Positions 1 to 64,000 of a stretch of DNA of 64,000 nucleotides are shown in pieces. Origin of the DNA: Xanthomonas euvesicatoria pv. euvesicatoria. Lineage in GTDB: Bacteria; Pseudomonadota; Gammaproteobacteria; Xanthomonadales; Xanthomonadaceae. Numbering within the stretch: the first letter of the stretch is position 1; each line of letters starts with the position of its first letter. Location: assembly GCF_020880415.1 (NCBI RefSeq), contig NZ_JAJIUJ010000119.1:62001-126000 (forward strand), written 5' to 3'. A model generated the notes under the pieces. The model did not search any database. It was not told where the DNA came from and saw nothing but the letters and a program-made list of their open reading frames with translations. A program made the position numbers and the translations under genes.

Positions 1-1
1 G

Positions 2-712
2 CGACCGCTGCGTTCGCAGGACCCTGATATCAGCGCCGCACTGACGTTGCTGCGGCCATGGAATGGCGAGGTCAGCGCTACGTCCCCCGCCGCAGCGCTG
101 GAAGAGGTCTGGTTCAGTCGCTATCTGGGCAATGCATACAAAGCGTTGCGATTACAGCCGTCGGAGGCCGACAGCTTCGGCGCGCCCGATGCCGCGGCCA
201 TGCTGGATGCGCTGGAACATCCTGGCGCCGCGTTCGGCGCAGCGCCGGCCGCACGCCGCGACCAGTTGCTGCTGCAGTCGTTGCGCAGTGCGTACCAGGC
301 GCTTGTCTCGCTGCAAGGCCCCGATGCCTCGCAGTGGCAATGGGGCAAGCTGCATACCAACAAGATCTCGCATGCGATGAGCGCGGTGGCCGGGGCCGAT
401 CGCGCGCTGCTTGATGTCGGTCCGTTCGCCAAGGGCGGCAGCCCTTATACGCCGAATCAGTCCAGCTACGACCCTGCCGATTTTCGCCAGACGATCGGTC
501 CTTCTGCACGATTGATCATCGACCTGGGCAATTGGGATAACTCTCGCGCCATGAATTACCCCGGCCAGTCCGGCGACCCGGCCAGCCCGCATTACCGCGA
601 CCTCGCACCGCTATGGCTCAAGGGACGCTATTTCCCGCTGCTGTACACGCGCGCTGCGGTAGATGCGGCAACCGAACAGATCTTCGACCTGGTGCCTGCG
701 CAGGCGCACTAA
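2..712 (+). CDS. Penicillin acylase family protein, C-terminal part (5' end outside window)
   Basis: The frame is open to the left edge, so only the last 236 residues are present. They match the end of the beta chain of penicillin/acyl-homoserine-lactone acylases (Ntn-hydrolases that cleave amide bonds, usually in the periplasm). Visible landmarks are WGKLHTNKISH, the GGSPYTPNQSSYD segment, GPSARLIIDL, and the closing GQSGDPASPHY followed by W-x-K-G-R-Y. The catalytic serine at the start of the beta chain lies outside the window, so activity and substrate (antibiotic or acyl-homoserine lactone) cannot be judged. The gene ends tail to tail with the minus-strand oxidoreductase at 792. Family assignment is firm; the substrate is unknown. 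Confidence 0.85.
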   Translation, partial: RPLRSQDPDISAALTLLRPWNGEVSATSPAAALEEVWFSRYLGNAYKALRLQPSEADSFGAPDAAAMLDALEHPGAAFGAAPAARRDQLLLQSLRSAYQALVSLQGPDASQWQWGKLHTNKISHAMSAVAGADRALLDVGPFAKGGSPYTPNQSSYDPADFRQTIGPSARLIIDLGNWDNSRAMNYPGQSGDPASPHYRDLAPLWLKGRYFPLLYTRAAVDAATEQIFDLVPAQAH

Positions 713-791
713 CGCAACCGCGAACCGACCTGATCCCGCGCACATCGCGTAGCAAGCGCGAGAATCCCCGCGTTTGCTACGCCGCCTGCGC

Positions 792-1661
792 TCACGCCGG
801 CGCAGTCGCCTCGCGCACGAAGGCTTCATAGGTGCGCAGCGGACGTCCCAGCAGCGCCTGCAACTGCGCCACCGTGCCCTCTGCCGCGTGCATGCCCAGG
901 CGCTGGATGCCGGCCATCATCAGGCGCATGTCATAGGCCAGCCACGACGGGCCGTACGTCGCCAGCTGTGCTTCGAAGGCGGCCACGTCATCGCCGGCGT
1001 AGGCGATCTCGCGCCCAAGCGCTGCGCTCCAGACCTTGGCCGCATCCACCCCGGTCAGTGCCTGCGGGCCGACCAAGTCGAGCGTGACGGGTGGCAACGG
1101 ACCGTCTGCACGGTCGCGGCGCAGCAGCTCGACGACCGCGATATCGGCTATGTCGCGCGCATCGATCATCGCGATGCCCTGTGCGCCGATCGGCATCGGG
1201 TAGAGGCCGTATTTGGTGATCGTCTGCTGCACCATGCCTTCGTTCTGCATGAAGTACGCCGGCCGCAGGATCGTTGCCGGAATTTCCAGGCTTTCGATCA
1301 TGCGCTCGACGGTGTGCTTGCCGGTGAAGTGCGGCACGTTGGTGTACGTGTCGGCATGGATCACCGACAGATACACGATGCGCTCGATGCCGGCTTCCTT
1401 GGCCAGATTCAATGCGATCAGCGCCTGGGTCACTTCGTCGGGGGTGACCGCATTCAACAGGAACAGCGTGCGCACCGATGCCAGTGCGGCGCGCATCGAT
1501 GCGACGTCGGTGAGGTCTGCCACCACTTCGGTGACACCTGCCGGAAAGGAGCGTTTGCCTTGCTGGCGGACCAGCGCCTTGACCTGGGCGCCGGCGTCGG
1601 CAAGGCCTTGGGTGACCAGGGAACCGACGGTGCCGGTGGCACCGGTGACGAGAATGCTCAT
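792..1661 (-). CDS. NmrA-like NAD(P)-binding oxidoreductase
   Basis: 289 residues, starting at the ATG preceded by AGGAG. A longer in-frame start exists at 1772 but its extra 37 residues are low-complexity and lie in the divergent promoter region. The N-terminus has the dinucleotide-binding loop TGATGTVG (residues 6-13), followed by a Rossmann fold typical of the atypical SDR/NmrA group; there is no classical YxxxK catalytic pair. Members act as NAD(P)H sensors or quinone/aldehyde reductases. The gene is divergent from a LysR regulator 164 bp away, the usual arrangement for a regulator controlling its neighbour. The substrate cannot be read from the sequence. Confidence 0.85.
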   Translation of the reverse strand: MSILVTGATGTVGSLVTQGLADAGAQVKALVRQQGKRSFPAGVTEVVADLTDVASMRAALASVRTLFLLNAVTPDEVTQALIALNLAKEAGIERIVYLSVIHADTYTNVPHFTGKHTVERMIESLEIPATILRPAYFMQNEGMVQQTITKYGLYPMPIGAQGIAMIDARDIADIAVVELLRRDRADGPLPPVTLDLVGPQALTGVDAAKVWSAALGREIAYAGDDVAAFEAQLATYGPSWLAYDMRLMMAGIQRLGMHAAEGTVAQLQALLGRPLRTYEAFVREATAPA

Positions 1662-1825
1662 GGTGAATCTCCTGCGTTGGATGGACGGTTGGATCGGAGC
1701 GAAGCGGCCGGTGCGGTGGTGCTGCTGCCGGTGCGGCCGCCTGGTGGGTGGGGCAACGATATGCCGTTGCACTGCCAGTACGAAGACGCCATGATGTAGA
1801 CATCCCGTTTCAGATGTGGAACAGC
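1662..1825. promoter_or_regulatory. Divergent promoter region between NmrA-like gene and LysR gene
   Basis: 164 bp between two divergent starts. By LysR-family precedent it should hold the regulator binding site (T-N11-A type) and both promoters. I could not pick one convincing operator or a clear -35/-10 pair, so only the role by position is claimed. Confidence 0.4.
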
Positions 1826-2701
1826 ATGGACCTCAATGCCCTGATCGATTTCTCGCTGGTGGCCGCCAACCAGGGGCTGGGCAAGGCCAGCCGCGCGAGC
1901 GGCAGATCGAAGGCGACCTTGTCGCGGCGCATCACCGAGCTGGAGGAACAGCTGGGGGTGCGCCTGGTCGAGCGCAGTGCCCGTGGACTCAAGCTCACCG
2001 AGGCAGGACAGCAGTTGATGGAGCGCACCCAGGTGCCGCTGAGCGAGGTGGCCGAGGCGATGACAGCCGCGCGCGAGGGGTTGTCATCGCCGCGCGGCCG
2101 CTTGCGCGTGGCGTCCCCGGTGTTGTTCTCCCAACTGGCGATGGGGCACATCGGCGCCGACTTCTGTGCGGCCTATCCGGAGATCACGCTGGAGGTGGTG
2201 GCCGAGGACCGCACTGTCGATCTGATGGAAGAGCAGTTCGATGTCGCCATCCGCATCAACCCAAGCCCGGACAGCCGCCTGGTCGGGCGTTGCTTTGCCA
2301 AGGACCGGTTGGTGGTGGTGGCCGCACCGTCCATCGCCATGCCGTCTGGCGATGCGGTGCATCCGGTGCCGGGCGTGGTGATGTCCAGCTTCGAGCCCAC
2401 GACCTGGACGCTGGATGGTGGGCGCCTGGTCCTGGAGCCGATTCCGCGGATGCGGTTTTCCTCGTTCCTGATGGTGCGCGATGCGGTGATTGCCGGTGGC
2501 GGCGTTGCGTTGATTCCGCAGTCGATCGCGTGGCAGCAACTCGCCCGCGGCCAATTGCTGCAGTGGGGAACGATCTCCGGCGTGGCGCCGGCGTTGTGGG
2601 TATTGCACACCTCCCGGCGCCTGGCAGCGCCGAAGGTGCGCGCCTTCGTGGATTTCATCTGCGCCCGCTATCCGGACGCGTCGTTGGTGTTGAAGGGGTA
2701 G
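1826..2701 (+). CDS. LysR-family transcriptional regulator
   Basis: 291 residues from the ATG that begins MDLNALIDF; an in-frame ATG four codons earlier (1814) is also possible. The N-terminal winged helix-turn-helix spans about residues 1-60 (ASGRSKATLSRRITELEEQLG, then LTEAGQQL). The rest is a type 2 periplasmic-binding-like effector domain that reads through to the end (RGRLRVASP, DVAIRINP, GGGVALIPQ). It is most likely a regulator of the divergent NmrA-like oxidoreductase. The effector domain has the CrgA/AaeR-like layout common in regulators of stress or aromatic-response reductases. The ligand is unknown. Confidence 0.9.
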   Translation: MDLNALIDFSLVAANQGLGKASRASGRSKATLSRRITELEEQLGVRLVERSARGLKLTEAGQQLMERTQVPLSEVAEAMTAAREGLSSPRGRLRVASPVLFSQLAMGHIGADFCAAYPEITLEVVAEDRTVDLMEEQFDVAIRINPSPDSRLVGRCFAKDRLVVVAAPSIAMPSGDAVHPVPGVVMSSFEPTTWTLDGGRLVLEPIPRMRFSSFLMVRDAVIAGGGVALIPQSIAWQQLARGQLLQWGTISGVAPALWVLHTSRRLAAPKVRAFVDFICARYPDASLVLKG

Positions 2702-2847
2702 GGCGGTGGCGCCGTTCTGTTGAACGTGCGCCAGGTCCGCCAGCGCGTGGCGAACCTCTGCGCGCAAGCGGTTGCCCGTGCCATCGGGCCTTGGCAAAGG
2801 CACACAGACACCACGGCCACCCACACGCCCCCCTGCCATCCGACCTA

Positions 2848-2892
2848 TTGACTACAGCTGTCGTCAGCCCTACGGTAGCGACAACTGTAGTC
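2848..2892 (+). promoter_or_regulatory. BlaI-type operator overlapping the blaI promoter
   Basis: A -35 like TTGACT (2848-2853) is followed after 17 bp by TACGGT (2871-2876). Two arms overlie it: GACTACAGCTGTCG at 2850-2863 and CGACAACTGTAGTC at 2879-2892. They are inverted copies of each other with 13 of 14 positions matching. Each arm contains a TACA/TGTA-type half dyad as in BlaI/MecI operators. The second arm ends at the base before the ATG, so a bound dimer would block both polymerase and the translation start region. Binding itself is inferred. Confidence 0.75.
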
Positions 2893-3291
2893 ATGGAGAG
2901 CGCCATGCGCGGCAAGACCATCGGGGACCAGGAGCTGGCCCTGCTGCAATACATCGAAGAACAGCGGCATGCCAGCGTGGGCGAGGTGGCGGGGGCGTTC
3001 GGCGAGCCGCGCGGGCTCGCCCGCTCCACCGTACTGACCATGATGGAGCGGCTGCGGGCCAAGGGCTTCCTGCGCCGCAAGCAGGTCGAGGGTGTGTACC
3101 GCTACAGCGCCACCGCCGGCCAGGACGATGTGGTGCGCGGGGCGGTGGGGCAGTTCGTCGAGAAGACCCTGCAGGGCTCGGTGTCGCCTTTCGTGGCGTG
3201 GATGTCGCAACGCGCCGAAGTCAGCGATACCGAACTGGCCGAACTCGAAGCATTGGTCGCCAAGCTGCAATCGCAGCGCAAGGAGGATTGA
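2893..3291 (+). CDS. blaI: BlaI/MecI-family transcriptional repressor
   Basis: 132 residues; an in-frame ATG at 2905 (MRGKTIGDQE) is the alternative start. The N-terminal winged helix is clear: LALLQYIEEQRHASVGEVA, then RSTVLTMMERLRAKGFL, then the wing KQVEGVYRYSA. A short C-terminal dimerisation region follows. Family members repress their own operon and are inactivated by the metallopeptidase encoded next door. The stop is only 3 bp before the M56 gene, so the two are co-transcribed. An inverted repeat covers the promoter. What signal it responds to (cell-wall stress or beta-lactam) is not shown by the sequence. Confidence 0.88.
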   Translation: MESAMRGKTIGDQELALLQYIEEQRHASVGEVAGAFGEPRGLARSTVLTMMERLRAKGFLRRKQVEGVYRYSATAGQDDVVRGAVGQFVEKTLQGSVSPFVAWMSQRAEVSDTELAELEALVAKLQSQRKED

Positions 3292-3294
3292 GTC

Positions 3295-5034
3295 ATGTCG
3301 CCCCTGATCGAAGCGGTGTTGTGGAAGCTTGGCGCCACCAGCGTGCAGACCGCGGTGCTGGTGTTGGTGGTGTGGGCGCTGTGCCGCGGCGTGCGCCGCC
3401 TGCCGGCAGCCACGCAGACCTGGTTGTGGTGGCTGGTGGGCGTGCAGGCGGTGGTGGGCCTGGTGTGGAGCAACCCGGTGCAGTTGCCGGTGCTGCCGGC
3501 GCACAGCGTGACCACGGCGCTGGGCTCGGCCGACAGCCTGGCGCCACTGGCAAACGCCACCGCCGCGGCATCCACGGCCGCGCATGCAGGCGCCACCGCG
3601 CAGGACATGCAGGTTGGCGCCTGGTCGACCTGGCCGGTGGCATTGCTGGCACTGTGGGCGGCCGGCGTGCTGGTGCTGGCTGCCGGCACGGCGCGCGCCT
3701 ATCTGCGCAGCCGTGCATTGGTGCGCGCCGCGCAGCCCTGCAACGACCGCGCCCTGGTGCAGGCGTTGCAGATGGCTGCTGAAGCGCATGGCTTGTCGCG
3801 TCCGCCGGCGCTGCGGCTGTCGGCGCAGATCGATTCGCCCCAGTTGATCGGCCCGTGGCAACCGGTGTTGCTGCTGCCCGCTGCACGCTTGCCGCACATG
3901 GCCGATGACGATCTGGACATGGCGCTGACCCATGAACTGATCCATCTGCGTCGTGGCGATCTGTGGTGGGGCTTGCTGCCGGCGCTGGCGCAGCACCTGT
4001 TCTTCTTCCACCCGCTGGTGCATCTGGCCGCGCGCGAATATGCAATCGCCCGCGAAGCTGCCTGCGATGCCGCCGTGGTCGCCGGGCACCGCCATTGCCG
4101 CCACGACTACGGCCGCTTGTTGCTGCAACTGGGTGTGGCGCCGCGCCCGCGCGGTGGCGTGGCAAGTGCCTCGCCTTCGTTCATCAGCTTGAAGCGCAGG
4201 CTGTCGATGTTGCAGGACACCCACGCGTTTCCGCGGCTGGCTGCCGCGATGATTCTGGCCGCGGTGGCGGTCTGCGGTGTGCTGCCGCTGCGCCTGGTGG
4301 CCATGCCGGTGCCGGCACCGGTGACGTCTGCCGGCATGCAGCCGGTCGTGGTGACGGCCCCGGCAGCGCCGCGTGCACAGGTCAGCAGCACGGCGGAGCC
4401 TGCCGACGCCGCAGCGCCGATGCGCGCGTTGCCGGCGCTGCCAGCTGCGCCTGCGCAAGTGGCCGCCCCTGCCACGCACGGTGTCATCGCCGATGTGCTG
4501 GGCGCCGAACCGCTGCATGACGAGGACGCAGACCCGATAGACAGCGGCTGGAATCTCGACCTGGACCGCATCCGCCGCGATGCCAGCCGTGACGCGCAAG
4601 CCGCCGTGCACGATGCGCTCGCTGCCGACAACCACGACCTTGAACTGCAGCAAGACCGCATGCAGGCCGCGCAGGACGCATTGCAGGACGCACGCGAACA
4701 ACTGGCCTCGTTAGGCCCGGAACTGGCGCAGGCCAAACAGGAAGCGCAACAGCAAGCGCGGCAAGCCGAGCAGCAGATTCGCGAAATGACGCAACAGCAT
4801 CGTCAGGCGCAATACGCGTATGCGGCCGCGGTGCGCCAGGCGGACGCGCTGTCGCGGCACCAGGTCGAAATGGCCAAGCAGGCCGCTCTTCAGGGCCGCG
4901 CCGAGGCCGAACGTGGGCAACGGGAAGCGGCGCAAGCGCAACGCGAGGCAGCGCAAGCGCAGGTCGAGGCCGAAAAAGCGCAAGCAGAGGCAGACCAAGC
5001 GCAAGCAGAGGCAGAGCGGGCGAAGAACAACTAG
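3295..5034 (+). CDS. M56 (BlaR1-like) membrane metallopeptidase with coiled-coil tail
   Basis: 579 residues. Hydrophobic segments near residues 15-30, 40-60 and 110-135 are followed by a cytosolic zinc peptidase site HELIH (213-217), and the conserved AREYAIAREAACDAAV segment supplies the downstream metal ligand. Another membrane segment lies near residues 315-335. In BlaR1/MecR1 the C-terminus is a penicillin-binding sensor domain. Here it is replaced by an Ala/Pro linker and, from about residue 440, a Gln/Ala/Glu-rich coiled coil of roughly 140 residues. So the peptidase likely cleaves or releases the BlaI repressor but senses something other than beta-lactam through acylation. It directly follows blaI (3-bp gap). 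Confidence 0.88.
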   Translation: MSPLIEAVLWKLGATSVQTAVLVLVVWALCRGVRRLPAATQTWLWWLVGVQAVVGLVWSNPVQLPVLPAHSVTTALGSADSLAPLANATAAASTAAHAGATAQDMQVGAWSTWPVALLALWAAGVLVLAAGTARAYLRSRALVRAAQPCNDRALVQALQMAAEAHGLSRPPALRLSAQIDSPQLIGPWQPVLLLPAARLPHMADDDLDMALTHELIHLRRGDLWWGLLPALAQHLFFFHPLVHLAAREYAIAREAACDAAVVAGHRHCRHDYGRLLLQLGVAPRPRGGVASASPSFISLKRRLSMLQDTHAFPRLAAAMILAAVAVCGVLPLRLVAMPVPAPVTSAGMQPVVVTAPAAPRAQVSSTAEPADAAAPMRALPALPAAPAQVAAPATHGVIADVLGAEPLHDEDADPIDSGWNLDLDRIRRDASRDAQAAVHDALAADNHDLELQQDRMQAAQDALQDAREQLASLGPELAQAKQEAQQQARQAEQQIREMTQQHRQAQYAYAAAVRQADALSRHQVEMAKQAALQGRAEAERGQREAAQAQREAAQAQVEAEKAQAEADQAQAEAERAKNN

Positions 5035-5714
5035 GCGCGATTGACCAGACGGCTGCGCTCACCGTCAGGTGCGCATGGTCGGTACCAGCAGTCGGCATGC
5101 ACCACGTGCAGGTTCGGGAACGCATCGCTTCTTGGCGCGCACATTACGCCAGCCGATCGCCATCGCCGACAGCTGTTCGCACCGGTTTGCCGGCTGCCGC
5201 AGCGGTCCAGTAGGGAGAACCAGCGCGGGCCGCGGTAGACCGCACGTTACCGCGGCGATGAGTTCCGTTGGCCACGGAGCAGCAACGCATGGCATGCAGC
5301 CCGCTGCACATCCGGCCGTGCACGGCCGGCACACGCGCGGCCGCAGTAACAGCGGAGAACAGAGCGTCGCGAGCAGTCGTCGGGTGGGCGTGGCCAGCGC
5401 GATCGGAATCGCAGTGTAGGCGCGGTACATGCCGTTTCAGAGCACCGCCCGGCGCCCACCGGGCGGTGAGTGGAGTCACCTTTCGCTGCTTTTCGGCGCA
5501 GGTCCCGACGCCAAGCAGCGGCCGGCGCACTGCATTGGCATCGCCTGGGTAACGGCAGCACCTGCATCACCACGGGCCCGCCACAGCCCAGCACTCCTGC
5601 GTCACGACGCCTGCAGCGTCGGCAACGCCGTGGCCGCGTGATCGCTGTTTCCATCCGCCTGCGTGCCCTGCGCAGGCGGCACTCAACTCACTGTGCCTTT
5701 CGTGGAGATCTCAC
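5035..5714. other. 680-bp intergenic region with one strong hairpin
   Basis: No convincing gene on either strand; open frames here lack start signals and family features. One perfect 10-bp stem (CACCGCCCGG at 5443-5452, CCGGGCGGTG at 5459-5468, 6-base loop) lies in the middle. It has no T run after it, so it could be an RNA element or a weak terminator. A GGAG-containing ribosome site just before 5715 belongs to the next gene. Confidence 0.5.
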
Positions 5715-6764
5715 ATGATCCAGACCACTTCCCCCGTGCTGTGCCTGCGCTCGGCGTTGCTGTTGGCCCTTGCCGCAGTTGCCGGCAGCGCGGCCATCGC
5801 ACACGCCTCTGCCGTGCCTGCAGTTGCCGGTGTGCGCAGCTCACCTGCTGCACCGGTATTTGCTGGTTCTGCTGCGTCAGCAACAACGCAGCTTGCATCC
5901 ATTGCCGATGTCTTGCCTGTGGGTGGCATCGCAACGGTTGCGCCAGTCACACCGGAGAGTACCGTTGCGCGAATAGCGCCGGTTGTCGCTGCACCGCGCG
6001 CGCCTGCGATCGCTGCGCTAGCGCCGGCCGCCTTGATGACGCCTGCGCTTGCCGTCGCCGGTGCCCGGACGGCACCAGCAGTGCCCGCGGCCAACGCAGC
6101 GCCTGCCGCCCCCGCTGCACCTGCCATTTCTCCAGCGCCACCGGTCGCTCCCGCTGCACCGACTGCAGCCGCTGTGCCGGCACGGCCGCGCGTGGGCATG
6201 CCGACATCCTGCGGCCATGCCATTGCAAACACGCAGAGCCAAGGCGATGCCTACGTGCTGGTACATGGCGATCGCGAAGTGATGCACGGCACGCCCGATG
6301 ATCTGCAGACGGCGCGCCGCTACGCTGGCGATGGAAGACGGGTGTTGTGGTTTCGCGCCGATGGCAAGCAGTACCTGGTGCGTGACCCGACCTTGCTCCA
6401 TCAGCTGGCCGTGGCGCATCTGCGCAGCCGGCAATTGGCCGACGCGCAAGCCGGGTTGGCCGCACGTCAGCAGGCCTTGAGCGAACGGCAGGCCACACTC
6501 GCCGCGCAGCTGTCTGCGCATGCCGCGCCGCGCCTGCTGCAGGCCTCGACACGCACCGCATCGGCCACGACCTCCACCTCGGCGCAGCCGCCTGCAACCC
6601 CCGATGCGCTGCAGGCGTTGTCCAGGCAGCAACAGGCACTGGCGCAACGGCAGGCCGAGTTGGCGAGCAAGCAGGTCGGTGCATCCCGCCTGGCCACGCA
6701 GCAGGCATTGAAGGTATTGCGCGAAGCACTGAGAAGCGGGCGCGCGACGCGTATCGACGGTTAG
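5715..6764 (+). CDS. Secreted Ala/Pro-rich hypothetical protein with C-terminal coiled coil
   Basis: 349 residues. A signal peptide is evident (hydrophobic core LALLLALAAVAGSA after MIQTTSPVLCLRS). Residues to about 170 are almost only Ala, Pro, Val and Thr, like an extended periplasmic linker. A compact segment around 175-240 (SCGHAIANTQSQGDAYVLV, then HGDREVMHG, then KQYLVRDP) is the only globular-looking part. A Gln/Ala-rich coiled coil follows (RQQALSERQATLAAQ and a second copy QQQALAQRQAELASK). The coiled-coil style resembles the tail of the nearby M56 protein, which suggests but does not prove a functional link. Family not recognised. Confidence 0.7.
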   Translation: MIQTTSPVLCLRSALLLALAAVAGSAAIAHASAVPAVAGVRSSPAAPVFAGSAASATTQLASIADVLPVGGIATVAPVTPESTVARIAPVVAAPRAPAIAALAPAALMTPALAVAGARTAPAVPAANAAPAAPAAPAISPAPPVAPAAPTAAAVPARPRVGMPTSCGHAIANTQSQGDAYVLVHGDREVMHGTPDDLQTARRYAGDGRRVLWFRADGKQYLVRDPTLLHQLAVAHLRSRQLADAQAGLAARQQALSERQATLAAQLSAHAAPRLLQASTRTASATTSTSAQPPATPDALQALSRQQQALAQRQAELASKQVGASRLATQQALKVLREALRSGRATRIDG

Positions 6765-6851
6765 TGGCAGAGTGCCGGCCGCGCAACAGCACAAGCGCAG
6801 ATGACGGTGCGCTCGCCGATACTGTGCACAGACACAGGCGGCGAGCAGGCC

Positions 6852-7982
6852 ATGACGTATCGGGTAGCGGTGTTGGGCGGCTTCGGTCATTTCGGCGCAC
6901 GCATCGTGCGTGCGCTGGCGGCAACGGCGCAGATCCATGTCATCGCGGCAGGGCGGCATCCGGGCGATGTCGCGACCAAATGGCCGGGTGCCGCACCCGG
7001 TCGCATCTCCACCTGTCGCCTGGATATCGATGCCAGCGACTTCCCTGCGCAGCTGGCGGCCACCGGTGCCGATGCGGTGGTGCATACCGCCGGGCCGTTC
7101 CAGGGACAGCAGTACGCGGTGGCCCGCTGTTGCCTGCAGGCCGGCATGCACTACATCGATCTGGCCGATGGCCGCGCCTTCGTCCGCGATTTCCCCGCGG
7201 CGATGGATGCCGCCGCGCGGCAGGCCCAGCGCGTGGCGATCAGCGGCGCCAGTACCTTGCCGGCGTTGTCCAGCGCGGTGATCGATGCGCTGTTGCCGCG
7301 CTTTTCGGCATTGCACGAGATCGGCATCGTCATCGCGCCCGCACAGGGCACGCCGTTGGGCCTGGCCACGGTGCGTGCGGTGCTGTCGTATTGCGGCACG
7401 CCCTTCCACTGGTGGCAGGCCGGCCGCTGGCAGCAGGTGGTGGGCTGGGCGCGCCCCACGCGCGTGCACTTCGCGCAGCTCGCCCCACGCCTGGCCTCGC
7501 CGTGCGATGTGCCCGATCACGACCTGTTGCCGCAGCGCTATCCCGGCGTGCAGACCGTGCAATTTCGTGCGGCGCTGGAAGTGCCGTTCCTGCAGCGCTG
7601 CCTGGCCGGCGTCGCCTGGCTACGTCGACGCGGCGTGCCGCTACCGATGCAGCGCCTGGCCGATGTGTTTGCCAACGCCGGGCGCTGGTTCGACCGCTTC
7701 GGCACCGATCTGGGCGGCATGCGCGTGGAGCTGCGCGGCACCTGCGATGGCACGGACGGGGCAAGCCGCCCGCTGGTGCTGCACTGGGACCTCACCGCCG
7801 CAATGCTGCACGGCCCGGAAATTCCGTGTTTCGCCGCGGTCTTGCTGATACGCAAACTTGCCGCCGGGCATCGGTTGCCGATCGGTGCGCATGCCTGCAT
7901 GGGGCTGCTGACGCTGGCCGAGTTCGAGCAGGAGTGTGCCGCGTGGCAGATGACCACGGCGGTGACGCAAGCGCACCGGTAG
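6852..7982 (+). CDS. Saccharopine dehydrogenase-like NAD(P)-binding protein
   Basis: 376 residues, start chosen at the ATG of MTYRVAVLGGFGHFG, which opens directly into the Rossmann nucleotide-binding loop; an upstream in-frame ATG at 6801 adds only 17 unconserved residues. The features VVHTAGPFQGQQYAVARCC and GMHYIDLADGRAFV match the saccharopine dehydrogenase NADP-binding family (trans-acting reductases and related enzymes of unknown substrate). No lysine-pathway genes are near. The gene faces the minus-strand 2H protein across 138 bp. The reaction is unknown. Confidence 0.8.
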   Translation: MTYRVAVLGGFGHFGARIVRALAATAQIHVIAAGRHPGDVATKWPGAAPGRISTCRLDIDASDFPAQLAATGADAVVHTAGPFQGQQYAVARCCLQAGMHYIDLADGRAFVRDFPAAMDAAARQAQRVAISGASTLPALSSAVIDALLPRFSALHEIGIVIAPAQGTPLGLATVRAVLSYCGTPFHWWQAGRWQQVVGWARPTRVHFAQLAPRLASPCDVPDHDLLPQRYPGVQTVQFRAALEVPFLQRCLAGVAWLRRRGVPLPMQRLADVFANAGRWFDRFGTDLGGMRVELRGTCDGTDGASRPLVLHWDLTAAMLHGPEIPCFAAVLLIRKLAAGHRLPIGAHACMGLLTLAEFEQECAAWQMTTAVTQAHR

Positions 7983-8120
7983 CGGGCGATGCGCAAGACG
8001 AGCGCAGCGCCAGGCCTTTGCCGAGCACGCCAGGCAGAAAACCAAGCGCTCTGTGCGCGGCGGGGAGTTCTGAAACCACGTGGCCGGCGCACATCGCTGC
8101 GCCGCCGACTCCACGCAACC

Positions 8121-8906
8121 TCAGACCTCTTGCACCGTGCGAAACGCGTCCATGTCGTTGAACGTACAAAAATGAAAGCGTGGCACCGTGATCGGCCCCG
8201 CGGCTGCCAGCTGTGTGAGCCAGCCGCGCACCGCGGAGCGATACGCCGTCTGTTCTGCCGCATCCAGCGTGTCGCACAGGTAGGCCAGCGAAATATGAAA
8301 CTGGAAGTTGGTGTAGTCGGGGCGCTGCAAGCGTGTCAGTTGCATCAGCGCCTGGCGCGCAGCTTCCAGGCGCTGCGCGGTTTGCGTGTCGGCCGGCTTC
8401 AACGGAATCAGCAGATTGTCGTTATTGCCGGTCCTGGCTGCGGTCGGGTTGACCAGGAAGCGGCAAGCGCCCAGCGGCGGTGCGGCGCGCTCCTTCAACC
8501 GCGCCAGATAGGCCGCGTTGATATCCGCCAAGGCATGGTCGCGCGGCAGATCGCTCGGCCAGGGCCCACGCGCACGATCGATCTCGTTGACCCCGCCCAA
8601 CAAGGTCACGTGGTAGCTGCTCGGCGGCAGCACGGCGAACTTGTGGGCAAAGCGCTGCTCGGGGAATTGGCGGTAGATGTTCAGCACGCGGTCGAAGCTG
8701 TCGTAGCCATCGCCCTGTTGTTCCAGATGACCCACGAAGGTATTGCCGGCAAACGGCATCGGCCGTCGCGAGCGCAGAAACTTGCGGCCCACATCCGAGG
8801 GCGGTGGCGTCATGGTCGGTGTGGCGAGACTGGTGGCCAGCAGCGAGGTGCCGGCGGCAGCCATCAGGCGACGGCGGCTGATGCGTGTGTCCAGAAACGA
8901 CGACAT
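8121..8906 (-). CDS. Exported 2H phosphoesterase-like protein (DUF1868 type)
   Basis: 261 residues with GAGGG seven bases before the ATG. The N-terminus reads ISRRRLMAAAGTSLLATS, a twin-arginine-type export signal, so the protein acts outside the cytoplasm. The body has two HxT/S motifs, YHVTLLGG and FHISLAYL, the paired catalytic histidines of the 2H superfamily (RNA ligase/cyclic phosphodiesterase fold, DUF1868 branch). It begins 10 bp after the TonB receptor stop, so the two are probably one transcript. This suggests a role on a phosphorylated or cyclic-phosphate compound handled with the receptor; that link is inference. Confidence 0.8.
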   Translation of the reverse strand: MSSFLDTRISRRRLMAAAGTSLLATSLATPTMTPPPSDVGRKFLRSRRPMPFAGNTFVGHLEQQGDGYDSFDRVLNIYRQFPEQRFAHKFAVLPPSSYHVTLLGGVNEIDRARGPWPSDLPRDHALADINAAYLARLKERAAPPLGACRFLVNPTAARTGNNDNLLIPLKPADTQTAQRLEAARQALMQLTRLQRPDYTNFQFHISLAYLCDTLDAAEQTAYRSAVRGWLTQLAAAGPITVPRFHFCTFNDMDAFRTVQEV

Positions 8907-8916
8907 GGGAAAACCC

Positions 8917-11574
8917 TCAGAGTTTGACGTTGACGCCGAGCATCACGGTGGGTGCCATTTTCCAGGCCGATTGCACGTATTCCTGGTGGCGGCCGATGCG
9001 GTATTCGTAGCCCTGGCCGGTCAGGTTGAGCACATCCAGGCTCACTGCCACTGCCGGCGAGACATCCCAGGCCAGTTTCAGGTCGAGACGGTCCAGCGGC
9101 TGTTGGTAGCGGTTGCGATAAAACTCCTGCTGGTTGCTGTAGTTGGGGTAGCGGTCGTCCCACAGCTCGCCGGTACGGCTCCAGGCCAGGGTGCTGCGCA
9201 GCGGCCCACGGGCGTAGTTCAGGGTCAGATTCCACAGCTGCTTGGGCTGCTGCGGCAGCACCGACAAGGTGGTGCGGCTGCCATCGCCGAGCACCACCGG
9301 GTAGTCCACGTCCAGGAAGGTGACATTGGCACCGACCGACAGCCCGGCCAGCGCGGGCAGCCACGGGCCCAGTTCCTTGATCGCGCCGAGTTCGGCGCCG
9401 CGCATGCGGACCGGCCGGTCGGTATTGCGCGGTTGGGTGACCAGCACCTGCTCGCCGTCGATGCTCTGCAGCTGGCCGTAACGGAAAATCTCGTTGTCGA
9501 TGGTCTTGTGGAACAGCGCGATCGACAGCAGGCTGCCACCGTCGTCGAACGTCCAGTCGTGGCCAAGGTCCAGATTCTGCGAGCGACGCGGCTGCAGGTC
9601 CGGGTTGCCCTGGTTGAGCGTGGGCGGGTTGCTGCCCAGCGTGAGCACGCCGCCGTTCAACGCCATCTGGTCCAGGCGCGGTCGCCCGATCGAGCGCGAG
9701 GCGCCGAAGCGTAGCGTGCCGTTGGCACTGGTCTGCAACTGGCCGGCCAGCGATGGCAACCAGTTGCGGTAGGTGCGTTGCGCACTGACAGGCGCCCAGA
9801 CGGTGCCGCTCAATTGCTGGCCGCTGCTGCCGAAGCGGGTCTGCTCCAGGCGCACGCCGCCGGCCAACCGCCAGCGCTCGCCGCGCCACTGTGCTTGTGC
9901 GAAGCCGGCGCGCACCTGCTCATCCACGCTGTAGGTGCCGCTGTTCTGCGCGGTGATGTCCGCCACGCCGCGCGCCTGGCCGGACACCGCATCCCAGCGC
10001 GCGTCGGCCAGGTCCGGGTCGATGATCAACATGGGCGCATTGCAACCCAGGGCGCAGGTGGCGTTGCCCAGCACATCGGCCAGCGAATAAGGCAACCCGC
10101 TCCAGGTCGTGCGCTGGAACGCGGTCTGCATGTGCGTGCGCACCTGTCGCAGGCCAAAGGCCAGTCCCAGCCCCTGGCTGTCTTCGTCCATGTTGCGACG
10201 GAGTTCCAGTTGCAGGTCGCTCACCCGTTCGGCGTAGGTCGTGCGCTCCTGCTGGTGGTTGAGGTTGGCGTAACGGGTCGGGTCCTCGGCCAGGGCCGGG
10301 TCCAGGGCCGTGAATGCCGGCAGGGTGCCATTCCAATCGAAGCCGTAAGCCAGGCCATTCTGCTGGAACCGGTCCCAGGTCTGCGGGTTGTCCACCGTGG
10401 CGCGCGAGGTGCTAGCGCGCAGCGCGCCGCGCCACTGGTCAGGCAGCTCGGCCAGCAGTTCGCCGTTGATGCCGGACAGCCCGCGCTTCCAGCGCAGCTG
10501 CCCCAACTCGACGAGCTGGTTGAGATTGTCCAGCGTGCCGCTTTGCGGGCCGCTGCGGGTCAGGCGCGCGCTGTTCTGCACCTGGGCGACCTGGGCATTG
10601 CGGTCGGAAGATTCGTGCTGGTCGAACGTGTAGCCGGACACATGGCCGCTGAGCGGACCATCCGGCTGCCAATCCACGCGTGCGGTCACGCCGCGCCGTT
10701 CGCGGGTGTTGTCGTAGTTGTACCAGCGCCGTTCGCTGGGCACCGCCGCGCCGGTGCCGCCATAGGCCGACGACGCGCGCGTGCCGTCGGCGTTGTACCA
10801 ATTGAGGGCGCCGCCATTTTCCTGCTGCGGCACCGAAATCTCACGGCGCCAGACGCTGGCCGCCCCCAAAAACGCGAACTGGCCGTCACGCCCGAAGCGC
10901 TTGCCCCATTTCAGCTCGCCTTCGCCCACCGGCGTGCGGCCGCCATAGCGGCTTCCCACGAGGTTGGCGCCGCCCTTGGCCGAGGCGGTCAGCAGGCCAT
11001 CGGGCCGGGCAAAGCCGGTGGCGGTGACCAGATTGGTGACACCACCGATCGCGCCGCCATCGTTCTCCGGCAGCAGCGACTTCACCACATCGATGCGGTC
11101 CACGAAGTTGGCCGGTAGCACATCCATCAGCGCCTGGCGGCTACCGATGTCGTTGCTGGCGAAGGCAAAGCCGTCGATCAGCATGCTGTTGTAGTTGCCG
11201 TTGAGGCCGCGCACCGTCACATAGCGTGGTTCGCCCTGGTACTCGACCGTGCTCACGCCGGTGACCCGGCGCAGCGCATCGCCCACATTGAAGTCCGGCA
11301 GTTGCCCGATGCTGTCGGCGGCGACCGAATCGACGATGGTGGGCGCCGCCTGCTTGGTGGCGATGGCGCGCGTGTTCTGCGACTGGAACGGGTTGCGCAC
11401 CTGCACCGCGTCCATGGTCAGCGCGTCGCCTCCGCCGGACATGTCGGCGGCGGTGGCGTGCGAGGGAAGCCAGCCGATCAAGGCCAGCCCCAGCGCAAGC
11501 GACAGCGCATGCGGAGGCGGTGGGCAAGACGGGGCAGCGCAATGGGGGCGGGACGGGGAATGCAACAGGCGCAT
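8917..11574 (-). CDS. TonB-dependent outer-membrane receptor
   Basis: 885 residues. A signal peptide (HALSLALGLALIGWLPSHATAA) precedes a plug domain with the standard landmarks: IGQLPDFNVGDALRRVTGVS, YVTVRGLNGNYNSMLIDG and LLPENDGGAIGGVTNLVT. A 22-strand barrel follows to the C-terminus. The last residue is Leu rather than the more usual aromatic residue. The plug most resembles the carbohydrate-type receptors common in Xanthomonas. The divergent ROK regulator, a sugar-responsive family, supports carbohydrate uptake, but the substrate is not readable. The 2H-like gene follows 10 bp downstream. Confidence 0.9.
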   Translation of the reverse strand: MRLLHSPSRPHCAAPSCPPPPHALSLALGLALIGWLPSHATAADMSGGGDALTMDAVQVRNPFQSQNTRAIATKQAAPTIVDSVAADSIGQLPDFNVGDALRRVTGVSTVEYQGEPRYVTVRGLNGNYNSMLIDGFAFASNDIGSRQALMDVLPANFVDRIDVVKSLLPENDGGAIGGVTNLVTATGFARPDGLLTASAKGGANLVGSRYGGRTPVGEGELKWGKRFGRDGQFAFLGAASVWRREISVPQQENGGALNWYNADGTRASSAYGGTGAAVPSERRWYNYDNTRERRGVTARVDWQPDGPLSGHVSGYTFDQHESSDRNAQVAQVQNSARLTRSGPQSGTLDNLNQLVELGQLRWKRGLSGINGELLAELPDQWRGALRASTSRATVDNPQTWDRFQQNGLAYGFDWNGTLPAFTALDPALAEDPTRYANLNHQQERTTYAERVSDLQLELRRNMDEDSQGLGLAFGLRQVRTHMQTAFQRTTWSGLPYSLADVLGNATCALGCNAPMLIIDPDLADARWDAVSGQARGVADITAQNSGTYSVDEQVRAGFAQAQWRGERWRLAGGVRLEQTRFGSSGQQLSGTVWAPVSAQRTYRNWLPSLAGQLQTSANGTLRFGASRSIGRPRLDQMALNGGVLTLGSNPPTLNQGNPDLQPRRSQNLDLGHDWTFDDGGSLLSIALFHKTIDNEIFRYGQLQSIDGEQVLVTQPRNTDRPVRMRGAELGAIKELGPWLPALAGLSVGANVTFLDVDYPVVLGDGSRTTLSVLPQQPKQLWNLTLNYARGPLRSTLAWSRTGELWDDRYPNYSNQQEFYRNRYQQPLDRLDLKLAWDVSPAVAVSLDVLNLTGQGYEYRIGRHQEYVQSAWKMAPTVMLGVNVKL

Positions 11575-11623
11575 GGCACGATATCAACGTCGGTGGCCCC
11601 AACGCAGGGCCGCGGACGGATTA

Positions 11624-11640
11624 AATTAAGCTGCTTAATT
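11624..11640. promoter_or_regulatory. 17-bp palindrome, likely ROK-regulator operator
   Basis: AATTAAGC-T-GCTTAATT is a perfect 8+1+8 inverted repeat inside a short AT-rich patch of otherwise GC-rich DNA. It lies 50 bp upstream of the receptor start and 9 bp before the ROK start, where a regulator could control both divergent genes. AT-rich dyads are usual for ROK (NagC/Mlc-type) repressors. Binding is inferred. Confidence 0.65.
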
Positions 11641-11649
11641 AAAGCAATT

Positions 11650-12834
11650 ATGACAACGACGAACGTTTCGCCCTGCATGCCCTCTTTGTTCGCAAACGCA
11701 GCCATTCGTTCGCATTACCGTCGTCGCAGCGATGGGCAGGCCGCCGGTTCCAGCGAGCGCCTGCTGCTGGATCTGATCCGCAGGGCAGGGCAATTCGAGC
11801 GTGCGGATCTGCCGCGCGCCAGCGGGCTCAGCGTGCCCGGCATCAAGGGCATCGTCGACCCGCTGGTGGCGCACGGCCTGCTGCAGCTGCGGCCCTCGCT
11901 GCGGCGTGGCCGTGGCCAACCGAACGCGCAGGTGAGCCTGGTGCCGGGGTATGCATACAGCGTGGGGGTGTCGGTGATGGTCGATGGCTTTGCGGTGGTG
12001 CTGATCGACTTCGCCGGCCAGGTCCGCGGCATGCGCCAGCTCACGGCCTTCCCGCTGACGCTGGCGGTGGTGCGTGCACAACTGCCGGCCCTGGTGGAGG
12101 CACTGCTAACGGCGGCCGGCGTGGATCGGCAGCATGTGTTTGGCGTCGGTCTGAGCATGACTGGCCCGCGCATCGGCGACGGCACCCGGGTCAATCCGCC
12201 CTTGTCGCTGGCAGCGGAATGGATGCAGGTGGAGCTGGACCGGTTTGTCGCCGATTGCCTGCAGCTACCGGTCTGGATGGACAACGACGCCCATTGCGCC
12301 GCCCTGGCCGAGGCCGTGTACGGCATTGGCCGCCAATCGCCGGACCTGGTGTATCTGTCGATCTCCGACGGCTTTGCTGCCGGCGTGATTGCGGCCGGCA
12401 ACGTGCGCCGCGGCGCGCACGGCAATGGGGGCGAACTGGGGCGCATCTCGGCCATCACCGGCATGGCGCGGCCAACCCTGGAAAGCCTGCGCCAGGCGCT
12501 GGCCGCCGATGGCCACGCGCTGCCGGACCTGCACACCATGCTGCAGCACTACGATGCGGCCTGGCCGCAGATCGATGCGTGGCTGGATGCAGTGGAGCCG
12601 ACAGTGACGCTTGCGGTGGCGGCGATCATTGCGTTGATCGATCCGCGTGTGATTGTTTTTGGCGCGCGCCTGCCCACCGATCTTGCGCAACGGCTGATCG
12701 CCCGCATCGCCTTCGAACCTGCGCCGCGGCGTGGCGTTGCATTGCCGTATCCCACGCTGCAGGTCGGGCAGGTGACGGCGCATGCCACCGTGCTGGGCGC
12801 GGCCATGCTGCCGTTCAAGGAAACGCTGTTCTAG
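11650..12834 (+). CDS. ROK-family transcriptional regulator
   Basis: 394 residues. The N-terminal helix-turn-helix (about 35-90) has LLLDLIRRAGQFERADLPRA and GLSVPGIKGIVDPL. The ROK sugar-binding fold follows, with GVGLSMTGPRIGDGTR and the signature WMDNDAHCAALAEAVYG. The zinc-binding CxCGxxGC cluster of sugar kinases and Mlc/NagC is absent: after GNGGELGR the sequence reads ISAITGMARPTL. So this is probably a pure regulator with altered sugar binding. It is divergent from the TonB receptor with a palindrome between, and is likely the repressor of that receptor. Confidence 0.85.
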   Translation: MTTTNVSPCMPSLFANAAIRSHYRRRSDGQAAGSSERLLLDLIRRAGQFERADLPRASGLSVPGIKGIVDPLVAHGLLQLRPSLRRGRGQPNAQVSLVPGYAYSVGVSVMVDGFAVVLIDFAGQVRGMRQLTAFPLTLAVVRAQLPALVEALLTAAGVDRQHVFGVGLSMTGPRIGDGTRVNPPLSLAAEWMQVELDRFVADCLQLPVWMDNDAHCAALAEAVYGIGRQSPDLVYLSISDGFAAGVIAAGNVRRGAHGNGGELGRISAITGMARPTLESLRQALAADGHALPDLHTMLQHYDAAWPQIDAWLDAVEPTVTLAVAAIIALIDPRVIVFGARLPTDLAQRLIARIAFEPAPRRGVALPYPTLQVGQVTAHATVLGAAMLPFKETLF

Positions 12835-12933
12835 CGCACCGCATGCGCGGCGATATACGCGCCAAGTGCTGGGCAACGCGTCCAAACAACGCCTGCGCCG
12901 CACGCCTGCCAACGCGCGCAACGCAGGCATCGT

Positions 12934-12958
12934 TTCGCATCCGGGCGGTACTTTTCGC
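12934..12958 (+). promoter_or_regulatory. Plant-inducible promoter (PIP) box of avrBs2
   Basis: TTCGC at 12934-12938 and TTCGC at 12954-12958 are separated by exactly 15 bases, the perfect PIP-box form recognised by the HrpX regulator in Xanthomonas. It lies 65 bp before the avrBs2 start. I could not identify one clear -10 element at the usual distance. Confidence 0.9.
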
Positions 12959-13022
12959 CTAATTTGCCAATTGTCATATGCCACGCGCTTTACTGGCCGC
13001 CCGCCGCGTTTTCGAGGTCATC

Positions 13023-15167
13023 ATGCGTATCGGTCCTCTGCAACCTTCTATCGCGCACACTGCCGCGCCGGCACTACCGACGCACACCAGTGCGATCAGC
13101 CCGACGCAGGTGCCGCACATGCCGGGCAACACCCCGCCACTGCGAGAAAGGCCGCGTCGCCGCGCCGGCAATATGCCTCCGCTGGTGCCGTTGAACGACA
13201 GCGCGATGACCGGCAAGCCGGCCCTGGTGGCGCTCGACAGCGAATTCTCCGAGCAGCGTCTGGCCGAAGTGCAGGCGCGCCAGATCACCGTGCAGACCCT
13301 GCAAGGCAAGCTTGCCACGCATCTTGCGCAGGCCGGCACGGCGCTCAAACCCGACAGCATTGCGGCACGCTTTGCTGCCGGCACACTGGAGCCGGTGTAT
13401 CTGGATACCGCCGCCTTCAATGCCATGTCGCGCGGGCTGCCCGCACGCGCACGTGCGGCCGCAGGCCCGGTGCTGATCGATGCACAACAAGGTCGCATCA
13501 TCTTCAATCTGCAGCGCGCGTTTGCGCCTGGCGACACCTTCAGCGACGCGGCGCTTGCCGCGCTTGGCAAGCAGTTGAATCTTTCCGGCCACGGGCTGGC
13601 AACGCCGAACTGGCTGCAGCCTGCCGCAGGCACGCCGGGGCGGCGCAAGCTGCAGCAAGCCGCGCGCTATCACGGCCACGAGGTGCCGGCCCGCGACGGT
13701 GGCGCCGGGTTCTTCAAGGCCAACGACCATCGCCTGCTGGAAGGCAAGCAAGTGCTGTTGCGCAATCATCAAAAGTCGCTCGTGCACAACCACTACTTCG
13801 AAGCACCCAGCACGCGTGCGTTCGGAAAGGACGTCATGGTGCATCGCGGGCTGTTCGATAATCACGCCGGCATTCCGGAAAACTCGCTGGCGTCCATCGA
13901 TCATGCCTACGAGCAGGGCTACCGCAATCTGGAGCTGGACGTCGAAGTCAGTTCCGATGGCGTGCCGGTGTTGATGCACGATTTCAGCATCGGCCGCATG
14001 GCAGGCGACCCGCAGAACCGGTTGGTGTCGCAGGTGCCGTTTGCCGAGCTGCGTGAAATGCCGTTGGTGATTCGCAACCCGTCTGACGGAAACTACGTCA
14101 AGACCGACCAGACCATCGCCGGTGTGGAGCAGATGCTGGAGCACGTGCTCAAAAAGCCCGAGCCGATGTCGGTGGCGCTGGACTGCAAGGAAAACACCGG
14201 CGAAGCAGTGGCGATGCTGCTGATGCGCCGGCCGGACCTGCGCAAGGCTGCGGCGATCAAGGTCTATGCCAAGTACTACACGGGCGGCTTTGACCAATTC
14301 CTGTCCAATTTGTACAAGCACTACCAGATCAACCCGTTGCACTCGCAGGATGCGCCGCGCCGCGCCGCGCTGGATCGCTTGCTGGCCAAGATCAACGTGG
14401 TGCCGGTCTTGAGCCAGGGCATGTTGAACGACGAGCGCTTGCGCGGCTTCTTTCGAAGCAATGAGCAGGGCGCCGCGGGGCTCGCAGACACCGCAATGCA
14501 GTGGCTGGACAGCTGGACCAAGATGCGCCCGGTGATCGTGGAGGCGGTGGCCACCGACGACAGCGATGCCGGCAAGGCCATGGAAATGGCTCGGACGCGG
14601 ATGCGCCAGCCGGACTCGGCCTACGCGAAGGCCGCGTATTCGGTGAGCTACCGGTATGAGGACTTTTCCGTGCCGCGCGCCAATCACGACAAGGACTACT
14701 ACGTTTACCGCAACTTCGGTGAACTGCAAAAGCTCACCAACGAGGCCTTCGGCGTCAAGCGCACCACGGCCGGCGCGTTTCGCGACGATGGCGAAAGCCT
14801 GTTGACCGATCAGCCCGAGGCCGAATTGCTCGCCATCCTGGAAAACCGCGCGCTGGCCCGGGGCCATACCGGCAATGAACTCGACGTGCCGCCGGAAACG
14901 CCCATCGATATCAACCGGGATGCCGAGATCGTGAAGCAGCGAACCCAGCAATTTCAGGCCAGCTCCATCCCCGCTGACCCGAACCACATCTCCGCGGTTC
15001 GCGAAGGCAAGCAACACGATCACACCGCAGACATGGTCAATGACCCTGCGGCAACGCGTGCGCTGGACAAGCGCGCCAAAGCGCTTGGTTTGCTGACCGA
15101 CAAATACCGTGGCGCGCCTGTGACCCACTATCTCAATGAGCAGGCCAGGCAGACGGAGACGGATTGA
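13023..15167 (+). CDS. avrBs2: Type III effector AvrBs2 (glycerophosphodiesterase-like)
   Basis: 714 residues from the ATG of MRIGPLQPS; the upstream in-frame ATG at 12978 would add 15 residues and sits close to the PIP box. The length equals that of known AvrBs2. The N-terminus is the disordered, Pro/Ser/Thr-rich region expected of a type III secretion signal. The central domain is a glycerophosphodiester phosphodiesterase/agrocinopine-synthase-like fold: VHRGLFDNHAGIPENS, then E304 and D306 in RNLELDVEV, and H319 in VLMHDFS. These are the catalytic positions reported for AvrBs2 virulence. The protein is delivered into plant cells, suppresses immunity and is recognised by pepper Bs2. The coding sequence is full length and appears functional. 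Confidence 0.95.
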   Translation: MRIGPLQPSIAHTAAPALPTHTSAISPTQVPHMPGNTPPLRERPRRRAGNMPPLVPLNDSAMTGKPALVALDSEFSEQRLAEVQARQITVQTLQGKLATHLAQAGTALKPDSIAARFAAGTLEPVYLDTAAFNAMSRGLPARARAAAGPVLIDAQQGRIIFNLQRAFAPGDTFSDAALAALGKQLNLSGHGLATPNWLQPAAGTPGRRKLQQAARYHGHEVPARDGGAGFFKANDHRLLEGKQVLLRNHQKSLVHNHYFEAPSTRAFGKDVMVHRGLFDNHAGIPENSLASIDHAYEQGYRNLELDVEVSSDGVPVLMHDFSIGRMAGDPQNRLVSQVPFAELREMPLVIRNPSDGNYVKTDQTIAGVEQMLEHVLKKPEPMSVALDCKENTGEAVAMLLMRRPDLRKAAAIKVYAKYYTGGFDQFLSNLYKHYQINPLHSQDAPRRAALDRLLAKINVVPVLSQGMLNDERLRGFFRSNEQGAAGLADTAMQWLDSWTKMRPVIVEAVATDDSDAGKAMEMARTRMRQPDSAYAKAAYSVSYRYEDFSVPRANHDKDYYVYRNFGELQKLTNEAFGVKRTTAGAFRDDGESLLTDQPEAELLAILENRALARGHTGNELDVPPETPIDINRDAEIVKQRTQQFQASSIPADPNHISAVREGKQHDHTADMVNDPAATRALDKRAKALGLLTDKYRGAPVTHYLNEQARQTETD

Positions 15168-15650
15168 ACCTTCCAATCACGGCTTCGGTTGGCAGGTCGA
15201 GCGTGTGGGGCAGCATGCAGATGCTCCAAGCCACGCTCGGGCAGCGTCAGGGATTGGGAGAGATCACGCGCCTGTACCGGCAAGCCGGCGCCGGGAGCGG
15301 TGGGGCGGCCGATCAGCCGCGTTGCAGTGCCCTGCGTGCAGGTGCCGCGGCGTGCGCCGCCGCGTTACCTGCATACGCATCCGCCGTTGCCTCCCATCGA
15401 TTCATCGGTGGAGGCGACTGCGTGGCCTGATCGAAATGACCCGCAGACGCCTGCGGTGCGCCATCACGGCGTTGCATGTCGTCCACCGCAAGCATCCACC
15501 CATGGCTGGCGCGCCACGCGGCTCAACACGCCGCAATGAATGACCGGACGGGTGGTCGTGGAGTGCAGTGTGCGTCAAGCGCCTTGTCGTGGGGCAAGTC
15601 CGGCCAACCTCCTGCCCCGCACCAACTCCCCACTTAGATCGCATGACCGG
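15168..15650. other. 480-bp region between avrBs2 and the exonuclease gene
   Basis: Convergent space between avrBs2 and the minus-strand pair. I see no gene with a ribosome site or family features and no clear T-tailed terminator; only GC-rich sequence with short open frames. Confidence 0.5.
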
Positions 15651-17114
15651 TCAAGGCGTGCGCGCCAACGTCAGCGCATTGCGCTCCTGCGCGTCCACTG
15701 CCACCAGCCGTTGCATCAGTAGCGACAGCGTCACCACATCCTGGTGGTTGTGTTCGGCCACGCGGCGCAGGTTGCGCGCGCTGCCGCCGCGCAGGTAACT
15801 CAACCAGGCGGCCGGGGCCTCGGAGCCGGGCAGGTCGTCTTCGCGCACCACGCGCAGCAGTTGCCGTTCGATGGTGGACAGCTTGCAGTTCTCCCAGGTG
15901 CCGCGATAGCGCCGGCGCGTGGGGAACAGCAGATCCACATGGTCCAGTGCAGAAATCGGGTCGCCGCGACGTGCCAGGCGGTAGCGCGTCTTCAGCAGCG
16001 GGGCGTCGTAGCAGCGGCCGTTGTAGCTGGACAGGACGGTGCGCGGCGTCAGCCAGGTGCGGAACAGATCCAGCATCGCGCTTTCGGCCGCCATCGTGGA
16101 CATCATCAATTGACGCACGCGCAGGCCGTTGCCCTGCACGGCATCGACCACCCAATCGGCCACGCCGATCATGAAGGCGCGGGTGCCGGTACCGCCGGCC
16201 AGGCCGGTGGTTTCGGTATCGAAGAACAGCAGGTCCATCGGGTCGACGGCATCATCGCGTTTGGCGAAGGCCAGCGAGAGCGCCTCGGTGGGAATCGCCT
16301 GTGGCAGGAACGCCTGGATCAGATGCAGGCCGGGCGCGATCTCGTTGCCAGGCAGAGATCGGTCGGTGGATGGCGCGCGGATGGGTGCATGCGCCGAAAC
16401 CGCGCGTTCGCGCAGGCCGATCATCTTGCGCAGGCCGGCGATATCGGTGCGGCGCTGTACCGGTGGTGGCGGCGACATCGATGCGGGCGATGTTGTCGCT
16501 GTGCTGCGCGCTGTGGGCCAAGGGCGCGCGCTATCCGCCTCCACGGCGATGATTGCATCGACATCGACATTCGAAGGCAGCGCCGGCTTGTGGCGCACAT
16601 CGTGCTCCACCCACGCAAAGACCGATGCCTCGCGCGCAGGCGGTGCAGGCATGGGCGCCTGCAAGGCGCGGCGCGTGCGTGTTGATGCGTCGCGCGCCTC
16701 GTTGGGGCGAGCGGCCACGGCGCCATGACGTGCAGCGGCGTTCTCTCGCAGCGGCAAGCCCGCAGTGGGTAACGCGGCGCCGGAGACCGCTGCCCGCTGT
16801 GCACGTGTCGGCATGATCGCATCGTCCTTGCGAGCTGCCGGCGTCAGGCCGCCAACCTGACGGCGCAGCAGGCGCAGACGTTCGGCGCTAACGCCCGGGG
16901 CATGACCAGGCGCAGGCGTCGTGCCCTGCGTGTGGACGCCGGAAGCTGGCTGCGCGGCCTCATCGACAGGCGCGGCATCCGCAGCCTGCGCATCGACCGC
17001 CGGCGCATCGTGCAGCGCATCGCCATCGCCATCGTCAGCCTTCGCCGGCGCAGGCACATCAGCCTGCCCGGCCTGACGCCGCAACAAACGCAGCCGGTCC
17101 GCACTCACATTCAT
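15651..17114 (-). CDS. RNase H-like DEDD exonuclease, YprB/MrfB-like
   Basis: 487 residues. The C-terminal third is a DEDD-type 3'-5' exonuclease domain: FFDTETTGLAGG (D299 and E301 as metal ligands), VLSSYNGRCYDAPLLKTRY, and HNHQDVVTL near the end. The first 260 residues are low-complexity and contain a duplicated motif, VSADRLRLLRRQAG at 3-16 and VSAERLRLLRRQVG at 75-88. It starts in an ATGA overlap with the stop of the helicase gene, so translation is coupled. In Bacillus the homologous pair MrfA-MrfB repairs mitomycin C damage; the same role is inferred here. The long N-terminal extension is unlike the short Bacillus protein. Confidence 0.82.
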   Translation of the reverse strand: MNVSADRLRLLRRQAGQADVPAPAKADDGDGDALHDAPAVDAQAADAAPVDEAAQPASGVHTQGTTPAPGHAPGVSAERLRLLRRQVGGLTPAARKDDAIMPTRAQRAAVSGAALPTAGLPLRENAAARHGAVAARPNEARDASTRTRRALQAPMPAPPAREASVFAWVEHDVRHKPALPSNVDVDAIIAVEADSARPWPTARSTATTSPASMSPPPPVQRRTDIAGLRKMIGLRERAVSAHAPIRAPSTDRSLPGNEIAPGLHLIQAFLPQAIPTEALSLAFAKRDDAVDPMDLLFFDTETTGLAGGTGTRAFMIGVADWVVDAVQGNGLRVRQLMMSTMAAESAMLDLFRTWLTPRTVLSSYNGRCYDAPLLKTRYRLARRGDPISALDHVDLLFPTRRRYRGTWENCKLSTIERQLLRVVREDDLPGSEAPAAWLSYLRGGSARNLRRVAEHNHQDVVTLSLLMQRLVAVDAQERNALTLARTP

Positions 17115-19606
17115 GCAAGCACGTCCAGCGCCAGGTCCTCGTCCACCTGTGTGGCATGCCGCAATGGCGCATCGGCATCGAACAACAACGCCAGCACCGT
17201 CAGCGCCAGCGACTTGGGCGATTCGCCTTTGGCGGCTTCATGTGCGGCCAGCACCGGGCCCACGCAGGCCGGGCAGCCGGCGCTGCAATCGCACCGCCGT
17301 ACCAATTCGTCCGCGCGCTGCAGCAGCTCGGCCTGGCGCAGCCACAGCGGCTCGCTCAAGCCCACCCCGCCAGGGAAGTTGTCGTACAGATACACCGTGG
17401 GCACGAAGGCCTGCTGCAATTCCACCGTGGCCGCATCGCCTTCTTCCACGCCGCGCAGTTGCCCACGCCCGGTCTGGTCGGCCACTGCAAACCAGGCACC
17501 GTCGCCATTGCCCACCGCCTTTTGCAGATCGCGCGCATCGGCCATCACGGCGACCGTGGCCACCACGTGCAATGCATAGGCAGCGCCCAGAAATCCATCC
17601 AGCGCATCCTGCTTGGATGCAAAGGCTTTGCCCAGCGTGGCCTGCGGCAACTGCCACCACACCGCGGTGGTGTGCAATTCCTGGTCGGGCAGATTCACCG
17701 GCCCGTAGCCGATGTTTTCGTGCGTGTAGTAGCGGATCTTCTTATAGCCGGACACGCGCCGCACCACGTGCACTTCGCCGTGGTGGCAATCGCCACGGCC
17801 GGCCACGCCGCCGTCGAAGCGGTCCAGCACCTTCAACTTGGTGTAGTCGATGCTGTCGGTGTAGTAGTCCACATGCGTGCGCGTCACGTACGCCTTGCGG
17901 CCTTCCCAATCCAGCCGCTCCACCTGGTAGGGCGTGCTCTGCACCATGTGGATGGCGCCTTCGTACAAGGTGAGTGCAGCGGCCGAATAATCCACCTCGG
18001 CGATGATCTGCTGCTTGCCGTCGCTCTTGTCCACCACCACGAAGTTGCCATCGGCCACCGAGCGCAGGCTCACCGCATTGGCCGGGTAGCTGTCGGCGAT
18101 CCATTCCCAGCGGTCGCCTTCCTGGTGGATCACCTCGCTTTCGGCCAGTGCTTCCAGGAACACCAGCGGGTCGATCGGGCCGAATGGCTCGTCGGCAATG
18201 AACGGCAGCTCGAAGGCCGCGCAACGGATGTGATCGAACAGGATCAGCGGTTGGTCCGGCGCGATACGCGCATGTTCGGGCGAGGCATCGGCAAAGAAAT
18301 CCGGGTGTCGCACCACGTATTGGTCCAGCGGTTGCGAGCTGGCCACCAGCACGCCCAGCGCCGGTTGCTGGCGACGCCCGGCACGGCCGAAGCGCTGCCA
18401 GGTGGCCGCCACGCTGCCGGGGTAGCCGTTGAGGATCACCACGTCCAGTGCGCCGATATCCACGCCCAGTTCCAGCGCCGAGGTGGAAATGATGCCGTCG
18501 ATCGTGCCGGCACGCATTGCACGCTCCACCTCGCGCCGCTCGGTGGGCAGATAGCCGCCGCGGTAGGCGCGAATGCGTGCCGGCTTGCGCAGGTCGTGGT
18601 CGAAGATGTCCTTCAGATACTTGGTCAGCACTTCCACCATCAGGCGCGTCTGCGCAAACACCAGCGTCTTCAGGCCGCTCTTGATGGCAATGCGCGCGAT
18701 GCGGTTGCTCTGCGAACGCGCCGAGGCACGCAGGCCCAGATCCGCATTGACCACCGGCGGGTTCCACAACAGCACATGCTTGTCGCCGGTGGGCGCGCCC
18801 GATTCGGTGATGGCATGCACCTGCTCTTCGATCAAGGCCTGCGCGTGCGCGTGCGGGTTGCCGATGGTGGCCGAGCACAGGATGAATTGCGGGGTGGCGC
18901 CATAGAATGCGCAGATGCGCTTGAGCCGGCGCAGCACATTGGTGACGTGGCTGCCGAACACGCCGCGATAGGTGTGGATCTCGTCGATCACCACATAGCG
19001 CAGGTTCTCGAAGAACTGCGCCCACTTGGTGTGATGCGGCAGGATCGCCTGATGCAGCATGTCCGGGTTGCTCACCACGATGTCGCCATGCAGCCGGATC
19101 GCCTGGCGCGCATCGCCGGGCGTGTCGCCGTCGAAGGTGAAGGCCTTGACCCCCAGCTCGCCGGCGCGGTTCAACTCCAGCAGCTCGGCCACCTGGTCCT
19201 GCGCCAGCGCCTTGGTCGGGAACAGGTACAAGGCCTTGGCGCCGCTGGTCATCGCCGCGCTCACCACCGGCAGCGTGTAGCACAGCGATTTGCCCGAGGC
19301 GGTGGGCGTCACGATCGCCACATGCTCGCCGCGCTGTGTCGCTGCCCAGGCATCGGCCTGATGGCTGTAGAGCTGGCTGATGCCGCGCGCCTGCAGCGCA
19401 TCGGCCAGTGCGCTGGGCACATCATCGGGGATCGGCGCATAGCAGCCCGCGCGCCCGGGAATGGTGAAGCTGCCGGTGATGCGGTCGTGGTAACGCCGTT
19501 CCAGGCGCTGCGTGAGCAACGCGCCGTCGCGGCTGGGCCGGCCGTCGGTGGTGGCCAGTGCGCGTTCGGCGGTTTCGGTGCGGGGAGCGAGGGCAAACGG
19601 AGGCAT
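17111..19606 (-). CDS. DEAD/DEAH helicase with C-terminal zinc domain, YprA/MrfA-like
   Basis: 831 residues from the ATG of MPPFALAPR; the frame extends upstream but the extra part lacks conservation. Helicase motifs in order: SHQADAW (Q-like), TPTASGKS (Walker A), DEIH (Walker B), SATIGNP (motif III), TSALELGVDIG and QRFGRAGRRQQ (motif VI). The C-terminal DUF1998 region has four cysteines in CDCSAGCPAC, the zinc site of MrfA. MrfA is a 3'-5' DNA helicase acting with the MrfB exonuclease in mitomycin-lesion repair. The partner gene follows in a 4-bp overlap. No SOS box was recognised upstream. Confidence 0.88.
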   Translation of the reverse strand: MPPFALAPRTETAERALATTDGRPSRDGALLTQRLERRYHDRITGSFTIPGRAGCYAPIPDDVPSALADALQARGISQLYSHQADAWAATQRGEHVAIVTPTASGKSLCYTLPVVSAAMTSGAKALYLFPTKALAQDQVAELLELNRAGELGVKAFTFDGDTPGDARQAIRLHGDIVVSNPDMLHQAILPHHTKWAQFFENLRYVVIDEIHTYRGVFGSHVTNVLRRLKRICAFYGATPQFILCSATIGNPHAHAQALIEEQVHAITESGAPTGDKHVLLWNPPVVNADLGLRASARSQSNRIARIAIKSGLKTLVFAQTRLMVEVLTKYLKDIFDHDLRKPARIRAYRGGYLPTERREVERAMRAGTIDGIISTSALELGVDIGALDVVILNGYPGSVAATWQRFGRAGRRQQPALGVLVASSQPLDQYVVRHPDFFADASPEHARIAPDQPLILFDHIRCAAFELPFIADEPFGPIDPLVFLEALAESEVIHQEGDRWEWIADSYPANAVSLRSVADGNFVVVDKSDGKQQIIAEVDYSAAALTLYEGAIHMVQSTPYQVERLDWEGRKAYVTRTHVDYYTDSIDYTKLKVLDRFDGGVAGRGDCHHGEVHVVRRVSGYKKIRYYTHENIGYGPVNLPDQELHTTAVWWQLPQATLGKAFASKQDALDGFLGAAYALHVVATVAVMADARDLQKAVGNGDGAWFAVADQTGRGQLRGVEEGDAATVELQQAFVPTVYLYDNFPGGVGLSEPLWLRQAELLQRADELVRRCDCSAGCPACVGPVLAAHEAAKGESPKSLALTVLALLFDADAPLRHATQVDEDLALDVLA

Positions 19607-19783
19607 ACGGCAAGGGCTCCCAAAGAGGGAGATCAAACGAAAAGGATGTCTCAGGGTATGAGACCGGCGCGCCCGCGCCCAGCCTGCCTCACTGAGCGGA
19701 TTCAGCAAGCCGGGTATCCTGTCGCCCCCACAGCGTCACGGCTGCCTTGCACGCTGTGGGATCCCCCACACCGAAGAAACGCC

Positions 19784-20446
19784 GTGCCCGTGCCTGCCAA
19801 CGTCACTGCTCCGCATTACAAGTCCGTTTCTGCCCGCCGCGCCGATATCGCGGTGCATGCCGCCGGCCTGTTGCTGGCCATCGTCGGCGGCGCCTGGATG
19901 GTGGTGCGCGCGCACGCCAACCAGACCATGCTGCTGGCCACCTGCATCTACGCGCTGGGGCTGCTGGTGATGTTCGCCTGTTCGGCGGCCTACAACTTCG
20001 CACCGCCGCAGCGCCAGCCGATGCTGCGCAAGTTCGACCACGCCGGCATCTTCGTCATGATTGCCGGCTCCTACACGCCGTTTTTCCTGGTGGCGCTGGA
20101 CGGCACCTGGCGCTGGGTGATGATCCTCAGCGTCTGGTGCGTGGCCCTGTTCGGCGTGTTCGCCAAGTTGTGCCTGCCCGGCATCGCCAAGGGCTTCTGG
20201 GTGGCGATCTATCTGCTGCTGGGCTGGGCCGGCATCGTGGTGATCAACCAGATGATCGCCGGGCTGGACAGCGCGGTGCTGTGGCTCATCGTTGCCGGCG
20301 GCGCCTTCTACACCGTGGGCGTGGCGTTCTACGTGCGCAAATCCATGGTCTACAACCGCGCCATCTGGCACGCCCATGTGCTGGGCGGCGCGCTGTCGCA
20401 CTGGTGCGCCATCTGGCTGTGCCTGCGGCCGTTGGGCGAGGGGTGA
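19784..20446 (+). CDS. Hemolysin III (PAQR-like) integral membrane protein
   Basis: 220 residues from GTG at 19784 (a second GTG at 19790 is equally possible; no ATG is in frame nearby and the ribosome site is weak). Seven hydrophobic segments are visible. The PAQR/hemolysin III signatures are present: ADIAVHAAG, FACSAAYNF, KFDHAGIFVMIAGSYTPF and the final HAHVLGGALSHW, whose Ser, Asp and three His form the zinc site of the superfamily. The bacterial branch has unknown physiological function despite its name. Length fits the family. Confidence 0.88.
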   Translation: MPVPANVTAPHYKSVSARRADIAVHAAGLLLAIVGGAWMVVRAHANQTMLLATCIYALGLLVMFACSAAYNFAPPQRQPMLRKFDHAGIFVMIAGSYTPFFLVALDGTWRWVMILSVWCVALFGVFAKLCLPGIAKGFWVAIYLLLGWAGIVVINQMIAGLDSAVLWLIVAGGAFYTVGVAFYVRKSMVYNRAIWHAHVLGGALSHWCAIWLCLRPLGEG

Positions 20447-20490
20447 CCACGCAGTGTGGCGTCCTCGGGCCGGCCGCTTGCCCCGCCCGA

Positions 20491-20509
20491 AGTGATACTT
20501 AATGTCACT
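20491..20509 (+). promoter_or_regulatory. Inverted repeat before the toxin-antitoxin operon
   Basis: AGTGATACTTAATGTCACT has 5-bp perfect arms (AGTGA/TCACT) that extend with one mismatch. It sits 2 bp before the antitoxin ATG. Phd/YefM antitoxins autoregulate through such dyads. The centre (TGATACT) could also serve as an extended -10. Confidence 0.5.
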
Positions 20510-20511
20510 GC

Positions 20512-20769
20512 ATGCGCACCGAACTTGTCACCACGCTCAAGCGTCAGGCGACCGAACCCCTTGCAGCTGCAGAGCGCGACAAGGAGCCAATCCTGATCAC
20601 ACAGCACGGTTTACCCAGAGCCTATGTGGTGGATGTTGCCAGCGATGAGCGCATGCAGCAGCGCATTGCGCTCCTGGAAGGAATCGCCCGTGGAGAAATG
20701 GCAGTCGCGCAAGGCCGTACGCTGCGCCATGAACAGGCACAGCAACACATGGCGCGATGGCTGAAATAA
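20512..20769 (+). CDS. Type II antitoxin, Phd/YefM family
   Basis: 85 residues. The N-terminal half has the Phd/YefM DNA-binding layout: a short helix with LVTTLKRQATEPL, then EPILITQHGLPRAYVVDVAS. The C-terminal half is a Glu/Arg/Gln-rich helix that would wrap the toxin. It overlaps the toxin gene by 13 bp, the usual antitoxin-first arrangement, and an inverted repeat lies just upstream. Confidence in the class is high. Confidence 0.85.
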   Translation: MRTELVTTLKRQATEPLAAAERDKEPILITQHGLPRAYVVDVASDERMQQRIALLEGIARGEMAVAQGRTLRHEQAQQHMARWLK

Positions 20770-21059
20770 TCTGGTCGGTGCCGGCATTGGCTGATCTGGA
20801 CGCAATTGCGGACTACATCGCAATCGATAACGCACCCGCTGCAGCGGCGGCGCTGGTCAAATGGGTGTTGCCGCAGGTTGAGCAATTAATTGAACACCCC
20901 GACAGCGGAAGCCGGCCACAGGAACTCAAGCGCTCGCGCTATCGCCAGATTGTCGAACCACCTTGCCGCGTGTTCTACCGCGTGGATGGGCAGCACATTG
21001 TGCTGGTGCACGTCATGCGGTGGGAGCGCGCGCTTCGCAGGAACCGTCTTTCACGCTAA
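20757..21059 (+). CDS. Type II toxin, RelE/ParE family
   Basis: 100 residues. It has the RelE/ParE fold landmarks: IIWSVPALADLDAIADYIA at the start, RYRQIVEPPCRVFYRVDGQ in the core and VLVHVMRWERAL at the end. RelE members cut mRNA on the ribosome; ParE members poison gyrase. ParE-like features (LxxIxxYI helix, no clear RelE catalytic set) favour ParE but do not settle it. It overlaps the antitoxin gene by 13 bp. Confidence 0.87.
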   Translation: MAEIIWSVPALADLDAIADYIAIDNAPAAAAALVKWVLPQVEQLIEHPDSGSRPQELKRSRYRQIVEPPCRVFYRVDGQHIVLVHVMRWERALRRNRLSR

Positions 21060-21241
21060 GAAGAGCGGCCAACAAAACCACGGCACAGCCACCAGGCGGG
21101 CGCGGCCGGTGCTCGGTGCGGCATGCACCGCGCCGACACTTCGGTTGTGAGTGCGCCGTCCACATCCAGCTGACGACTGCTCGCCACCTTCTGTTAGCCG
21201 CTCTACGGCCGGCAGGCACTCCAAGCGCCTGCCGCATCCCA

Positions 21242-22141
21242 TCATTCCACCACGCGCGGTGCCAACAGATCATCCAATCCCACACGGTGCAGCATCTCCG
21301 CGCGCAGGCGATCGAGGACCGCAAAGCCCACGTCCGCGCCATCGCCCGCCGGGTCGATATGCACCCGGAACGGCCGCTTGCCGAACGGTGCGTTCACCAC
21401 CTGCACGATCGCCTGCGCCACCTCGGCCACGTCGGCGTCTTCGGGCACCAGGCGCGCAAATGCCTGCTGCACCTGTTCGCCAAAGCCCGCATACGGGCCG
21501 GCCTCGTACGCAGCGGCGCGCGCGGTATCGTCGGGCGTACCGGCATGGGCAAAGTGGTTGGTGCCCCTGGTGAAGGCGCCGGGCACGATGATCGAGGTCT
21601 CGACGCCCCAGCGTGCCAATTCGCGTGCGTACTGCACCGCCAAGGCGTCCATCGCCGCCTTGGCCGCGAAATAAGGGCCCAGATACGGCGGTGTGCCGCC
21701 TGCCGAGCTGCTGCTGGACACCCACACCAACAGGCCCTGCTGCTGTGCCCGCAAGTGCGGCAGTGCCGCGCGGTTGACCCGCTGGGTACCCAGCACGTTG
21801 ATGTCGTAGACCTGCGCCAGCTGTTCGGCGGTGAACGCCTCGGCCGGGCCGAACACCATGTGCCCGGCGTTGTGCACCACCACGTCCAACCCACCGGCCT
21901 GCGCCACGATGGATGCCACCGCCGCGTCGGCCGAGGCCTGCGATTGCACGTCCAGCTCGACCGTGTGCAAGGCCAGCTGCTGCTTGTCCGCCAAGTCGGC
22001 CATCGCCTGCGCCACGCCGGCATTGCGGCCGGCGGTATCGCGCATGGAGGCGTAGACGGTGTGGCCGGCGGCGGCCAGCGCTTGTGCGGCCAATCGGCCA
22101 AAGCCGCTGGACGCGCCAGTCACCAGAATGCGTTTGCGCAT
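21242..22141 (-). CDS. Classical SDR oxidoreductase
   Basis: 299 residues. Cofactor loop TGASSGFG at 8-15, NAG in VVVHNAGHM, an active-site serine within WVSSSSSAG, and the catalytic pair YFAAK. The AGGTPPYLGPYF stretch and a long C-terminal region match large classical SDRs that act on aldehydes, ketones or alcohols. It sits 59 bp upstream, in transcription order downstream, of a second SDR on the same strand, so the pair may be an operon. AAGGAG-like ribosome site (CTCCTTGAG in reverse) precedes the ATG. Substrate unknown. Confidence 0.85.
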   Translation of the reverse strand: MRKRILVTGASSGFGRLAAQALAAAGHTVYASMRDTAGRNAGVAQAMADLADKQQLALHTVELDVQSQASADAAVASIVAQAGGLDVVVHNAGHMVFGPAEAFTAEQLAQVYDINVLGTQRVNRAALPHLRAQQQGLLVWVSSSSSAGGTPPYLGPYFAAKAAMDALAVQYARELARWGVETSIIVPGAFTRGTNHFAHAGTPDDTARAAAYEAGPYAGFGEQVQQAFARLVPEDADVAEVAQAIVQVVNAPFGKRPFRVHIDPAGDGADVGFAVLDRLRAEMLHRVGLDDLLAPRVVE

Positions 22142-22200
22142 GTCATTGCTCCTTGAGAGGGAAAGCCAGCAGCGTGCGCACTGCCGCGCGCCACAGCGGG

Positions 22201-22938
22201 TCAGACCATGCCGCCGTTGGCGCGCAGGACCTGGCCGTTGATCCAGCCGCCATCCGGGCCGACCAGGAACGCCACCGCTGCCGCGATGTCGTCCGGGCAG
22301 CCAAGACGTTCCAGCGGGTTGGCCTTGGACAAGCGTTCGATCAATTCCGGCGACTTGCCGTCCAGGAACAGCGCCGTGCCGGTCGGGCCAGGCGCCACCG
22401 CGTTGACGGTGATGGCACGCCCGCGCAATTCCTTGGACAGGATCGCCGTCAGTGTTTCCACCGCCGCCTTGGTGGCCGCATACACCCCGTAGGTTTCCAG
22501 CTTCAGGCCGACCACGCTGGTGGACAGGTTGACGATGCGGCCGCCGTCGCGCAGCCGTCGTGCGGCCTGGCGCAGCGTGTTGAAGGTACCTTTCAGATTG
22601 ATCGCGATGTGTTTGTCGAACAAGGCATCGTCGCTGTCGGCCAGCGTGGCCAGCTGCATGATGCCGGCGTTGTTGACCAGCACATCCACGCCGCCGAACG
22701 CAGTCTCGGCCGCGGCAAACAGGCGCTCGACGGCGACCGGGTCGCTGACATCGGCCTGCACGCTGATCGCGCGGCCACCGGCCGCTTCGATGCTGCGCAC
22801 CAGTTGATCGGCCTCATCCGCATGGCCGGCGTAGTTGAGCACGACGGCAAAGCCATCGCCGGCCAATCGCTGCGCGATGGCAGCGCCAATACCGCGAGAG
22901 GCCCCGGTAATCACTGCAACAGTGTGCTGCTGAGTCAT
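22201..22938 (-). CDS. SDR oxidoreductase (FabG-like)
   Basis: 245 residues from the ATG of MTQQHTVAV; the frame is open further but that part overlaps the divergent LysR remnant. Motifs: TGASRGIG, NNAG in VLVNNAGIM, NLSTSVVGL with the active serine, YAATK, and the SDR C-terminal GPTGTALF and WINGQVLRANGG. This is the FabG-like 3-oxoacyl or glucose-dehydrogenase-type group. A LysR regulator would normally control it from the divergent side, but that gene is truncated here, so the control may be lost. Confidence 0.88.
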   Translation of the reverse strand: MTQQHTVAVITGASRGIGAAIAQRLAGDGFAVVLNYAGHADEADQLVRSIEAAGGRAISVQADVSDPVAVERLFAAAETAFGGVDVLVNNAGIMQLATLADSDDALFDKHIAINLKGTFNTLRQAARRLRDGGRIVNLSTSVVGLKLETYGVYAATKAAVETLTAILSKELRGRAITVNAVAPGPTGTALFLDGKSPELIERLSKANPLERLGCPDDIAAAVAFLVGPDGGWINGQVLRANGGMV

Positions 22939-23062
22939 GCATGTTCTTCCGTTATGCTGCGGGCTGCGGCGTTGCGGAACTATCCAATGCAATGACACGA
23001 CGATCATCACACTAAACTGCACAGCACTGTATCCAGCGCCCGAACAGTGGGCAAGGAGTGTC

Positions 23063-23206
23063 ATGGATCGGTTCGACGCCATGCGGTTGTTCGTGCGGAT
23101 CGTGGAGCGGCGCAGCTTCACTGCAGCGGCCAACGACATGGAAATTCCGCGCTCCACCGCCACCAAGGTCATCGCCGAGATGGAAGCGCGCCTGGGCGTG
23201 CGCCTA
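23063..23206 (+). pseudogene. LysR-family regulator remnant (helix-turn-helix only)
   Basis: The first 48 codons are an ordinary LysR DNA-binding domain (MDRFDAMRLFVRIVERRSF, then RSTATKVIAEMEARLGVRL) with AAGGAG before the ATG. After the Leu codon the sequence stops resembling the family: it reads GTQARSWADIRHVA and runs to an unrelated stop. The wing end and the whole effector domain are missing and no second half is present in the window. The break marks the left edge of the accessory region. Confidence 0.8.
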
Positions 23207-24058
23207 GGCACGCAGGCACGCAGCTGGGCAGACATCAGGCACGTAGCACTGCGAACATCGCCAGATAGCAGACACAGGCAACGCACTGGTGGTCTCGCAG
23301 CATCTGCCGTATCGTGCTGCAACCAGACTTGTGCGGTCAACTTAATCGGCCTAGCGCCGCCTCGCCGCCATGTGGATGGCGAGGGAGGTCACGCGCATGG
23401 CTACCAACGAGAAAACCGGACCTAAAGCGAAAAAGGCTGCAAGCAAGCGTCGGACAAGAAAAAAAAGAAGTAATTAAGCGAGCGCTGCATAAATCGGTGG
23501 AGGTGTTCGACCAAGCATGAGCGCCTCTTACCCAAGTGATTTCAACGCGTGCAATCGCAGCGGATCACATCATTGGCACAAAATGTCGGGTACCCCACTG
23601 ACAAAACCCCTAAATAACGGTAGGGTGCAAACTAGAACGGGGGTTTCATGCATGGAAAGCAGATGCGGAAGTACCGGGTTCGCGGCTGTGCGGTCATTAT
23701 CATGGCCGCCTGGATACGCTGTGGGTGTTGACACTGCGGTCGCCCTCATTGACGGCGTGTCTTGGGTCCTGTCACAGCCGCCTCACATAAGGATTCAATC
23801 AAGGAACCCCCGCAGCATTCGCCCGCGTCTATCGGATGATGCTGGGCTTTTAGTGATAAGTCGCGCCAGCCTAAATGTGGGCAGATACCAGTTGCGTAAT
23901 CTGATGAACCCCTTTACCGCACTAGCCGTCAAGGCTGGCACCAATTTGATCTATTGCCGGGCAGGTCCTCGTGCCGTACCTTGGTGCAGTCCAACAAATG
24001 GACGCCAGCAAGTTAGAGCCAGTGTATTAGCACTGATGCTTATTTCAACTGACAGATT
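23207..24058. other. Junction region between LysR remnant and AT-rich island
   Basis: About 850 bp of mixed composition. No protein family is recognised; longer frames read like chance translation. A possible 26-codon gene is listed separately at 23397-23477. The base composition drifts from GC-rich to AT-rich towards 24058. No insertion-sequence ends or direct repeats were obvious by eye. Confidence 0.45.
23397..23477 (+). CDS. Possible 26-residue basic small protein
   Basis: ATG preceded by GAGGGAGG at a spacing of 8, a strong ribosome site. The product starts MATNEKTGPKAKKAASKRR and ends in a Lys/Arg run before TAA. Small Xanthomonas hypotheticals that start MATNEKT exist and are longer, so this may be a truncated copy of one. 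Coding status is uncertain. Confidence 0.3.
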   Translation: MATNEKTGPKAKKAASKRRTRKKRSN

Positions 24059-24121
24059 ATGAATTATGGGATCGCACCGGAGCCCATACTCCAAAATTTC
24101 CGCAATTCTGCGTATATAACT

Positions 24122-24133
24122 GGGGGGGGGGGG
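24122..24133 (+). repeat. Homopolymeric G12 tract before/inside the ATPase gene
   Basis: Twelve consecutive G, directly before the ATG at 24134 and in frame with an upstream ATG at 24059. Loss of one G puts the upstream frame into a stop at 24216-24218; gain of one G gives a stop at 24169-24171. Such tracts are classic sites of slipped-strand phase variation and also of sequencing error. Confidence 0.9.
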
Positions 24134-25699
24134 ATGGCATACCGAGAAAGTCAAGCCGACAAAGGACTTAGAGCCTGGTTTATTAGTGATAATACAAAAG
24201 CGCTGCTGCGGGGCATAAAGTTAATAAAAGGGTCTATAAGAGGAATTAACTCTCTAGACATCGAGTTTCATTATCCAATAGCTGCATTTGCAGGCGTAAA
24301 TGGAGCGGGTAAGTCAACAATCCTTGCTCTTGCTTCTTGCGCTTTTCATAATAACCCCGGCGGTTATAAGCTAAAAAAAAGGCAAACAACTTATTACACA
24401 TTTAAAGACTTCTTCGTACAACACTCGGACGAAATTGCGCCGGACGGTATTGAGATAAGGTATGAAATAGCACACAACAATTGGAAAAAAACTGATGCTG
24501 TTCCCAGCGGTGTAGGTGTGGCTGCACAGTCCAGAGTAAAGAAGAAAGGGGGGAAATGGAATGATTACGATAAAAGAATAAAAAGAGATGTGGTTTTTCT
24601 AGGGATCGAACGAATTGTTCCTCATAGCGAGCGAAGTCAATCAAAGTCTTACTCACGATCTTTCAAGGATGCGCCACTTAAAGGCTGGGAAGCGAAAGTT
24701 AAAGAAGCAGTAGGGACTATTTTAAATAAAAAATATGATGATTTTAGATATCTAGAGCATTCAAAATACAACTTGCCTCTGGTTAAATGCGGCCCTCTTA
24801 TCTACTCCGGGTTCAATATGGGAGCTGGGGAAAACGCATTATTCGAAATATTCTCGATAATTTATTCATGCAATAAGGGCGCGCTACTAGTCATGGATGA
24901 AGCCGAACTCGGACTTCATGCTAAAGCACAGCGTTTATTCATAAAGAAGCTAAAAGATGTGTGTGTAGAAATGAATTTGCAGGTAATATGCACAACGCAC
25001 TCTCGAGAAATATTTGATTGTTTACCTGAAGATGCGAGATTCTTCGTCGAAGCAGTCGGCGGAAAAACCCGCATTACAAGTGGAGTCTCATCCGAGTTTG
25101 CCTTCTCAAAGCTTAGTGGGGCAAAAAACGGTGAATTAGATATTTTCGTAGAAGACCCCGTTGCCCATTGCCTAATACTTTCATCGCTACCAGCTACACT
25201 GAGATCAAGAGTGAGCGTACAGATAATAGGATCAGCAACTGCCATCTCAAGGCAACTTGCAGCTCATTATGTTAGAAAAGATGCTAGGCCAGTTTTAGCA
25301 ATATTCGATGGAGATCAGCGAAGTAAGTATGCTGAAAATTTAAAGCATGCGCGAAATATGGCGGAAAATCCTAAAGCTGATTTCGACGAATGGTTTACCA
25401 GCCGATGTGCGTTTCTACCAGGTGAAACTTGGCCCGAAGCGTGGGTTATTCAGAAGTGCCTAGACACCAGTGTCCTAGAAAAAGTTTCTGAATCTCTATT
25501 GTTAGATGCTGATGAGGTAACAGATATCCTTGAGTACGGACTGCAAGCAGGTAAGCATGACGAATTTCACGAAGTTGCCAGCCACATAGGATTAAACAGC
25601 TCTCAGTGTATGTCTAAGTTATGTGATACGGTCACACATTCTTTTTCCTCTGATTTTGAAGAAATTAAAAAAGCCATCTTGATTTTGTTATCAAAATAG
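24134..25699 (+). CDS. OLD-like ATPase with C-terminal TOPRIM-like domain
   Basis: 521 residues from ATG 24134; an in-frame ATG at 24059 would add 25 residues across the G12 tract. Neither start has a normal ribosome site. ABC/SMC-type ATPase: Walker A GVNGAGKST at 54-62, signature-like NMGAGENAL at 228-236, Walker B LLVMDEAE at 251-258 and switch His289 in CTTHSRE. Downstream, E340 in IFVEDPVAH, then GSATAIS, then FDGD at 391-394 match the acidic pattern of an OLD-family TOPRIM nuclease. OLD proteins and relatives (Gabija, PARIS-type ATPases) act in phage defence. Gene is AT-rich, unlike its surroundings, and converges on a PP2C/kinase pair. Confidence 0.8.
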   Translation: MAYRESQADKGLRAWFISDNTKALLRGIKLIKGSIRGINSLDIEFHYPIAAFAGVNGAGKSTILALASCAFHNNPGGYKLKKRQTTYYTFKDFFVQHSDEIAPDGIEIRYEIAHNNWKKTDAVPSGVGVAAQSRVKKKGGKWNDYDKRIKRDVVFLGIERIVPHSERSQSKSYSRSFKDAPLKGWEAKVKEAVGTILNKKYDDFRYLEHSKYNLPLVKCGPLIYSGFNMGAGENALFEIFSIIYSCNKGALLVMDEAELGLHAKAQRLFIKKLKDVCVEMNLQVICTTHSREIFDCLPEDARFFVEAVGGKTRITSGVSSEFAFSKLSGAKNGELDIFVEDPVAHCLILSSLPATLRSRVSVQIIGSATAISRQLAAHYVRKDARPVLAIFDGDQRSKYAENLKHARNMAENPKADFDEWFTSRCAFLPGETWPEAWVIQKCLDTSVLEKVSESLLLDADEVTDILEYGLQAGKHDEFHEVASHIGLNSSQCMSKLCDTVTHSFSSDFEEIKKAILILLSK

Positions 25700-25746
25700 G
25701 AGAAGGGCCGTTGAAGCAAGGTGCGCAAACGAGTGAATAAAAGTGA

Positions 25747-25763
25747 AAACAAGGCTCTTGTTT
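25747..25763. terminator. Weak AT-rich hairpin between convergent genes
   Basis: AAACAAG (25747-25753), loop GCT, CTTGTTT (25757-25763). A few T follow on both strands. It lies between the ATPase and PP2C stops and could terminate both. Stem energy is low. Confidence 0.3.
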
Positions 25764-25852
25764 GGCAGAATGAATGTCTCGATCTGTTCAGCCATCTTAT
25801 GCGTACACCAATGAGATACTGAATTAAAATATATTGTAGGGAATCCTTGAGA

Positions 25853-26623
25853 TCAAAAAAGTCGGTCTTGAATAGCATCTTTGCTTGTAAGAACAAATTT
25901 TCCACAAACTAACGTTTGGTCGTCTGTCGCACCCGAACGATCAATCCGTCTTTTTAGGGCACTTGAAAATCGCGTGGGTGAAGCTAGAGTAGATATCGAA
26001 AATTGCGGTCTTGATGTCCAGAAGCGGTGTGCACCGTCGGACATAAGAAATATCTCGACCCCTGTTAAATCGCCCAAAGCGTAATGTGGTATGAATATAT
26101 CTTCAAAATTTGGTTCGATCCTACTGGATAAAGCGCTTGTTAATATGTTTTCTCCAGAATGATTTTTTAGTTCTCTTTTTGTGTAAATCCCTTGATCAAA
26201 TAAGTTTTGATGCTGCGTATGGTCCTTAGTAATCTGAATCAATTTATTGTTCGATCTTAGATAGGCGCGGCTATCTCCAACATGGCCTATCAACAAACCC
26301 TTATCTGATAAGTGGCAGAAGGTTAAAGTAGTTGCAGCATCTTTCAATGCTGGCTTCGCTTCTGAAATTCGCGATATCTCTTCGCGACAATCGCGCATTA
26401 TGTTCGAAACAATTAAACCGTCTGAAGGTTGAGTCTTAATCTCCGAGAGGTAACGTATTACAGCCCGTGATGCCAATTCGGCACCAGAATAAGAGCCAAC
26501 GCCATCCGCAACTGCCATAATGTATCCGGAACCAAGTTTCCTTGGAAGTAGCCAAGAATCTTGATTGACTCCACCCTGATTCTTCGGATGACTAAATCCA
26601 CCGCATTCAATTAATTTGGTCAT
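25853..26623 (-). CDS. PP2C-type Ser/Thr protein phosphatase
   Basis: 256 residues with all metal-binding signatures: D22 in NQDSW, D40-G41 in AVADGVGSYSG, GHVGDSRAYL around D117, MSDGAHRFW with D196, and the final TDDQT with D235. This is a compact stand-alone PP2C (Stp-like) without membrane segments. It starts 6 bp after the stop of a Ser/Thr kinase gene, so the two form one operon that phosphorylates and dephosphorylates a common target. It converges on the OLD-like ATPase gene. AT-rich composition shows recent transfer. No vWA protein (as in TerY-P triads) is present. Confidence 0.9.
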   Translation of the reverse strand: MTKLIECGGFSHPKNQGGVNQDSWLLPRKLGSGYIMAVADGVGSYSGAELASRAVIRYLSEIKTQPSDGLIVSNIMRDCREEISRISEAKPALKDAATTLTFCHLSDKGLLIGHVGDSRAYLRSNNKLIQITKDHTQHQNLFDQGIYTKRELKNHSGENILTSALSSRIEPNFEDIFIPHYALGDLTGVEIFLMSDGAHRFWTSRPQFSISTLASPTRFSSALKRRIDRSGATDDQTLVCGKFVLTSKDAIQDRLF

Positions 26624-26629
26624 TTAAAT

Positions 26630-27385
26630 TTATACCGCGATGGCGACGAGATCTTCATAAATCGCTTGAGCACTATCGTATCTTAAGTTTGGCCTTCGAT
26701 GAGTGCATTTATCGATAATCTTCCTCAGCGCTGGGGTTTCCGAAGGATTTAAATCTTCGAATACCACGCCCATAGAGAAAATATCTGACTTCACGGAAAA
26801 ATCCCAAGCAGACTGCGTTTCCGGCGCCATGTATTTTTCGGTCCCCCAACCCAAGACAATCTTCGTTAACAAGTTACTTTCGCCTGCGGGGTCTGTGTTC
26901 TTCGCAAGACCAAAGTCAGATATCTTGTAAACTGGGCCCAATGGTGAGTCGAATTTCAGTATATTCCTCGGTTTGATGTCACGATGCAATAAATTTCGTG
27001 AATGCATATAATGAATTCCCTGGAGGGTCATCTTCATTATTCTGATTTTCTCGCTATCCGATAAGCTGTTGTTGCTTATTTCATACTGAAGGTCGCATGT
27101 AGCTAGATCCATAAGGAACCAAGGTTCCTGGATCTTATCGTTATACATATATATCTGCGCGATATTTTCGTGTGCACAGGATGCTTGGTAGCGAACCTCG
27201 CGTGAAAAACGAGAGAGAAGCTCCTCATCGTGATCTTGGTCGGGGGGCGAAAATGTTTTGATAGCGTACTCACCGCATTTGTGGTTCGCGTTATTAAATA
27301 GGTCGACGGCTTGGACGATACCAAATCCGCCTTTGCCAATAACCCTCGTAGGGACTATTCGATAATTTGAGTGGTCTATGCTCAA
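26630..27385 (-). CDS. Stand-alone Hanks-type Ser/Thr protein kinase
   Basis: 251 residues from TTG 27385, chosen because AGAGGAAG lies four bases before it and because the frame upstream of it runs over the end of the next gene and reads as chance sequence. Kinase motifs are all present: glycine loop GKGGFGIV (17-24), Lys43 in YAIKTF, Glu63 in the C helix, HRDIKPRN (134-141), DFG (157-159) and APE (187-189). The C-lobe is short and there is no transmembrane or sensor domain. It is followed after 6 bp by the PP2C gene. Its substrate is unknown; the ATPase next door is a natural candidate. Confidence 0.9.
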   Translation of the reverse strand: MSIDHSNYRIVPTRVIGKGGFGIVQAVDLFNNANHKCGEYAIKTFSPPDQDHDEELLSRFSREVRYQASCAHENIAQIYMYNDKIQEPWFLMDLATCDLQYEISNNSLSDSEKIRIMKMTLQGIHYMHSRNLLHRDIKPRNILKFDSPLGPVYKISDFGLAKNTDPAGESNLLTKIVLGWGTEKYMAPETQSAWDFSVKSDIFSMGVVFEDLNPSETPALRKIIDKCTHRRPNLRYDSAQAIYEDLVAIAV

Positions 27386-27423
27386 CGTTCTTCCTCTGTC
27401 CAAAATAACGGGGTCAGGTTTAC

Positions 27424-27873
27424 TTACCCACCCAAACACCGCTGCCACCCACCGGCAGGAGCCGCCACCTGCTCCCATCCATTGCGCAGCCGCTTCATCG
27501 CTTGCCCGCCCACGCATGCATAACCCAGCTGCTTGGCTTCTGCAGTGCCAAGACCCGGCAATGTGATGACGGAGTCCGATGGGGCAGGGCGCCCCTGACG
27601 TTGCGCTTCATTGCGCAGCATCATGTTCTCGACGCCTTGGCAGTAACGCACCATGCCCGGATGCGGGTGCGTGCGGTATTGCTCGCAGTTGAAGGGCGTG
27701 GTGTCGTGCGCCATCGAGTTATACGGCTGTTGCGTTGGCGCAATGTACTTGCTTGTTGCCGTGCCGGTGGCCGAGCGCATGCCTTGTGCATGCGCCGGCT
27801 GCACGTATGCCGCGCCACACAGCACTGACGTTGCCAGCACGAGGCATCGCGCGATGGTGGTGATCCTGTCCAT
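27424..27873 (-). CDS. Secreted hypothetical protein
   Basis: 149 residues. A signal peptide is clear (MDRITTIARCLVLATSVLCGAAYV with an AHA-Q cleavage site near 30). The mature part has three cysteines, among them FNCEQY, MVRYCQGV and LGYACVGG plus a final WQRCLGG, which suggests disulfides in the periplasm. Family not recognised. Base composition is GC-rich like the chromosome, so the AT-rich island ends just before its stop. It is transcribed in the same direction as the kinase gene and could share a transcript with it. Confidence 0.65.
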   Translation of the reverse strand: MDRITTIARCLVLATSVLCGAAYVQPAHAQGMRSATGTATSKYIAPTQQPYNSMAHDTTPFNCEQYRTHPHPGMVRYCQGVENMMLRNEAQRQGRPAPSDSVITLPGLGTAEAKQLGYACVGGQAMKRLRNGWEQVAAPAGGWQRCLGG

Positions 27874-27997
27874 GGTGTTCCCCCTGTATGCACCGATCCT
27901 AGCCCACGCGCTGCATGCGCGTGTGGATCAGGTCGCTTGACGGTGCGAGCTTGCGTGCTCGATCACATGGCGCCTTGCTTGCATCGAAGAAAGTGCG

Positions 27998-28219
27998 TTA
28001 CCGGGCGGTGCCCAAATCCCCCAGCACATCATCCACCTGCTCAGCCAAGTGCTGCAGGCAATGCGCCCACTGCTGCAGGGGAATGGCCGGCATGCCCATG
28101 GCGCCTTCCTCGCGGGTGCGCGGTGTGGCCAAGGTGGCCAGCAGACGCAGTTGGTCGCGTACGCGTAGCAGGTGGTATTGCGTGCCTTCGGACATCCAGT
28201 AGCCGGGTTCGTCGTGCAT
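27998..28219 (-). CDS. Small hypothetical protein
   Basis: 73 residues, start chosen at the ATG preceded by AAGGAGAG. It begins MHDEPGYWMSEGTQYHLL, followed by a leucine-rich helix (VRDQLRLLATLA) and a second amphipathic helix (LQQWAHCLQHLAEQVDDVL). It resembles the small DUF3077/DUF6124-type helical proteins of Pseudomonas and Xanthomonas, whose function is unknown, but I hold this only loosely. Confidence 0.6.
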   Translation of the reverse strand: MHDEPGYWMSEGTQYHLLRVRDQLRLLATLATPRTREEGAMGMPAIPLQQWAHCLQHLAEQVDDVLGDLGTAR

Positions 28220-28272
28220 GCCGCTCTCCTTGCCATGGGCTGGCTCCCGCTGCACAACGCAGCGGGATGCCG

Positions 28273-28443
28273 GGAGGCTAGAAACCGCAGACAGCCGGCG
28301 GGCTTATTCCCCTTGCGGGTGTTGTATTCGCCGCCCTCCCGGCGCAAGAACGCCGAGCCGTGCCAGGCCTTTCGGCCAGGCACAAAAAACCCACCAAATT
28401 CTCGGAGGTGGGTGCCGCTGTCTGCGTGGAGTTTCTAGGCTCC
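28273..28443. repeat. Structured intergenic element with inverted ends
   Basis: The 400 bp between the small gene and the effector gene hold a structured element. The left end 28273-28295 recurs inverted at 28417-28443, sharing GCTGTCTGCG and TTTCTAG with a 4-base insertion between. Inside are a near-perfect hairpin (GTGCCAGGCC, loop TTTC, GGCCAGGCAC with one mismatch pair) and a T-tailed hairpin. No gene on either strand is convincing, though the plus strand is open for 88 codons. Could be a small mobile element, a non-coding RNA or a remnant. Confidence 0.5.
28384..28413 (-). terminator. Rho-independent terminator (minus strand)
   Basis: On the minus strand ACCCACC (28413-28407), an 11-base loop, GGTGGGT (28395-28389) followed by a run of T. 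It lies about 200 bp after the effector stop and before the next minus-strand gene, so it would end the effector transcript. Confidence 0.7.
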
Positions 28444-28618
28444 GAGCGGGAGTGTGCGGGCGGTGGTGGCTAGGGTCAAGTTACAGCGCTCGCCCTGCGC
28501 CGGTGCGCAACTAGCATATGCGTACTGCGGGTTTGGCGTGTATCAAGCGGTGTGAGGTGATGCAACGCAGACCGCCATCGGGCTCTGATGGCGTCGTGGT
28601 GCTCCGCAAGCGTGCGAT

Positions 28619-30505
28619 CTAGCGGGACAGGCTGCCCTGGTTAGGCTCGTTCATTCCACGCGCCAGCTCTTGCTGCTGCGTCAGCGCCCTTTCCTGCGCA
28701 ATGGCTTGGTTGGCCGCCAGGAGTTTCTGGTCCGACTGTTCCACCGGGGTGCGGATTGCCTGGTCGATCTCCACGTGCACCCGCCTGTGCGCTGGGTCAT
28801 CCAGCCGCCCTTCTACCGCAAACACGTTGCCGGTCTTGCCCATCACAACATGGTCCACGCGGCTCAACGCATTGTCTGCCAGCGAGCGATCCCCTGCAGC
28901 CGGGTAGGCCTCGCGGTTGTCCTTGCACACCGCCAGCAGGCTACGGCTGACGCGCTCGCTCATGTCGTCGTACGGCTTGCCCACGCTTTCGTCGATCTTG
29001 CGGACGCCACTGCGAATCTGCTCCAGCATGCGGTGATCCGGGTGCGCAGGATCGTCCGGCCCGAGCGAGCCCGTTGCAGCAGGCGCACTGGGCACAACCG
29101 GAACATAGGTATGGTCGTGCGCGGGATTCACGCTTCCATCCTGGGTATGGTCGAAATGATGCAGCGTGGGCGGCCGGGTACTTGTGTCCTGATACGGAAA
29201 CGGTGACTTGTTGACGCCTCGGTCCAGCCCTTCGTTCTCGATCAAATGTTCTTTGAGCCCCAGCGCTGCCATATCGATGGTCACTTGCGGCCGGGCACCT
29301 TGATACATCACGTTCGCGCGATCTTCGGCTTGCAGGATCTGCTCTATTCCCCAGGTGCCATAGTAGTTGGGGTAGTCTGCTGTCGGTTGAAGAGCACCCA
29401 TCGCATTGCGATGCTCGCCAATGCCTACCGGACGTTGACCAGGCTGCGAGTAAAGCGGAGAGGGTCGATCAAAATAATGATGACCCATCGCCGCAATGTT
29501 TCCTGACGTCTGAGAAAGGCTCCCGTCCTGATTGAAAGTCAAACCTTGCTTTCCGGCGGCAACGCCCGTTAAAGGATTTGTCGTGACAAAGTCATTAACC
29601 CTATCAATCTGCGTTGCCTGCATTGCTTTGAGGCCTGCATGCGGATTGATACGCTGTTGCTGACTCAGCAATGCGTTCCAGCCTGCGATCTCTGCTTTTG
29701 CTTCGTCCTCACGTCCGGCCTGTATGTAAGCCCGGAGCTCGTCTGTGTAGTCATGTATGGGGCCTCGCACCTTTGACTGAGCTTCGACATCGGATAGAAA
29801 TTTCTGTGTCGCCTGCGCCTTAGATGCATGATTAAAGCTATGCTGGATCTCGTGTCCCAACACAAATGTCATGTCTCTATCATTAAACCTGCCATGTAGG
29901 TTGGTGGCCGAGCTACTTTGAAGACCCAGCGGCGGCAAGTTCATGATCTTGTTGCCACCATCGTAGGTACCGCCAGCCGCCATGCCTGGCCCAAGGAAAC
30001 CAAAAGCCTCGAGTTGTGCTCTCTTGGGGCGTTGTCCATCCGATTGGTCAATTGTGGTGGCTGCCTTTTTGACTTCATCAGCCAAAAACGGCGAGCCATT
30101 GATGGTGGACTGCAAATTGTCGACCATATCTTGCGTCACAGGATGGCTAGTTCTTGCAGCGTCCTGGTAAGCGCTGCGTGCAAACGCTATAGACATCTGC
30201 TGAACTTGAAGACTGGCTCTTAGATCACTGTTTGCTACAGTCCCTGTAGATTGAATTCCTATTGCGGGAAGGGTAACGACCCCGCTCTGTATGTTGTAGG
30301 TTCCGGTAAGATTAGGTGTCGAACTGTTAGCCGCCTGTAGTGCGAAGCCCCGAAGATGGCCTGCTATTGCTTCCTGATCGAACTGCTGCATTAGTTTAGG
30401 ATCAGCAACCAGCGCTCCGCGCAACTGCGCTACCTGATCTTGACTGGCTCCGGATGCAGCAAAGCTGGCAAGAGCTGCTTCGAGTTGCGGGCTAGGCGTT
30501 GCCAT
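28619..30505 (-). CDS. Type IV secretion bacterial-killing effector (X-Tfe) with XVIPCD and metallopeptidase-like domain
   Basis: 628 residues. The C-terminal region (about 483-628) is the XVIPCD signal of X-Tfes: GPDDPAHPDHRMLEQIR, then GDRSLADNALSRVDHV, then GNVFAVEGRLDDPAHRRVHV, and a Gln-rich tail. This signal docks effectors on VirD4 of the antibacterial type IV system. The N-terminal half has HEIQH at 218-222 in FVLGHEIQHSFNH, a gluzincin-type zinc peptidase motif, with further acidic residues (DELRAYIQ) that could give the third ligand. So the toxin is probably a protease or peptidase acting in the target periplasm. The lipoprotein gene 16 bp upstream is the expected immunity gene. GC lower than neighbours. 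Confidence 0.88.
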   Translation of the reverse strand: MATPSPQLEAALASFAASGASQDQVAQLRGALVADPKLMQQFDQEAIAGHLRGFALQAANSSTPNLTGTYNIQSGVVTLPAIGIQSTGTVANSDLRASLQVQQMSIAFARSAYQDAARTSHPVTQDMVDNLQSTINGSPFLADEVKKAATTIDQSDGQRPKRAQLEAFGFLGPGMAAGGTYDGGNKIMNLPPLGLQSSSATNLHGRFNDRDMTFVLGHEIQHSFNHASKAQATQKFLSDVEAQSKVRGPIHDYTDELRAYIQAGREDEAKAEIAGWNALLSQQQRINPHAGLKAMQATQIDRVNDFVTTNPLTGVAAGKQGLTFNQDGSLSQTSGNIAAMGHHYFDRPSPLYSQPGQRPVGIGEHRNAMGALQPTADYPNYYGTWGIEQILQAEDRANVMYQGARPQVTIDMAALGLKEHLIENEGLDRGVNKSPFPYQDTSTRPPTLHHFDHTQDGSVNPAHDHTYVPVVPSAPAATGSLGPDDPAHPDHRMLEQIRSGVRKIDESVGKPYDDMSERVSRSLLAVCKDNREAYPAAGDRSLADNALSRVDHVVMGKTGNVFAVEGRLDDPAHRRVHVEIDQAIRTPVEQSDQKLLAANQAIAQERALTQQQELARGMNEPNQGSLSR

Positions 30506-30521
30506 CAGCTTCCATCCTTGG

Positions 30522-31169
30522 TTAGTTCAACGTTCCAATTGATTTAACACATAGCCTGCCGGGAGAACCAGGCGCTTCATTTTGGGGGACAAGCGAGATC
30601 ACAATATCGTTTCCGCTTCCGTCGTTGGCCAACTTAGCAAATCGCCAGCTTTGTAACTGGCCAATTTCACCATGCACGGGCGAATCCAAAAATCCCATCT
30701 CAATAAGCGAATCTCTGTATTTCTCAAAGTCGACGCAATTACCTTGAAGACTTGAAGATCCTTCATCTTCGTTGACAAAAGACAGGCCAATGCCCTGCTT
30801 GAGAGCGCGAGACTCGGGAGTAAGCTCCAATAAGTAGCTCCAGCCGTTACTAAGCGCTTGGCCGTGGATATACGACTCAAGACCCTCAGAGGGGAAGGAA
30901 ACCTTCTTCAGAGAAATGCCAGTAACTTCGCGGACCCGATCGATTGTCAGATCTTTCCTGGAGTCCAAACCTCCCAGCAGTTTCAGAAATCTTTCACCAA
31001 TCTCAACAGCGCTAAGCGTAGGGTTGACCGTTGAAGTATTAGGCGTTGTCATTGCGCGCGGCTCTTTTGGAAGTGGCGAAATTGGGTTGCCGGGCGTATG
31101 TGCGCATGCACATAGCGAAGTTATGCAGAGAATGCCAACCGAAAACATTGCAACCTTGCTGAGTCTCAT
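30522..31169 (-). CDS. Putative X-Tfi immunity lipoprotein
   Basis: 215 residues from the ATG of MRLSKVAMFSVGI. The signal peptide ends in a lipobox (SLCAC, cleavage before the second Cys), so the mature protein is a periplasmic lipoprotein. The mature domain (EIGERFLKLLGGLDSRKDLT, then WRFAKLANDGSGNDIVISL) matches no family I know. Position immediately upstream of an XVIPCD effector, with 16 bp between, is how X-Tfi immunity genes are arranged. It would neutralise the metallopeptidase toxin if it leaks into the periplasm of a sister cell. An open frame extends upstream to 31412 but lacks a ribosome site. Confidence 0.75.
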   Translation of the reverse strand: MRLSKVAMFSVGILCITSLCACAHTPGNPISPLPKEPRAMTTPNTSTVNPTLSAVEIGERFLKLLGGLDSRKDLTIDRVREVTGISLKKVSFPSEGLESYIHGQALSNGWSYLLELTPESRALKQGIGLSFVNEDEGSSSLQGNCVDFEKYRDSLIEMGFLDSPVHGEIGQLQSWRFAKLANDGSGNDIVISLVPQNEAPGSPGRLCVKSIGTLN

Positions 31170-31446
31170 AAGCGATCCGTACACGTAGGCAGACCATCGT
31201 ACTTTAGCGATGTCAGACTCAGGGTCATCTGGGCGTAGGTATTCGATTGTGCCACTATTATTAAAGAGCACGTGACGCAGTGCCAGGCTGGTGTCACACG
31301 TACCTTCTCGATTTTTTCTAAATAACGCCACGGCCTGGGATTGGGATTGGGATGATCTGTGCAGCGACCCTGCTTGTGTCACACTGCCTGCCGCTTTCTG
31401 CCGGTCTTCCATTACCTACATTCCGGGAGATGCTTCAACGCCAGCG

Positions 31447-31475
31447 ACGTTAGTTTTACTAACTCCCATTGTCAA
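31447..31475 (-). promoter_or_regulatory. Likely promoter with palindrome upstream of the effector/immunity operon
   Basis: On the minus strand TTGACA (31475-31470), a 17-bp spacer and TAACGT (31452-31447). A perfect palindrome GTTAGT-TTT-ACTAAC (31449-31463) overlies the spacer and -10. The start of the immunity gene is about 270 bp downstream, so there would be a long leader. A regulator could bind the dyad; none is identified. Confidence 0.5.
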
Positions 31476-32104
31476 CAACCAGAAGACCTAAAAAGTCGCC
31501 TCCAATCGCCACCCTTCGCCCCGACCGATACCCGAAAACGCGCCGACCGCCCGCTCACCGCATTGTCTCTCCCGCACGCCGTTCGTGTTCACGCCGCCGC
31601 GCCGCTTCCAGCGCGGCCACGAATCCTGCATCGGCATCAGTATATGGGCTTGCGGTGCAGGTGCCGATGTCTTCTGCAATGCGGAAAACATCGCCTAGGC
31701 TGCTGCATTGGTGCGGCTCGCATTGCCGCGTGCTGCACTGCGTAGCAGCTGGCGTGAGGCAGCGAAGCTGCGGCCGCGGGTGATGAGATGGTTACCTTCC
31801 GTCTCGCATCCGTCACGCCAGGCGCTGCCATCAGTGAGTAGCCCCCATAGTCCCGGTGCTGGCAAGGCGATCGCCAATATGCATACCCACCTTCAGACCC
31901 GGTTCGGTATGCACGCCAGCCTGCTGTTCTATACGCGCGATACAGCGTCAGCGCCGCGTGCCAAAACGCCAACGCCCCGACCAGGTCGGGGCGTTGGTGA
32001 TCGAGCGCTGCTTGCGCTACATCACTGCGTGCGATGTACGCGACGCATAGTCCTGATGCGGTTTACAGCACGGCAGGCATCCGCCTACCGATCATGCACC
32101 CGAT
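31476..32104. other. 630-bp region without a gene
   Basis: Between the effector-operon promoter and csbD. Frames here read as chance translation. The only clear structure is a 14-bp-arm hairpin at 31969-31997, listed separately. Confidence 0.5.
31969..31997 (-). terminator. Long perfect hairpin, probable csbD terminator
   Basis: CCAACGCCCCGACC (31969-31982), one-base centre, GGTCGGGGCGTTGG (31984-31997). On the minus strand it is followed by CGTTTTGG, a short T run, about 108 bp past the csbD stop. The palindrome is perfect, so it could also be a protein site. Confidence 0.55.
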
Positions 32105-32293
32105 TTACTTATTCGATTTGACAGCGTCGCGCACGTCATCGGCAACTTCGCCGGCCTTGCGCTGCACCTTGCCAACATTCTTTTCGGCGGCGCCTTCCAG
32201 TTCGGTGCTCTTGTCGCCAGTGACGCGGCCGATGGCTTCCTTGACCGAGCCCTTGACCTGCTTGGCGGCACCGTCGATACGATTCTTATCCAT
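32105..32293 (-). CDS. CsbD-family stress protein
   Basis: 62 residues, start at the ATG of MDKNRIDGAAKQVKGSVKE. The whole protein is the CsbD domain: repeated helical units of the form KGxxKEAxGRxTGDxxxxxEGxxxxxxGKxQxKxG. CsbD proteins are small, highly charged, cytoplasmic and induced by general stress; their molecular job is not known. Monocistronic, with a probable terminator 100 bp downstream. No strong ribosome site is visible. Confidence 0.88.
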   Translation of the reverse strand: MDKNRIDGAAKQVKGSVKEAIGRVTGDKSTELEGAAEKNVGKVQRKAGEVADDVRDAVKSNK

Positions 32294-32529
32294 GGATGTT
32301 GCTCGTCGTTTGGGGAACCCGGCCAGTCTGTGCGCGCCGGCGTGAGCATGATGTGCGCTTGCATCCGGATGCCCCAGTTGCGAATGCACTAATTGCGTTA
32401 GTGCATTTGCGCCAGCTGCAGCTAGCAGGGCCTGGCTAAGCCGAATCTTCAAGGCATGCAGTGGACATGGTCATCGGCTGATTGACGCTGGGATGCTGCG
32501 GTAAGCAACGGCCGTAGCGTTACTGCAAC

Positions 32530-33699
32530 TCACTCCACGCTCGCTGCCACCAGCCGCTGCCACAGTGCGGCGTTGGCGTCGCTGTCCGGCTGCAGGGTGG
32601 CCAGGATGCCGAGCGCGTGGTCTTCGTGCTCGGCACCGTGGCGGGCGAGCATGGCCAGGGCGGCGGCGAGGCGGCCGTAGCGCAGGGCCAGGCCGAGCGG
32701 GGTGGCGAGCAGGCTGGTGTCGTGTTCGGGGCGCTGTTCGTCCAGCGCGGTGCCGAGCTGTGGCGGCAGGTCCCAGGCGGTGGCAATGGTCTTGGCCACT
32801 GCGGCGGTATGGCGTTCGACCAGGGCGGCGGCTACCTCCAGGTTGTAGGGCACGCCGCGGCGGTCGGCGTAGGTGTCGCGCAGGACGCGCAGGATCACGA
32901 TCGCGCCCAGGCCCTGCAGCAAGCCGGCGAGTTGACCGGACAAGGTGTCGCCGCCGCGTTCGCGCAGGTAGGCGGCAGCGGCGGTGGCGGTGCGCAGGGC
33001 GTAATCCCACACGGCGGCAGGCAGGCGTGAGTACAGCCCGCCATCCAGGCTCAGCACCGGCTGCATGACGGCCGCGGCGACGATCTGGCGCACGCCTTCG
33101 GTGCCGATATGCACGACCGCGCGCTCCAGGCTTTCCAGCGGGCCGCCTTGCGGGCGGTACAGCGCACTGTTGGCGATGCGCAGCAGGTTGGCTGCCAACG
33201 CGGGGTCCTGCGCGATGATCGCGGCGATGCCGCGGCCGGAGGCATCGGGATCGTTCACCGCACGCATCAGCTGCGGCAACAGGTGCGGGCGACGCGGCAG
33301 CAATTGCGGCCGCAGGTCGACTTGTTCGAGCGCGGCGGCGACGGCGGCCAACACCTCGGCCTGGGCTGGGTCGCCGGGCAGCGTGCCCTCGGCCAGCGAT
33401 GGCGTGGCCATCACCGCCGCATACATGCGCCGCAACAGCGGGCGCATCGGCGGTGGTTCGATCTGCAATGTCTGCGCAGCGGGCGGCGGCACGGGCTGCT
33501 GCAGCGGCGCGGCAGGCGATGGTGCCGGTGCAATCGGCGAGGGCGACGCATGTGCTGTGGACGCATTGCTTGCCGACGGCGTCGCGATGTCATCGGCCTT
33601 GGCGTCGCGGCGTCGCGCCAGCAACCACCACAGACCTCCGGCGAGCACAACGGCACCTAGCAGTCCGGCGGCGAGCAGCAACACAGTGACGAGCATCAT
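32530..33699 (-). CDS. HDOD domain protein with N-terminal membrane anchor
   Basis: 389 residues. One N-terminal membrane helix (VTVLLLAAGLLGAVVLAGGLW, then an RRR stop-transfer) is followed by a Pro/Ala linker to about residue 80. The HDOD domain covers about 130-330: LLPQLMRAVNDPDASGRGIA, IIAQDPALAANLLRIANSA, then LERAVVHIGTEGVRQIV. HDOD domains are catalytically inactive relatives of HD phosphohydrolases that serve in signalling, often with cyclic-di-GMP or two-component systems. Here no output domain is attached. The divergent gene is an SRPBCC protein. Confidence 0.87.
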   Translation of the reverse strand: MMLVTVLLLAAGLLGAVVLAGGLWWLLARRRDAKADDIATPSASNASTAHASPSPIAPAPSPAAPLQQPVPPPAAQTLQIEPPPMRPLLRRMYAAVMATPSLAEGTLPGDPAQAEVLAAVAAALEQVDLRPQLLPRRPHLLPQLMRAVNDPDASGRGIAAIIAQDPALAANLLRIANSALYRPQGGPLESLERAVVHIGTEGVRQIVAAAVMQPVLSLDGGLYSRLPAAVWDYALRTATAAAAYLRERGGDTLSGQLAGLLQGLGAIVILRVLRDTYADRRGVPYNLEVAAALVERHTAAVAKTIATAWDLPPQLGTALDEQRPEHDTSLLATPLGLALRYGRLAAALAMLARHGAEHEDHALGILATLQPDSDANAALWQRLVAASVE

Positions 33700-34002
33700 G
33701 GAAAAATCGTCTGATCAGTGCGGCGACTATCCGCGAAGCCGGTCGCGGCGGCAATGCGAGCGTGTGTCGCTGGGCATTGCCGTCGGACGGTCGGGCAAGC
33801 TGGCGCGCACATGCAGCAGGCCACCGTCGCGTCGTTGCGGGCTGGGGCAACGCAGTGCGTGCAGCAGGCAGCAGCTCATACCCCGCCGAGCCGCCGCCGC
33901 CCGGGCGTGATACTGGCGCACGCGGGCCATGGCCTGCCGATGATGTGCAACGGCCGGTTCATGGCTAGCATGCAGAGACGTTCTCTGCCCAAGCGAGTGC
34001 CC
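33700..34002. other. Divergent region between HDOD and SRPBCC genes
   Basis: 303 bp holding the starts of two divergent genes. I did not see a distinct promoter or palindrome. The plus-strand frame of the SRPBCC gene is open upstream but without conservation. Confidence 0.4.
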
Positions 34003-34443
34003 ATGTCCACAGTCACGCTCCACCGCGTCATACGTGCCAGCCCCGAGCGGAACTATCGCGCCTTCCTCCAAGCCGATGCGGTGGCCAAGTGGCTGCCGCC
34101 CAATGGCTTCACCTGCACCGTGGAGCATTTGCACGCGCATGTCGGCGGCACCTTCCGCATGGCGTTCACCAATTTCGCCAATGGCCAGCGCCACGCGTTC
34201 GGCGGCACCTACCGCGAGCTGCAACCCAACGTGCTGTTGCGCTACGACGATGCGTTCGACGACCCCTCGCTGCCTGGCACCATGGTCACCACGGTGCAGT
34301 TGCATACGCTGCCGTGCGGTACCGATCTGCACGTGGTGCAGGAAGGCATTCCCGAGCAGATTCCGCTACACGCCTGCTACCTGGGTTGGCAGGATTCGTT
34401 GATGCTGTTGGCGCATCTGGTGGAAGCGCATCCGGAGAATTGA
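34003..34443 (+). CDS. SRPBCC (AHSA1-like) protein
   Basis: 146 residues from the ATG of MSTVTLHRVIRASPER. The pattern of an AHSA1/SRPBCC START-like fold is complete: RVIRASPERNYRAFLQADAV, WLPPNGFTCTVE, GGTFRMAFTNF, then the C-terminal GWQDSLMLLAHLVE helix. These proteins bind hydrophobic ligands in a deep cavity; functions are diverse and this one is not assigned. Monocistronic. Confidence 0.85.
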   Translation: MSTVTLHRVIRASPERNYRAFLQADAVAKWLPPNGFTCTVEHLHAHVGGTFRMAFTNFANGQRHAFGGTYRELQPNVLLRYDDAFDDPSLPGTMVTTVQLHTLPCGTDLHVVQEGIPEQIPLHACYLGWQDSLMLLAHLVEAHPEN

Positions 34444-34631
34444 TCGGCTGCCACGCACCGCGTGCTTGGTGCAGTGCAGCGATGAGGGGCATGTCTTCAG
34501 ACTGACCGCTGCGCTGCACGTCGCGCTAACGCGGTGCGCGCCACTATGCATCACCAGCTGTGCAGCCCTAGAGCATCTAGGCAGCTTAAAGGGTGCAGGC
34601 ATCCGCAGTTGGACCACATTCGCTCACCGAC

Positions 34632-34656
34632 AGACACCGCGCACCGCGCGGTGTCT
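34632..34656. terminator. Hairpin between convergent genes
   Basis: AGACACCGCGC (34632-34642), ACC loop, GCGCGGTGTCT (34646-34656), then TCGTTT on the plus strand. It lies between the SRPBCC stop at 34443 and the emfourin stop at 34744. The T tract is imperfect. The surrounding 300 bp hold nothing else I can identify. Confidence 0.55.
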
Positions 34657-34743
34657 TCGTTTGGGTAAGAAGCCAATGCCGCGCATCGCACGCGCCGCTG
34701 TAAGGCGGTGCCTTCCAGGTCACACCGCGGCCGTCGACCTGCG

Positions 34744-35055
34744 CTACAGCGTGCCCTGCTTCCACAGCTGCACGATTTCCGCAGGTGCATGTTCTTCGGG
34801 GATGCGCAGCGGCTCGCTGGCGCCATCCCAGACGATGCTGAAATAGCGGCGATCGCCACCGCCGGCCTGCGGCGCCGGCAACGCGTGCGCCATGCACTGA
34901 TCCAGCACGCTGCGCAGTCGCACCCGCTGCGCATCGTCCAGCGCATCCATCGCCAACTGGCGCTCGCGGCGCATGGCCGGAAACGCCGCCACCCCGCCTT
35001 CGCGCGCCAGTCGCAAGGTCACGCCGGTTTCCACCGGTGGCCGTTGTGGGCTCAT
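34744..35055 (-). CDS. Emfourin-like inhibitor of the M4 protease
   Basis: 103 residues from the ATG of MSPQRPPVETG, which overlaps the protease stop as ATGA. Content: VTLRLAREGGVAAFPAMRRE, a helical middle with DDAQRVRLRSVL, and a C-terminal YFSIVWDGASEPLRIPEEHAP. This pattern fits the emfourin (protealysin inhibitor) family, small proteins encoded next to protealysin-like M4 peptidases that bind and block them. The 4-bp overlap couples synthesis of inhibitor and enzyme. Assignment rests on context and general pattern. Confidence 0.8.
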   Translation of the reverse strand: MSPQRPPVETGVTLRLAREGGVAAFPAMRRERQLAMDALDDAQRVRLRSVLDQCMAHALPAPQAGGGDRRYFSIVWDGASEPLRIPEEHAPAEIVQLWKQGTL

Positions 35056-36116
35056 GCGAGCACGCCCACGTCGCGCCAGGCTTGCTGCACTGCTGCGGTT
35101 TCGCTGCTGTTGGCGCCGTACTCGGCGCTGGCCACCTCGACGGTCAGCGCGGCGAAGGTGGCGAAGTCCGCGCCGGCGGCCAGCTCGCCACCGGTGAGCG
35201 CGCGATACCAGATGCGCCCGGTCTTCTCCCACGCCGCCCCACCGATCGCGACGGCGGCCCGATAGAACGCGTGATTGGGAATGCCGGAGTTGTAGTGCAC
35301 GCCGCCATCGTCCTCTTGCGTGTCGACATAGCCGGCCATGGTCGCCGGCTGCGGGTCCTTGCCCAGGGCCGGGTCATCGTACGCGCTGCCGGGCGCCTGC
35401 ATCGAGCGCAGGCCCACGCCCTTGATGCCGGGCATCAGCAAGCCGGCGCCGATGATCCAGTCGGCCTGGTCGGCGCTCTGGCGCAGCGTGTACTGCTTGA
35501 TCAGCACGCCGAACACGTCCGAAATCGATTCGTTCAAGGCACCGGACTGGCCTTGATAAATCAGGTTGGCGGTGCGCTCGGTGACGCCGTGGGTGAGCTC
35601 GTGCCCGACCACATCCAGGGCGATGGTGAAGCGGTTGAACACCTCGCCGTCGCCGAACACCATCTGCTCGCCGTTCCAGAACGCGTTGTCGTAGCCACGC
35701 TCGTAATGCACGCTGCCGATCAGCGGCATGCCCGCCGCGTCGATCGAATTGCGCCCGTACACGGTCTGGAAAAAATCGTGGGTCGCGCCCAGGTAGTCGT
35801 AGGCTTCGGTCACCGCCACGTCCTGGGTGGCGGCGGCACCTTCGTCACGCACCAGGGTGCCGGGCAGGGCGGTGCCTCGCTGGGCATCGTAGATGCGCCG
35901 CTGCACCGCCGGGGCGGTCTGTTGCGCCTTGGCATCTGCCGCCGGCGCATCGGCGCGTGCCAGCAGCCCCAGTGCGCGCTGCTGCCGTAGCTGGGCGGTG
36001 ATTTGCCGCGACAGCAGCGCGCACTGGCGCGCGTGTGCGGGCGCAGCCTGCGCCACATGTTCGAGCAGGTACGGCGGCAGGATCCCGGCGCGGCGCGCGC
36101 TGACAAACGCGGACAT
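35052..36116 (-). CDS. Protealysin-like M4 metallopeptidase
   Basis: 354 residues from the ATG of MSAFVSARRAGILPPY; a second possible start is five codons upstream. No signal peptide, and a short propeptide with the conserved GILPPYLLEHVA segment: the layout of protealysins. Zinc site HELTH at 172-176 with E196 in NESISD; the catalytic histidine region is NHAFYRA. Such enzymes are stored inside the cell or exported by an unknown route and act on host or bacterial proteins. The next gene, in ATGA overlap, encodes its emfourin-type inhibitor. Length matches the family. Confidence 0.9.
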   Translation of the reverse strand: MSAFVSARRAGILPPYLLEHVAQAAPAHARQCALLSRQITAQLRQQRALGLLARADAPAADAKAQQTAPAVQRRIYDAQRGTALPGTLVRDEGAAATQDVAVTEAYDYLGATHDFFQTVYGRNSIDAAGMPLIGSVHYERGYDNAFWNGEQMVFGDGEVFNRFTIALDVVGHELTHGVTERTANLIYQGQSGALNESISDVFGVLIKQYTLRQSADQADWIIGAGLLMPGIKGVGLRSMQAPGSAYDDPALGKDPQPATMAGYVDTQEDDGGVHYNSGIPNHAFYRAAVAIGGAAWEKTGRIWYRALTGGELAAGADFATFAALTVEVASAEYGANSSETAAVQQAWRDVGVLA

Positions 36117-36225
36117 AAGCGACCTCCACAATGGCTGCGCCAGCGACTATGCGGGCGCCGGCTTTAGGAATTCGTTAGCCGGCGCCGGTGGCCGCGTGCA
36201 GTGCGGATCGCATGGGGTGTTGCGT

Positions 36226-36882
36226 TCATTCCAGCTGCGACAGCGCCTGCGCAATGGGGGTCTGCCCGTCGATGAAGCCGATCGTTTTGCCGATGCTGCC
36301 CGGCGTTGCCAGTGCGGCGGCGATCACCTGCGCCACGTTGGCACGCGAGACGCCGCCTTCGGCATCGCTGCCCGGGTCGCGGGTGATGCGGCCCGAGGGT
36401 GGGTCCAGCGTGAGCCGGCCGGGGCCGAGCACGGTCCAGTCCAGCGTGGTACTGCGCAGGTGCGCATCGGCAGCGGCCTTGGCCTGCGCATAGGCGAAGA
36501 AGGCATCGTCCGGCCCGATGCCGTGTTCCAGCCCGGCGCCGAGATAGGACACCATCACATAGCGACGCACGCGCGCCTGCTCGGCCGCATGCATGGAGCG
36601 AATGGCCGCATCGCGATCCACCGCATAGGTGCGCGCCGCATCGCCGCCGCCCGCCCCGGCCGACCACACCACCGCATCGTGACCGGCCAGCTGCGCGGCG
36701 ATGGCATCGGTCTGTGCGTGTTCGATATCGAACACCACCGGCGTGGCGCCATCGGCCATCACGTCGTCTTCGTGTGCAGGGTTGCGGAACAGCGCGGTGA
36801 CCTGATGCCCGCCTTGCACCAACAGCGGCGTGAGCAGGCGCGCCACCTTGCCGTGACCACCGATGACGAGAATTCGAGACAT
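36226..36882 (-). CDS. NAD(P)-binding, NmrA/SDR-like protein
   Basis: 218 residues from the ATG of MSRILVIGGHGKVARLL with GGAGAGG before it; the longer frame upstream lacks conservation. Rossmann loop GGHGKVA; then HDAVVWSAGAGGG, RRYVMVSYLGAG, and LDWTVLGPGRLT as in YhfK/YwnB-like atypical SDRs (NAD(P)H-dependent reductases or sensors). The catalytic YxxxK pattern is degenerate. No operon partner close by on the same strand. Confidence 0.85.
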   Translation of the reverse strand: MSRILVIGGHGKVARLLTPLLVQGGHQVTALFRNPAHEDDVMADGATPVVFDIEHAQTDAIAAQLAGHDAVVWSAGAGGGDAARTYAVDRDAAIRSMHAAEQARVRRYVMVSYLGAGLEHGIGPDDAFFAYAQAKAAADAHLRSTTLDWTVLGPGRLTLDPPSGRITRDPGSDAEGGVSRANVAQVIAAALATPGSIGKTIGFIDGQTPIAQALSQLE

Positions 36883-37139
36883 GCACCTCTCCAACAGCTG
36901 CGCGCCGACATGGCGCGGAAAGGCGGCCATCCTCGCCAATGCGGTGCTAAGGCGGTGTAATCGCGCACCCGCACTGCCATACCGCGACAGGCGCATGCCT
37001 TCCGCAGTTGCGCGCTGCCGCCGTTGCTTCCTGGGTGGTGCTCCTCAGTGCCAGGCGTGGCGATCGAACATGCCGGCCAGCATTCCCCGCAGCCACCACA
37101 TCTAGGACACTGACGGGCCAGAGTCTGCGAGAGTTGCTG

Positions 37140-37592
37140 ATGCCGATGTCTTCCGAGTTACGCCCGCGCGTTGGCTGCGGTGCCTTCATCCAGCGCGCCG
37201 ATGGCCGCCTGTTGCTGGTGCTGCGCGGGCGTGCGCCCGAGCAAGGCCATTGGGGGCTGCCCGGCGGCAAGGTGGACTGGATGGAAACCGTGGAAGCCAC
37301 GGTGGTGCGCGAAGTGCTCGAAGAGACCGGCCTGCAGGTGCACCCGCAGCGCGTGCTCTGCGTGGTCAGCCACTTCGAGCCGGACATGGACCCGCCGCAG
37401 CATTGGGTGGCGCCGGTGTATCTGGCCAGCATCCAGGGCCCGGAACAGGCGGTGCTGCGCGAACCGCAGGTGCTGCTGGAACTCGGCTGGTTCGCACTCG
37501 ATGCCCTGCCCACGCCACTGACCCGCTCGGCCATGCAGGCGGTGCAGCAGGTGCAGCAGGTGCAGGCCAAGCGCGCCGCAGCCCGGGCATGA
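37140..37592 (+). CDS. Nudix hydrolase
   Basis: 150 residues from ATG 37140 (another ATG at 37146). The Nudix box is intact: GGKVDWMETVEATVVREVLEETGL, given here by its anchors GGK, then E in WMETVEA, then REVLEETGL, coordinating Mg. The N-terminal RVGCGAFIQRADGRLLLVLRG is the core strand typical of the group. The C-terminus carries a short repeated VQQVQQVQ run. Substrate is a nucleoside diphosphate linked to X, not specified. Confidence 0.9.
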   Translation: MPMSSELRPRVGCGAFIQRADGRLLLVLRGRAPEQGHWGLPGGKVDWMETVEATVVREVLEETGLQVHPQRVLCVVSHFEPDMDPPQHWVAPVYLASIQGPEQAVLREPQVLLELGWFALDALPTPLTRSAMQAVQQVQQVQAKRAAARA

Positions 37593-37785
37593 CTGCCTGA
37601 CAGCCGCGCTGCGGCTCTCGTGCGGCGGGCATGTGCTGCGCCGCGCAGGTCACATGGATTTTGTCGCCGCGCTCGGCTATTTTCTGCGCTGCCGGGGCGA
37701 GGGGACAGCGCGCCCGGCGGATCGAATCGTACGGCCGGGATGCCGAACGACTGCGTGGCGCCCGGCCACTCATCAGGGGACACGA

Positions 37786-40700
37786 ATGGAATCGCTCTAT
37801 CCGCAAGGCCCGGCCGTGGTGCCGGAACAGCTCACTGCGCCCAGCAGCAACTATCGTCGCAACGCCTGGCTGGCCATGCTCGGCCTGGGCGGTTTCATCG
37901 CCGTGTACCTGGGCCTGCTGGTGTGGTTCGGCTGGACCGCCTACCGGCTGGTCGCCGGCTTGCTGCAGGGTTCCGGCGGCGAGCAGGCGTTCTGGCTTTG
38001 GGTGGTGGCCGCCGGCGCGGCGTTTCTGGCGGTGTTCATGGCCAAGGCGCTGGTGTTCAACAAGCGCGCCGAACGCGACACCCGCGCGCTGGAACTCACC
38101 CCCGCCGAGCAGCCGGCGCTGTTCGCCTTCCTGTACCGGCTGGCCGACGATGCCGGGGCACCGCGCCCGCACAAGGTGTACCTGTCGGCGCAGGTCAACG
38201 CCGGGGTGTTCTACGACCTGTCGCTGATCAATCTGCTGCTGCCCTCGCGCAAGAATCTGGATATCGGGCTGGGCCTGGTCAATGTGCTCAACCTGGGCGA
38301 ATTGAAGGCGGTGCTGGGCCATGAATTCGGGCATTTCGCCCAGCGCACCATGGCGGTCGGCCGTTGGGTGTATATCGCCCAGCAGATTGCCGCGCACATC
38401 GTGGGCAAGCGCGATGCGCTGGACCGCATACTGGCCACGCTGTCGCGCATCGACCTGCGCGTGGCGTGGATCGGCTGGGGGCTGTCGTTGATCGTGTGGT
38501 CGATCCGCTCGCTGGTCGAAATCGCCTTCCGCGGCGTGGTACTGGCGCAGCGCGCACTTTCGCGCGAGATGGAATACCAGGCCGATCTGGTCGCCGCATC
38601 GCTCACCGGCAGCGATGCGCTGGTGCATGCACTGCACAAGCTGGAAGCGGCCGATGACGGCTTCCAGCGCGCGCTGCGCTTTGCCGCGCGCGAATTCGCC
38701 CAGGACCGCCCGGTCAAGGATCTGTTCGCCATCCAGTCGCGCATCATCGAACACATGCGCGTGGTGTTGAACGACCCCGGCCATGGGGCGGTGCCGGCGG
38801 TACCGACCGAGACAGCGCCGATGCACCGGCTGTTTCATGGCGAAATCGCACAGCCCTCGCAGATGTGGGCCACGCATCCGCCCAGCGCCGCACGCGAGGA
38901 GAATCTCAAGCGCCGCTACATCGCCTGCCCCATCGATGCGCGCCCGGCCATGGAGCTGCTGCATGACGCCCAGGCGCTGCGTGAACGCGTCTCGCTGGGC
39001 ATGTTCAACGGCCAGGCGCCCACCTGCGTGGACACTGCCGTTTCGCTGGAGCAGTTGGAACGCGACTTCGCCGCGTTGTCGTTGTCGCGGCGCTACCAAG
39101 GGCTGTACCTGGGGCGCTCGTGCACGCGTACCGCGCGCACCCTGGACGAGCTGTATGCCACGCCGCTGCCGTCCGGCGACCTGCTGCAGGCGCTGGACGG
39201 CCTGTACCTGCCCGACGATGGCCAGGCGATCGAACAACTGCGCGAGCGCGAGCGCCAACGCGCCACCTTGCAAGGCCTGATGGATGGCGGGTTGCGCGCC
39301 GCCGGCGGGGTGGTGACCTGGAAGGGCACCACGTTGTCGCGCACGCAGCTGCCGGCGGTGATCGCCGAGCTGGACGACGAGCTACGGGTGCTGCGTGCGC
39401 GCGTCAGCGGCCATGATCAACGTTGCCGCAGCGTGCACCTGGCGGCAGCCAACCGTATCGGCGGCGGCTGGCCGGCGCTGCTGCGTGGCTATCTGGCCGT
39501 GCTGCATTACACCGACCACACCATCGCCGATCTGGAAGACGCCAATCTGCTGTACCTGCAGACCTTCCAGAGCGTGATCGCCGATGGCCGCGTCTCGTCC
39601 AAGGAATTGCGCAAGCTGGTGGCGGCCTGCAATCAGGTGCAACGCGCGCTGGGTCAGGTGTATGCGCAAGCCGGCCAGGTGCAGATGAACGCGCCGCTGG
39701 CGCAGGCCCTGGGCAAGCCGCAGTGGTCGCAGTGCCTGCCGGAATTTGGTCTGGTCGAGGCCGACGAGAACAACATCAATGCCTGGATGAAGGCCGCCGG
39801 CAGCTGGGTGCAAGTCACCCTGGACGCCCTGGGCACATTGCGCGATGCCAGCCTGGAAGAGTTGCTGCGTGCAGAAAACGCCGTGGCCGAGCGACTGCGC
39901 AGCGGCGACACCTCGCCAACCGACGCCACCCCTCCGGCGGCACCGACCGACTACCCGATCCGCCTGCCGGGCGAGATGCGCCAACGCGATCTGCGGCAGA
40001 ACCTGTGGCAGCGCTTTCTGGCCGCCGACGGCGTGTTTCCGTCGGTGGCGCGGGTGGCGGTGGCCGCATCGATCGTGGCTGGCGTGTTGTGGGCCGGCGG
40101 CGCGGTGGGCATGGCCGAAGTGGTCGCCTACAACGGTTTGCAGCAGACCGTGACGGTGGCTATCGACGGGCAGTCGGCCACCATCCCGGCCAATGAGCGC
40201 CATGTGTTTCGCCTGTCAGAGCGTTCGACCCATCATGTGGAAACCCGCACCGCCAACGGCGCGGCGATCGAACGTTTCGATGCGCCCAGCGGCGGCCACG
40301 GCGGCCAGTTCGCCTACAACGTGGCCGGTGCCGCGCTGCTGCTGAACTGGCGTGCCAGCTACGGCTCGGCCAGCGAAGACACCACGCGCAGCCTGAGCAC
40401 CACACGCTGGGAACGCACCCAGGCGCAGGACATCTTCAGCGAGCCGCCGCAGAAGGTCAGCGGCAAGGGCGGCCAGTACCGCGACGTGCTCACGGCCGTG
40501 TCCGGGCGTTCGCCCCACGAGCTGTTGGGCGAGCTGGGACCGGAGCGCGATCTGGCGCTGATCACCGCGCACGCGCGCTGGGACGCTGCGGACTCGGCGT
40601 ATCTGGAGCAGTGGATGGAGCAATTGCGCAGCGCAGCGCCACAGGCCTTGCCCGCCATTTTGACCGAGCGCCTGCAGCGCAACCGGCAAGACGTGGTGGC

Positions 40701-41598
40701 GCTGCGGATGCAGCAGGACATCGCCACGCCCGAGCAACGGGCGCAGGTGTGCGGCCAACAGACCGCCGCTGCGCAGGCGCATCCGGATGCGCCTGCATTG
40801 CAGTACGCGGCGATCCGCTGCCGCAGCGATACCCCCGAGCGCGACCAGGCGTTTGTCACCGCACAGGCGCGCTGGCCGAATGACCCGTGGCTGCAGCGCG
40901 CTGCAGCGGCCGTGCAGGTCGGTCAGCTGCATCTGCCGCAAGCCCAGGCGCTGTACGAACAGGCAGCGCGCGCGCCGGCACTGGCCGATGACGTACTGCC
41001 GCTGCTGGCGCGTTTGCAACGCTACCGCGGCCTGGCGATGGATCTGCCAGGCATGGCGCAGCAGTCGCCATCACTGGCATCGATCGTGGCACTGGAGGGC
41101 GGTGAGCGCACCCAGGGCACGCCGTACCACAGCTATTACGCCCTGGCCCACGGGCAACTGGACATGGCAGTGACAGAGGCGGCCGCCGATGCCGACGTGC
41201 AGGCGCGCATCGTCCGGCTCGCGGCCGCGTCCCATGGCGCCAGCGCCGCATTGCTGCAGCAGGCACGCGTGCTACCCGAAAGCGCCGGGCTCGACCCGAT
41301 CACTGCACCGAGCGCCTGGGCACTGGCCGCGCGCGAGGGCTGGCAGACGGATGCGTTGCGTGCGGCAACCCTGCAAGGCACCGGCGAAGATGGCGCCTAC
41401 ATCGCCCGGTTCTTCGACGCGGTACAGGCTGGCGGAAGCCAGCAGCAGGCCGAAGCGGCGTTGGGCGGCGTGAGCCTGGTCGGCCGCGGCCTGGCCTACA
41501 CGATGGCGGCGGTCCTGCTGGGCCAGCGCTGCCCGGATGCATGGCGGCGTGGCGCCCAGCAGCTGTTGTTTGCCAGCGAGCGCCCCTATCTGGGCTGA
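37786..41598 (+). CDS. Large M48-family membrane zinc protease
   Basis: 1270 residues from the ATG with AGGGGA before it; a longer frame upstream lacks conserved features. Two N-terminal membrane helices (LAMLGLGGFIAVYLGLLVWF; LWVVAAGAAFLAVFMAKAL) precede the peptidase: HEFGH in AVLGHEFGHFAQR, with the third zinc ligand in SREMEYQADLVA. A further pair of membrane segments lies within the domain. After about residue 750 comes one more membrane segment (ARVAVAASIVAGVLWAGGAV), then a large periplasmic-looking domain with tetratricopeptide-like helical content. Most M48 proteases (HtpX, Ste24) are 300-450 residues, so two-thirds of this protein is additional. Role unknown; probably cell envelope quality control. 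Confidence 0.88.
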   Translation: MESLYPQGPAVVPEQLTAPSSNYRRNAWLAMLGLGGFIAVYLGLLVWFGWTAYRLVAGLLQGSGGEQAFWLWVVAAGAAFLAVFMAKALVFNKRAERDTRALELTPAEQPALFAFLYRLADDAGAPRPHKVYLSAQVNAGVFYDLSLINLLLPSRKNLDIGLGLVNVLNLGELKAVLGHEFGHFAQRTMAVGRWVYIAQQIAAHIVGKRDALDRILATLSRIDLRVAWIGWGLSLIVWSIRSLVEIAFRGVVLAQRALSREMEYQADLVAASLTGSDALVHALHKLEAADDGFQRALRFAAREFAQDRPVKDLFAIQSRIIEHMRVVLNDPGHGAVPAVPTETAPMHRLFHGEIAQPSQMWATHPPSAAREENLKRRYIACPIDARPAMELLHDAQALRERVSLGMFNGQAPTCVDTAVSLEQLERDFAALSLSRRYQGLYLGRSCTRTARTLDELYATPLPSGDLLQALDGLYLPDDGQAIEQLRERERQRATLQGLMDGGLRAAGGVVTWKGTTLSRTQLPAVIAELDDELRVLRARVSGHDQRCRSVHLAAANRIGGGWPALLRGYLAVLHYTDHTIADLEDANLLYLQTFQSVIADGRVSSKELRKLVAACNQVQRALGQVYAQAGQVQMNAPLAQALGKPQWSQCLPEFGLVEADENNINAWMKAAGSWVQVTLDALGTLRDASLEELLRAENAVAERLRSGDTSPTDATPPAAPTDYPIRLPGEMRQRDLRQNLWQRFLAADGVFPSVARVAVAASIVAGVLWAGGAVGMAEVVAYNGLQQTVTVAIDGQSATIPANERHVFRLSERSTHHVETRTANGAAIERFDAPSGGHGGQFAYNVAGAALLLNWRASYGSASEDTTRSLSTTRWERTQAQDIFSEPPQKVSGKGGQYRDVLTAVSGRSPHELLGELGPERDLALITAHARWDAADSAYLEQWMEQLRSAAPQALPAILTERLQRNRQDVVALRMQQDIATPEQRAQVCGQQTAAAQAHPDAPALQYAAIRCRSDTPERDQAFVTAQARWPNDPWLQRAAAAVQVGQLHLPQAQALYEQAARAPALADDVLPLLARLQRYRGLAMDLPGMAQQSPSLASIVALEGGERTQGTPYHSYYALAHGQLDMAVTEAAADADVQARIVRLAAASHGASAALLQQARVLPESAGLDPITAPSAWALAAREGWQTDALRAATLQGTGEDGAYIARFFDAVQAGGSQQQAEAALGGVSLVGRGLAYTMAAVLLGQRCPDAWRRGAQQLLFASERPYLG

Positions 41599-41807
41599 TG
41601 CAGTGCCCGGTGTACGACGATGCAATCGCTCAGGTGAGGGCGCCACGTCCCTCGCTCGGACACTGCCGGGCGTAGCGCACGCGATGACGCCGCGTTGCCG
41701 AGCAGACGCCCAGCAACGAACAACACCTGCGCGCGCCGCCGTGCGGGTGCGGCCGGCCGCGGCACAGCTTCCATTTTCTACGCCCCACGGAAGAAGCCAG
41801 CAGGCGC

Positions 41808-41830
41808 AACGCGCCATCGCGCGTTTTTTT
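41808..41830 (+). terminator. Rho-independent terminator of the M48 gene
   Basis: AACGCG (41808-41813), loop CCATCG, CGCGTT (41820-41825) leading into seven T. It is 210 bp after the M48 stop. The remaining 41599-41981 intergenic sequence shows no gene. Confidence 0.7.
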
Positions 41831-41981
41831 CAGCAGGCAGCGCAGCTGCCGTTGCCGAAGTTCGACGCGCAGCCCTAACGCGCTGCTGACACCGGCTAGG
41901 CGCAATCCTTACATCTTCTCGCCTAGGTTGAGACCGACTGGCGCTGCAGTGGCAGCGTCAACATCGACCAGGAGAAATCGG

Positions 41982-42380
41982 ATGAGTCTGCAAATTCCTC
42001 AGGGCGCTTTGGTAGTGGTGGCCGACGGCGGCGAAGCCCGCTGGTTCACCAACACCGGCAACGAATCCAAGGTGGTGTTGCGCCAGCACGCGCGCACCGA
42101 CGTGCAGAACGTCGATGACGACGGCCCGGCCGGCAAGGCGCCGCAAGATCTCACCGAAACAGACCTGGACGAAATGACATTCGCCAAGCAGCTCTCGCAC
42201 GCCTTGAACGATGGCGCCTTGAAGCACGAGTACACGCACCTGGTGCTGGTGGCCGACCCGACCACCTTGGGCCGCGTGCGCCCGCTGCTGCACAAGGAAA
42301 CCCAGCAGCGCCTGGTGGGCGACCTGGCCAAGGATCTGACCAACCTGCCGCTGGAAGATATCCAGCGCGCCTTGTCGTAA
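41982..42380 (+). CDS. Host-attachment family protein
   Basis: 132 residues, AGGAGA before the ATG. The whole sequence matches the proteobacterial host-attachment family (PF18856 type): GALVVVADGGEARWFTN, then EMTFAKQLSHALNDGALKHE, then HLVLVADPTTLGRVRPLL and a C-terminal KDLTNLPLEDIQRAL. The family relates to the release-factor eRF1-like/baeRF group; its original name reflects an Agrobacterium attachment phenotype. The molecular activity is not known. A thioredoxin-like gene starts 20 bp downstream, so they may be co-transcribed. Confidence 0.85.
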   Translation: MSLQIPQGALVVVADGGEARWFTNTGNESKVVLRQHARTDVQNVDDDGPAGKAPQDLTETDLDEMTFAKQLSHALNDGALKHEYTHLVLVADPTTLGRVRPLLHKETQQRLVGDLAKDLTNLPLEDIQRALS

Positions 42381-42400
42381 TCAAGCGGAGCATCCAGACG

Positions 42401-42730
42401 ATGGGCTTCGTTCGCCAGTACGCCACCCAGGCCCCGGAACGCAGCGCGGTGGAGGCACAGACCGGTTTGCAGGTTCTGGAATTCGGTACCGACTGGTGCG
42501 GCCACTGCATTGCGGCGCAGCCGCTGCTGCAAAAGCTGTTGGGCGGATACGAAGCGATCGACTACCGCAAGATCGAAGACGGGAAAGGGCGGCCGCTGGG
42601 CCGCTCTTTTCGCGTCAAACTGTGGCCCACCATCATCCTGCTGCGCGACGGGCAGGAACTGGCGCGCGCAGTCAGACCGCAAACGCGTGAGGACCTACAA
42701 GACCTGTTGTCGCTGCTGGATGCAGCCTGA
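42401..42730 (+). CDS. Thioredoxin-like protein
   Basis: 109 residues. Active-site motif WCGHC in LEFGTDWCGHCIAAQPLLQ. The cis-Pro loop is in RVKLWPTIILLRDGQEL. The fold is thioredoxin, cytoplasmic (no signal peptide). CGHC rather than CGPC is typical of disulfide-isomerase-like redox potential. Co-transcribed with the host-attachment-family gene 20 bp upstream; a GGAG ribosome site lies 12 bases before the ATG. Confidence 0.88.
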   Translation: MGFVRQYATQAPERSAVEAQTGLQVLEFGTDWCGHCIAAQPLLQKLLGGYEAIDYRKIEDGKGRPLGRSFRVKLWPTIILLRDGQELARAVRPQTREDLQDLLSLLDAA

Positions 42731-43262
42731 TTGCACGCAACATCGCATCGCCTTGAGATGCGCTTGCACGGCGCTGAGCATCGCTGACGAACGTTGGCGT
42801 GCGGTCGCCTGACGCAGGCGCAGCAGGTTTTCATTCTCTGTAAAAAGCGGGCTTGCGATGCATCGTGCTGCTGCAGGTGCTGCGTCACGCAGGGCGTGCG
42901 CGACATCGTCGCAGCGGATGCGTACACAGCGGACGGGCGCGTACGCATGGCGCACCAGTGCAGATGAATCGGCCAGAAAACAAGGTGTTTTGCGCGCCTG
43001 GCGCCGTCGCGCCTGCATCGATCGGCCGGCTGTAGTAACATAGCGCACTGATCAAGCCCTTGGGCAATGCCCATCCCTTGGTCGTCTGTCCCGCAGCGTC
43101 GTTGAATCCACGCGGCCGTCCGGGAATGCCTCCGGTGTCATCTGAGTGCAATGCGTTGCCGTGCTTGCGTGATGTGCCGTGTCCTGTGCGTTGCCAGGGC
43201 GAGTGGGTAGCGACGGCCTGCGCCCGACGAGATATCCCGGGCGCAACTTACGGAGACCATAG
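42731..43262. other. 530-bp region before the transporter gene
   Basis: No gene found. A 6-bp stem CGCCTG/CAGGCG at 42806-42820 is a weak candidate terminator for the thioredoxin-like gene. A purine-rich ribosome site (CGGAG) lies just before 43263. Confidence 0.45.
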
Positions 43263-44753
43263 ATGCACGATGCCCGCGCGATGCGTTCGCACTTTGGCTG
43301 GTTCAAACGCCGCCGCCAGCTGCAACTGGATGACGTCACCGTGGTGGACCGCAGCATGCTGCGCAAGGCCGTCGGCGCTGCGGCGCTCGGCAATGCGATG
43401 GAGTGGTTCGACTTCGGCGTATACGGCTATCTGGCGGTGACGCTGGGCCAGGTGTTCTTCCCGGCAAGCAACCCCACCGCACAATTGATCGCGACCTTCG
43501 CCACCTTCACCGTGGCCTTTCTGGTGCGGCCGATCGGCGGCATGGTCTTCGGACCGCTCGGCGACCGTTACGGGCGCCAGAAAGTCCTGGCCGCCACGAT
43601 GATCCTGATGGCGCTGGGCACCTTCAGTATCGGCCTGATTCCAGCTTACGAGCGCATTGGCTTATGGGCGCCTGCACTGCTGTTGCTGGCGCGCTTGCTG
43701 CAGGGATTTTCCACCGGCGGCGAATACGGTGGCGCGGCCACCTTCATTGCCGAATACGCCACCGATCGCAATCGCGGCCTGATGGGCAGCTGGCTGGAGT
43801 TCGGCACGCTGGGTGGCTACATCGCCGGCGCCGCCACCGTGACCGCCTTGCACATGAGCGTGACTCCGGCGCAGATGCTCGATTGGGGCTGGCGCGTGCC
43901 GTTCCTGATCGCCGGGCCGTTGGGGTTGCTGGGCCTGTACATGCGCATGAAGCTGGAAGAGACCCCGGCATTTCGCGCCTATACCGAACAATCCGAGCAG
44001 CGCGAACGGCAGACCGCCGCGCAGGGCCTGACCACGCTGCTGCGCCTGCATTGGCCGCAACTGCTCAAGTGCGTGGGCCTGGTGCTGGTGTTCAATGTCA
44101 CCGACTACATGCTGCTGACCTACATGCCCAGCTATCTCAGCGTCACGATGGGTTACGCCGAGAGCAAGGGCTTGTTGCTGATCATCCTGGTGATGCTGGT
44201 GATGATGCCGCTCAACATCGTCGGCGGCATGTTCAGCGACAAACTGGGCCGGCGGCCGATGATCATCGGTGCCTGCATCACGCTGTTTGCGTTGGCGATC
44301 CCGTGCCTGTTGCTGGTCGGTAGCGGCAACGACGGGCTGATTTTCGCCGGGCTGATGCTGCTTGGCCTGGCCTTGGTGTGCTTCACCAGCTCGATGCCGT
44401 CCACCTTGCCGGCGCTGTTCTACACGCCGGTGCGCTACAGCGCGTTGTCGATTGCCTTCAACGTGTCGGTGTCGTTGTTCGGCGGCACCACGCCGCTGGT
44501 CACCGCCTGGCTGGTGGAGCGTACCGGCGACCCGCTGGTGCCGGCGTACTACCTGATGGGCGCAGCGGCGATCGGCTTGCTGACCATGCTGTTCGTGCGC
44601 GAAACCGCGGGATTGCCGCTACGCGGCTCGCCGCCGGCAGTGGCCAGCGATGCCGAAGCGCGCGCCCTGCTGCAGGCCGACAGCCCGGTGACGGTGGATG
44701 CGCAATTGCCGGTCACCACCACAGCGTCGATGGGCCAACCGCGCACGGCGTGA
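43263..44753 (+). CDS. MFS transporter, ProP-like (proline/betaine or dicarboxylate symporter family)
   Basis: 496 residues with 12 hydrophobic segments. Family signatures: AALGNAMEWFDFGVYGYLA (metabolite/H+ symporter group), GDRYGRQKVL (loop 2-3 motif), GGEYGGAATFIAEYA, and GMFSDKLGRRPMII in the second half. ProP takes up proline and glycine betaine under osmotic stress; relatives (ShiA, KgtP) take up shikimate or ketoglutarate, so the substrate is open. A long hydrophilic C-terminal tail (about 45 residues) lacks the ProP coiled coil, which argues against osmosensing. Confidence 0.85.
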   Translation: MHDARAMRSHFGWFKRRRQLQLDDVTVVDRSMLRKAVGAAALGNAMEWFDFGVYGYLAVTLGQVFFPASNPTAQLIATFATFTVAFLVRPIGGMVFGPLGDRYGRQKVLAATMILMALGTFSIGLIPAYERIGLWAPALLLLARLLQGFSTGGEYGGAATFIAEYATDRNRGLMGSWLEFGTLGGYIAGAATVTALHMSVTPAQMLDWGWRVPFLIAGPLGLLGLYMRMKLEETPAFRAYTEQSEQRERQTAAQGLTTLLRLHWPQLLKCVGLVLVFNVTDYMLLTYMPSYLSVTMGYAESKGLLLIILVMLVMMPLNIVGGMFSDKLGRRPMIIGACITLFALAIPCLLLVGSGNDGLIFAGLMLLGLALVCFTSSMPSTLPALFYTPVRYSALSIAFNVSVSLFGGTTPLVTAWLVERTGDPLVPAYYLMGAAAIGLLTMLFVRETAGLPLRGSPPAVASDAEARALLQADSPVTVDAQLPVTTTASMGQPRTA

Positions 44754-45096
44754 GTTGTCGGCGATTCGCACGGCATGCATTTGTGGCTTCAGGCGCATGC
44801 GGTGCTGTTGCAGCAACCGGTGAGATCACGCCAGAGGCGATGCGGGCGATGACGCTGCGCATCGCCGCCAATCTGAAGGCAGGCGACGGCCGGAACCTTC
44901 GAAGGTGACGGTCGGCGGGCTAATAAAACCGTCGCCAGCAACCGCTTGGCGGTTTGCGTAGCAGCGGTGTTGGCTGTGCTTGTTCGTCACGCACAGGATG
45001 GGTGGAAACGTCGCTTCGCCAAGTTTCAGGTCCACATGCTGTTGCCCGTGATCGACGCAGCGCGTTGCACGATGCTGCGGTTCGCCGCTGCTGCCT
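44754..45096. other. 340-bp convergent region
   Basis: No gene. A small stem AACCGC/GCGGTT at 44940-44954 with three T may terminate the transporter transcript; it is weak. Confidence 0.4.
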
Positions 45097-45570
45097 TTAG
45101 CGTGCGGTGTACGGGTTGTGCTCTGGCAACACGGGCATGCGCATATCGGCCGATGGCGCGCCTTCGCCGGTTTCCACATAGCGTTTGAGGCTGCTGCCGA
45201 GAAAGAAACGCCAGCCGCGCGCGCAGGCCTCCTTGCACGGCGAATCGCGATACCCGGACTGCACGAAATCCACCTGCGTGCCCTGGCTGATGGAGCGCAG
45301 TTCAAAGCGCATCACCGTGCCTTTCCAGGCGTCGGTGTCGAGCATGTTGGAGTCGTGGCAGCGCCAGCACACCAGTTGGTGATCGGCGCCTTCGTCGATG
45401 CTCAGTTCCACACGCCAGCCCTGCCGGCTCCAGTCCAGGCGCACCAGATCGTCGGCCAGGCTCACTTCACGGGTCCACCAACGCGCAAGCTGCCTGGGCT
45501 CGGACAACGCAGCGCAGACCACTTCCGGCGCGGCGGCAATGACGATGCTGTGGCGGATCTCGCAATTCAT
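45097..45570 (-). CDS. SRPBCC (AHSA1-like) protein
   Basis: 157 residues. START-like fold: RHSIVIAAAPEVVCAALSEP, ARWWTREVSL, WRVELSIDEG and the C-terminal RGWRFFLGSSLKRYVETGEG helix. These are hydrophobic-ligand-binding proteins with diverse, mostly unknown roles; several cysteines (WRCHDS, SPCKEACARG) are unusual. Not close to the similar gene at 34003 in sequence; both are independent members of a large family. Monocistronic and convergent with the transporter gene. Confidence 0.8.
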   Translation of the reverse strand: MNCEIRHSIVIAAAPEVVCAALSEPRQLARWWTREVSLADDLVRLDWSRQGWRVELSIDEGADHQLVCWRCHDSNMLDTDAWKGTVMRFELRSISQGTQVDFVQSGYRDSPCKEACARGWRFFLGSSLKRYVETGEGAPSADMRMPVLPEHNPYTAR

Positions 45571-45716
45571 CTGGTGAGCATTCGCTGCTTGGACGCCGAT
45601 GATTGCCGCATTTTAACAGCCAATTGCGCTGCAGGCCCAACAGGGTCCGGTTCGCTTGTGCGGCACTCACATCGCGCTGGGTACCATCGGCCAGGTCCCA
45701 ACCATGATGAGCAGGC

Positions 45717-46535
45717 ATGACGACGCTTCCGATACCGGTGATGGACGCTGCCGCGCAGCGCGATCTGGCCAGGGCCCACGCATTGCTGGAAAACCCCGGC
45801 GTGGCAGCGCAACTGGCCAATGCGCTGGGCGCGCCGATCGAGAGCCTGATCACCAAACGGCTTCCCAAGGTAGTGACCCGCAGCATCGATGGCGTGACCC
45901 GTCGCGCACTGCAGGTGGCGATGAAATCGGCGTTGCTGAGCCTGCGCGGCAAGGCCGATGCGCAGCAACCGGCATCCACGACGCGGCATACGCTGGCGGT
46001 GGCGGTTTCCGGCGGTGCAGGCGGGTTTTTCGGCCTGCCGGGCTTGATGGTGGAGCTGCCGGTGACCACCACGGTGATGCTGCGCTCCATCGCCGATATC
46101 GCCCGTGCCGAAGGTGAATCGCTGCACGACCCCGACACCGCGCTGGCGTGCCTGGAAGTGCTGGCGCATGGCGGGCGCAGCGCCAGCGACGACGGCGCCG
46201 AATCCGGCTACTTCGCAGTACGTGCGGCGATGGCGCAGCAATTGAGTGCGGCGGCCAGCTACGTGGCCGCGCACGGTTTTGCCAGCAAGGGCGCACCGGC
46301 GTTGGTCTCGCTGGTCTCGCGCATCGCGGCGAAGTTTTCGGTCAACGTGGGCGAAAAACTCGCCGTGCAGGCAGTGCCGCTGGTCGGCGCAGTCAGCGGC
46401 GCCACGCTCAATACCGTGTTCATGCGCCACTTCCAGGCGATGGCGCGCGGACATTTCATCGTGCGTCGGCTGGAGCGCCGCTTCGGCGAAGATGCGGTGC
46501 GGCGCGCGTACGAGGCATTGCCGCCACCGCGGTGA
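45717..46535 (+). CDS. EcsC-family protein
   Basis: 272 residues. The EcsC domain fills the protein: RALQVAMKSALLSL, AVAVSGGAGGFFGLPGLMVE with its Gly-rich hydrophobic hairpin, LPVTTTVMLRSIADIARAEGE, and a C-terminal AGAVSGATLNTVFMRHF-like segment (here VGAVSGATLNTVFMRHFQA). EcsC-like proteins are membrane-associated, linked in Bacillus to ABC-transporter-dependent competence and secretion, but their activity is unknown. Its start is close to the divergent SRPBCC gene; no operon partner. Confidence 0.82.
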   Translation: MTTLPIPVMDAAAQRDLARAHALLENPGVAAQLANALGAPIESLITKRLPKVVTRSIDGVTRRALQVAMKSALLSLRGKADAQQPASTTRHTLAVAVSGGAGGFFGLPGLMVELPVTTTVMLRSIADIARAEGESLHDPDTALACLEVLAHGGRSASDDGAESGYFAVRAAMAQQLSAAASYVAAHGFASKGAPALVSLVSRIAAKFSVNVGEKLAVQAVPLVGAVSGATLNTVFMRHFQAMARGHFIVRRLERRFGEDAVRRAYEALPPPR

Positions 46536-46731
46536 TGCGTGCCGCTGCATGCGAAGGTCGCAGATGACTGCAAGGTCATCGTGCAGTAGGTGTCGCAGCC
46601 ACGGGTGACGCTGGCCCGACGCAGCCCAACGCAACGCGCTGCGGGCGAAGGGCCGCGGTATCCGGTTCACCGAACGGTTGCCGCCAAGCGATGCCTGGGC
46701 GCGATAATCGCCGCAACCACGACAGATACCG

Positions 46732-47382
46732 ATGATGCCCAAACCGTTTTCGCCAGCGTCCGCACGCAACCGCGACCCCATTCTCGAGGTACTGCGCACG
46801 CATTTCGCCGACCGGCAGCAGGTGCTGGAAATCGGTGCGGGCACCGGGCAACACGCAGTGCATTTCGCTGCGGCGATGCCATGGTTGCAGTGGCAGGCCA
46901 GCGATCACCTCGATCATCTTGCCGGCATGCGGCAATGGCTGGACGAGGCGGCGCTGCCGAACACGCCGCCACCGATTGCACTGCAGGCCGTGCCCACGCC
47001 CACGCCCGGGCTCGCACCGCCGCCCAGCCTGCCGGTGCTGCGTGGCGGCCAGCGCGGCTTCGATGCGATCTACAGCGCCAATACCTTGCACATCATGGGC
47101 TGGCCGCAGGTGCAGGCCTTGTTTGCCGGCTTGCCGGCGGTGATGGCGCCCGATGCGGTGCTGGCGATCTACGGGCCGTTCAACCGCGATGGGCAATTCA
47201 CCAGCGACAGCAATCGCGCCTTCGACACCTCGCTGCGCGAGCGCGACCCTGCCTCGGGTATTCGCGATGCCGAAGCGGTGGATGCGTTGGCGGCATCGGT
47301 GGGGTTGCAGTTGATCGATGACGTGGCCTTGCCGGCGAACAATCATTGCCGGGTGTGGCGGCGGCTGACGGCGGCGAGTTAA
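46732..47382 (+). CDS. DUF938 SAM-dependent methyltransferase-like protein
   Basis: 216 residues (a second ATG three bases later is equally possible). Motif I LEIGAGTGQHAVHFA binds S-adenosylmethionine, and SANTLHIMGWPQVQALFAG and IYGPFNRDGQFTSDSN are DUF938 hallmarks. The start SPASARNRDPILEVLR is also typical. The substrate is not known. A Pro-rich insert (PTPTPGLAPPPSLP) in the middle is unusual. No near operon partner. Confidence 0.87.
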   Translation: MMPKPFSPASARNRDPILEVLRTHFADRQQVLEIGAGTGQHAVHFAAAMPWLQWQASDHLDHLAGMRQWLDEAALPNTPPPIALQAVPTPTPGLAPPPSLPVLRGGQRGFDAIYSANTLHIMGWPQVQALFAGLPAVMAPDAVLAIYGPFNRDGQFTSDSNRAFDTSLRERDPASGIRDAEAVDALAASVGLQLIDDVALPANNHCRVWRRLTAAS

Positions 47383-47641
47383 TCGCCGGCACTGCTGGGC
47401 GGACTTGATGGGCATGATGTTGGTTTGGCGCGAAGTCTCACCGTGTAGCGACAAGCCTGCGCATTTGCGTGTGGAATCCAACGCGTGCTGCGTCGCGAGG
47501 CGCAAATGACGCACCGGTGAGCCGTCTGCTGCGAATCGCACCGCGGGATTCAAGACCACACGCGACTCTGTGCAGCGGGCCATTCCGCCCTTGGCAACGT
47601 CGATCTGCAACGCCGCCTTTCCTAGGTCGTTCAAGCGCTTG

Positions 47642-49423
47642 TTACGGCACCCGTTGCGAAGGTCGCTTTCGCTCAAACCACCACAACGCGGCGGCCGCGC
47701 CGAGCCAGACCAGCAGCCACGGCCAGCGCGCGCCGGGTTGGGTAGCAGGGTGTGCAATGGGTGCGGAGGCAGCGCCGGCCGCCAGGGCGATGGTGGCGAG
47801 GCGGCTTTGCTGTGCGTACAGGGCCGGCGCTTCATTGGGCGCGCGGACATGGAGCCAGCGTTGGGTGTTGCCGCTCTCCAGGCGATGCCAGCCGGGGGTT
47901 GTTGGCCAGTAGCCGGCGCAACGCGGCCCATCGCCATTGCGCTCCGGCAGTAATGGGTGGCGAGCCCGGTCAGGGTCGGTCACCAAGGCGTCGGCGTGCA
48001 GGTCGCACAGCGGCATGCGGTGTTGCGACCAGCCTTCCTGCACCGGGGTGGGTAGCGCGCCGCCTGGGCGGGCGACGGCGCCGGACAACTGCGCCCAGAG
48101 CGCGGCGTGCAGATCGCTGCGGCCGGCCAGCACCAGCGCGAAGCTGTCTTCCACCAGGCCGATGCCGATGCGCCCGCGGCCCTGGGCGCGCCACCAGCCC
48201 AGGGCGCTGCCATCGTCGGCGCGGGCGGCGACCAGGGCGTCGGTGGCTTGCGGTTGCAGGTCGCGACGTTGCAGCGGCGCCAGCGTCGGGGCGTCGCCGG
48301 GGCCGCCGGCAGGATCGGCAGGTGCGGCCGGCGGTGAGAGTCGCTGCGGTGCCGGCACCGGGCTGCTGGTGCTGCCGCCGCTGACGCCGAGGCCGAGCGC
48401 GGCCAGCGCAGCGCGGGTGCCGGCGTCCAGCGGCCCGTCGGTGCGCACCAAGACACCCAGGCCGCGCTGGATCGCGGCGCGTAAGGTCTGGCGCTGCGCA
48501 GCACCCAGTGCGACCAGGCGGCGCGGGTCGACGATCAGCAGGTCCAGCCGGTCCAGGCTGGCCGCATCCAGCGCAGCGCCCTCGCCGAGTTGCACGCCAG
48601 CGCCGACCGCGATCTGGCTACGCACGTCCAGCCCGGCATCGCTGGCCCAGCGGCGCAGGTATTTCAGCTCCGGCTGCGGCGCGCCGGCCAGGAGCAGTAC
48701 GCGCATCGGCGGCATCGCAGCGATCAGCACCGGTACCTCCACGCGGCTGCGTTCTGCATCGGCGGCATCGCGTGCACGCACGGCGAACAGCACCTGGCCC
48801 GGCGCGCGCGCCAGGCCGCGCAGGCGCACGCGGCCGGCGCGGTCGGCCACGGCGCTGTCCACCACCTGCCCGGCCGGATCGAGCAGTTCCACGCGCGCGT
48901 CGGGAAGGCCCTGCACCTGCGCAGACACCGCAATGGTGTCGCCCGGGGCGAGTGGCGGTGGGGGCGAGACCGCGACCACGCCGCGTGGGGCGGGGCTGAG
49001 CTTCAGCCGCAGCGGAATGTTCAGGCCCTCACGGTCGCGCGCGGGCAGGCCGCTGCCATGCACCACCAGCGCCGTGGTGCCGGGTGCGCGCCGCAGTGCG
49101 GTGGCCAGGTCCGGCACGCGCATCACGCCGGGTAATGCGGGCGCCTCGGGCAGGGCGACCCAGCGCGCGAGGTCGCCGGTGGAGATCTGCCCGGCGGCGG
49201 TGCCGGCGGTGGCGACATGCAGTTCCCCACCGGTACCGGCGCGCGGCGGGGGCAGCAGCACCGGATAGAGCAGTGCCGCGAGCAACGGTTGGGCGGCGAA
49301 CAGCAGCCAGAGCCGGGTGCGCGCATACGGCTGCCGGTGGTGCGCCCGCAGCAGGCGCACGCAGCCGATGACGGCGATCAGCAGCAATGCCGCACCGACC
49401 AACCAGGGCAAGGAGGGCGTCAT
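47642..49423 (-). CDS. Membrane-anchored hypothetical protein of the MoxR/DUF58/BatA operon
   Basis: 593 residues from the ATG that overlaps the previous small gene as ATGA. Two N-terminal membrane helices (PWLVGAALLLIAVIGCVRLL; LWLLFAAQPLLAALLYPVLL) and one at the C-terminus (WPWLLVWLGAAAALWWFER) enclose a large periplasmic or cytosolic domain. The region around 240-330 (PMRVLLLAGAPQPELKYLRR, then LDLLIVDPRRLVAL) looks like a class I glutamine-amidotransferase-like fold without its catalytic cysteine. As last gene of the cluster it probably belongs to a membrane complex with the BatA- and DUF58-type proteins. Function unknown. Confidence 0.75.
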   Translation of the reverse strand: MTPSLPWLVGAALLLIAVIGCVRLLRAHHRQPYARTRLWLLFAAQPLLAALLYPVLLPPPRAGTGGELHVATAGTAAGQISTGDLARWVALPEAPALPGVMRVPDLATALRRAPGTTALVVHGSGLPARDREGLNIPLRLKLSPAPRGVVAVSPPPPLAPGDTIAVSAQVQGLPDARVELLDPAGQVVDSAVADRAGRVRLRGLARAPGQVLFAVRARDAADAERSRVEVPVLIAAMPPMRVLLLAGAPQPELKYLRRWASDAGLDVRSQIAVGAGVQLGEGAALDAASLDRLDLLIVDPRRLVALGAAQRQTLRAAIQRGLGVLVRTDGPLDAGTRAALAALGLGVSGGSTSSPVPAPQRLSPPAAPADPAGGPGDAPTLAPLQRRDLQPQATDALVAARADDGSALGWWRAQGRGRIGIGLVEDSFALVLAGRSDLHAALWAQLSGAVARPGGALPTPVQEGWSQHRMPLCDLHADALVTDPDRARHPLLPERNGDGPRCAGYWPTTPGWHRLESGNTQRWLHVRAPNEAPALYAQQSRLATIALAAGAASAPIAHPATQPGARWPWLLVWLGAAAALWWFERKRPSQRVP

Positions 49424-49584
49424 GGTTGGTGCTCCGGGCGCAATGCATCCTGAAAGCGCCCGCCGTACAGCCTTGGCGATGCGGTCCGCGCCCACGACGG
49501 CGGACCGCCTGCTGCCAGGTCTAAAGACCACCTCGGTCCGATCGAGCGGTGCACCGGGAGCAGGCGGATCAGGGCGGGACTCAC
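49420..49584 (-). CDS. Probable 54-residue protein between two operon genes
   Basis: Starts at GTG overlapping the stop of the upstream large gene (GTGA) with AGGAG about eight bases before it, and ends at a TGA overlapping the next ATG (ATGA). Double 4-bp overlap plus a good ribosome site argue for real translation, filling a 157-bp gap. The product (MSPALIRLLPVHRSIGPRW at the start, ALRPEHQP at the end) is basic and shows no known family. It could also be a translational-coupling leader. Confidence 0.5.
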   Translation of the reverse strand: MSPALIRLLPVHRSIGPRWSLDLAAGGPPSWARTASPRLYGGRFQDALRPEHQP

Positions 49585-51839
49585 GGCTGCATCTCCTGCC
49601 GCAGCGCATCCAGGTAGCGCTGGCCCCGAGCGTCGGGCGCGGCGCGGCGATGCGGTGCTGCCGACGGGGCGAGCAGGGTGCGCCAGACCTGGAGGCGCAG
49701 CTGGGTGCGGCAGCGGGCGCAATCGGGTTCGGCGCGCAGGGTTTCCACGGCGGCGGCCAGGCCCAGCGGGTCGTGCAGGCGGTCGTGCTGGGTCTGCAGC
49801 CACTGCGCGTAGCGGGCCAGGGTGGCGTCGGGCACCGGGGCTGCCTCGCCCAGCGCATCCCACAGCTGCAGCGCGGACGGGTCCGGGGCCGGGCGGGTGT
49901 CCAACCCGGCGGCACGGTCGCCCAGGCCGGCGCGATCGCCGCTCAGCCGCCGGCTGGGGTCGATCGGCGGCAACTGCGTACCCACGCGCGCCAGGTAGAT
50001 GCGTTCGGCCTGCTGCACCTGTTTGATGAAGCCCAGCGCCTTGTTGGCGTACGGCAGCGCGCGCTCGGGGTGGCCCTGGCGCAGCTCGCCTTCGGATTGC
50101 CACATCTGGTCCAGCGCCGCGCGCAGCAGGGCGCGGGTTTGCGGGTCGAGCAGGGTGGCGGCTTCGGCGTGGTCGTGGGTATGGCCGAATTCGGCCAGCA
50201 CGTTCTCTGCCTGGCCGAAGCTGCTGCGCTCGGGCCGGCCGTCGCTGCCGCCATGGTCGTGGTCGTGGTCGTCCAGTGCGGCGGCGCCGGGCTCGCTGGC
50301 GTGGGCGTCGTGGTCATGCGCGGCGTGCGTGTCCGAAGCAGCGGCCGGCGCGCTTGGCGCATCGGCGGTGGGCATGTCGGCGGTGGGTAAATCGTCGGCG
50401 GGGGCGTCGCTGGTGGGTGGCGCGTCGGCAGTCGGCGGACCTTGCGGCGCGCCTTCGCTCTCTTCGCCGAGGAATTGGCCATAGCGCAGCCGCAGCAGGC
50501 GCTGGTCCACCCCGATGGCATCGGAGCGCTTGAGGAAGCTGGCCGCGTCCAGGCGCGGTTTCTCCTTCAGCAGTGCCTGCGCGTCGATGATGATCTGGCG
50601 CTGGCTGCGGAAGTAGGCGGGCAAGGTCTGCTTGACGCTGGCTTCCAGGCCGGCGGCCATGGTCTGTTCGGGCGGCGGCCAGCGCAGGATCACACTGGCG
50701 CTGCGGCCTTCCTGCGGGCCGGGCTGGCGGGTGTCGTGGACGATGAGCTGGGCAATCAGGTCGTCGCCCGCGGCCATGCCCAGTGCCTGTGGCTGCACAG
50801 TGGTGGCGAAGCCGCGTTGCCGGGCCGGGCCGCTGCCGGTTAGCGTGCGGCGCTGGGTGCTGAAGGTGATGTTCTCGCCGCTGCCCTGGGCCAGGGTGAG
50901 GCGCAGCTCGGCGCTGGCGGCCACGGCGTAGTCGTCGCTGGCTTCGAAACGTAGCGTCCAGCTGCGGTTGGCCGGGGACCACAGCACCAGGCTCTGTTCG
51001 GGGGCGAGCACACGCACCTGCGGTGGGCGGTCGGGCAGCACGTCCAGCCGATGCAGCTGGCGGTCGGCCGGCGCGCCGTCGATGAGGATGCGGTACAGGG
51101 TGGCGCGCTCGGCGACCCAATGGCCTTGCCACGTCTCGCTGCTGCCTTCTCGCGCCAGCGCGACGGTGCGGCCGTCGGTAAGCCGCAGGGCCACGCTGCG
51201 CGGCGCCGGGCTGACCTGCAGTTGCCAGTCCAGCCGGGTGCCGGCCGGCACCTTCGCATCCAGGCCGGGCAGGCGCGCGGCCGGCAGACCGGTGTAGGCC
51301 GGCGGGCTGCTGCGTAGCTGCGCCTGCCGCAGCGTGGGGGCGCCACTGCTGGCACGCGCGGCGGCAACGCGGTCGGTTGGCGGGGTGCGTTGGGTGGCCG
51401 GTTGCGGCCACAGCAGCAGCGCACCGCAGGCGAGCACACCCAGCACGCTCCAGGGCCAGGCGCGGCGCCACGGCCAGGCCGGGCGCAGATCGCGCGGGGT
51501 GCTGCGCAGGCGCTGCTCCAGCCGTTGCCGTTGCAGGGTCTGCAGCGGACCGAGTTGAGCGATCGGCGCGAACAGCAAATCGCTGCTGTCCTCCAGATCT
51601 GCATCGCGGTCCAGCCGGCGGATCAGCCAGGCCTGGTCGAGACGCCGCGCGGCCAGCAGCGCCGCGCCGCCCAGTGCCAGCAGGCCCAGAAGCAGCAGCA
51701 CCACGACGGCGACCTGCGCACCGGCGCGCCACGCCAGCGCCGCCGGCAGCGCTGCCCACGGCAGCCCGAACAACAGCACGCCTGCGGCCTGTCGCCGCCG
51801 TGCCGCCTGCCACGCCCGCTGCAGTGCCGGCGTGCTCAT
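49581..51839 (-). CDS. DUF4175-like membrane protein
   Basis: 752 residues from the ATG that overlaps the BatA-like stop as ATGA. Membrane helices near the N-terminus (AAGVLLFGLPWAALPAALAW; VAVVVLLLLGLLALGGAALL; WPWSVLGVLACGALLLWP). A DUF4175-type body follows: LRSSPPAYTGLPAARLPGLD, RPPQVRVLAPEQSLVLW, and FEASDDYAVAASAELRL, beta-sandwich-like. Residues about 510-560 form an Ala/Pro/Asp linker with a histidine-rich stretch (HAAHDHDAH, then DDHDHDHGG) able to bind metal. The C-terminal part is helical with repeats resembling TPR. Part of the MoxR operon; function unknown. Confidence 0.8.
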   Translation of the reverse strand: MSTPALQRAWQAARRRQAAGVLLFGLPWAALPAALAWRAGAQVAVVVLLLLGLLALGGAALLAARRLDQAWLIRRLDRDADLEDSSDLLFAPIAQLGPLQTLQRQRLEQRLRSTPRDLRPAWPWRRAWPWSVLGVLACGALLLWPQPATQRTPPTDRVAAARASSGAPTLRQAQLRSSPPAYTGLPAARLPGLDAKVPAGTRLDWQLQVSPAPRSVALRLTDGRTVALAREGSSETWQGHWVAERATLYRILIDGAPADRQLHRLDVLPDRPPQVRVLAPEQSLVLWSPANRSWTLRFEASDDYAVAASAELRLTLAQGSGENITFSTQRRTLTGSGPARQRGFATTVQPQALGMAAGDDLIAQLIVHDTRQPGPQEGRSASVILRWPPPEQTMAAGLEASVKQTLPAYFRSQRQIIIDAQALLKEKPRLDAASFLKRSDAIGVDQRLLRLRYGQFLGEESEGAPQGPPTADAPPTSDAPADDLPTADMPTADAPSAPAAASDTHAAHDHDAHASEPGAAALDDHDHDHGGSDGRPERSSFGQAENVLAEFGHTHDHAEAATLLDPQTRALLRAALDQMWQSEGELRQGHPERALPYANKALGFIKQVQQAERIYLARVGTQLPPIDPSRRLSGDRAGLGDRAAGLDTRPAPDPSALQLWDALGEAAPVPDATLARYAQWLQTQHDRLHDPLGLAAAVETLRAEPDCARCRTQLRLQVWRTLLAPSAAPHRRAAPDARGQRYLDALRQEMQP

Positions 51840-53035
51840 GCGGGAGTGGCCCGGCGCAGCGCGGTGGCCAGCCAGCGTTCGAGCGCAAACAGCAGCAGCA
51901 CCAGGCCGATCAGCCACGGCGCCAGCGGTCGCGGGGTGGTCGTCAGGCGGGCGGCGGCACCGCGCTGCGGGTGCTGGGTCTGCGCCAGTGCGCGCTGCGG
52001 TGTGGGTGCTGGTTGCAGAGCGTCGTGCAAACGGGTGGGGAAGCCGGCATCCAGCAGTGCCGGCAGTTGCTGCGGTTGCAATGGTGCGGCCCAGCGCAGC
52101 ATGCGTCCGCGGCCGAACGCTGCGGCATCGAGCCATGGCGCGCCAGAGGCGGTCTGTTGCACGGGCTGCAGCAGCGCGGCGAGGTTGGGCGGGACGGGTG
52201 TCTGCGCATCCACCAGCAGCTGCCCACCGGCTGCGACCCAGGCCATCACCGGCGCCGGCGGGGCACTGCGCGACAGCCACGCCACCACGGTGCCGGGACC
52301 CCAGCGCGAAGGCTGTGCGTTGGCCGGCGTGCTTATCGGCAAGCTGCCCGGCAGCGCCCAGGCGGCATGCACGCCGCGCAGATAGCGCAGGGCCGGCGCG
52401 GCGCTGTCGTCGGCAATCGCCTGCAGGCGCAGCGGCGCGGCAGCGGCGGGCGCCGCAAGCGGCGACTGGCCGGGCACGACCTGCCACCGCACCTGATGCG
52501 ACAGCTGCAGCCGTTGCGCATCCAGCGGGCCCCACTGGGCCGGCACGATCACGCTGAGCGCCGCATCCGCCGGCAGGCTGGCATCGAGCTCGCGCAACAG
52601 GCTGGAGACCGGTTGCGTCGCGCCTGCAGGCCTAGCGAGTGTCTTGTGGGTATCGGCATCCGCATCTGCATCGACCGGCGGGAAACCCGGCGCCAGCCAT
52701 ACCCATTGCGCGTTCGCGGCGTGGCGCAGCTGGCGTGCGGCGGCCACATCGACTCCCGGGCTGAGCGCAATGCGTGGGCGTGCATCGTCGTGATCGCGCA
52801 CGGCCGGTTCGGCCAGCAGCAGCGCCACCGCAACCAGCAGCAACAAGCGCGCCAGCAGCAGCGGCCATTCGTCCAGACGCACGCGGTGGCGTGGGCGCGG
52901 CAGCGCACGCAACCAGCGCAACGCGGCGAAGTCGGTCGGCCGGTGTTCGCTGCGCCGGGCCAGATGGATCAGCAGCGGCAGCAGCAACGCGGCCAACGCG
53001 GCCAGTCCCGTAGGGAAAAGCAACAGCAGGTTCAT
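51836..53035 (-). CDS. BatA-like membrane protein (aerotolerance N-terminal domain)
   Basis: 399 residues from the ATG of MNLLLLFPTGL. N-terminal BatA domain: LAALAALLLPLLIHLARRSEH, then TDFAALRWLRALPRPRHRVR and LLARLLLLVAVALLLAEPA. The middle is a degenerate von Willebrand-like/GATase-like region without MIDAS motif; the C-terminus ends in a membrane helix (PWLIGLVLLLFALERW). In MoxR operons of this type BatA-like proteins anchor a complex that matures or protects envelope enzymes. Starts 43 bp after DUF58 and overlaps the next gene by 4 bp. Confidence 0.85.
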   Translation of the reverse strand: MNLLLLFPTGLAALAALLLPLLIHLARRSEHRPTDFAALRWLRALPRPRHRVRLDEWPLLLARLLLLVAVALLLAEPAVRDHDDARPRIALSPGVDVAAARQLRHAANAQWVWLAPGFPPVDADADADTHKTLARPAGATQPVSSLLRELDASLPADAALSVIVPAQWGPLDAQRLQLSHQVRWQVVPGQSPLAAPAAAAPLRLQAIADDSAAPALRYLRGVHAAWALPGSLPISTPANAQPSRWGPGTVVAWLSRSAPPAPVMAWVAAGGQLLVDAQTPVPPNLAALLQPVQQTASGAPWLDAAAFGRGRMLRWAAPLQPQQLPALLDAGFPTRLHDALQPAPTPQRALAQTQHPQRGAAARLTTTPRPLAPWLIGLVLLLFALERWLATALRRATPA

Positions 53036-53078
53036 CGCGGCACCCGCCTGGCGGCGTGGTCGCGGCCGAACGGCCAAC

Positions 53079-53978
53079 TCATCGCTGCGCACCTTCGGAT
53101 CCAAACAACCGGCGCAATACCGCGTCGGGTGCTGCGTCCAGATACTGCACTGCGTGCGTGATGCCGGCGGCCTGCCAGCGCGCCTGCTGCGCGCGCTGTG
53201 CCGCGCCGAAGCGTTGCAGATAATCGGCGCGCATCGCCGCGCCATCGCCCAGCAATTGTTCGCCGGTTTCCGGGTCGCGAAACCGGTGCCCGCCGCTGAA
53301 ACTGAAATCGCGTTCGTCGCAGGTCAGCACCTGCAGTTGCATGACCTGGCGGCGTGCGGCGGCGAGTTTTTCCAGTGCAGCGTTGAGGTCTTCGTCGAAG
53401 CCATCGCCGATCGACAGCACCAGCGCATGCGTGGCGATGCGTTCCCACAACGGGCGCACGGCGGCCATGCCCGGCCAACGCCCACCGGCGCGCAGTCCAT
53501 GCAGGGCCAGCCATAGCCGGTCGCGCTGCCGCGGACCGCCACCGGCCGGCACTGCCACCAGCCCGCCGCCGTGTACCGCAAACAGGCCGACCTGATCGCC
53601 CTGCTGCAGCGCGATCTCTGCAGCGCAGGCCGCCAGCATCGCCATTGTTTGAAGCCGCGTGCTGCCGGGGCGCGCGTGATCGGCCTGGCCGGCAGACGCA
53701 GTGGCGTCGAGCAATAACCACAGCGTGAGCGGGCTTTCGCGCTCGGCTTCGCGCACGAAGAAGCGGTCCGAGCGCGCGTAGAGTTTCCAGTCGATCTGGC
53801 GCAGCGCATCGCCCGGTTCGTAGGCGCGGTATTGCGCAAATTCCAGTCCAGCGCCGCGGCTACGGCTGGCATGTTGGCCGATGCCGTGCGCACCCTGTGC
53901 ATGACGCGCGCGCAGCTGCAGGCCACGCAGGCGGCTGCGTACGTCGCTGGGAATTAATGCCGGCACGTCCACACTCAC
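53079..53978 (-). CDS. DUF58 domain protein
   Basis: 299 residues from GTG 53978. The DUF58 core is plain: RSRGAGLEFAQYRAYEPGDALRQIDW, given by anchors GLEFAQYRAYEPGD and IDWKLYARSD; then FFVREAERESPLTLWLLLDATAS, a vWA-like strand with DATAS in place of a full DxSxS MIDAS. The rest (GDQVGLFAVHGGG, ALVLSIGDGFDE) continues the vWA-like fold. DUF58 proteins are the usual partners of MoxR ATPases. Gap to the MoxR stop is 13 bp. Confidence 0.9.
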   Translation of the reverse strand: MSVDVPALIPSDVRSRLRGLQLRARHAQGAHGIGQHASRSRGAGLEFAQYRAYEPGDALRQIDWKLYARSDRFFVREAERESPLTLWLLLDATASAGQADHARPGSTRLQTMAMLAACAAEIALQQGDQVGLFAVHGGGLVAVPAGGGPRQRDRLWLALHGLRAGGRWPGMAAVRPLWERIATHALVLSIGDGFDEDLNAALEKLAAARRQVMQLQVLTCDERDFSFSGGHRFRDPETGEQLLGDGAAMRADYLQRFGAAQRAQQARWQAAGITHAVQYLDAAPDAVLRRLFGSEGAQR

Positions 53979-53991
53979 GCCGCGCGACGCC

Positions 53992-54984
53992 TCAGGTAGG
54001 GAATGGCACGGCGCGCAGCAATGCGGCGACCACGTCGTCGGCTGTGCGTTGTTCGGCCTCGGCCGCGAACGAGAGCAACAGGCGGTGGCGCATCACCGGC
54101 GCCGCAAGCGCCACCACGTCTTCGCGGGTGGCTGCAAAGCGGCCATGCAGCAGTGCGCGCGCCTTGGACGCCAGCACCAACGACTGCCCGGCGCGCGGGC
54201 CGGCGCCCCACTTGATCCACTGGCGCACCTCGTCGCTGGCCTGCGGGCCAGGACGGCTGGCACGCACCAGACGGTTGATCCAGGTCAGCAACTCCGCGCC
54301 CACATGCACCTGCCGTACATGCTGTTGCAGCGCCTGCACGCTGGCCGCGTCCATCACCTTGGGCACCTGCGCGCTCGTGCTGCCGGTGGTCTGGGTAAGG
54401 ATGTCGCGCTCTTCCTGCTCGCTGGGATAATCCACCCGCACATGCAGCAGGAAGCGATCCAGCTGCGCTTCGGGCAACGGGTAGGTGCCGGCCTGTTCGA
54501 TCGGGTTTTGCGTGGCCAGCACGAAGAACGGCGCCGGCAGCGCATAGGTGGTGCCGGCATAACTGACCGTGCGTTCGCTCATCGCTTCCAGCAATGCGGC
54601 CTGGGTCTTGGGCGGGGTGCGATTGAGTTCGTCGGCCAGCAGCAGATTGGTAAAGATCGGCCCTTGCTGAAAGCGAAAATGCCGATGTCCGGTGCCGTGG
54701 TCTTCTTCCAGCAACTCGGTGCCCAGGATGTCGCTGGGCATCAGGTCGGGGGTGAATTGCACGCGGCGAAACTGCAGTTCCAGCGCCTGCCCGAGCGAGC
54801 GCACCAGCAGCGTCTTGCCCAGGCCCGGCGCGCCTTCCAGCAGGCAATGGCCGCCGGCGAGCAGGCCGATCAGCAATTGCTCCACCACCGCGTCCTGGCC
54901 CACCACGGCCCGGGCCAGGGCGGCGCGCAACGTGCCCAGCTGGGCGAGCTGCGCGGTGAGGATGTCGTCGTTGGGGGAGGTCAT
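53992..54984 (-). CDS. MoxR-family AAA+ ATPase
   Basis: 330 residues. Walker A EGAPGLGKT, Walker B LLLADELNR, sensor 1 FVLATQNPIEQAGTYPLPEAQLDRF (anchors ATQNP and LPEAQLDRF), and the C-terminal AAA lid with arginine fingers. MoxR AAA+ proteins act as chaperones for cofactor insertion or complex assembly together with DUF58/vWA proteins, which follow directly. First gene of the MoxR-DUF58-BatA block; a DUF4159 gene is 112 bp upstream. Confidence 0.93.
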   Translation of the reverse strand: MTSPNDDILTAQLAQLGTLRAALARAVVGQDAVVEQLLIGLLAGGHCLLEGAPGLGKTLLVRSLGQALELQFRRVQFTPDLMPSDILGTELLEEDHGTGHRHFRFQQGPIFTNLLLADELNRTPPKTQAALLEAMSERTVSYAGTTYALPAPFFVLATQNPIEQAGTYPLPEAQLDRFLLHVRVDYPSEQEERDILTQTTGSTSAQVPKVMDAASVQALQQHVRQVHVGAELLTWINRLVRASRPGPQASDEVRQWIKWGAGPRAGQSLVLASKARALLHGRFAATREDVVALAAPVMRHRLLLSFAAEAEQRTADDVVAALLRAVPFPT

Positions 54985-55096
54985 GCGCGAATTCTCGTTG
55001 GATGGTTGCTGATGCGCGGCGCGCTTGCGCGCGAGGCCTCAGCGGTGATTCTTGATTGCGCAAGCCTGGTTCGACATGGCGAGCACCCTGCGGCGA

Positions 55097-55915
55097 TCAA
55101 TTGGTCAATGCATACATCACGATGTTGACGCCGAACTTGGTGTTGTCTTCGGCCAGAAAACGCTTGTTGCGCCAGTCGTAATCCCATTCGCAACCGTAAT
55201 CCTTGTTGCTGTAGAGCACCCCGAGCCGGCCATCGATGCTGATGCCTTTGAGATAGTCGTGCACCAGGTCGTCGCCCCAGCCATTGAGTTCGAAACCGGT
55301 GGCCGGCGGGCCGTCGGGGAAGGTGAAGAAGGCGCTGTAGAGTCGATGGTTCTTGGGCAGTTTCTGCAACGCCGTCTTGCCGAAGATCGAGGTCATCTGC
55401 GCTTCGAAGGAGGTGGCGAACAAACCGTCGATATCGTGGTTGCAATCGTCCACGAACACGAAGCCGCCGTTACGCACATAGCGCTCGAAGTTGCGCCGCT
55501 CGGCCGGGTTGAACTCCACCAGCTTGTGACCGGACAGATAGCAGAACGGCGCCTGCAACATGCGCGGGTCGGCCAGATCCAGCACATGTTCCTGCGGGTC
55601 CACCCGCAGCTGGGTGTAGTCGATCAGCGAGGTAATCAGATTGGACGGCATGCGCGCGTCCACATCCCAATCGCCGGAGTCGTAGCGCAACCGGGTGAAC
55701 CAGAAATCGTAATTGCCGGCCGCCCGCACGCGCTGCGGCAGCGCCAACGCAGCGACGCTACCGAGCAACAGGCCGAGAAAGTGGCGGCGCGTCGCAGGCG
55801 CCGCCAAGTGACGTAGACCGGAAACGGAAGGTGCAGGAAAAGTATCAGGATGCAGAGAGCCTGCTGTGCTCTCCCATTCTCGAATCCCGACTCCCGATTC
55901 CCGGCTCCTACTCAC
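55097..55915 (-). CDS. DUF4159 protein with twin-arginine-like signal
   Basis: 272 residues if started at GTG 55915, but the first ~35 residues come from a degenerate intergenic repeat, so the true start is probably an in-frame TTG about 40 codons in, giving MAAPATRRHFLGLLLGSVAALAL, a twin-arginine-like signal peptide (anchors TRRHFLG and SVAALALP). The rest is DUF4159: FTRLRYDSGDWDVDARMPSN, FCYLSGHKLVEFNPAER and GFVFVDDCNHDIDG, a GATase-like fold. DUF4159 genes commonly accompany MoxR/DUF58/BatA genes. Exact start uncertain. Confidence 0.8.
   Translation of the reverse strand: MSRSRESGVGIREWESTAGSLHPDTFPAPSVSGLRHLAAPATRRHFLGLLLGSVAALALPQRVRAAGNYDFWFTRLRYDSGDWDVDARMPSNLITSLIDYTQLRVDPQEHVLDLADPRMLQAPFCYLSGHKLVEFNPAERRNFERYVRNGGFVFVDDCNHDIDGLFATSFEAQMTSIFGKTALQKLPKNHRLYSAFFTFPDGPPATGFELNGWGDDLVHDYLKGISIDGRLGVLYSNKDYGCEWDYDWRNKRFLAEDNTKFGVNIVMYALTN
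55871..55908. repeat. Degenerate GGGAATCGGGAGTC-type intergenic repeat
   Basis: A run of short units (CGAATCCCGA, CTCCCGATT, CCCGGCTCC) of the kind scattered in Xanthomonas intergenic DNA. It lies between the TldE stop and the likely true start of the DUF4159 gene, which explains the odd N-terminal extension if the first GTG is used. Confidence 0.55.
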
Positions 55916-57246
55916 ACCGCATCCGACAACGAAGTAAACGTAAAGTCCCGCAGCCGCATCGGCGGAATCATCATCACGAAGTTGGATTCATCGCCAGCCA
56001 CGCGCACCGGCTTGCCCAACTCATCGATGTTATTGAGCATGATCACCGGCGATTCGTTGAAGCGGAAATTCTTCACCGGGTATTTGATCTGGCCGTTCTC
56101 GATGTAGAACGTGCCGTCGCGGGTGAGCCCGGTCAGCAGCACGGTCTGCGGGTCGACCATGCGGATGTACCAGGTGCGCGTGACCAGGATGCCCTTCTCG
56201 GTACCACGCACCAGCTCGGCGATGTTCTTGTCGCCGCCGGCCATCAGCAGGTTGCCCGGCTCGCCGACCGCACGCTTGCCGTTTTTCTGCGCCCAGAAGC
56301 GGGAATACTGCAGGTTGGCGATCTTGCCGTTTTCCACGATGGACATCTTCTCGCGCGGCAGGCCTTCCTCGTCCCACGGCATCACTGCCGCACGCGGGTC
56401 CCACGGGTCGGCGGTGATGTTCACGCGCGGGTCGTAGACCTGTTCGCCGAGCTTGTTGCCGCCACCTTTCTTGGACAGGAAGCTGCGCCCCTCATCGGCC
56501 ATGCGCGCATCGAAGAAATTCATCATGAACGAGATCAGGCCTGCGGCCGCCGCCGGCTCCAGGATCACCGTGTATTTGCCCGGCTCCAACGCCTTGGCTT
56601 CGGCCGAATCGCTGGCCTTGCGCATCGCGATGCGGATGTCCTGCTCGGCCTTGAAGTCGGCAGCATCCTTCAAATTGCGGCCCACCCAGCCCGAGCCGCG
56701 ACCATCTTCGGTGCGCACGGTGCAGGTGTAGTCGAAGCGCGCACCGCGCTGATAGCCGAAGTTGCCCTTGCTGTTGGCGAATGCGGTAAAGCTCTGGCCG
56801 TCTTCGAGGAAGCCTGCGGCGATCAGCCCCTTGCCCTTGCATGGGGCGATCGAGTCGGCCGCCACCTGCGCGCGGAACGCCGGATCGACCGCTGCCGTGG
56901 ATTCGCTGAAGGTTGGGCTGGGCCTGTAGGTCTGCTTGTCGACCGCCGGCATGAATTCCGGGTTTTCCGGCGCCAGCCGTGCGAGGTCTTCGGCACGGCG
57001 CACCACGCGCTCCAGCGAGGCGTCGTCGAACGCGTTGATGGTGGCAACGCCCACGCGCTTGCCGAACGCCACCTGCACCTGCAGGTCGGTGTTGTCGACA
57101 ATGCCGCTGGTGGACACGTTGTTGAGCGCAAAACGGATATTGCCGTCGATCGAGCCGGTGAGCGTGGCGGTGCACTCGTCGGCCTTGGACAGCTTGATGA
57201 CCTTGTCCAGGATGGCCTTGGCCTGCGCTTCGGTAAGGATGCTCAT
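55912..57246 (-). CDS. TldE/PmbA-family metalloprotease subunit
   Basis: 444 residues from the ATG with AGGAGA before it. TldE/PmbA pattern: FALNNVSTSGIVDNTDLQVQV, GKRVGVATINAFDDASLERVV, KYTVILEPAAAAGLISFMM, and the C-terminal ILVTRTWYIRMVDPQTVLLTG, FNESPVIMLNNIDELG. Unlike TldD it has no HExxH; it is the non-catalytic partner in the TldD/E heterodimer that processes microcin precursors and other peptides. The TldD gene ends 14 bp upstream, so the two are co-expressed. Confidence 0.9.
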   Translation of the reverse strand: MSILTEAQAKAILDKVIKLSKADECTATLTGSIDGNIRFALNNVSTSGIVDNTDLQVQVAFGKRVGVATINAFDDASLERVVRRAEDLARLAPENPEFMPAVDKQTYRPSPTFSESTAAVDPAFRAQVAADSIAPCKGKGLIAAGFLEDGQSFTAFANSKGNFGYQRGARFDYTCTVRTEDGRGSGWVGRNLKDAADFKAEQDIRIAMRKASDSAEAKALEPGKYTVILEPAAAAGLISFMMNFFDARMADEGRSFLSKKGGGNKLGEQVYDPRVNITADPWDPRAAVMPWDEEGLPREKMSIVENGKIANLQYSRFWAQKNGKRAVGEPGNLLMAGGDKNIAELVRGTEKGILVTRTWYIRMVDPQTVLLTGLTRDGTFYIENGQIKYPVKNFRFNESPVIMLNNIDELGKPVRVAGDESNFVMMIPPMRLRDFTFTSLSDAV

Positions 57247-57260
57247 GTGGGTTTCTCCTG

Positions 57261-58895
57261 TCAGCCGAGCGAGCGGGCGGTGCTGATGACATTGATGCCA
57301 TCGAAGCGGGCGGTGGACGAACCGTGCGAGACCGCCGAGACCTGGCTCGGCTGGCCCTTGCCGTCGAAGAACGAGCCGCCCAGGCGGTAGTCGCGCTGGT
57401 CGGCCACGGCGCTGCAGGCATTCCAGAACTCTGGGGTGCGGATCTGGTAGGCCACGTCTTCGAGCATGCGGGTGATGGCGCCGTTCTTGATTTCGTAGAA
57501 CAGCTGGCCACCGAACTGCGCGTTGTAACGCTGCTGGTCGATGGAGAACGAGCCATCGCCGATGATGTAGATGCCGTTTTCCACGTTCTTGATCAGATCG
57601 CTCACGCTCAGCGGCGTCTTGCCGGCGGCCAGCGACACATTGGCCATGCGCTGGAACTGCACGCTCGACCACGAATCTGCATAGCAGCAGCCATCGGAGG
57701 CGGTCTTGCCCAGGATATGCGCCTGATCGCGGATGGCCTGGTAGTCCACCAGCTTGCCGTCGCGGATCAGGTCCCACTGCTTGGTCTTGACGCCTTCATC
57801 GTCGTAGCCCACCGCACCGAGGCTACCGGGTTGGGTCTTGTCGGCGAGGATATGCACCTTGTCGCTGCCGTACTGGAAACCGGCCTTGAGCTTGTCCAGC
57901 GTGGCGAAGCTGGTGCCGGCGTAGTTGGCTTCGTAGCCGAGCACGCGGTCCAGCTCCAGCGGGTGACCGATCGACTCGTGGATGGTGAGCCAGGTGTGCG
58001 AGGGATCCAGCACCAGGTCGTACTTGCCCGGCTTGACCGACGGCGCCTTGAGCTTTTCCTGCGCCTGCTTGGCCGCCGCAATCGCATCTTCCTTCATGTC
58101 GTAGGACAGGCCGTAATTGACCACGCCGTTGGGCGAGACGAACTTGCCGGAGGCGGCGCCATCGAGATATTCATAGCCCAGCCCCATCGGCGCGGACAAC
58201 CCATCGCGGGTGCGGAACTTGCCGCTGGCCTTGTCGATGGCCGTCACGCTCATCGGCGCCCAGATGCGGTGCACGTCCTGGTCGATGTAGGAGCCGTCGG
58301 TGCTGGCGAAATACTTCTGCTCGTTGACCACGAACAGCATCGAGTTGACGAAATTGGCCCCGGCCGCAGTGGCGGCGGCATTGACGCCGAGCAGCAGGTC
58401 CACCTTGTCCTTGATCGGCACTTCCATGGCGTTTTTCTTGATCGGCGTCTTCCAGCTCACCTCGCCCACGCCCGGCGTCGGCGCCAGTTGCACCGGCGTG
58501 CCCTGCACCTTGGCATTGGCCTTGGCGATTGCCGCCGCCTGCGCGGCGGCCTTGGCCACGCCCTGCTCGGTGAGCTCGTTGGTGGCGGCAAAGCCCCACG
58601 CGCCGCCCACGATGACGCGGATGCCGGCGCCGATGGACTCGGTGTTGACCACGTTCTGCACCTTGTCTTCGCGGGTGATCACGAACTGGCGCAGGTAGCG
58701 GCCGATGCGCACATCGCAATAGCTCGCTCCGGCCTGGCGCGCCGCGTTCAAGCCGGCATCGGCCAGACGCTTCTTGCGGCCCACATCGAAGGGCGTGAGC
58801 AACTGCTCGGCGGCAATGGCCTTGCCGAAGTAGGCAGGCACGATCAGCCCGCCCATGGTCAGCCCGGTGAGGGCCAGGAAATCACGTCGCTGCAC
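57261..58895 (-). CDS. tldD: TldD-family metalloprotease with Tat-type signal
   Basis: 544 residues from GTG 58895 with GGGGAG before it (a TTG two codons upstream is the alternative). The N-terminus VQRRDFLALTGLTMGGLIVP is a twin-arginine signal, so this TldD is exported, unlike the cytosolic enzyme of enteric bacteria. Catalytic zinc motif HESIGH in LTIHESIGHPLELDR; other anchors RYLRQFVITRE and GTSFATLDKL, PGSLGAVGYDDEG. TldE follows 14 bp downstream. A second, closely related TldD is encoded upstream at 59614. Likely substrate: exported peptides or peptide-modified enzymes; unknown. Confidence 0.9.
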   Translation of the reverse strand: MQRRDFLALTGLTMGGLIVPAYFGKAIAAEQLLTPFDVGRKKRLADAGLNAARQAGASYCDVRIGRYLRQFVITREDKVQNVVNTESIGAGIRVIVGGAWGFAATNELTEQGVAKAAAQAAAIAKANAKVQGTPVQLAPTPGVGEVSWKTPIKKNAMEVPIKDKVDLLLGVNAAATAAGANFVNSMLFVVNEQKYFASTDGSYIDQDVHRIWAPMSVTAIDKASGKFRTRDGLSAPMGLGYEYLDGAASGKFVSPNGVVNYGLSYDMKEDAIAAAKQAQEKLKAPSVKPGKYDLVLDPSHTWLTIHESIGHPLELDRVLGYEANYAGTSFATLDKLKAGFQYGSDKVHILADKTQPGSLGAVGYDDEGVKTKQWDLIRDGKLVDYQAIRDQAHILGKTASDGCCYADSWSSVQFQRMANVSLAAGKTPLSVSDLIKNVENGIYIIGDGSFSIDQQRYNAQFGGQLFYEIKNGAITRMLEDVAYQIRTPEFWNACSAVADQRDYRLGGSFFDGKGQPSQVSAVSHGSSTARFDGINVISTARSLG

Positions 58896-59613
58896 GGGCA
58901 ACTCCCCAATAGTCCCGCGCGGCGCGCAGGTGGTGTGGTGACACGCACATGGCTCTGCGCGCGGTATCGGCCGATTCTTGCCGGGCGATGAATGCTGCGT
59001 CAAATGACTTTCGGCAGGGGTGCGTGTGCAAACGTTGTGCGCAGGCCGATGGCGTGGCACAACCGGCGTGCATCGAGTGGATGGCGAGCGCGGCTGGCGG
59101 TGTGCGATGACTATCGCTGTACGTTGGATGCGCAGATCCATTCCTTAAATCAGGTGCAGAGCGCATGCTCTGCGCGCTCACTGCAGGGTCCTTGCCCGCC
59201 CACCATCGCAGGACACGCTGCAAGTACGTCCCTGTAAGCTCCGTGGCGGCATCCATGCCGCCAAGGGTCCCGCGACGGTGAGCAGGCAAGGACCAGTCAA
59301 GTTGGTCGGTGTGCAAAGTTTTCAGCAAGCAAACAGCAATGGTCTCGCGCGGTGCTCTCTGTTTTTCAACAAGCAACCAGCGGACTTTCTGGTGCGGTGT
59401 CCTCGCCGATTGCGGGACCGTTGGCGGCATGGATGCCGCCATCGAGCCCCCATGGACGGGTTCACGGCGTGTCCCGCGAGCGGTGAGGGCACCGCGCGCT
59501 CGACTGACCAAGCTTGAAGATAGTTAAGCGACCGCAACAAACACAATCTCAGTGCCTAAATGTGCTGAGCCAACGCAGACAACTCAATCACCACGCAGTC
59601 GATCCACCAACCC
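58896..59613. repeat. Intergenic region with an inverted pair of palindromic repeats
   Basis: Between the two TldD genes. GGCGGCATCCATGCCGCC at 59245-59262 and its reverse complement at 59423-59440 are each palindromic and carry similar flanks (AAGGGTCCCGC versus its inverted form AACGGTCCCGC). They are like Xanthomonas REP-type repeats and could pair into a large stem. No gene lies in these 718 bp. Confidence 0.65.
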
Positions 59614-61242
59614 TCAACCCAACGAACGCGCGGTATTGATCACGTTGATGCCATCGAAGCGCGCGGTGGACGCGCCATGCGACACCGCCGAGACCTGGCT
59701 CGGCTGGCCCTTGCCATCGAAGAACGAGCCACCCAGGCGGAAGTCGCGCTGGTCGCACACGGCGCTACAGGCATTCCAGAATTCCGGCGTGCGGATCTGG
59801 TAGGCGCCGTCTTCCACCAAGCGGGTGACCTGGCCGTTTTCGATCTCGTAGAACAGCTGCCCGCCGAACTGCGCGTTGTAGCGCTGCTGGTCGATCGAAT
59901 ACGAACCGCGCCCATGGATGTACAAGCCGTGCTCCACGTTCCTGATCATGTCGGCAACCGCCAACGGCGTCCTGCCTGGCGCCAACGACACATTGGGCAT
60001 GCGCTGGAATTGCACGTTCGACCACGAATCGGCGTAGCTACAGCCATCGGACGCAGTCTTGCCGAGCAGGTGCGCCTGATCGCGCGTGCATTGGTAGTCG
60101 ACCAGGATGCCGTCCTTCACCAGCTCCCATTGTTTGGTCTTGACGCCCTCATCGTCGTACCCCACCGCACCCAGGCTGCCCGGCTGGGTCTTGTCGGCGA
60201 CGAAGGTCACCGCATCGCTGCCCCAGCGGTAACCTGCATCGCGCTTGTCCAGGGTGGCGAAACTGGTGCCGGCGTAGTTGGCCTCGTAACCCAGCACGCG
60301 ATCGAGCTCCAGCGGGTGCCCGACCGACTCATGGATGGTGAGGAACAGATTGCTCGGGTCGATCACCAGATCGTACTTGCCTGCCTTCACCGACGGCGCG
60401 GTGAGTTTGGCGCGCGCCTGCCTGGCCGCGGCGATCGCATCTTCGCGCGCATCGTAGCTGTGCCCGTAACCGATCAGCCCGCCTGGCAGCTGGTGCTTCT
60501 GGCCGGCATCGCCATCCAGATATTCGTAGCCCATGCCCATGGGCGAGGACAGCCCATCGCGGGTGCGGAACTTGCCGCTGGCCTTGTCCACTGCAGTGAC
60601 GGTGAAGGGCAGCCACAACCGGTGCACGTCCTGATCGATGTAGGAGCCATCGCTGCTGGCGAAATACTTTTGCTCATTGATCGCAAACATGCGCGAGGCC
60701 ACGAAGGTGGCCCCGGCATTGAGCGCAGCTGCATTGACGTCCATCAGCAGCGCCACCTTGTCCTGCAGCGGCACTTCCATGGCGTTCTTCCTGATCGGCG
60801 TCTTCCAGCTGACCTGTCCGGCCGGCGTCACCGGCGCCAGCTGCACCGGCGTGCCGCCCAAGCGCGCATTCGCCTTGGCAATGGCCAACGCCTGCCGCGT
60901 GGCGGTGGCCACGCCATCGCTGGTCAATGTGTTGGTGGCCGCAAACCCCCAGGCGCCATCGGCCAGCACGCGCACGCCCACCCCGATGGATTCGGCATTG
61001 ACCACGTTTTCCACCTGCGCCTCGCGGGTGATCACGAACTGGCGCAGATAACGCCCCACGCGCACGTCGCAATAGCTGGCACCGGCAGCCTTGGCGGTGG
61101 TGAGTGCGGCATCTGAAAGGCGCCGGTTGCGTGCTGCATCCACTGGGGCAAGCAGCTGCTCGGCGGCGATTAGCCGCGTGTTGGGGAGTAGCAGCCCGGC
61201 GGCGCCGATGCCGGACAGGGTGAGGAAGGTACGACGGTCCAC
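59614..61242 (-). CDS. Second TldD-family metalloprotease with Tat-type signal
   Basis: 542 residues from GTG 61242 with GGAGAG before it. Twin-arginine signal VDRRTFLTLSGIGAAG. Zinc motif HESVGH in LTIHESVGHPLELDR. It is similar to the downstream TldD along the whole length (same RYLRQFVITRE, GTSFATLDKR, PGSLGAVGYDDEGVKTKQW anchors), so it arose by tandem duplication. Differences cluster in the linker near NAAAL/NAGATF and in the loop after GYEYLDG. Only one TldE gene is present, so the paralogues may compete for it or work as homodimers. Confidence 0.88.
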   Translation of the reverse strand: MDRRTFLTLSGIGAAGLLLPNTRLIAAEQLLAPVDAARNRRLSDAALTTAKAAGASYCDVRVGRYLRQFVITREAQVENVVNAESIGVGVRVLADGAWGFAATNTLTSDGVATATRQALAIAKANARLGGTPVQLAPVTPAGQVSWKTPIRKNAMEVPLQDKVALLMDVNAAALNAGATFVASRMFAINEQKYFASSDGSYIDQDVHRLWLPFTVTAVDKASGKFRTRDGLSSPMGMGYEYLDGDAGQKHQLPGGLIGYGHSYDAREDAIAAARQARAKLTAPSVKAGKYDLVIDPSNLFLTIHESVGHPLELDRVLGYEANYAGTSFATLDKRDAGYRWGSDAVTFVADKTQPGSLGAVGYDDEGVKTKQWELVKDGILVDYQCTRDQAHLLGKTASDGCSYADSWSNVQFQRMPNVSLAPGRTPLAVADMIRNVEHGLYIHGRGSYSIDQQRYNAQFGGQLFYEIENGQVTRLVEDGAYQIRTPEFWNACSAVCDQRDFRLGGSFFDGKGQPSQVSAVSHGASTARFDGINVINTARSLG

Positions 61243-61613
61243 GTGCGGTCTCTCCAATCGATGCGTGCAGCGCGAGAGGCGCACACCGGCATCCGAGCGT
61301 TACCGCGTACACCGATTTGGTCAAGTGCTAGCGGTGTTCGATCCAAACAGTTCCCTGCAATGCAAACCGAACGTGGCCCGCATAAGCGAACGCGAGCAAG
61401 CGTGAATCGTGCGCATGGCGGTGGGCCGCGACGACGCAACCTTGACTCGGCTGCGGATGTACCAGCGCTCCAGCGGGGCGTGCGCTGTCTATCGTACGCA
61501 GGGAAATTCGACGACACCCTCGAATCACTGCACTGCACTGCACTGCATCTGGGCGCAGGCGCACTACCGGACAGTGTCGGACGGGATGTTGAAGCCGGCA
61601 CTTCAGCGCAGTC
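61243..61613. other. 370-bp region with (CACTG)4
   Basis: Between the second TldD start and a membrane protein gene. Contains four tandem CACTG units at 61526-61545. No gene or clear promoter is recognised. Confidence 0.5.
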
Positions 61614-62003
61614 TCAGGGCGTCCCGCTACGGCGGAGCTTTCGGTCCAGTACATAGCCGAGTACGCCGCCCAATGTGATCGGCAGCAACGCGTAAATCGG
61701 AATGAAGATCAGCGCCAATGCCGACTGTGCATCGGCGCGTAAATCGAGGGTTGCATGCGCCCAGGCGAGCACACCAAAGCCAAGCAGGCACGGCACCAAC
61801 AATGCAATCGGCCGCCGGTACAAAAAGCTGATGCACAGCAGCGCACCCCAGGCGATCGCATTGAATCCACCCAACAACAGCCAACCACCGAGGCCGACAT
61901 CCGTGTACTGGCGCAACCACCCCAGTCCGAATGGCAGGCGTGCCGCATACGGCAGCACCACGCCGGCGATCACGAGCAGGAAGCGGGCACTCGCTAAAGT
62001 CAT
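61614..62003 (-). CDS. Four-helix membrane hypothetical protein
   Basis: 129 residues with four predicted membrane segments: SARFLLVIAGVVLPYAARL, GLGGWLLLGGFNAIAWGALL, RPIALLVPCLLGFGVLAWAH and LALIFIPIYALLPITLGGVLG, then a basic tail. No family recognised. Monocistronic. Coding potential is clear from composition and from the ordered hydrophobic pattern. Confidence 0.7.
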   Translation of the reverse strand: MTLASARFLLVIAGVVLPYAARLPFGLGWLRQYTDVGLGGWLLLGGFNAIAWGALLCISFLYRRPIALLVPCLLGFGVLAWAHATLDLRADAQSALALIFIPIYALLPITLGGVLGYVLDRKLRRSGTP

Positions 62004-62068
62004 TGCAGTCTTCCCTACCTGTCGTTCAAGAGGAAACGCTAGCGCATGCGCGTGAACCGGAGAGGGTC

Positions 62069-62322
62069 CTACCTTATGAAATCGGTGGGTCGTTCCAGCT
62101 GGAATATCGATTCGCCCAAGTCGTCCAGCTTCTTGGCAACGATGGCCTGCGCATCGCAGATACCCCGATTGTAGAAATAGGCTCCCACCTCTTCGGTGAA
62201 GAAATCCAGCAGAAACTCCGCATCGAAGCGTCCTATCTGCTGCTTCAGTTCCTCGGTGAAATACAGCTGGATCTTACGCGTGATGCCGCCCACTCGCCTT
62301 CGCTGAATTTGATCTCGATCAT
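62069..62322 (-). pseudogene. DUF2164 gene with a one-base frameshift
   Basis: The conserved C-terminal part (ITRKIQLYFTEELKQQIGRF, FLLDFFTEEVGAYFYN, then DAQAIVAKKLDDL) is in one frame. The expected N-terminus, MIEIKFSEGEWAA, begins at ATG 62322 in the next frame. Joining them needs one extra base near 62285 (the read GCGGCATCACG would become GCGGCNATCACG). DUF2164 proteins of about 80 residues begin exactly with xIxFSxxE. A shorter product from ATG 62293 remains possible. Real mutation or sequencing error cannot be told apart. Confidence 0.7.
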
Positions 62323-62440
62323 GGATGCTCTGGCTGGCTCAACCGCGGTATCGGGGCGATTTGCGTCGCGACACCGGCAGCTTGGGGCGATTGCTGGCGG
62401 TTGAACCCAATCACTTGCTGGTCGGCATCGAGATGAAGGG

Positions 62441-62827
62441 TCAGATGGCAACCGGCCAGCGGGAAGGCCGCCCTGCCCGAATGTAGTCAAGGTATTCGGA
62501 CTCGGCAATCCCGATCTTGGTCCAGCGAGTAGGGTCCGCCGCCAGGAATGTGCTGGCATACGTCACGGCAGCGGCAGCGTCCGCAAAGATGGCGGCAGGG
62601 GCACAAGGCCCGTCTGGCTCGAAATATGCGAAGTCATGCAGATCCGAAGAGTCTTCGCTGCCAACGTCCTCGACGTCATACATCCATACCTCGATGCAAT
62701 CGCTTGCCGGCCGTAGCTCGACATGGCGAACGTATGCTGCATCGACTGGGCTTTTTCCGAGAAACTGCTCGACCGACGTGCTGCGCCGTAATGTAGCTGG
62801 AATATCGATCGGCAAAAGATGTCGCAT
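62441..62827 (-). CDS. Hypothetical protein
   Basis: 128 residues starting MRHLLPIDIPATLRRSTS. Acidic, with EVWMYDVEDVGSEDSSDLHDF and a final WTKIGIAESEYLDYIRAGR. Cytoplasmic by lack of signal or membrane segment. No family known to me; the small acidic make-up resembles immunity or regulatory proteins but nothing nearby supports that. Confidence 0.6.
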   Translation of the reverse strand: MRHLLPIDIPATLRRSTSVEQFLGKSPVDAAYVRHVELRPASDCIEVWMYDVEDVGSEDSSDLHDFAYFEPDGPCAPAAIFADAAAAVTYASTFLAADPTRWTKIGIAESEYLDYIRAGRPSRWPVAI

Positions 62828-62907
62828 ACAGGCTCCCTGCCTTCAAATTGCCGTTGCTCCTCAAGTAAATCGAGCCGCGCCGCGATGCGGCGTCGGCTCG
62901 ATTGTGC

Positions 62908-63399
62908 TTACTTGGACTGGCTTGCCGCGCGCTTGAAATAGGCCGTGCGCATCATCGGGTTGCCGTCCTTGAAATACGCTTCGATTTCGGTCATGACCTT
63001 GCCGTCGGCACTGACCGTATAGGTGCGGGTGGAGGCCGGGACGCCTTGATACATCAACTGCATCACCAACACTCCGGGCTCGGGCATTTTGACCGCGGCA
63101 CGGTCCACCAGGTAGGTGCCCGACGCCTGGCCCGGTGTGCCGTCCAGCAGTAGCGTGGATTGCGCCTGCAACTTCGTGTCGTCGTGTTCAACGATGTCGG
63201 CAGTGGTTGCCCATTTGTTACCCGGAACCTGCTTGAACTGCAGGACGACACGTTTGGGGCGTACAGCTTCCGGCATCGGCAGGCTGCTGGTGTCCAGCAG
63301 CCAGGTTCCGACCAGTGGTGATGGCGTGGTTGATGCGGAGAAGGCGGGGGTGGCCTGCAACAGGACGGCAGCCACCAGTGCAACGCGTGCGGTCTTCAT
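62908..63399 (-). CDS. Secreted hypothetical protein, lipocalin-like pattern
   Basis: 163 residues with AGGGAG before the ATG. Signal peptide MKTARVALVAAVLLQATPAFS. Mature part is beta-rich: SPLVGTWLLDTSSL (a GxW start as in lipocalin-like domains), VVLQFKQVPGNKW, GTYLVDRAAVKMPEPG, VSADGKVMTEIEAYF, ending in a basic tail. Periplasmic. No specific family assigned. Monocistronic between the DUF2164 region and fbp. Confidence 0.7.
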   Translation of the reverse strand: MKTARVALVAAVLLQATPAFSASTTPSPLVGTWLLDTSSLPMPEAVRPKRVVLQFKQVPGNKWATTADIVEHDDTKLQAQSTLLLDGTPGQASGTYLVDRAAVKMPEPGVLVMQLMYQGVPASTRTYTVSADGKVMTEIEAYFKDGNPMMRTAYFKRAASQSK

Positions 63400-63628
63400 G
63401 AGAACTCCCTGATCCAGACGTGATCCTTGCGGTCAGTCGGCCGACTGGTGCAAGGCAGTGCGATTGGAATCGACTTCGCGTAGACCGTCCCACTCCGGCT
63501 CCGGCCCGAGGGCGATACTCACTGCTGCCACACGTGGAGTCAAATGACGACCCATGAAGACATGTCGCGCCGGCGGCCCTCGTTTGCCATCGTCTAATGA
63601 GCGCTGCAATCAGCGGGCGCCATGAACC

Positions 63629-63655
63629 AAGACACCCGCACTAGGCGGGTGTCTT
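63629..63655 (-). terminator. Hairpin after fbp
   Basis: AAGACACCCGC (63629-63639), 5-base loop, GCGGGTGTCTT (63645-63655): 11 perfect pairs, 43 bp after the fbp stop. The T tail is short (TTGG). Confidence 0.65.
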
Positions 63656-63697
63656 GTGGAATCCAGTTTGCGTGCCTTGCAAGCTGCACCCGCTGCC

Positions 63698-64000
63698 TTA
63701 CGCCTTATCGGCATCCAGGTGATATCGCGTCGCTTCGGCCACTTCGTTCTTCGAGCCCAGGAACACCGGTACGCGCTGGTGCAGCTGTGTCGGCTGGATG
63801 TCGAGAATGCGTTCGCGCCCGGTGGTTGCCGCGCCGCCGGCCTGTTCCACCAGCATGCTCATCGGGTTGGCTTCGTACATCAGGCGCAGCTTGCCCGGCT
63901 TGCTCGGGTCTTTTTTGTCCCACGGGTAGATGAAGATGCCGCCGCGGGTGAGGATGCGGTGCACGTCGGCGACCATGCTGGCGATCCAGCGCATGTTGAA
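63698..64000 (-). CDS. fbp: Fructose-1,6-bisphosphatase class I, C-terminal part
   Basis: The frame runs off the right edge; the last 100 residues are present. They carry the FBPase class I end: [41 protein letters not shown] (anchors YPWDKK and [12 protein letters not shown]), [19 protein letters not shown], and [14 protein letters not shown]. The enzyme hydrolyses fructose 1,6-bisphosphate in gluconeogenesis. The N-terminal AMP and metal sites are outside the window. Confidence 0.95.

What the first reader, a model, noticed from the sequence alone, without database searches (positions are those of the whole stretch)
24059..27420. AT-rich island pairing an OLD-like ATPase/TOPRIM protein with a convergent Ser/Thr kinase and PP2C phosphatase
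Three genes with AT-rich codon use sit in GC-rich Xanthomonas DNA next to a broken LysR gene. The kinase (all Hanks motifs) and PP2C (all metal Asp) are 6 bp apart; the ATPase has Walker A/B and OLD-type acidic TOPRIM residues. OLD relatives are known phage-defence enzymes, and kinase-phosphatase pairs occur in TerY-P modules, but here the vWA partner is missing. A kinase/PP2C switch gating an OLD-like nuclease would be a new design. The functional link is inference from proximity.
Basis: partly seen in the sequence, partly recalled or inferred. Interest (0 to 1): 0.78.

Follow-up and report, generated by a model that had tools for sequence, protein, structure and literature searches.

The report
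Two neighbouring phage-defence modules
An AT-rich patch in this bacterial genome carries two separate, probably virus-fighting modules, a single ATPase-nuclease-like gene of a known kind and a kinase-phosphatase gene pair, which look like neighbours rather than one machine.

Summary
The three genes are real and look intact. Corrected bounds: ATPase-TOPRIM 24134-25699 (+), PP2C 25853-26623 (-), Ser/Thr kinase 26630-27385 (-, TTG start). The foreign patch runs from about 23847 to 27411, inside a type IV secretion effector array.

The proposed single machine is not supported. The ATPase is a HEC-04/IbfA-type OLD-like protein (PADLOC 9e-47). None of 21 close homologue loci has the kinase or PP2C in the DNA held (one side unseen in five). 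The kinase-PP2C pair is a coupled two-gene module of prophages and plasmids: 1 of 188 pair loci (many contigs counted twice) carries a HEC-04 piece, a truncated start in Pseudomonas, and 0 of 21 pair-bearing genomes has a HEC-04 relative at E<=1e-10.

The pair resembles KKP (kinase-kinase-phosphatase, an anti-phage toxin-antitoxin module) but fails its definition: one bare kinase, no FHA or CSD domain, kinase first, shorter genes. My reading is a minimal KKP-like module, kinase as toxin and PP2C as antitoxin. Gene-decay asymmetry hints at this; no experiment exists. Seven literature searches aimed at the pair found no two-gene version described.

The parts
24134..25699 (+). HEC-04/IbfA-type OLD-like ATPase-TOPRIM gene, 521 aa
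   Evidence: PADLOC HEC-04 9.1e-47 over 52-540 of the 546-aa frame; start set by homologues; model's best PDB match is OLD nuclease 6p74
24122..24133 (+). run of 12 G directly before the ATPase start codon, possible slippage site
   Evidence: only G or C run of 7 or more in the 64 kb; 10-G matches: 3 overlapping found, 0.14 expected; at most 5 G in a row in the 45 bases before the start of 17 homologues
25853..26623 (-). PP2C-type Ser/Thr phosphatase, 256 aa, proposed antitoxin
   Evidence: Pfam PP2C_2 5e-18; 38-48% identity to nine other pair PP2Cs
26630..27385 (-). minimal Ser/Thr protein kinase, 251 aa, TTG start, proposed toxin
   Evidence: Pfam Pkinase 1.4e-36; 34-45% identity to nine other pair kinases
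23847..27411 (.). foreign AT-rich patch holding both modules; borders approximate
   Evidence: in 5 of 7 relatives' regions (L239-L243) the long right-hand matches start at 27412-27417 (a short one in L243 at 27403); three of them match on the left up to 23730-23846; no tRNA in the window, no flanking duplication, no integrase among the 7 neighbouring frames scanned

Best explanation
Two independent mobile defence modules landed next to each other in a cargo-rich stretch. Module 1 is a HEC-04/IbfA-type defence gene: an ABC-type ATPase fused to an OLD-like TOPRIM domain, which probably acts on nucleic acid when it senses infection. Module 2 is a kinase-PP2C pair that works like a stripped-down KKP system. 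In the resting cell the phosphatase keeps the kinase or its substrates dephosphorylated; a phage product that disables the phosphatase lets the kinase phosphorylate essential host proteins and stops growth before the phage multiplies. Shown here: gene content, domain identity, coupling of the pair, separate occurrence of the two modules. Inferred: antiphage activity, toxin/antitoxin roles, trigger.
For: ATPase: PADLOC HEC-04 9e-47, and HEC-04 is the best model for the 4 relatives scanned too. AT-rich (GC 0.40-0.45) in 8 Pseudomonas loci and present in viral contigs; 0 of 21 close loci with kinase/PP2C. A paper reports IbfA as limiting a phage and cites HEC-04 as protecting against T4 and T5 (PMC12111858, passages read). 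Pair: kinase directly before PP2C, commonest arrangement a 4-base overlap (127 gene pairs), both genes intact in 159 of 178 genome and viral loci. On plasmids, in phages and in prophage-like contigs without HEC-04. KKP shows that a PP2C can be the antitoxin of prophage kinases (PMC11341870; abstract, sections 8, 9, 10, 29 and passages). Decay asymmetry: among 101 PP2C-found loci 11 have a partial or absent kinase with intact PP2C, and 1 an absent kinase with partial PP2C; among 80 kinase-found loci 5 have a partial kinase with intact PP2C, 3 a partial PP2C with intact kinase (two of these run off the contig end), none lacks the PP2C.
Against: L030 has a HEC-04 start 24 bp behind the PP2C, so the two have met at least twice, more than blind chance suggests. 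The decay asymmetry rests on few events: the two sets share contigs (L124/L279, L183/L305, L177), some loci are near-duplicates, some may be sequencing errors or contig edges (L136; L177 uncertain), and each scan ranks intact copies of its own query higher. PP2C without kinase exists (L042, L043, L170). 4 of 8 Pseudomonas HEC-04 genes have other AT-rich frames beside them that I did not identify (L205, L206, L211, L212), so a partner is not excluded there. [quoted passage not shown] coli ybjD, a lone OLD protein, says its Toprim domain is dispensable (PMC13261556, abstract in listing only). No experiment on either module of this genome.
Confidence: 0.65

Rival explanations
1. One three-gene system: the kinase/PP2C switch phosphorylates and gates the HEC-04 nuclease.
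For: Adjacent in the window; a truncated HEC-04 directly behind the PP2C in L030, in a different orientation.
Against: 0 of 21 close HEC-04 loci have the pair; 187 of 188 pair loci lack HEC-04; 0 of 21 pair genomes have a relative at E<=1e-10; no pair-type kinase in 9 HEC-04 genomes. Convergent, so not one operon.
Confidence: 0.06
2. The kinase-PP2C pair is a prophage regulator (lysogeny control or superinfection immunity by phosphorylating a host silencer) and only incidentally a defence; the copy here is a relic carried away from a prophage.
For: 80 pair loci come from a collection of viral contigs, and the pair sits near Q, lysis or terminase genes in phiES15, Flotzy and a prophage-like part of an Ewingella plasmid. 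KKP in Pf6 does both jobs (PMC11341870).
Against: Also on small Acinetobacter plasmids, once directly behind an ATPase/HNH pair that looks like Septu, and in surroundings that do not look phage-like by eye (L046).
Confidence: 0.2
3. The pair is an ordinary signalling pair (PknB/Stp1-like housekeeping) captured by mobile DNA with no defence role.
For: PP2C and kinase match Stp1 and PknB models at superfamily level.
Against: No PASTA domain in Pfam; bit scores 102 and 112 against cut-offs 230 and 450; patchy distribution: kinase at E<=1e-30 only in the window's own genome among 369 sampled in the class.
Confidence: 0.09

Closest known systems
HEC-04 / IbfA (ABC ATPase fused to TOPRIM)
   Same: Nearly full-length profile match, same domain order, on mobile DNA
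   Different: This sub-branch (members 44-60% identical to the window protein) is only 24-28% identical to the 40 best plasmid relatives listed; function untested
OLD family nucleases, Gabija GajA, Septu/retron PtuA
   Same: Fold and ATPase motifs (Foldseek 6p74, 8u7i, 8eea)
   Different: No GajB or PtuB partner seen among the neighbouring frames scanned with Pfam
KKP (PfkA-PfkB-PfpC, Guo et al. 2024, PMC11341870)
   Same: Mobile kinase/PP2C module with adjacent genes, often prophage-borne
   Different: One kinase instead of two, no FHA or CSD domain, kinase first, genes of about 0.75 kb instead of 0.9-1.3 kb
Stk2, PD-T4-6, mad6 defence kinases
   Same: Kinase-domain similarity (PADLOC 8e-44 mad6, 6e-38 PD-T4-6)
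   Different: Those models are longer (292-659 positions); here the kinase is bare and paired with PP2C
TerY-P
   Same: Kinase plus PP2C (recalled)
   Different: No vWA domain among the 7 neighbouring reading frames scanned

Membership tests
HEC-04 | near full-length match to the PADLOC HEC-04 model | tested here: met
   9.1e-47, model 29-485 of 494
HEC-04 | ABC ATPase fused to a TOPRIM domain | tested here: met
   Walker residues plus E340, D392, D394 invariant; Foldseek match to OLD 6p74 across the model, at low TM
HEC-04 | can stand as a single gene | tested here: met
   21 of 21 close loci without kinase/PP2C in the DNA held; the only AT-rich frame shown between GC-richer neighbours in L207-L210 and L333, L335; other partners not scored
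HEC-04 | antiphage activity | not testable with these tools
   needs phage challenge
KKP | two kinases and one PP2C | tested here: not met
   one kinase in the window; the 8 of 188 pair loci with more than one kinase ORF are split, broken or duplicated kinases (7 loci, 5 contigs) or an unrelated kinase (L157)
KKP | CSD on PfkA and FHA on PfkB | tested here: not met
   kinase families only in Pfam; 251 aa
KKP | order PP2C-kinase-kinase, genes 900-1300 bp | tested here: not met
   kinase then PP2C, 756 and 771 bp (definition)
KKP | kinase toxic, PP2C antitoxic | tested here: inconclusive
   decay asymmetry only
TerY-P | vWA partner (recalled) | tested here: not met
   no vWA match in the 7 neighbouring frames scanned

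The most novel reading that the evidence does not exclude
HEC-04 nucleases were recruited at least twice, in this genome and in Pseudomonas sp. GD03858, as the effector of a minimal kinase/PP2C switch, giving a modular defence in which a portable phosphorylation sensor is plugged onto different effectors.
Probability: 0.06. Interest if true: 0.8.

Novelty: new variant of a known kind. Interest (0 to 1): 0.4.

Why it matters
The trio itself is probably ordinary clustering of cargo. The kinase-PP2C pair is the part worth keeping: a two-gene mobile module (71 clusters at 90% identity among 178 loci) that resembles KKP but with one bare kinase. If it works as a toxin-antitoxin defence, it would be a smaller set for phosphorylation-based immunity than KKP, and a clean test of whether KKP's second kinase and its FHA and CSD domains are needed.

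Tried and rejected
Single-machine reading: rejected on co-occurrence. KKP membership: rejected on architecture. I could not fetch a KKP kinase to place the pair on a tree; the second kinase in L157 has no PP2C-kinase-kinase triplet around it. HEC-04 in 'phages': no match at E<=1e-5. Kinase in a class-wide sample: only the own genome of 369 at E<=1e-30. PADLOC HEC-04 in 369 class genomes: 3, the own one included. One search carried the tool's warning that an empty answer without a positive control shows nothing. Promoter and terminator scans were near chance. No flanking duplication. Of the plasmid hits I fetched 8 of the first 12 rows, passing over three near-duplicates and one 27% match. The viral scans keep the best 80 of 107 and of 167. 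Flanks: 139 of 188 pair loci hold at least 2 kb on both sides.

Full report
What is there. Homologue alignments move two starts: the ATPase begins at ATG 24134 (most homologues begin MKYRES where the window has MAYRES), and the kinase at TTG 27385. PP2C is 25853-26623 and kinase 26630-27385, both on the minus strand, 6 bp apart; the ATPase is on the plus strand and converges on them. Their GC is 0.411-0.443 against 0.647 for the window.

Where it sits. I compared the window with seven regions from same-genus genomes. On the right, the long matches start at 27412-27417 in five (L239-L243; a short match in L243 starts at 27403) and at 27547 and 27504 in the other two. On the left, the LysR gene is broken at 23203-23205 in the three regions that match it. 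The stretch 23232-23846 matches another part of the effector cluster in three. The gene at 28619-30505 carries the X-Tfe XVIPCD domain (Pfam PF20410, 1.8e-24). So the patch of about 3.6 kb lies inside an effector array. There is no tRNA in the window, no flanking duplication, and no integrase among the 7 neighbouring frames scanned.

The ATPase. Its best PADLOC model is HEC-04 (9.1e-47, nearly full length). HEC-04 is the best model for three close relatives and for a relative on a conjugative E. coli plasmid too. An AlphaFold model (mean pLDDT 80, pTM 0.60) has OLD nuclease 6p74 as best PDB match (E 3e-14, 569 alignment columns); the global TM-score is low (0.32, rmsd 18.9), so the domains may be oriented differently. 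E340, D392 and D394 are invariant in 10 aligned members. A 2025 paper on IbfA says HEC-04 is an ABC ATPase fused to TOPRIM that protects E. coli against T4 and T5 but not T7 or lambda, and reports that ibfA limits phage UAB_Phi20; [quoted passage not shown] passages read). The HEC-04 preprint itself was not seen.

The pair. PP2C and kinase relatives were aligned and sought in plasmids, phages, GTDB genomes and IMG/VR. I examined 188 loci (8 plasmid, 2 phage, 21 genome and 157 viral, the last with many contigs counted twice). Of the 178 genome and viral loci, 159 have both genes intact (89 of 101 PP2C-found, 72 of 80 kinase-found, two counted in both), and they fall into 71 clusters at 90% identity. 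The commonest arrangement is a 4-base overlap of kinase stop and PP2C start (127 gene pairs). The pair lies between Q and lysis genes in phiES15, between spanin and terminase genes in Flotzy, on small Acinetobacter plasmids (in the last the kinase is broken), and once directly behind an ATPase/HNH gene pair that looks like Septu.

Do they belong together? From the ATPase side, 0 of 21 close loci (8 Pseudomonas, 12 viral, 1 same-genus) has a pair-type kinase or PP2C in the DNA held. In five of them one side is nearly or wholly unseen because the contig ends (L188, L192, L213, L333, L336), and seven viral ones are much alike (L188-L192, L337, L338). Four of the 8 Pseudomonas genes have other, unidentified AT-rich frames beside them. 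A kinase search in nine HEC-04 genomes gave only three 28-30% matches, in open frames of more than 1000 codons. From the pair side, 2 of 188 loci hit the HEC-04 profile: L022, a weak hit (32 bits) to the Septu-like ATPase, and L030. In L030 the first about 45 residues of a HEC-04 gene start 24 bp behind the PP2C and then run into unrelated sequence. None of 21 pair-bearing genomes has a HEC-04 match at E<=1e-10 (the L030 fragment is too short to score, and the tool warns about empty answers without a positive control). The two modules therefore mostly travel separately; the L030 case shows that they have met at least twice.

How the pair may work. KKP is a prophage module in which two kinases are jointly toxic, PP2C is the antitoxin, and a T4 protein that inhibits the PP2C triggers defence (PMC11341870; abstract, sections 8, 9, 10 and 29 and passages read). 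The window pair lacks the second kinase and the FHA and CSD domains, has the reverse order and shorter genes, so it is not a KKP by that paper's definition. That paper's search kept only triplets with genes of 900-1300 bp (section 29), so this pair would have been excluded. Decay asymmetry fits a toxic kinase: in the PP2C-found set 11 loci have a damaged or missing kinase beside an intact PP2C and none the reverse (1 has both damaged); in the kinase-found set it is 5 against 3, two of the 3 cut by contig ends. The sets share contigs and each favours intact copies of its query, so this is suggestive only.

Literature. Seven searches were aimed at the pair (two searches returned nothing and 64 nothing useful) and three at HEC-04. 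They found the KKP and IbfA papers and no paper on a two-gene kinase-PP2C defence module. The library holds open-licence papers only and few preprints.

Verdict. Observation confirmed; the single-machine interpretation is unlikely (0.06). The ATPase is a new member of a known family, and the pair is a new variant of a known kind.

Noticed in passing
window 24122-24133: Run of 12 G abutting the ATPase start codon, the only G or C run of 7 or more in the 64 kb, with at most 5 G in a row upstream of 17 homologues; slippage could tune or switch the gene.
   Followed up: partly
window 28619-31412: X-Tfe XVIPCD effector gene (PF20410) followed by a lipoprotein-like gene without Pfam match that could be its immunity protein; the patch sits in this effector array.
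   Followed up: partly
L030 10784-10981: Start of a HEC-04 gene 24 bp behind the pair's PP2C in Pseudomonas sp. GD03858, cut short by unrelated sequence.
   Followed up: partly
L188-L192, L337, L338 from 8001: HEC-04 directly behind an integrase-like frame of P2-like prophages (recognised by eye), a likely cargo site.
   Followed up: no
L022 5746-7841; L023 3217-5113: ATPase plus HNH gene pair that looks like Septu near the kinase-PP2C pair on an Acinetobacter and a Vibrio plasmid.
   Followed up: no
L309 1-1431: Kinase gene of a pair with an internal duplication and frame breaks, PP2C intact.
   Followed up: no
L157 4236-5252: A second, different 338-aa kinase with a C-terminal extension about 2.5 kb upstream of a pair whose kinase is truncated.
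   Followed up: no
L213 1731-2567: Mrr-like restriction endonuclease (recognised by eye) directly upstream of the HEC-04 gene in a same-genus genome.
   Followed up: no
L205, L206, L211, L212: Unidentified AT-rich reading frames beside the HEC-04 gene in four Pseudomonas loci.
   Followed up: no
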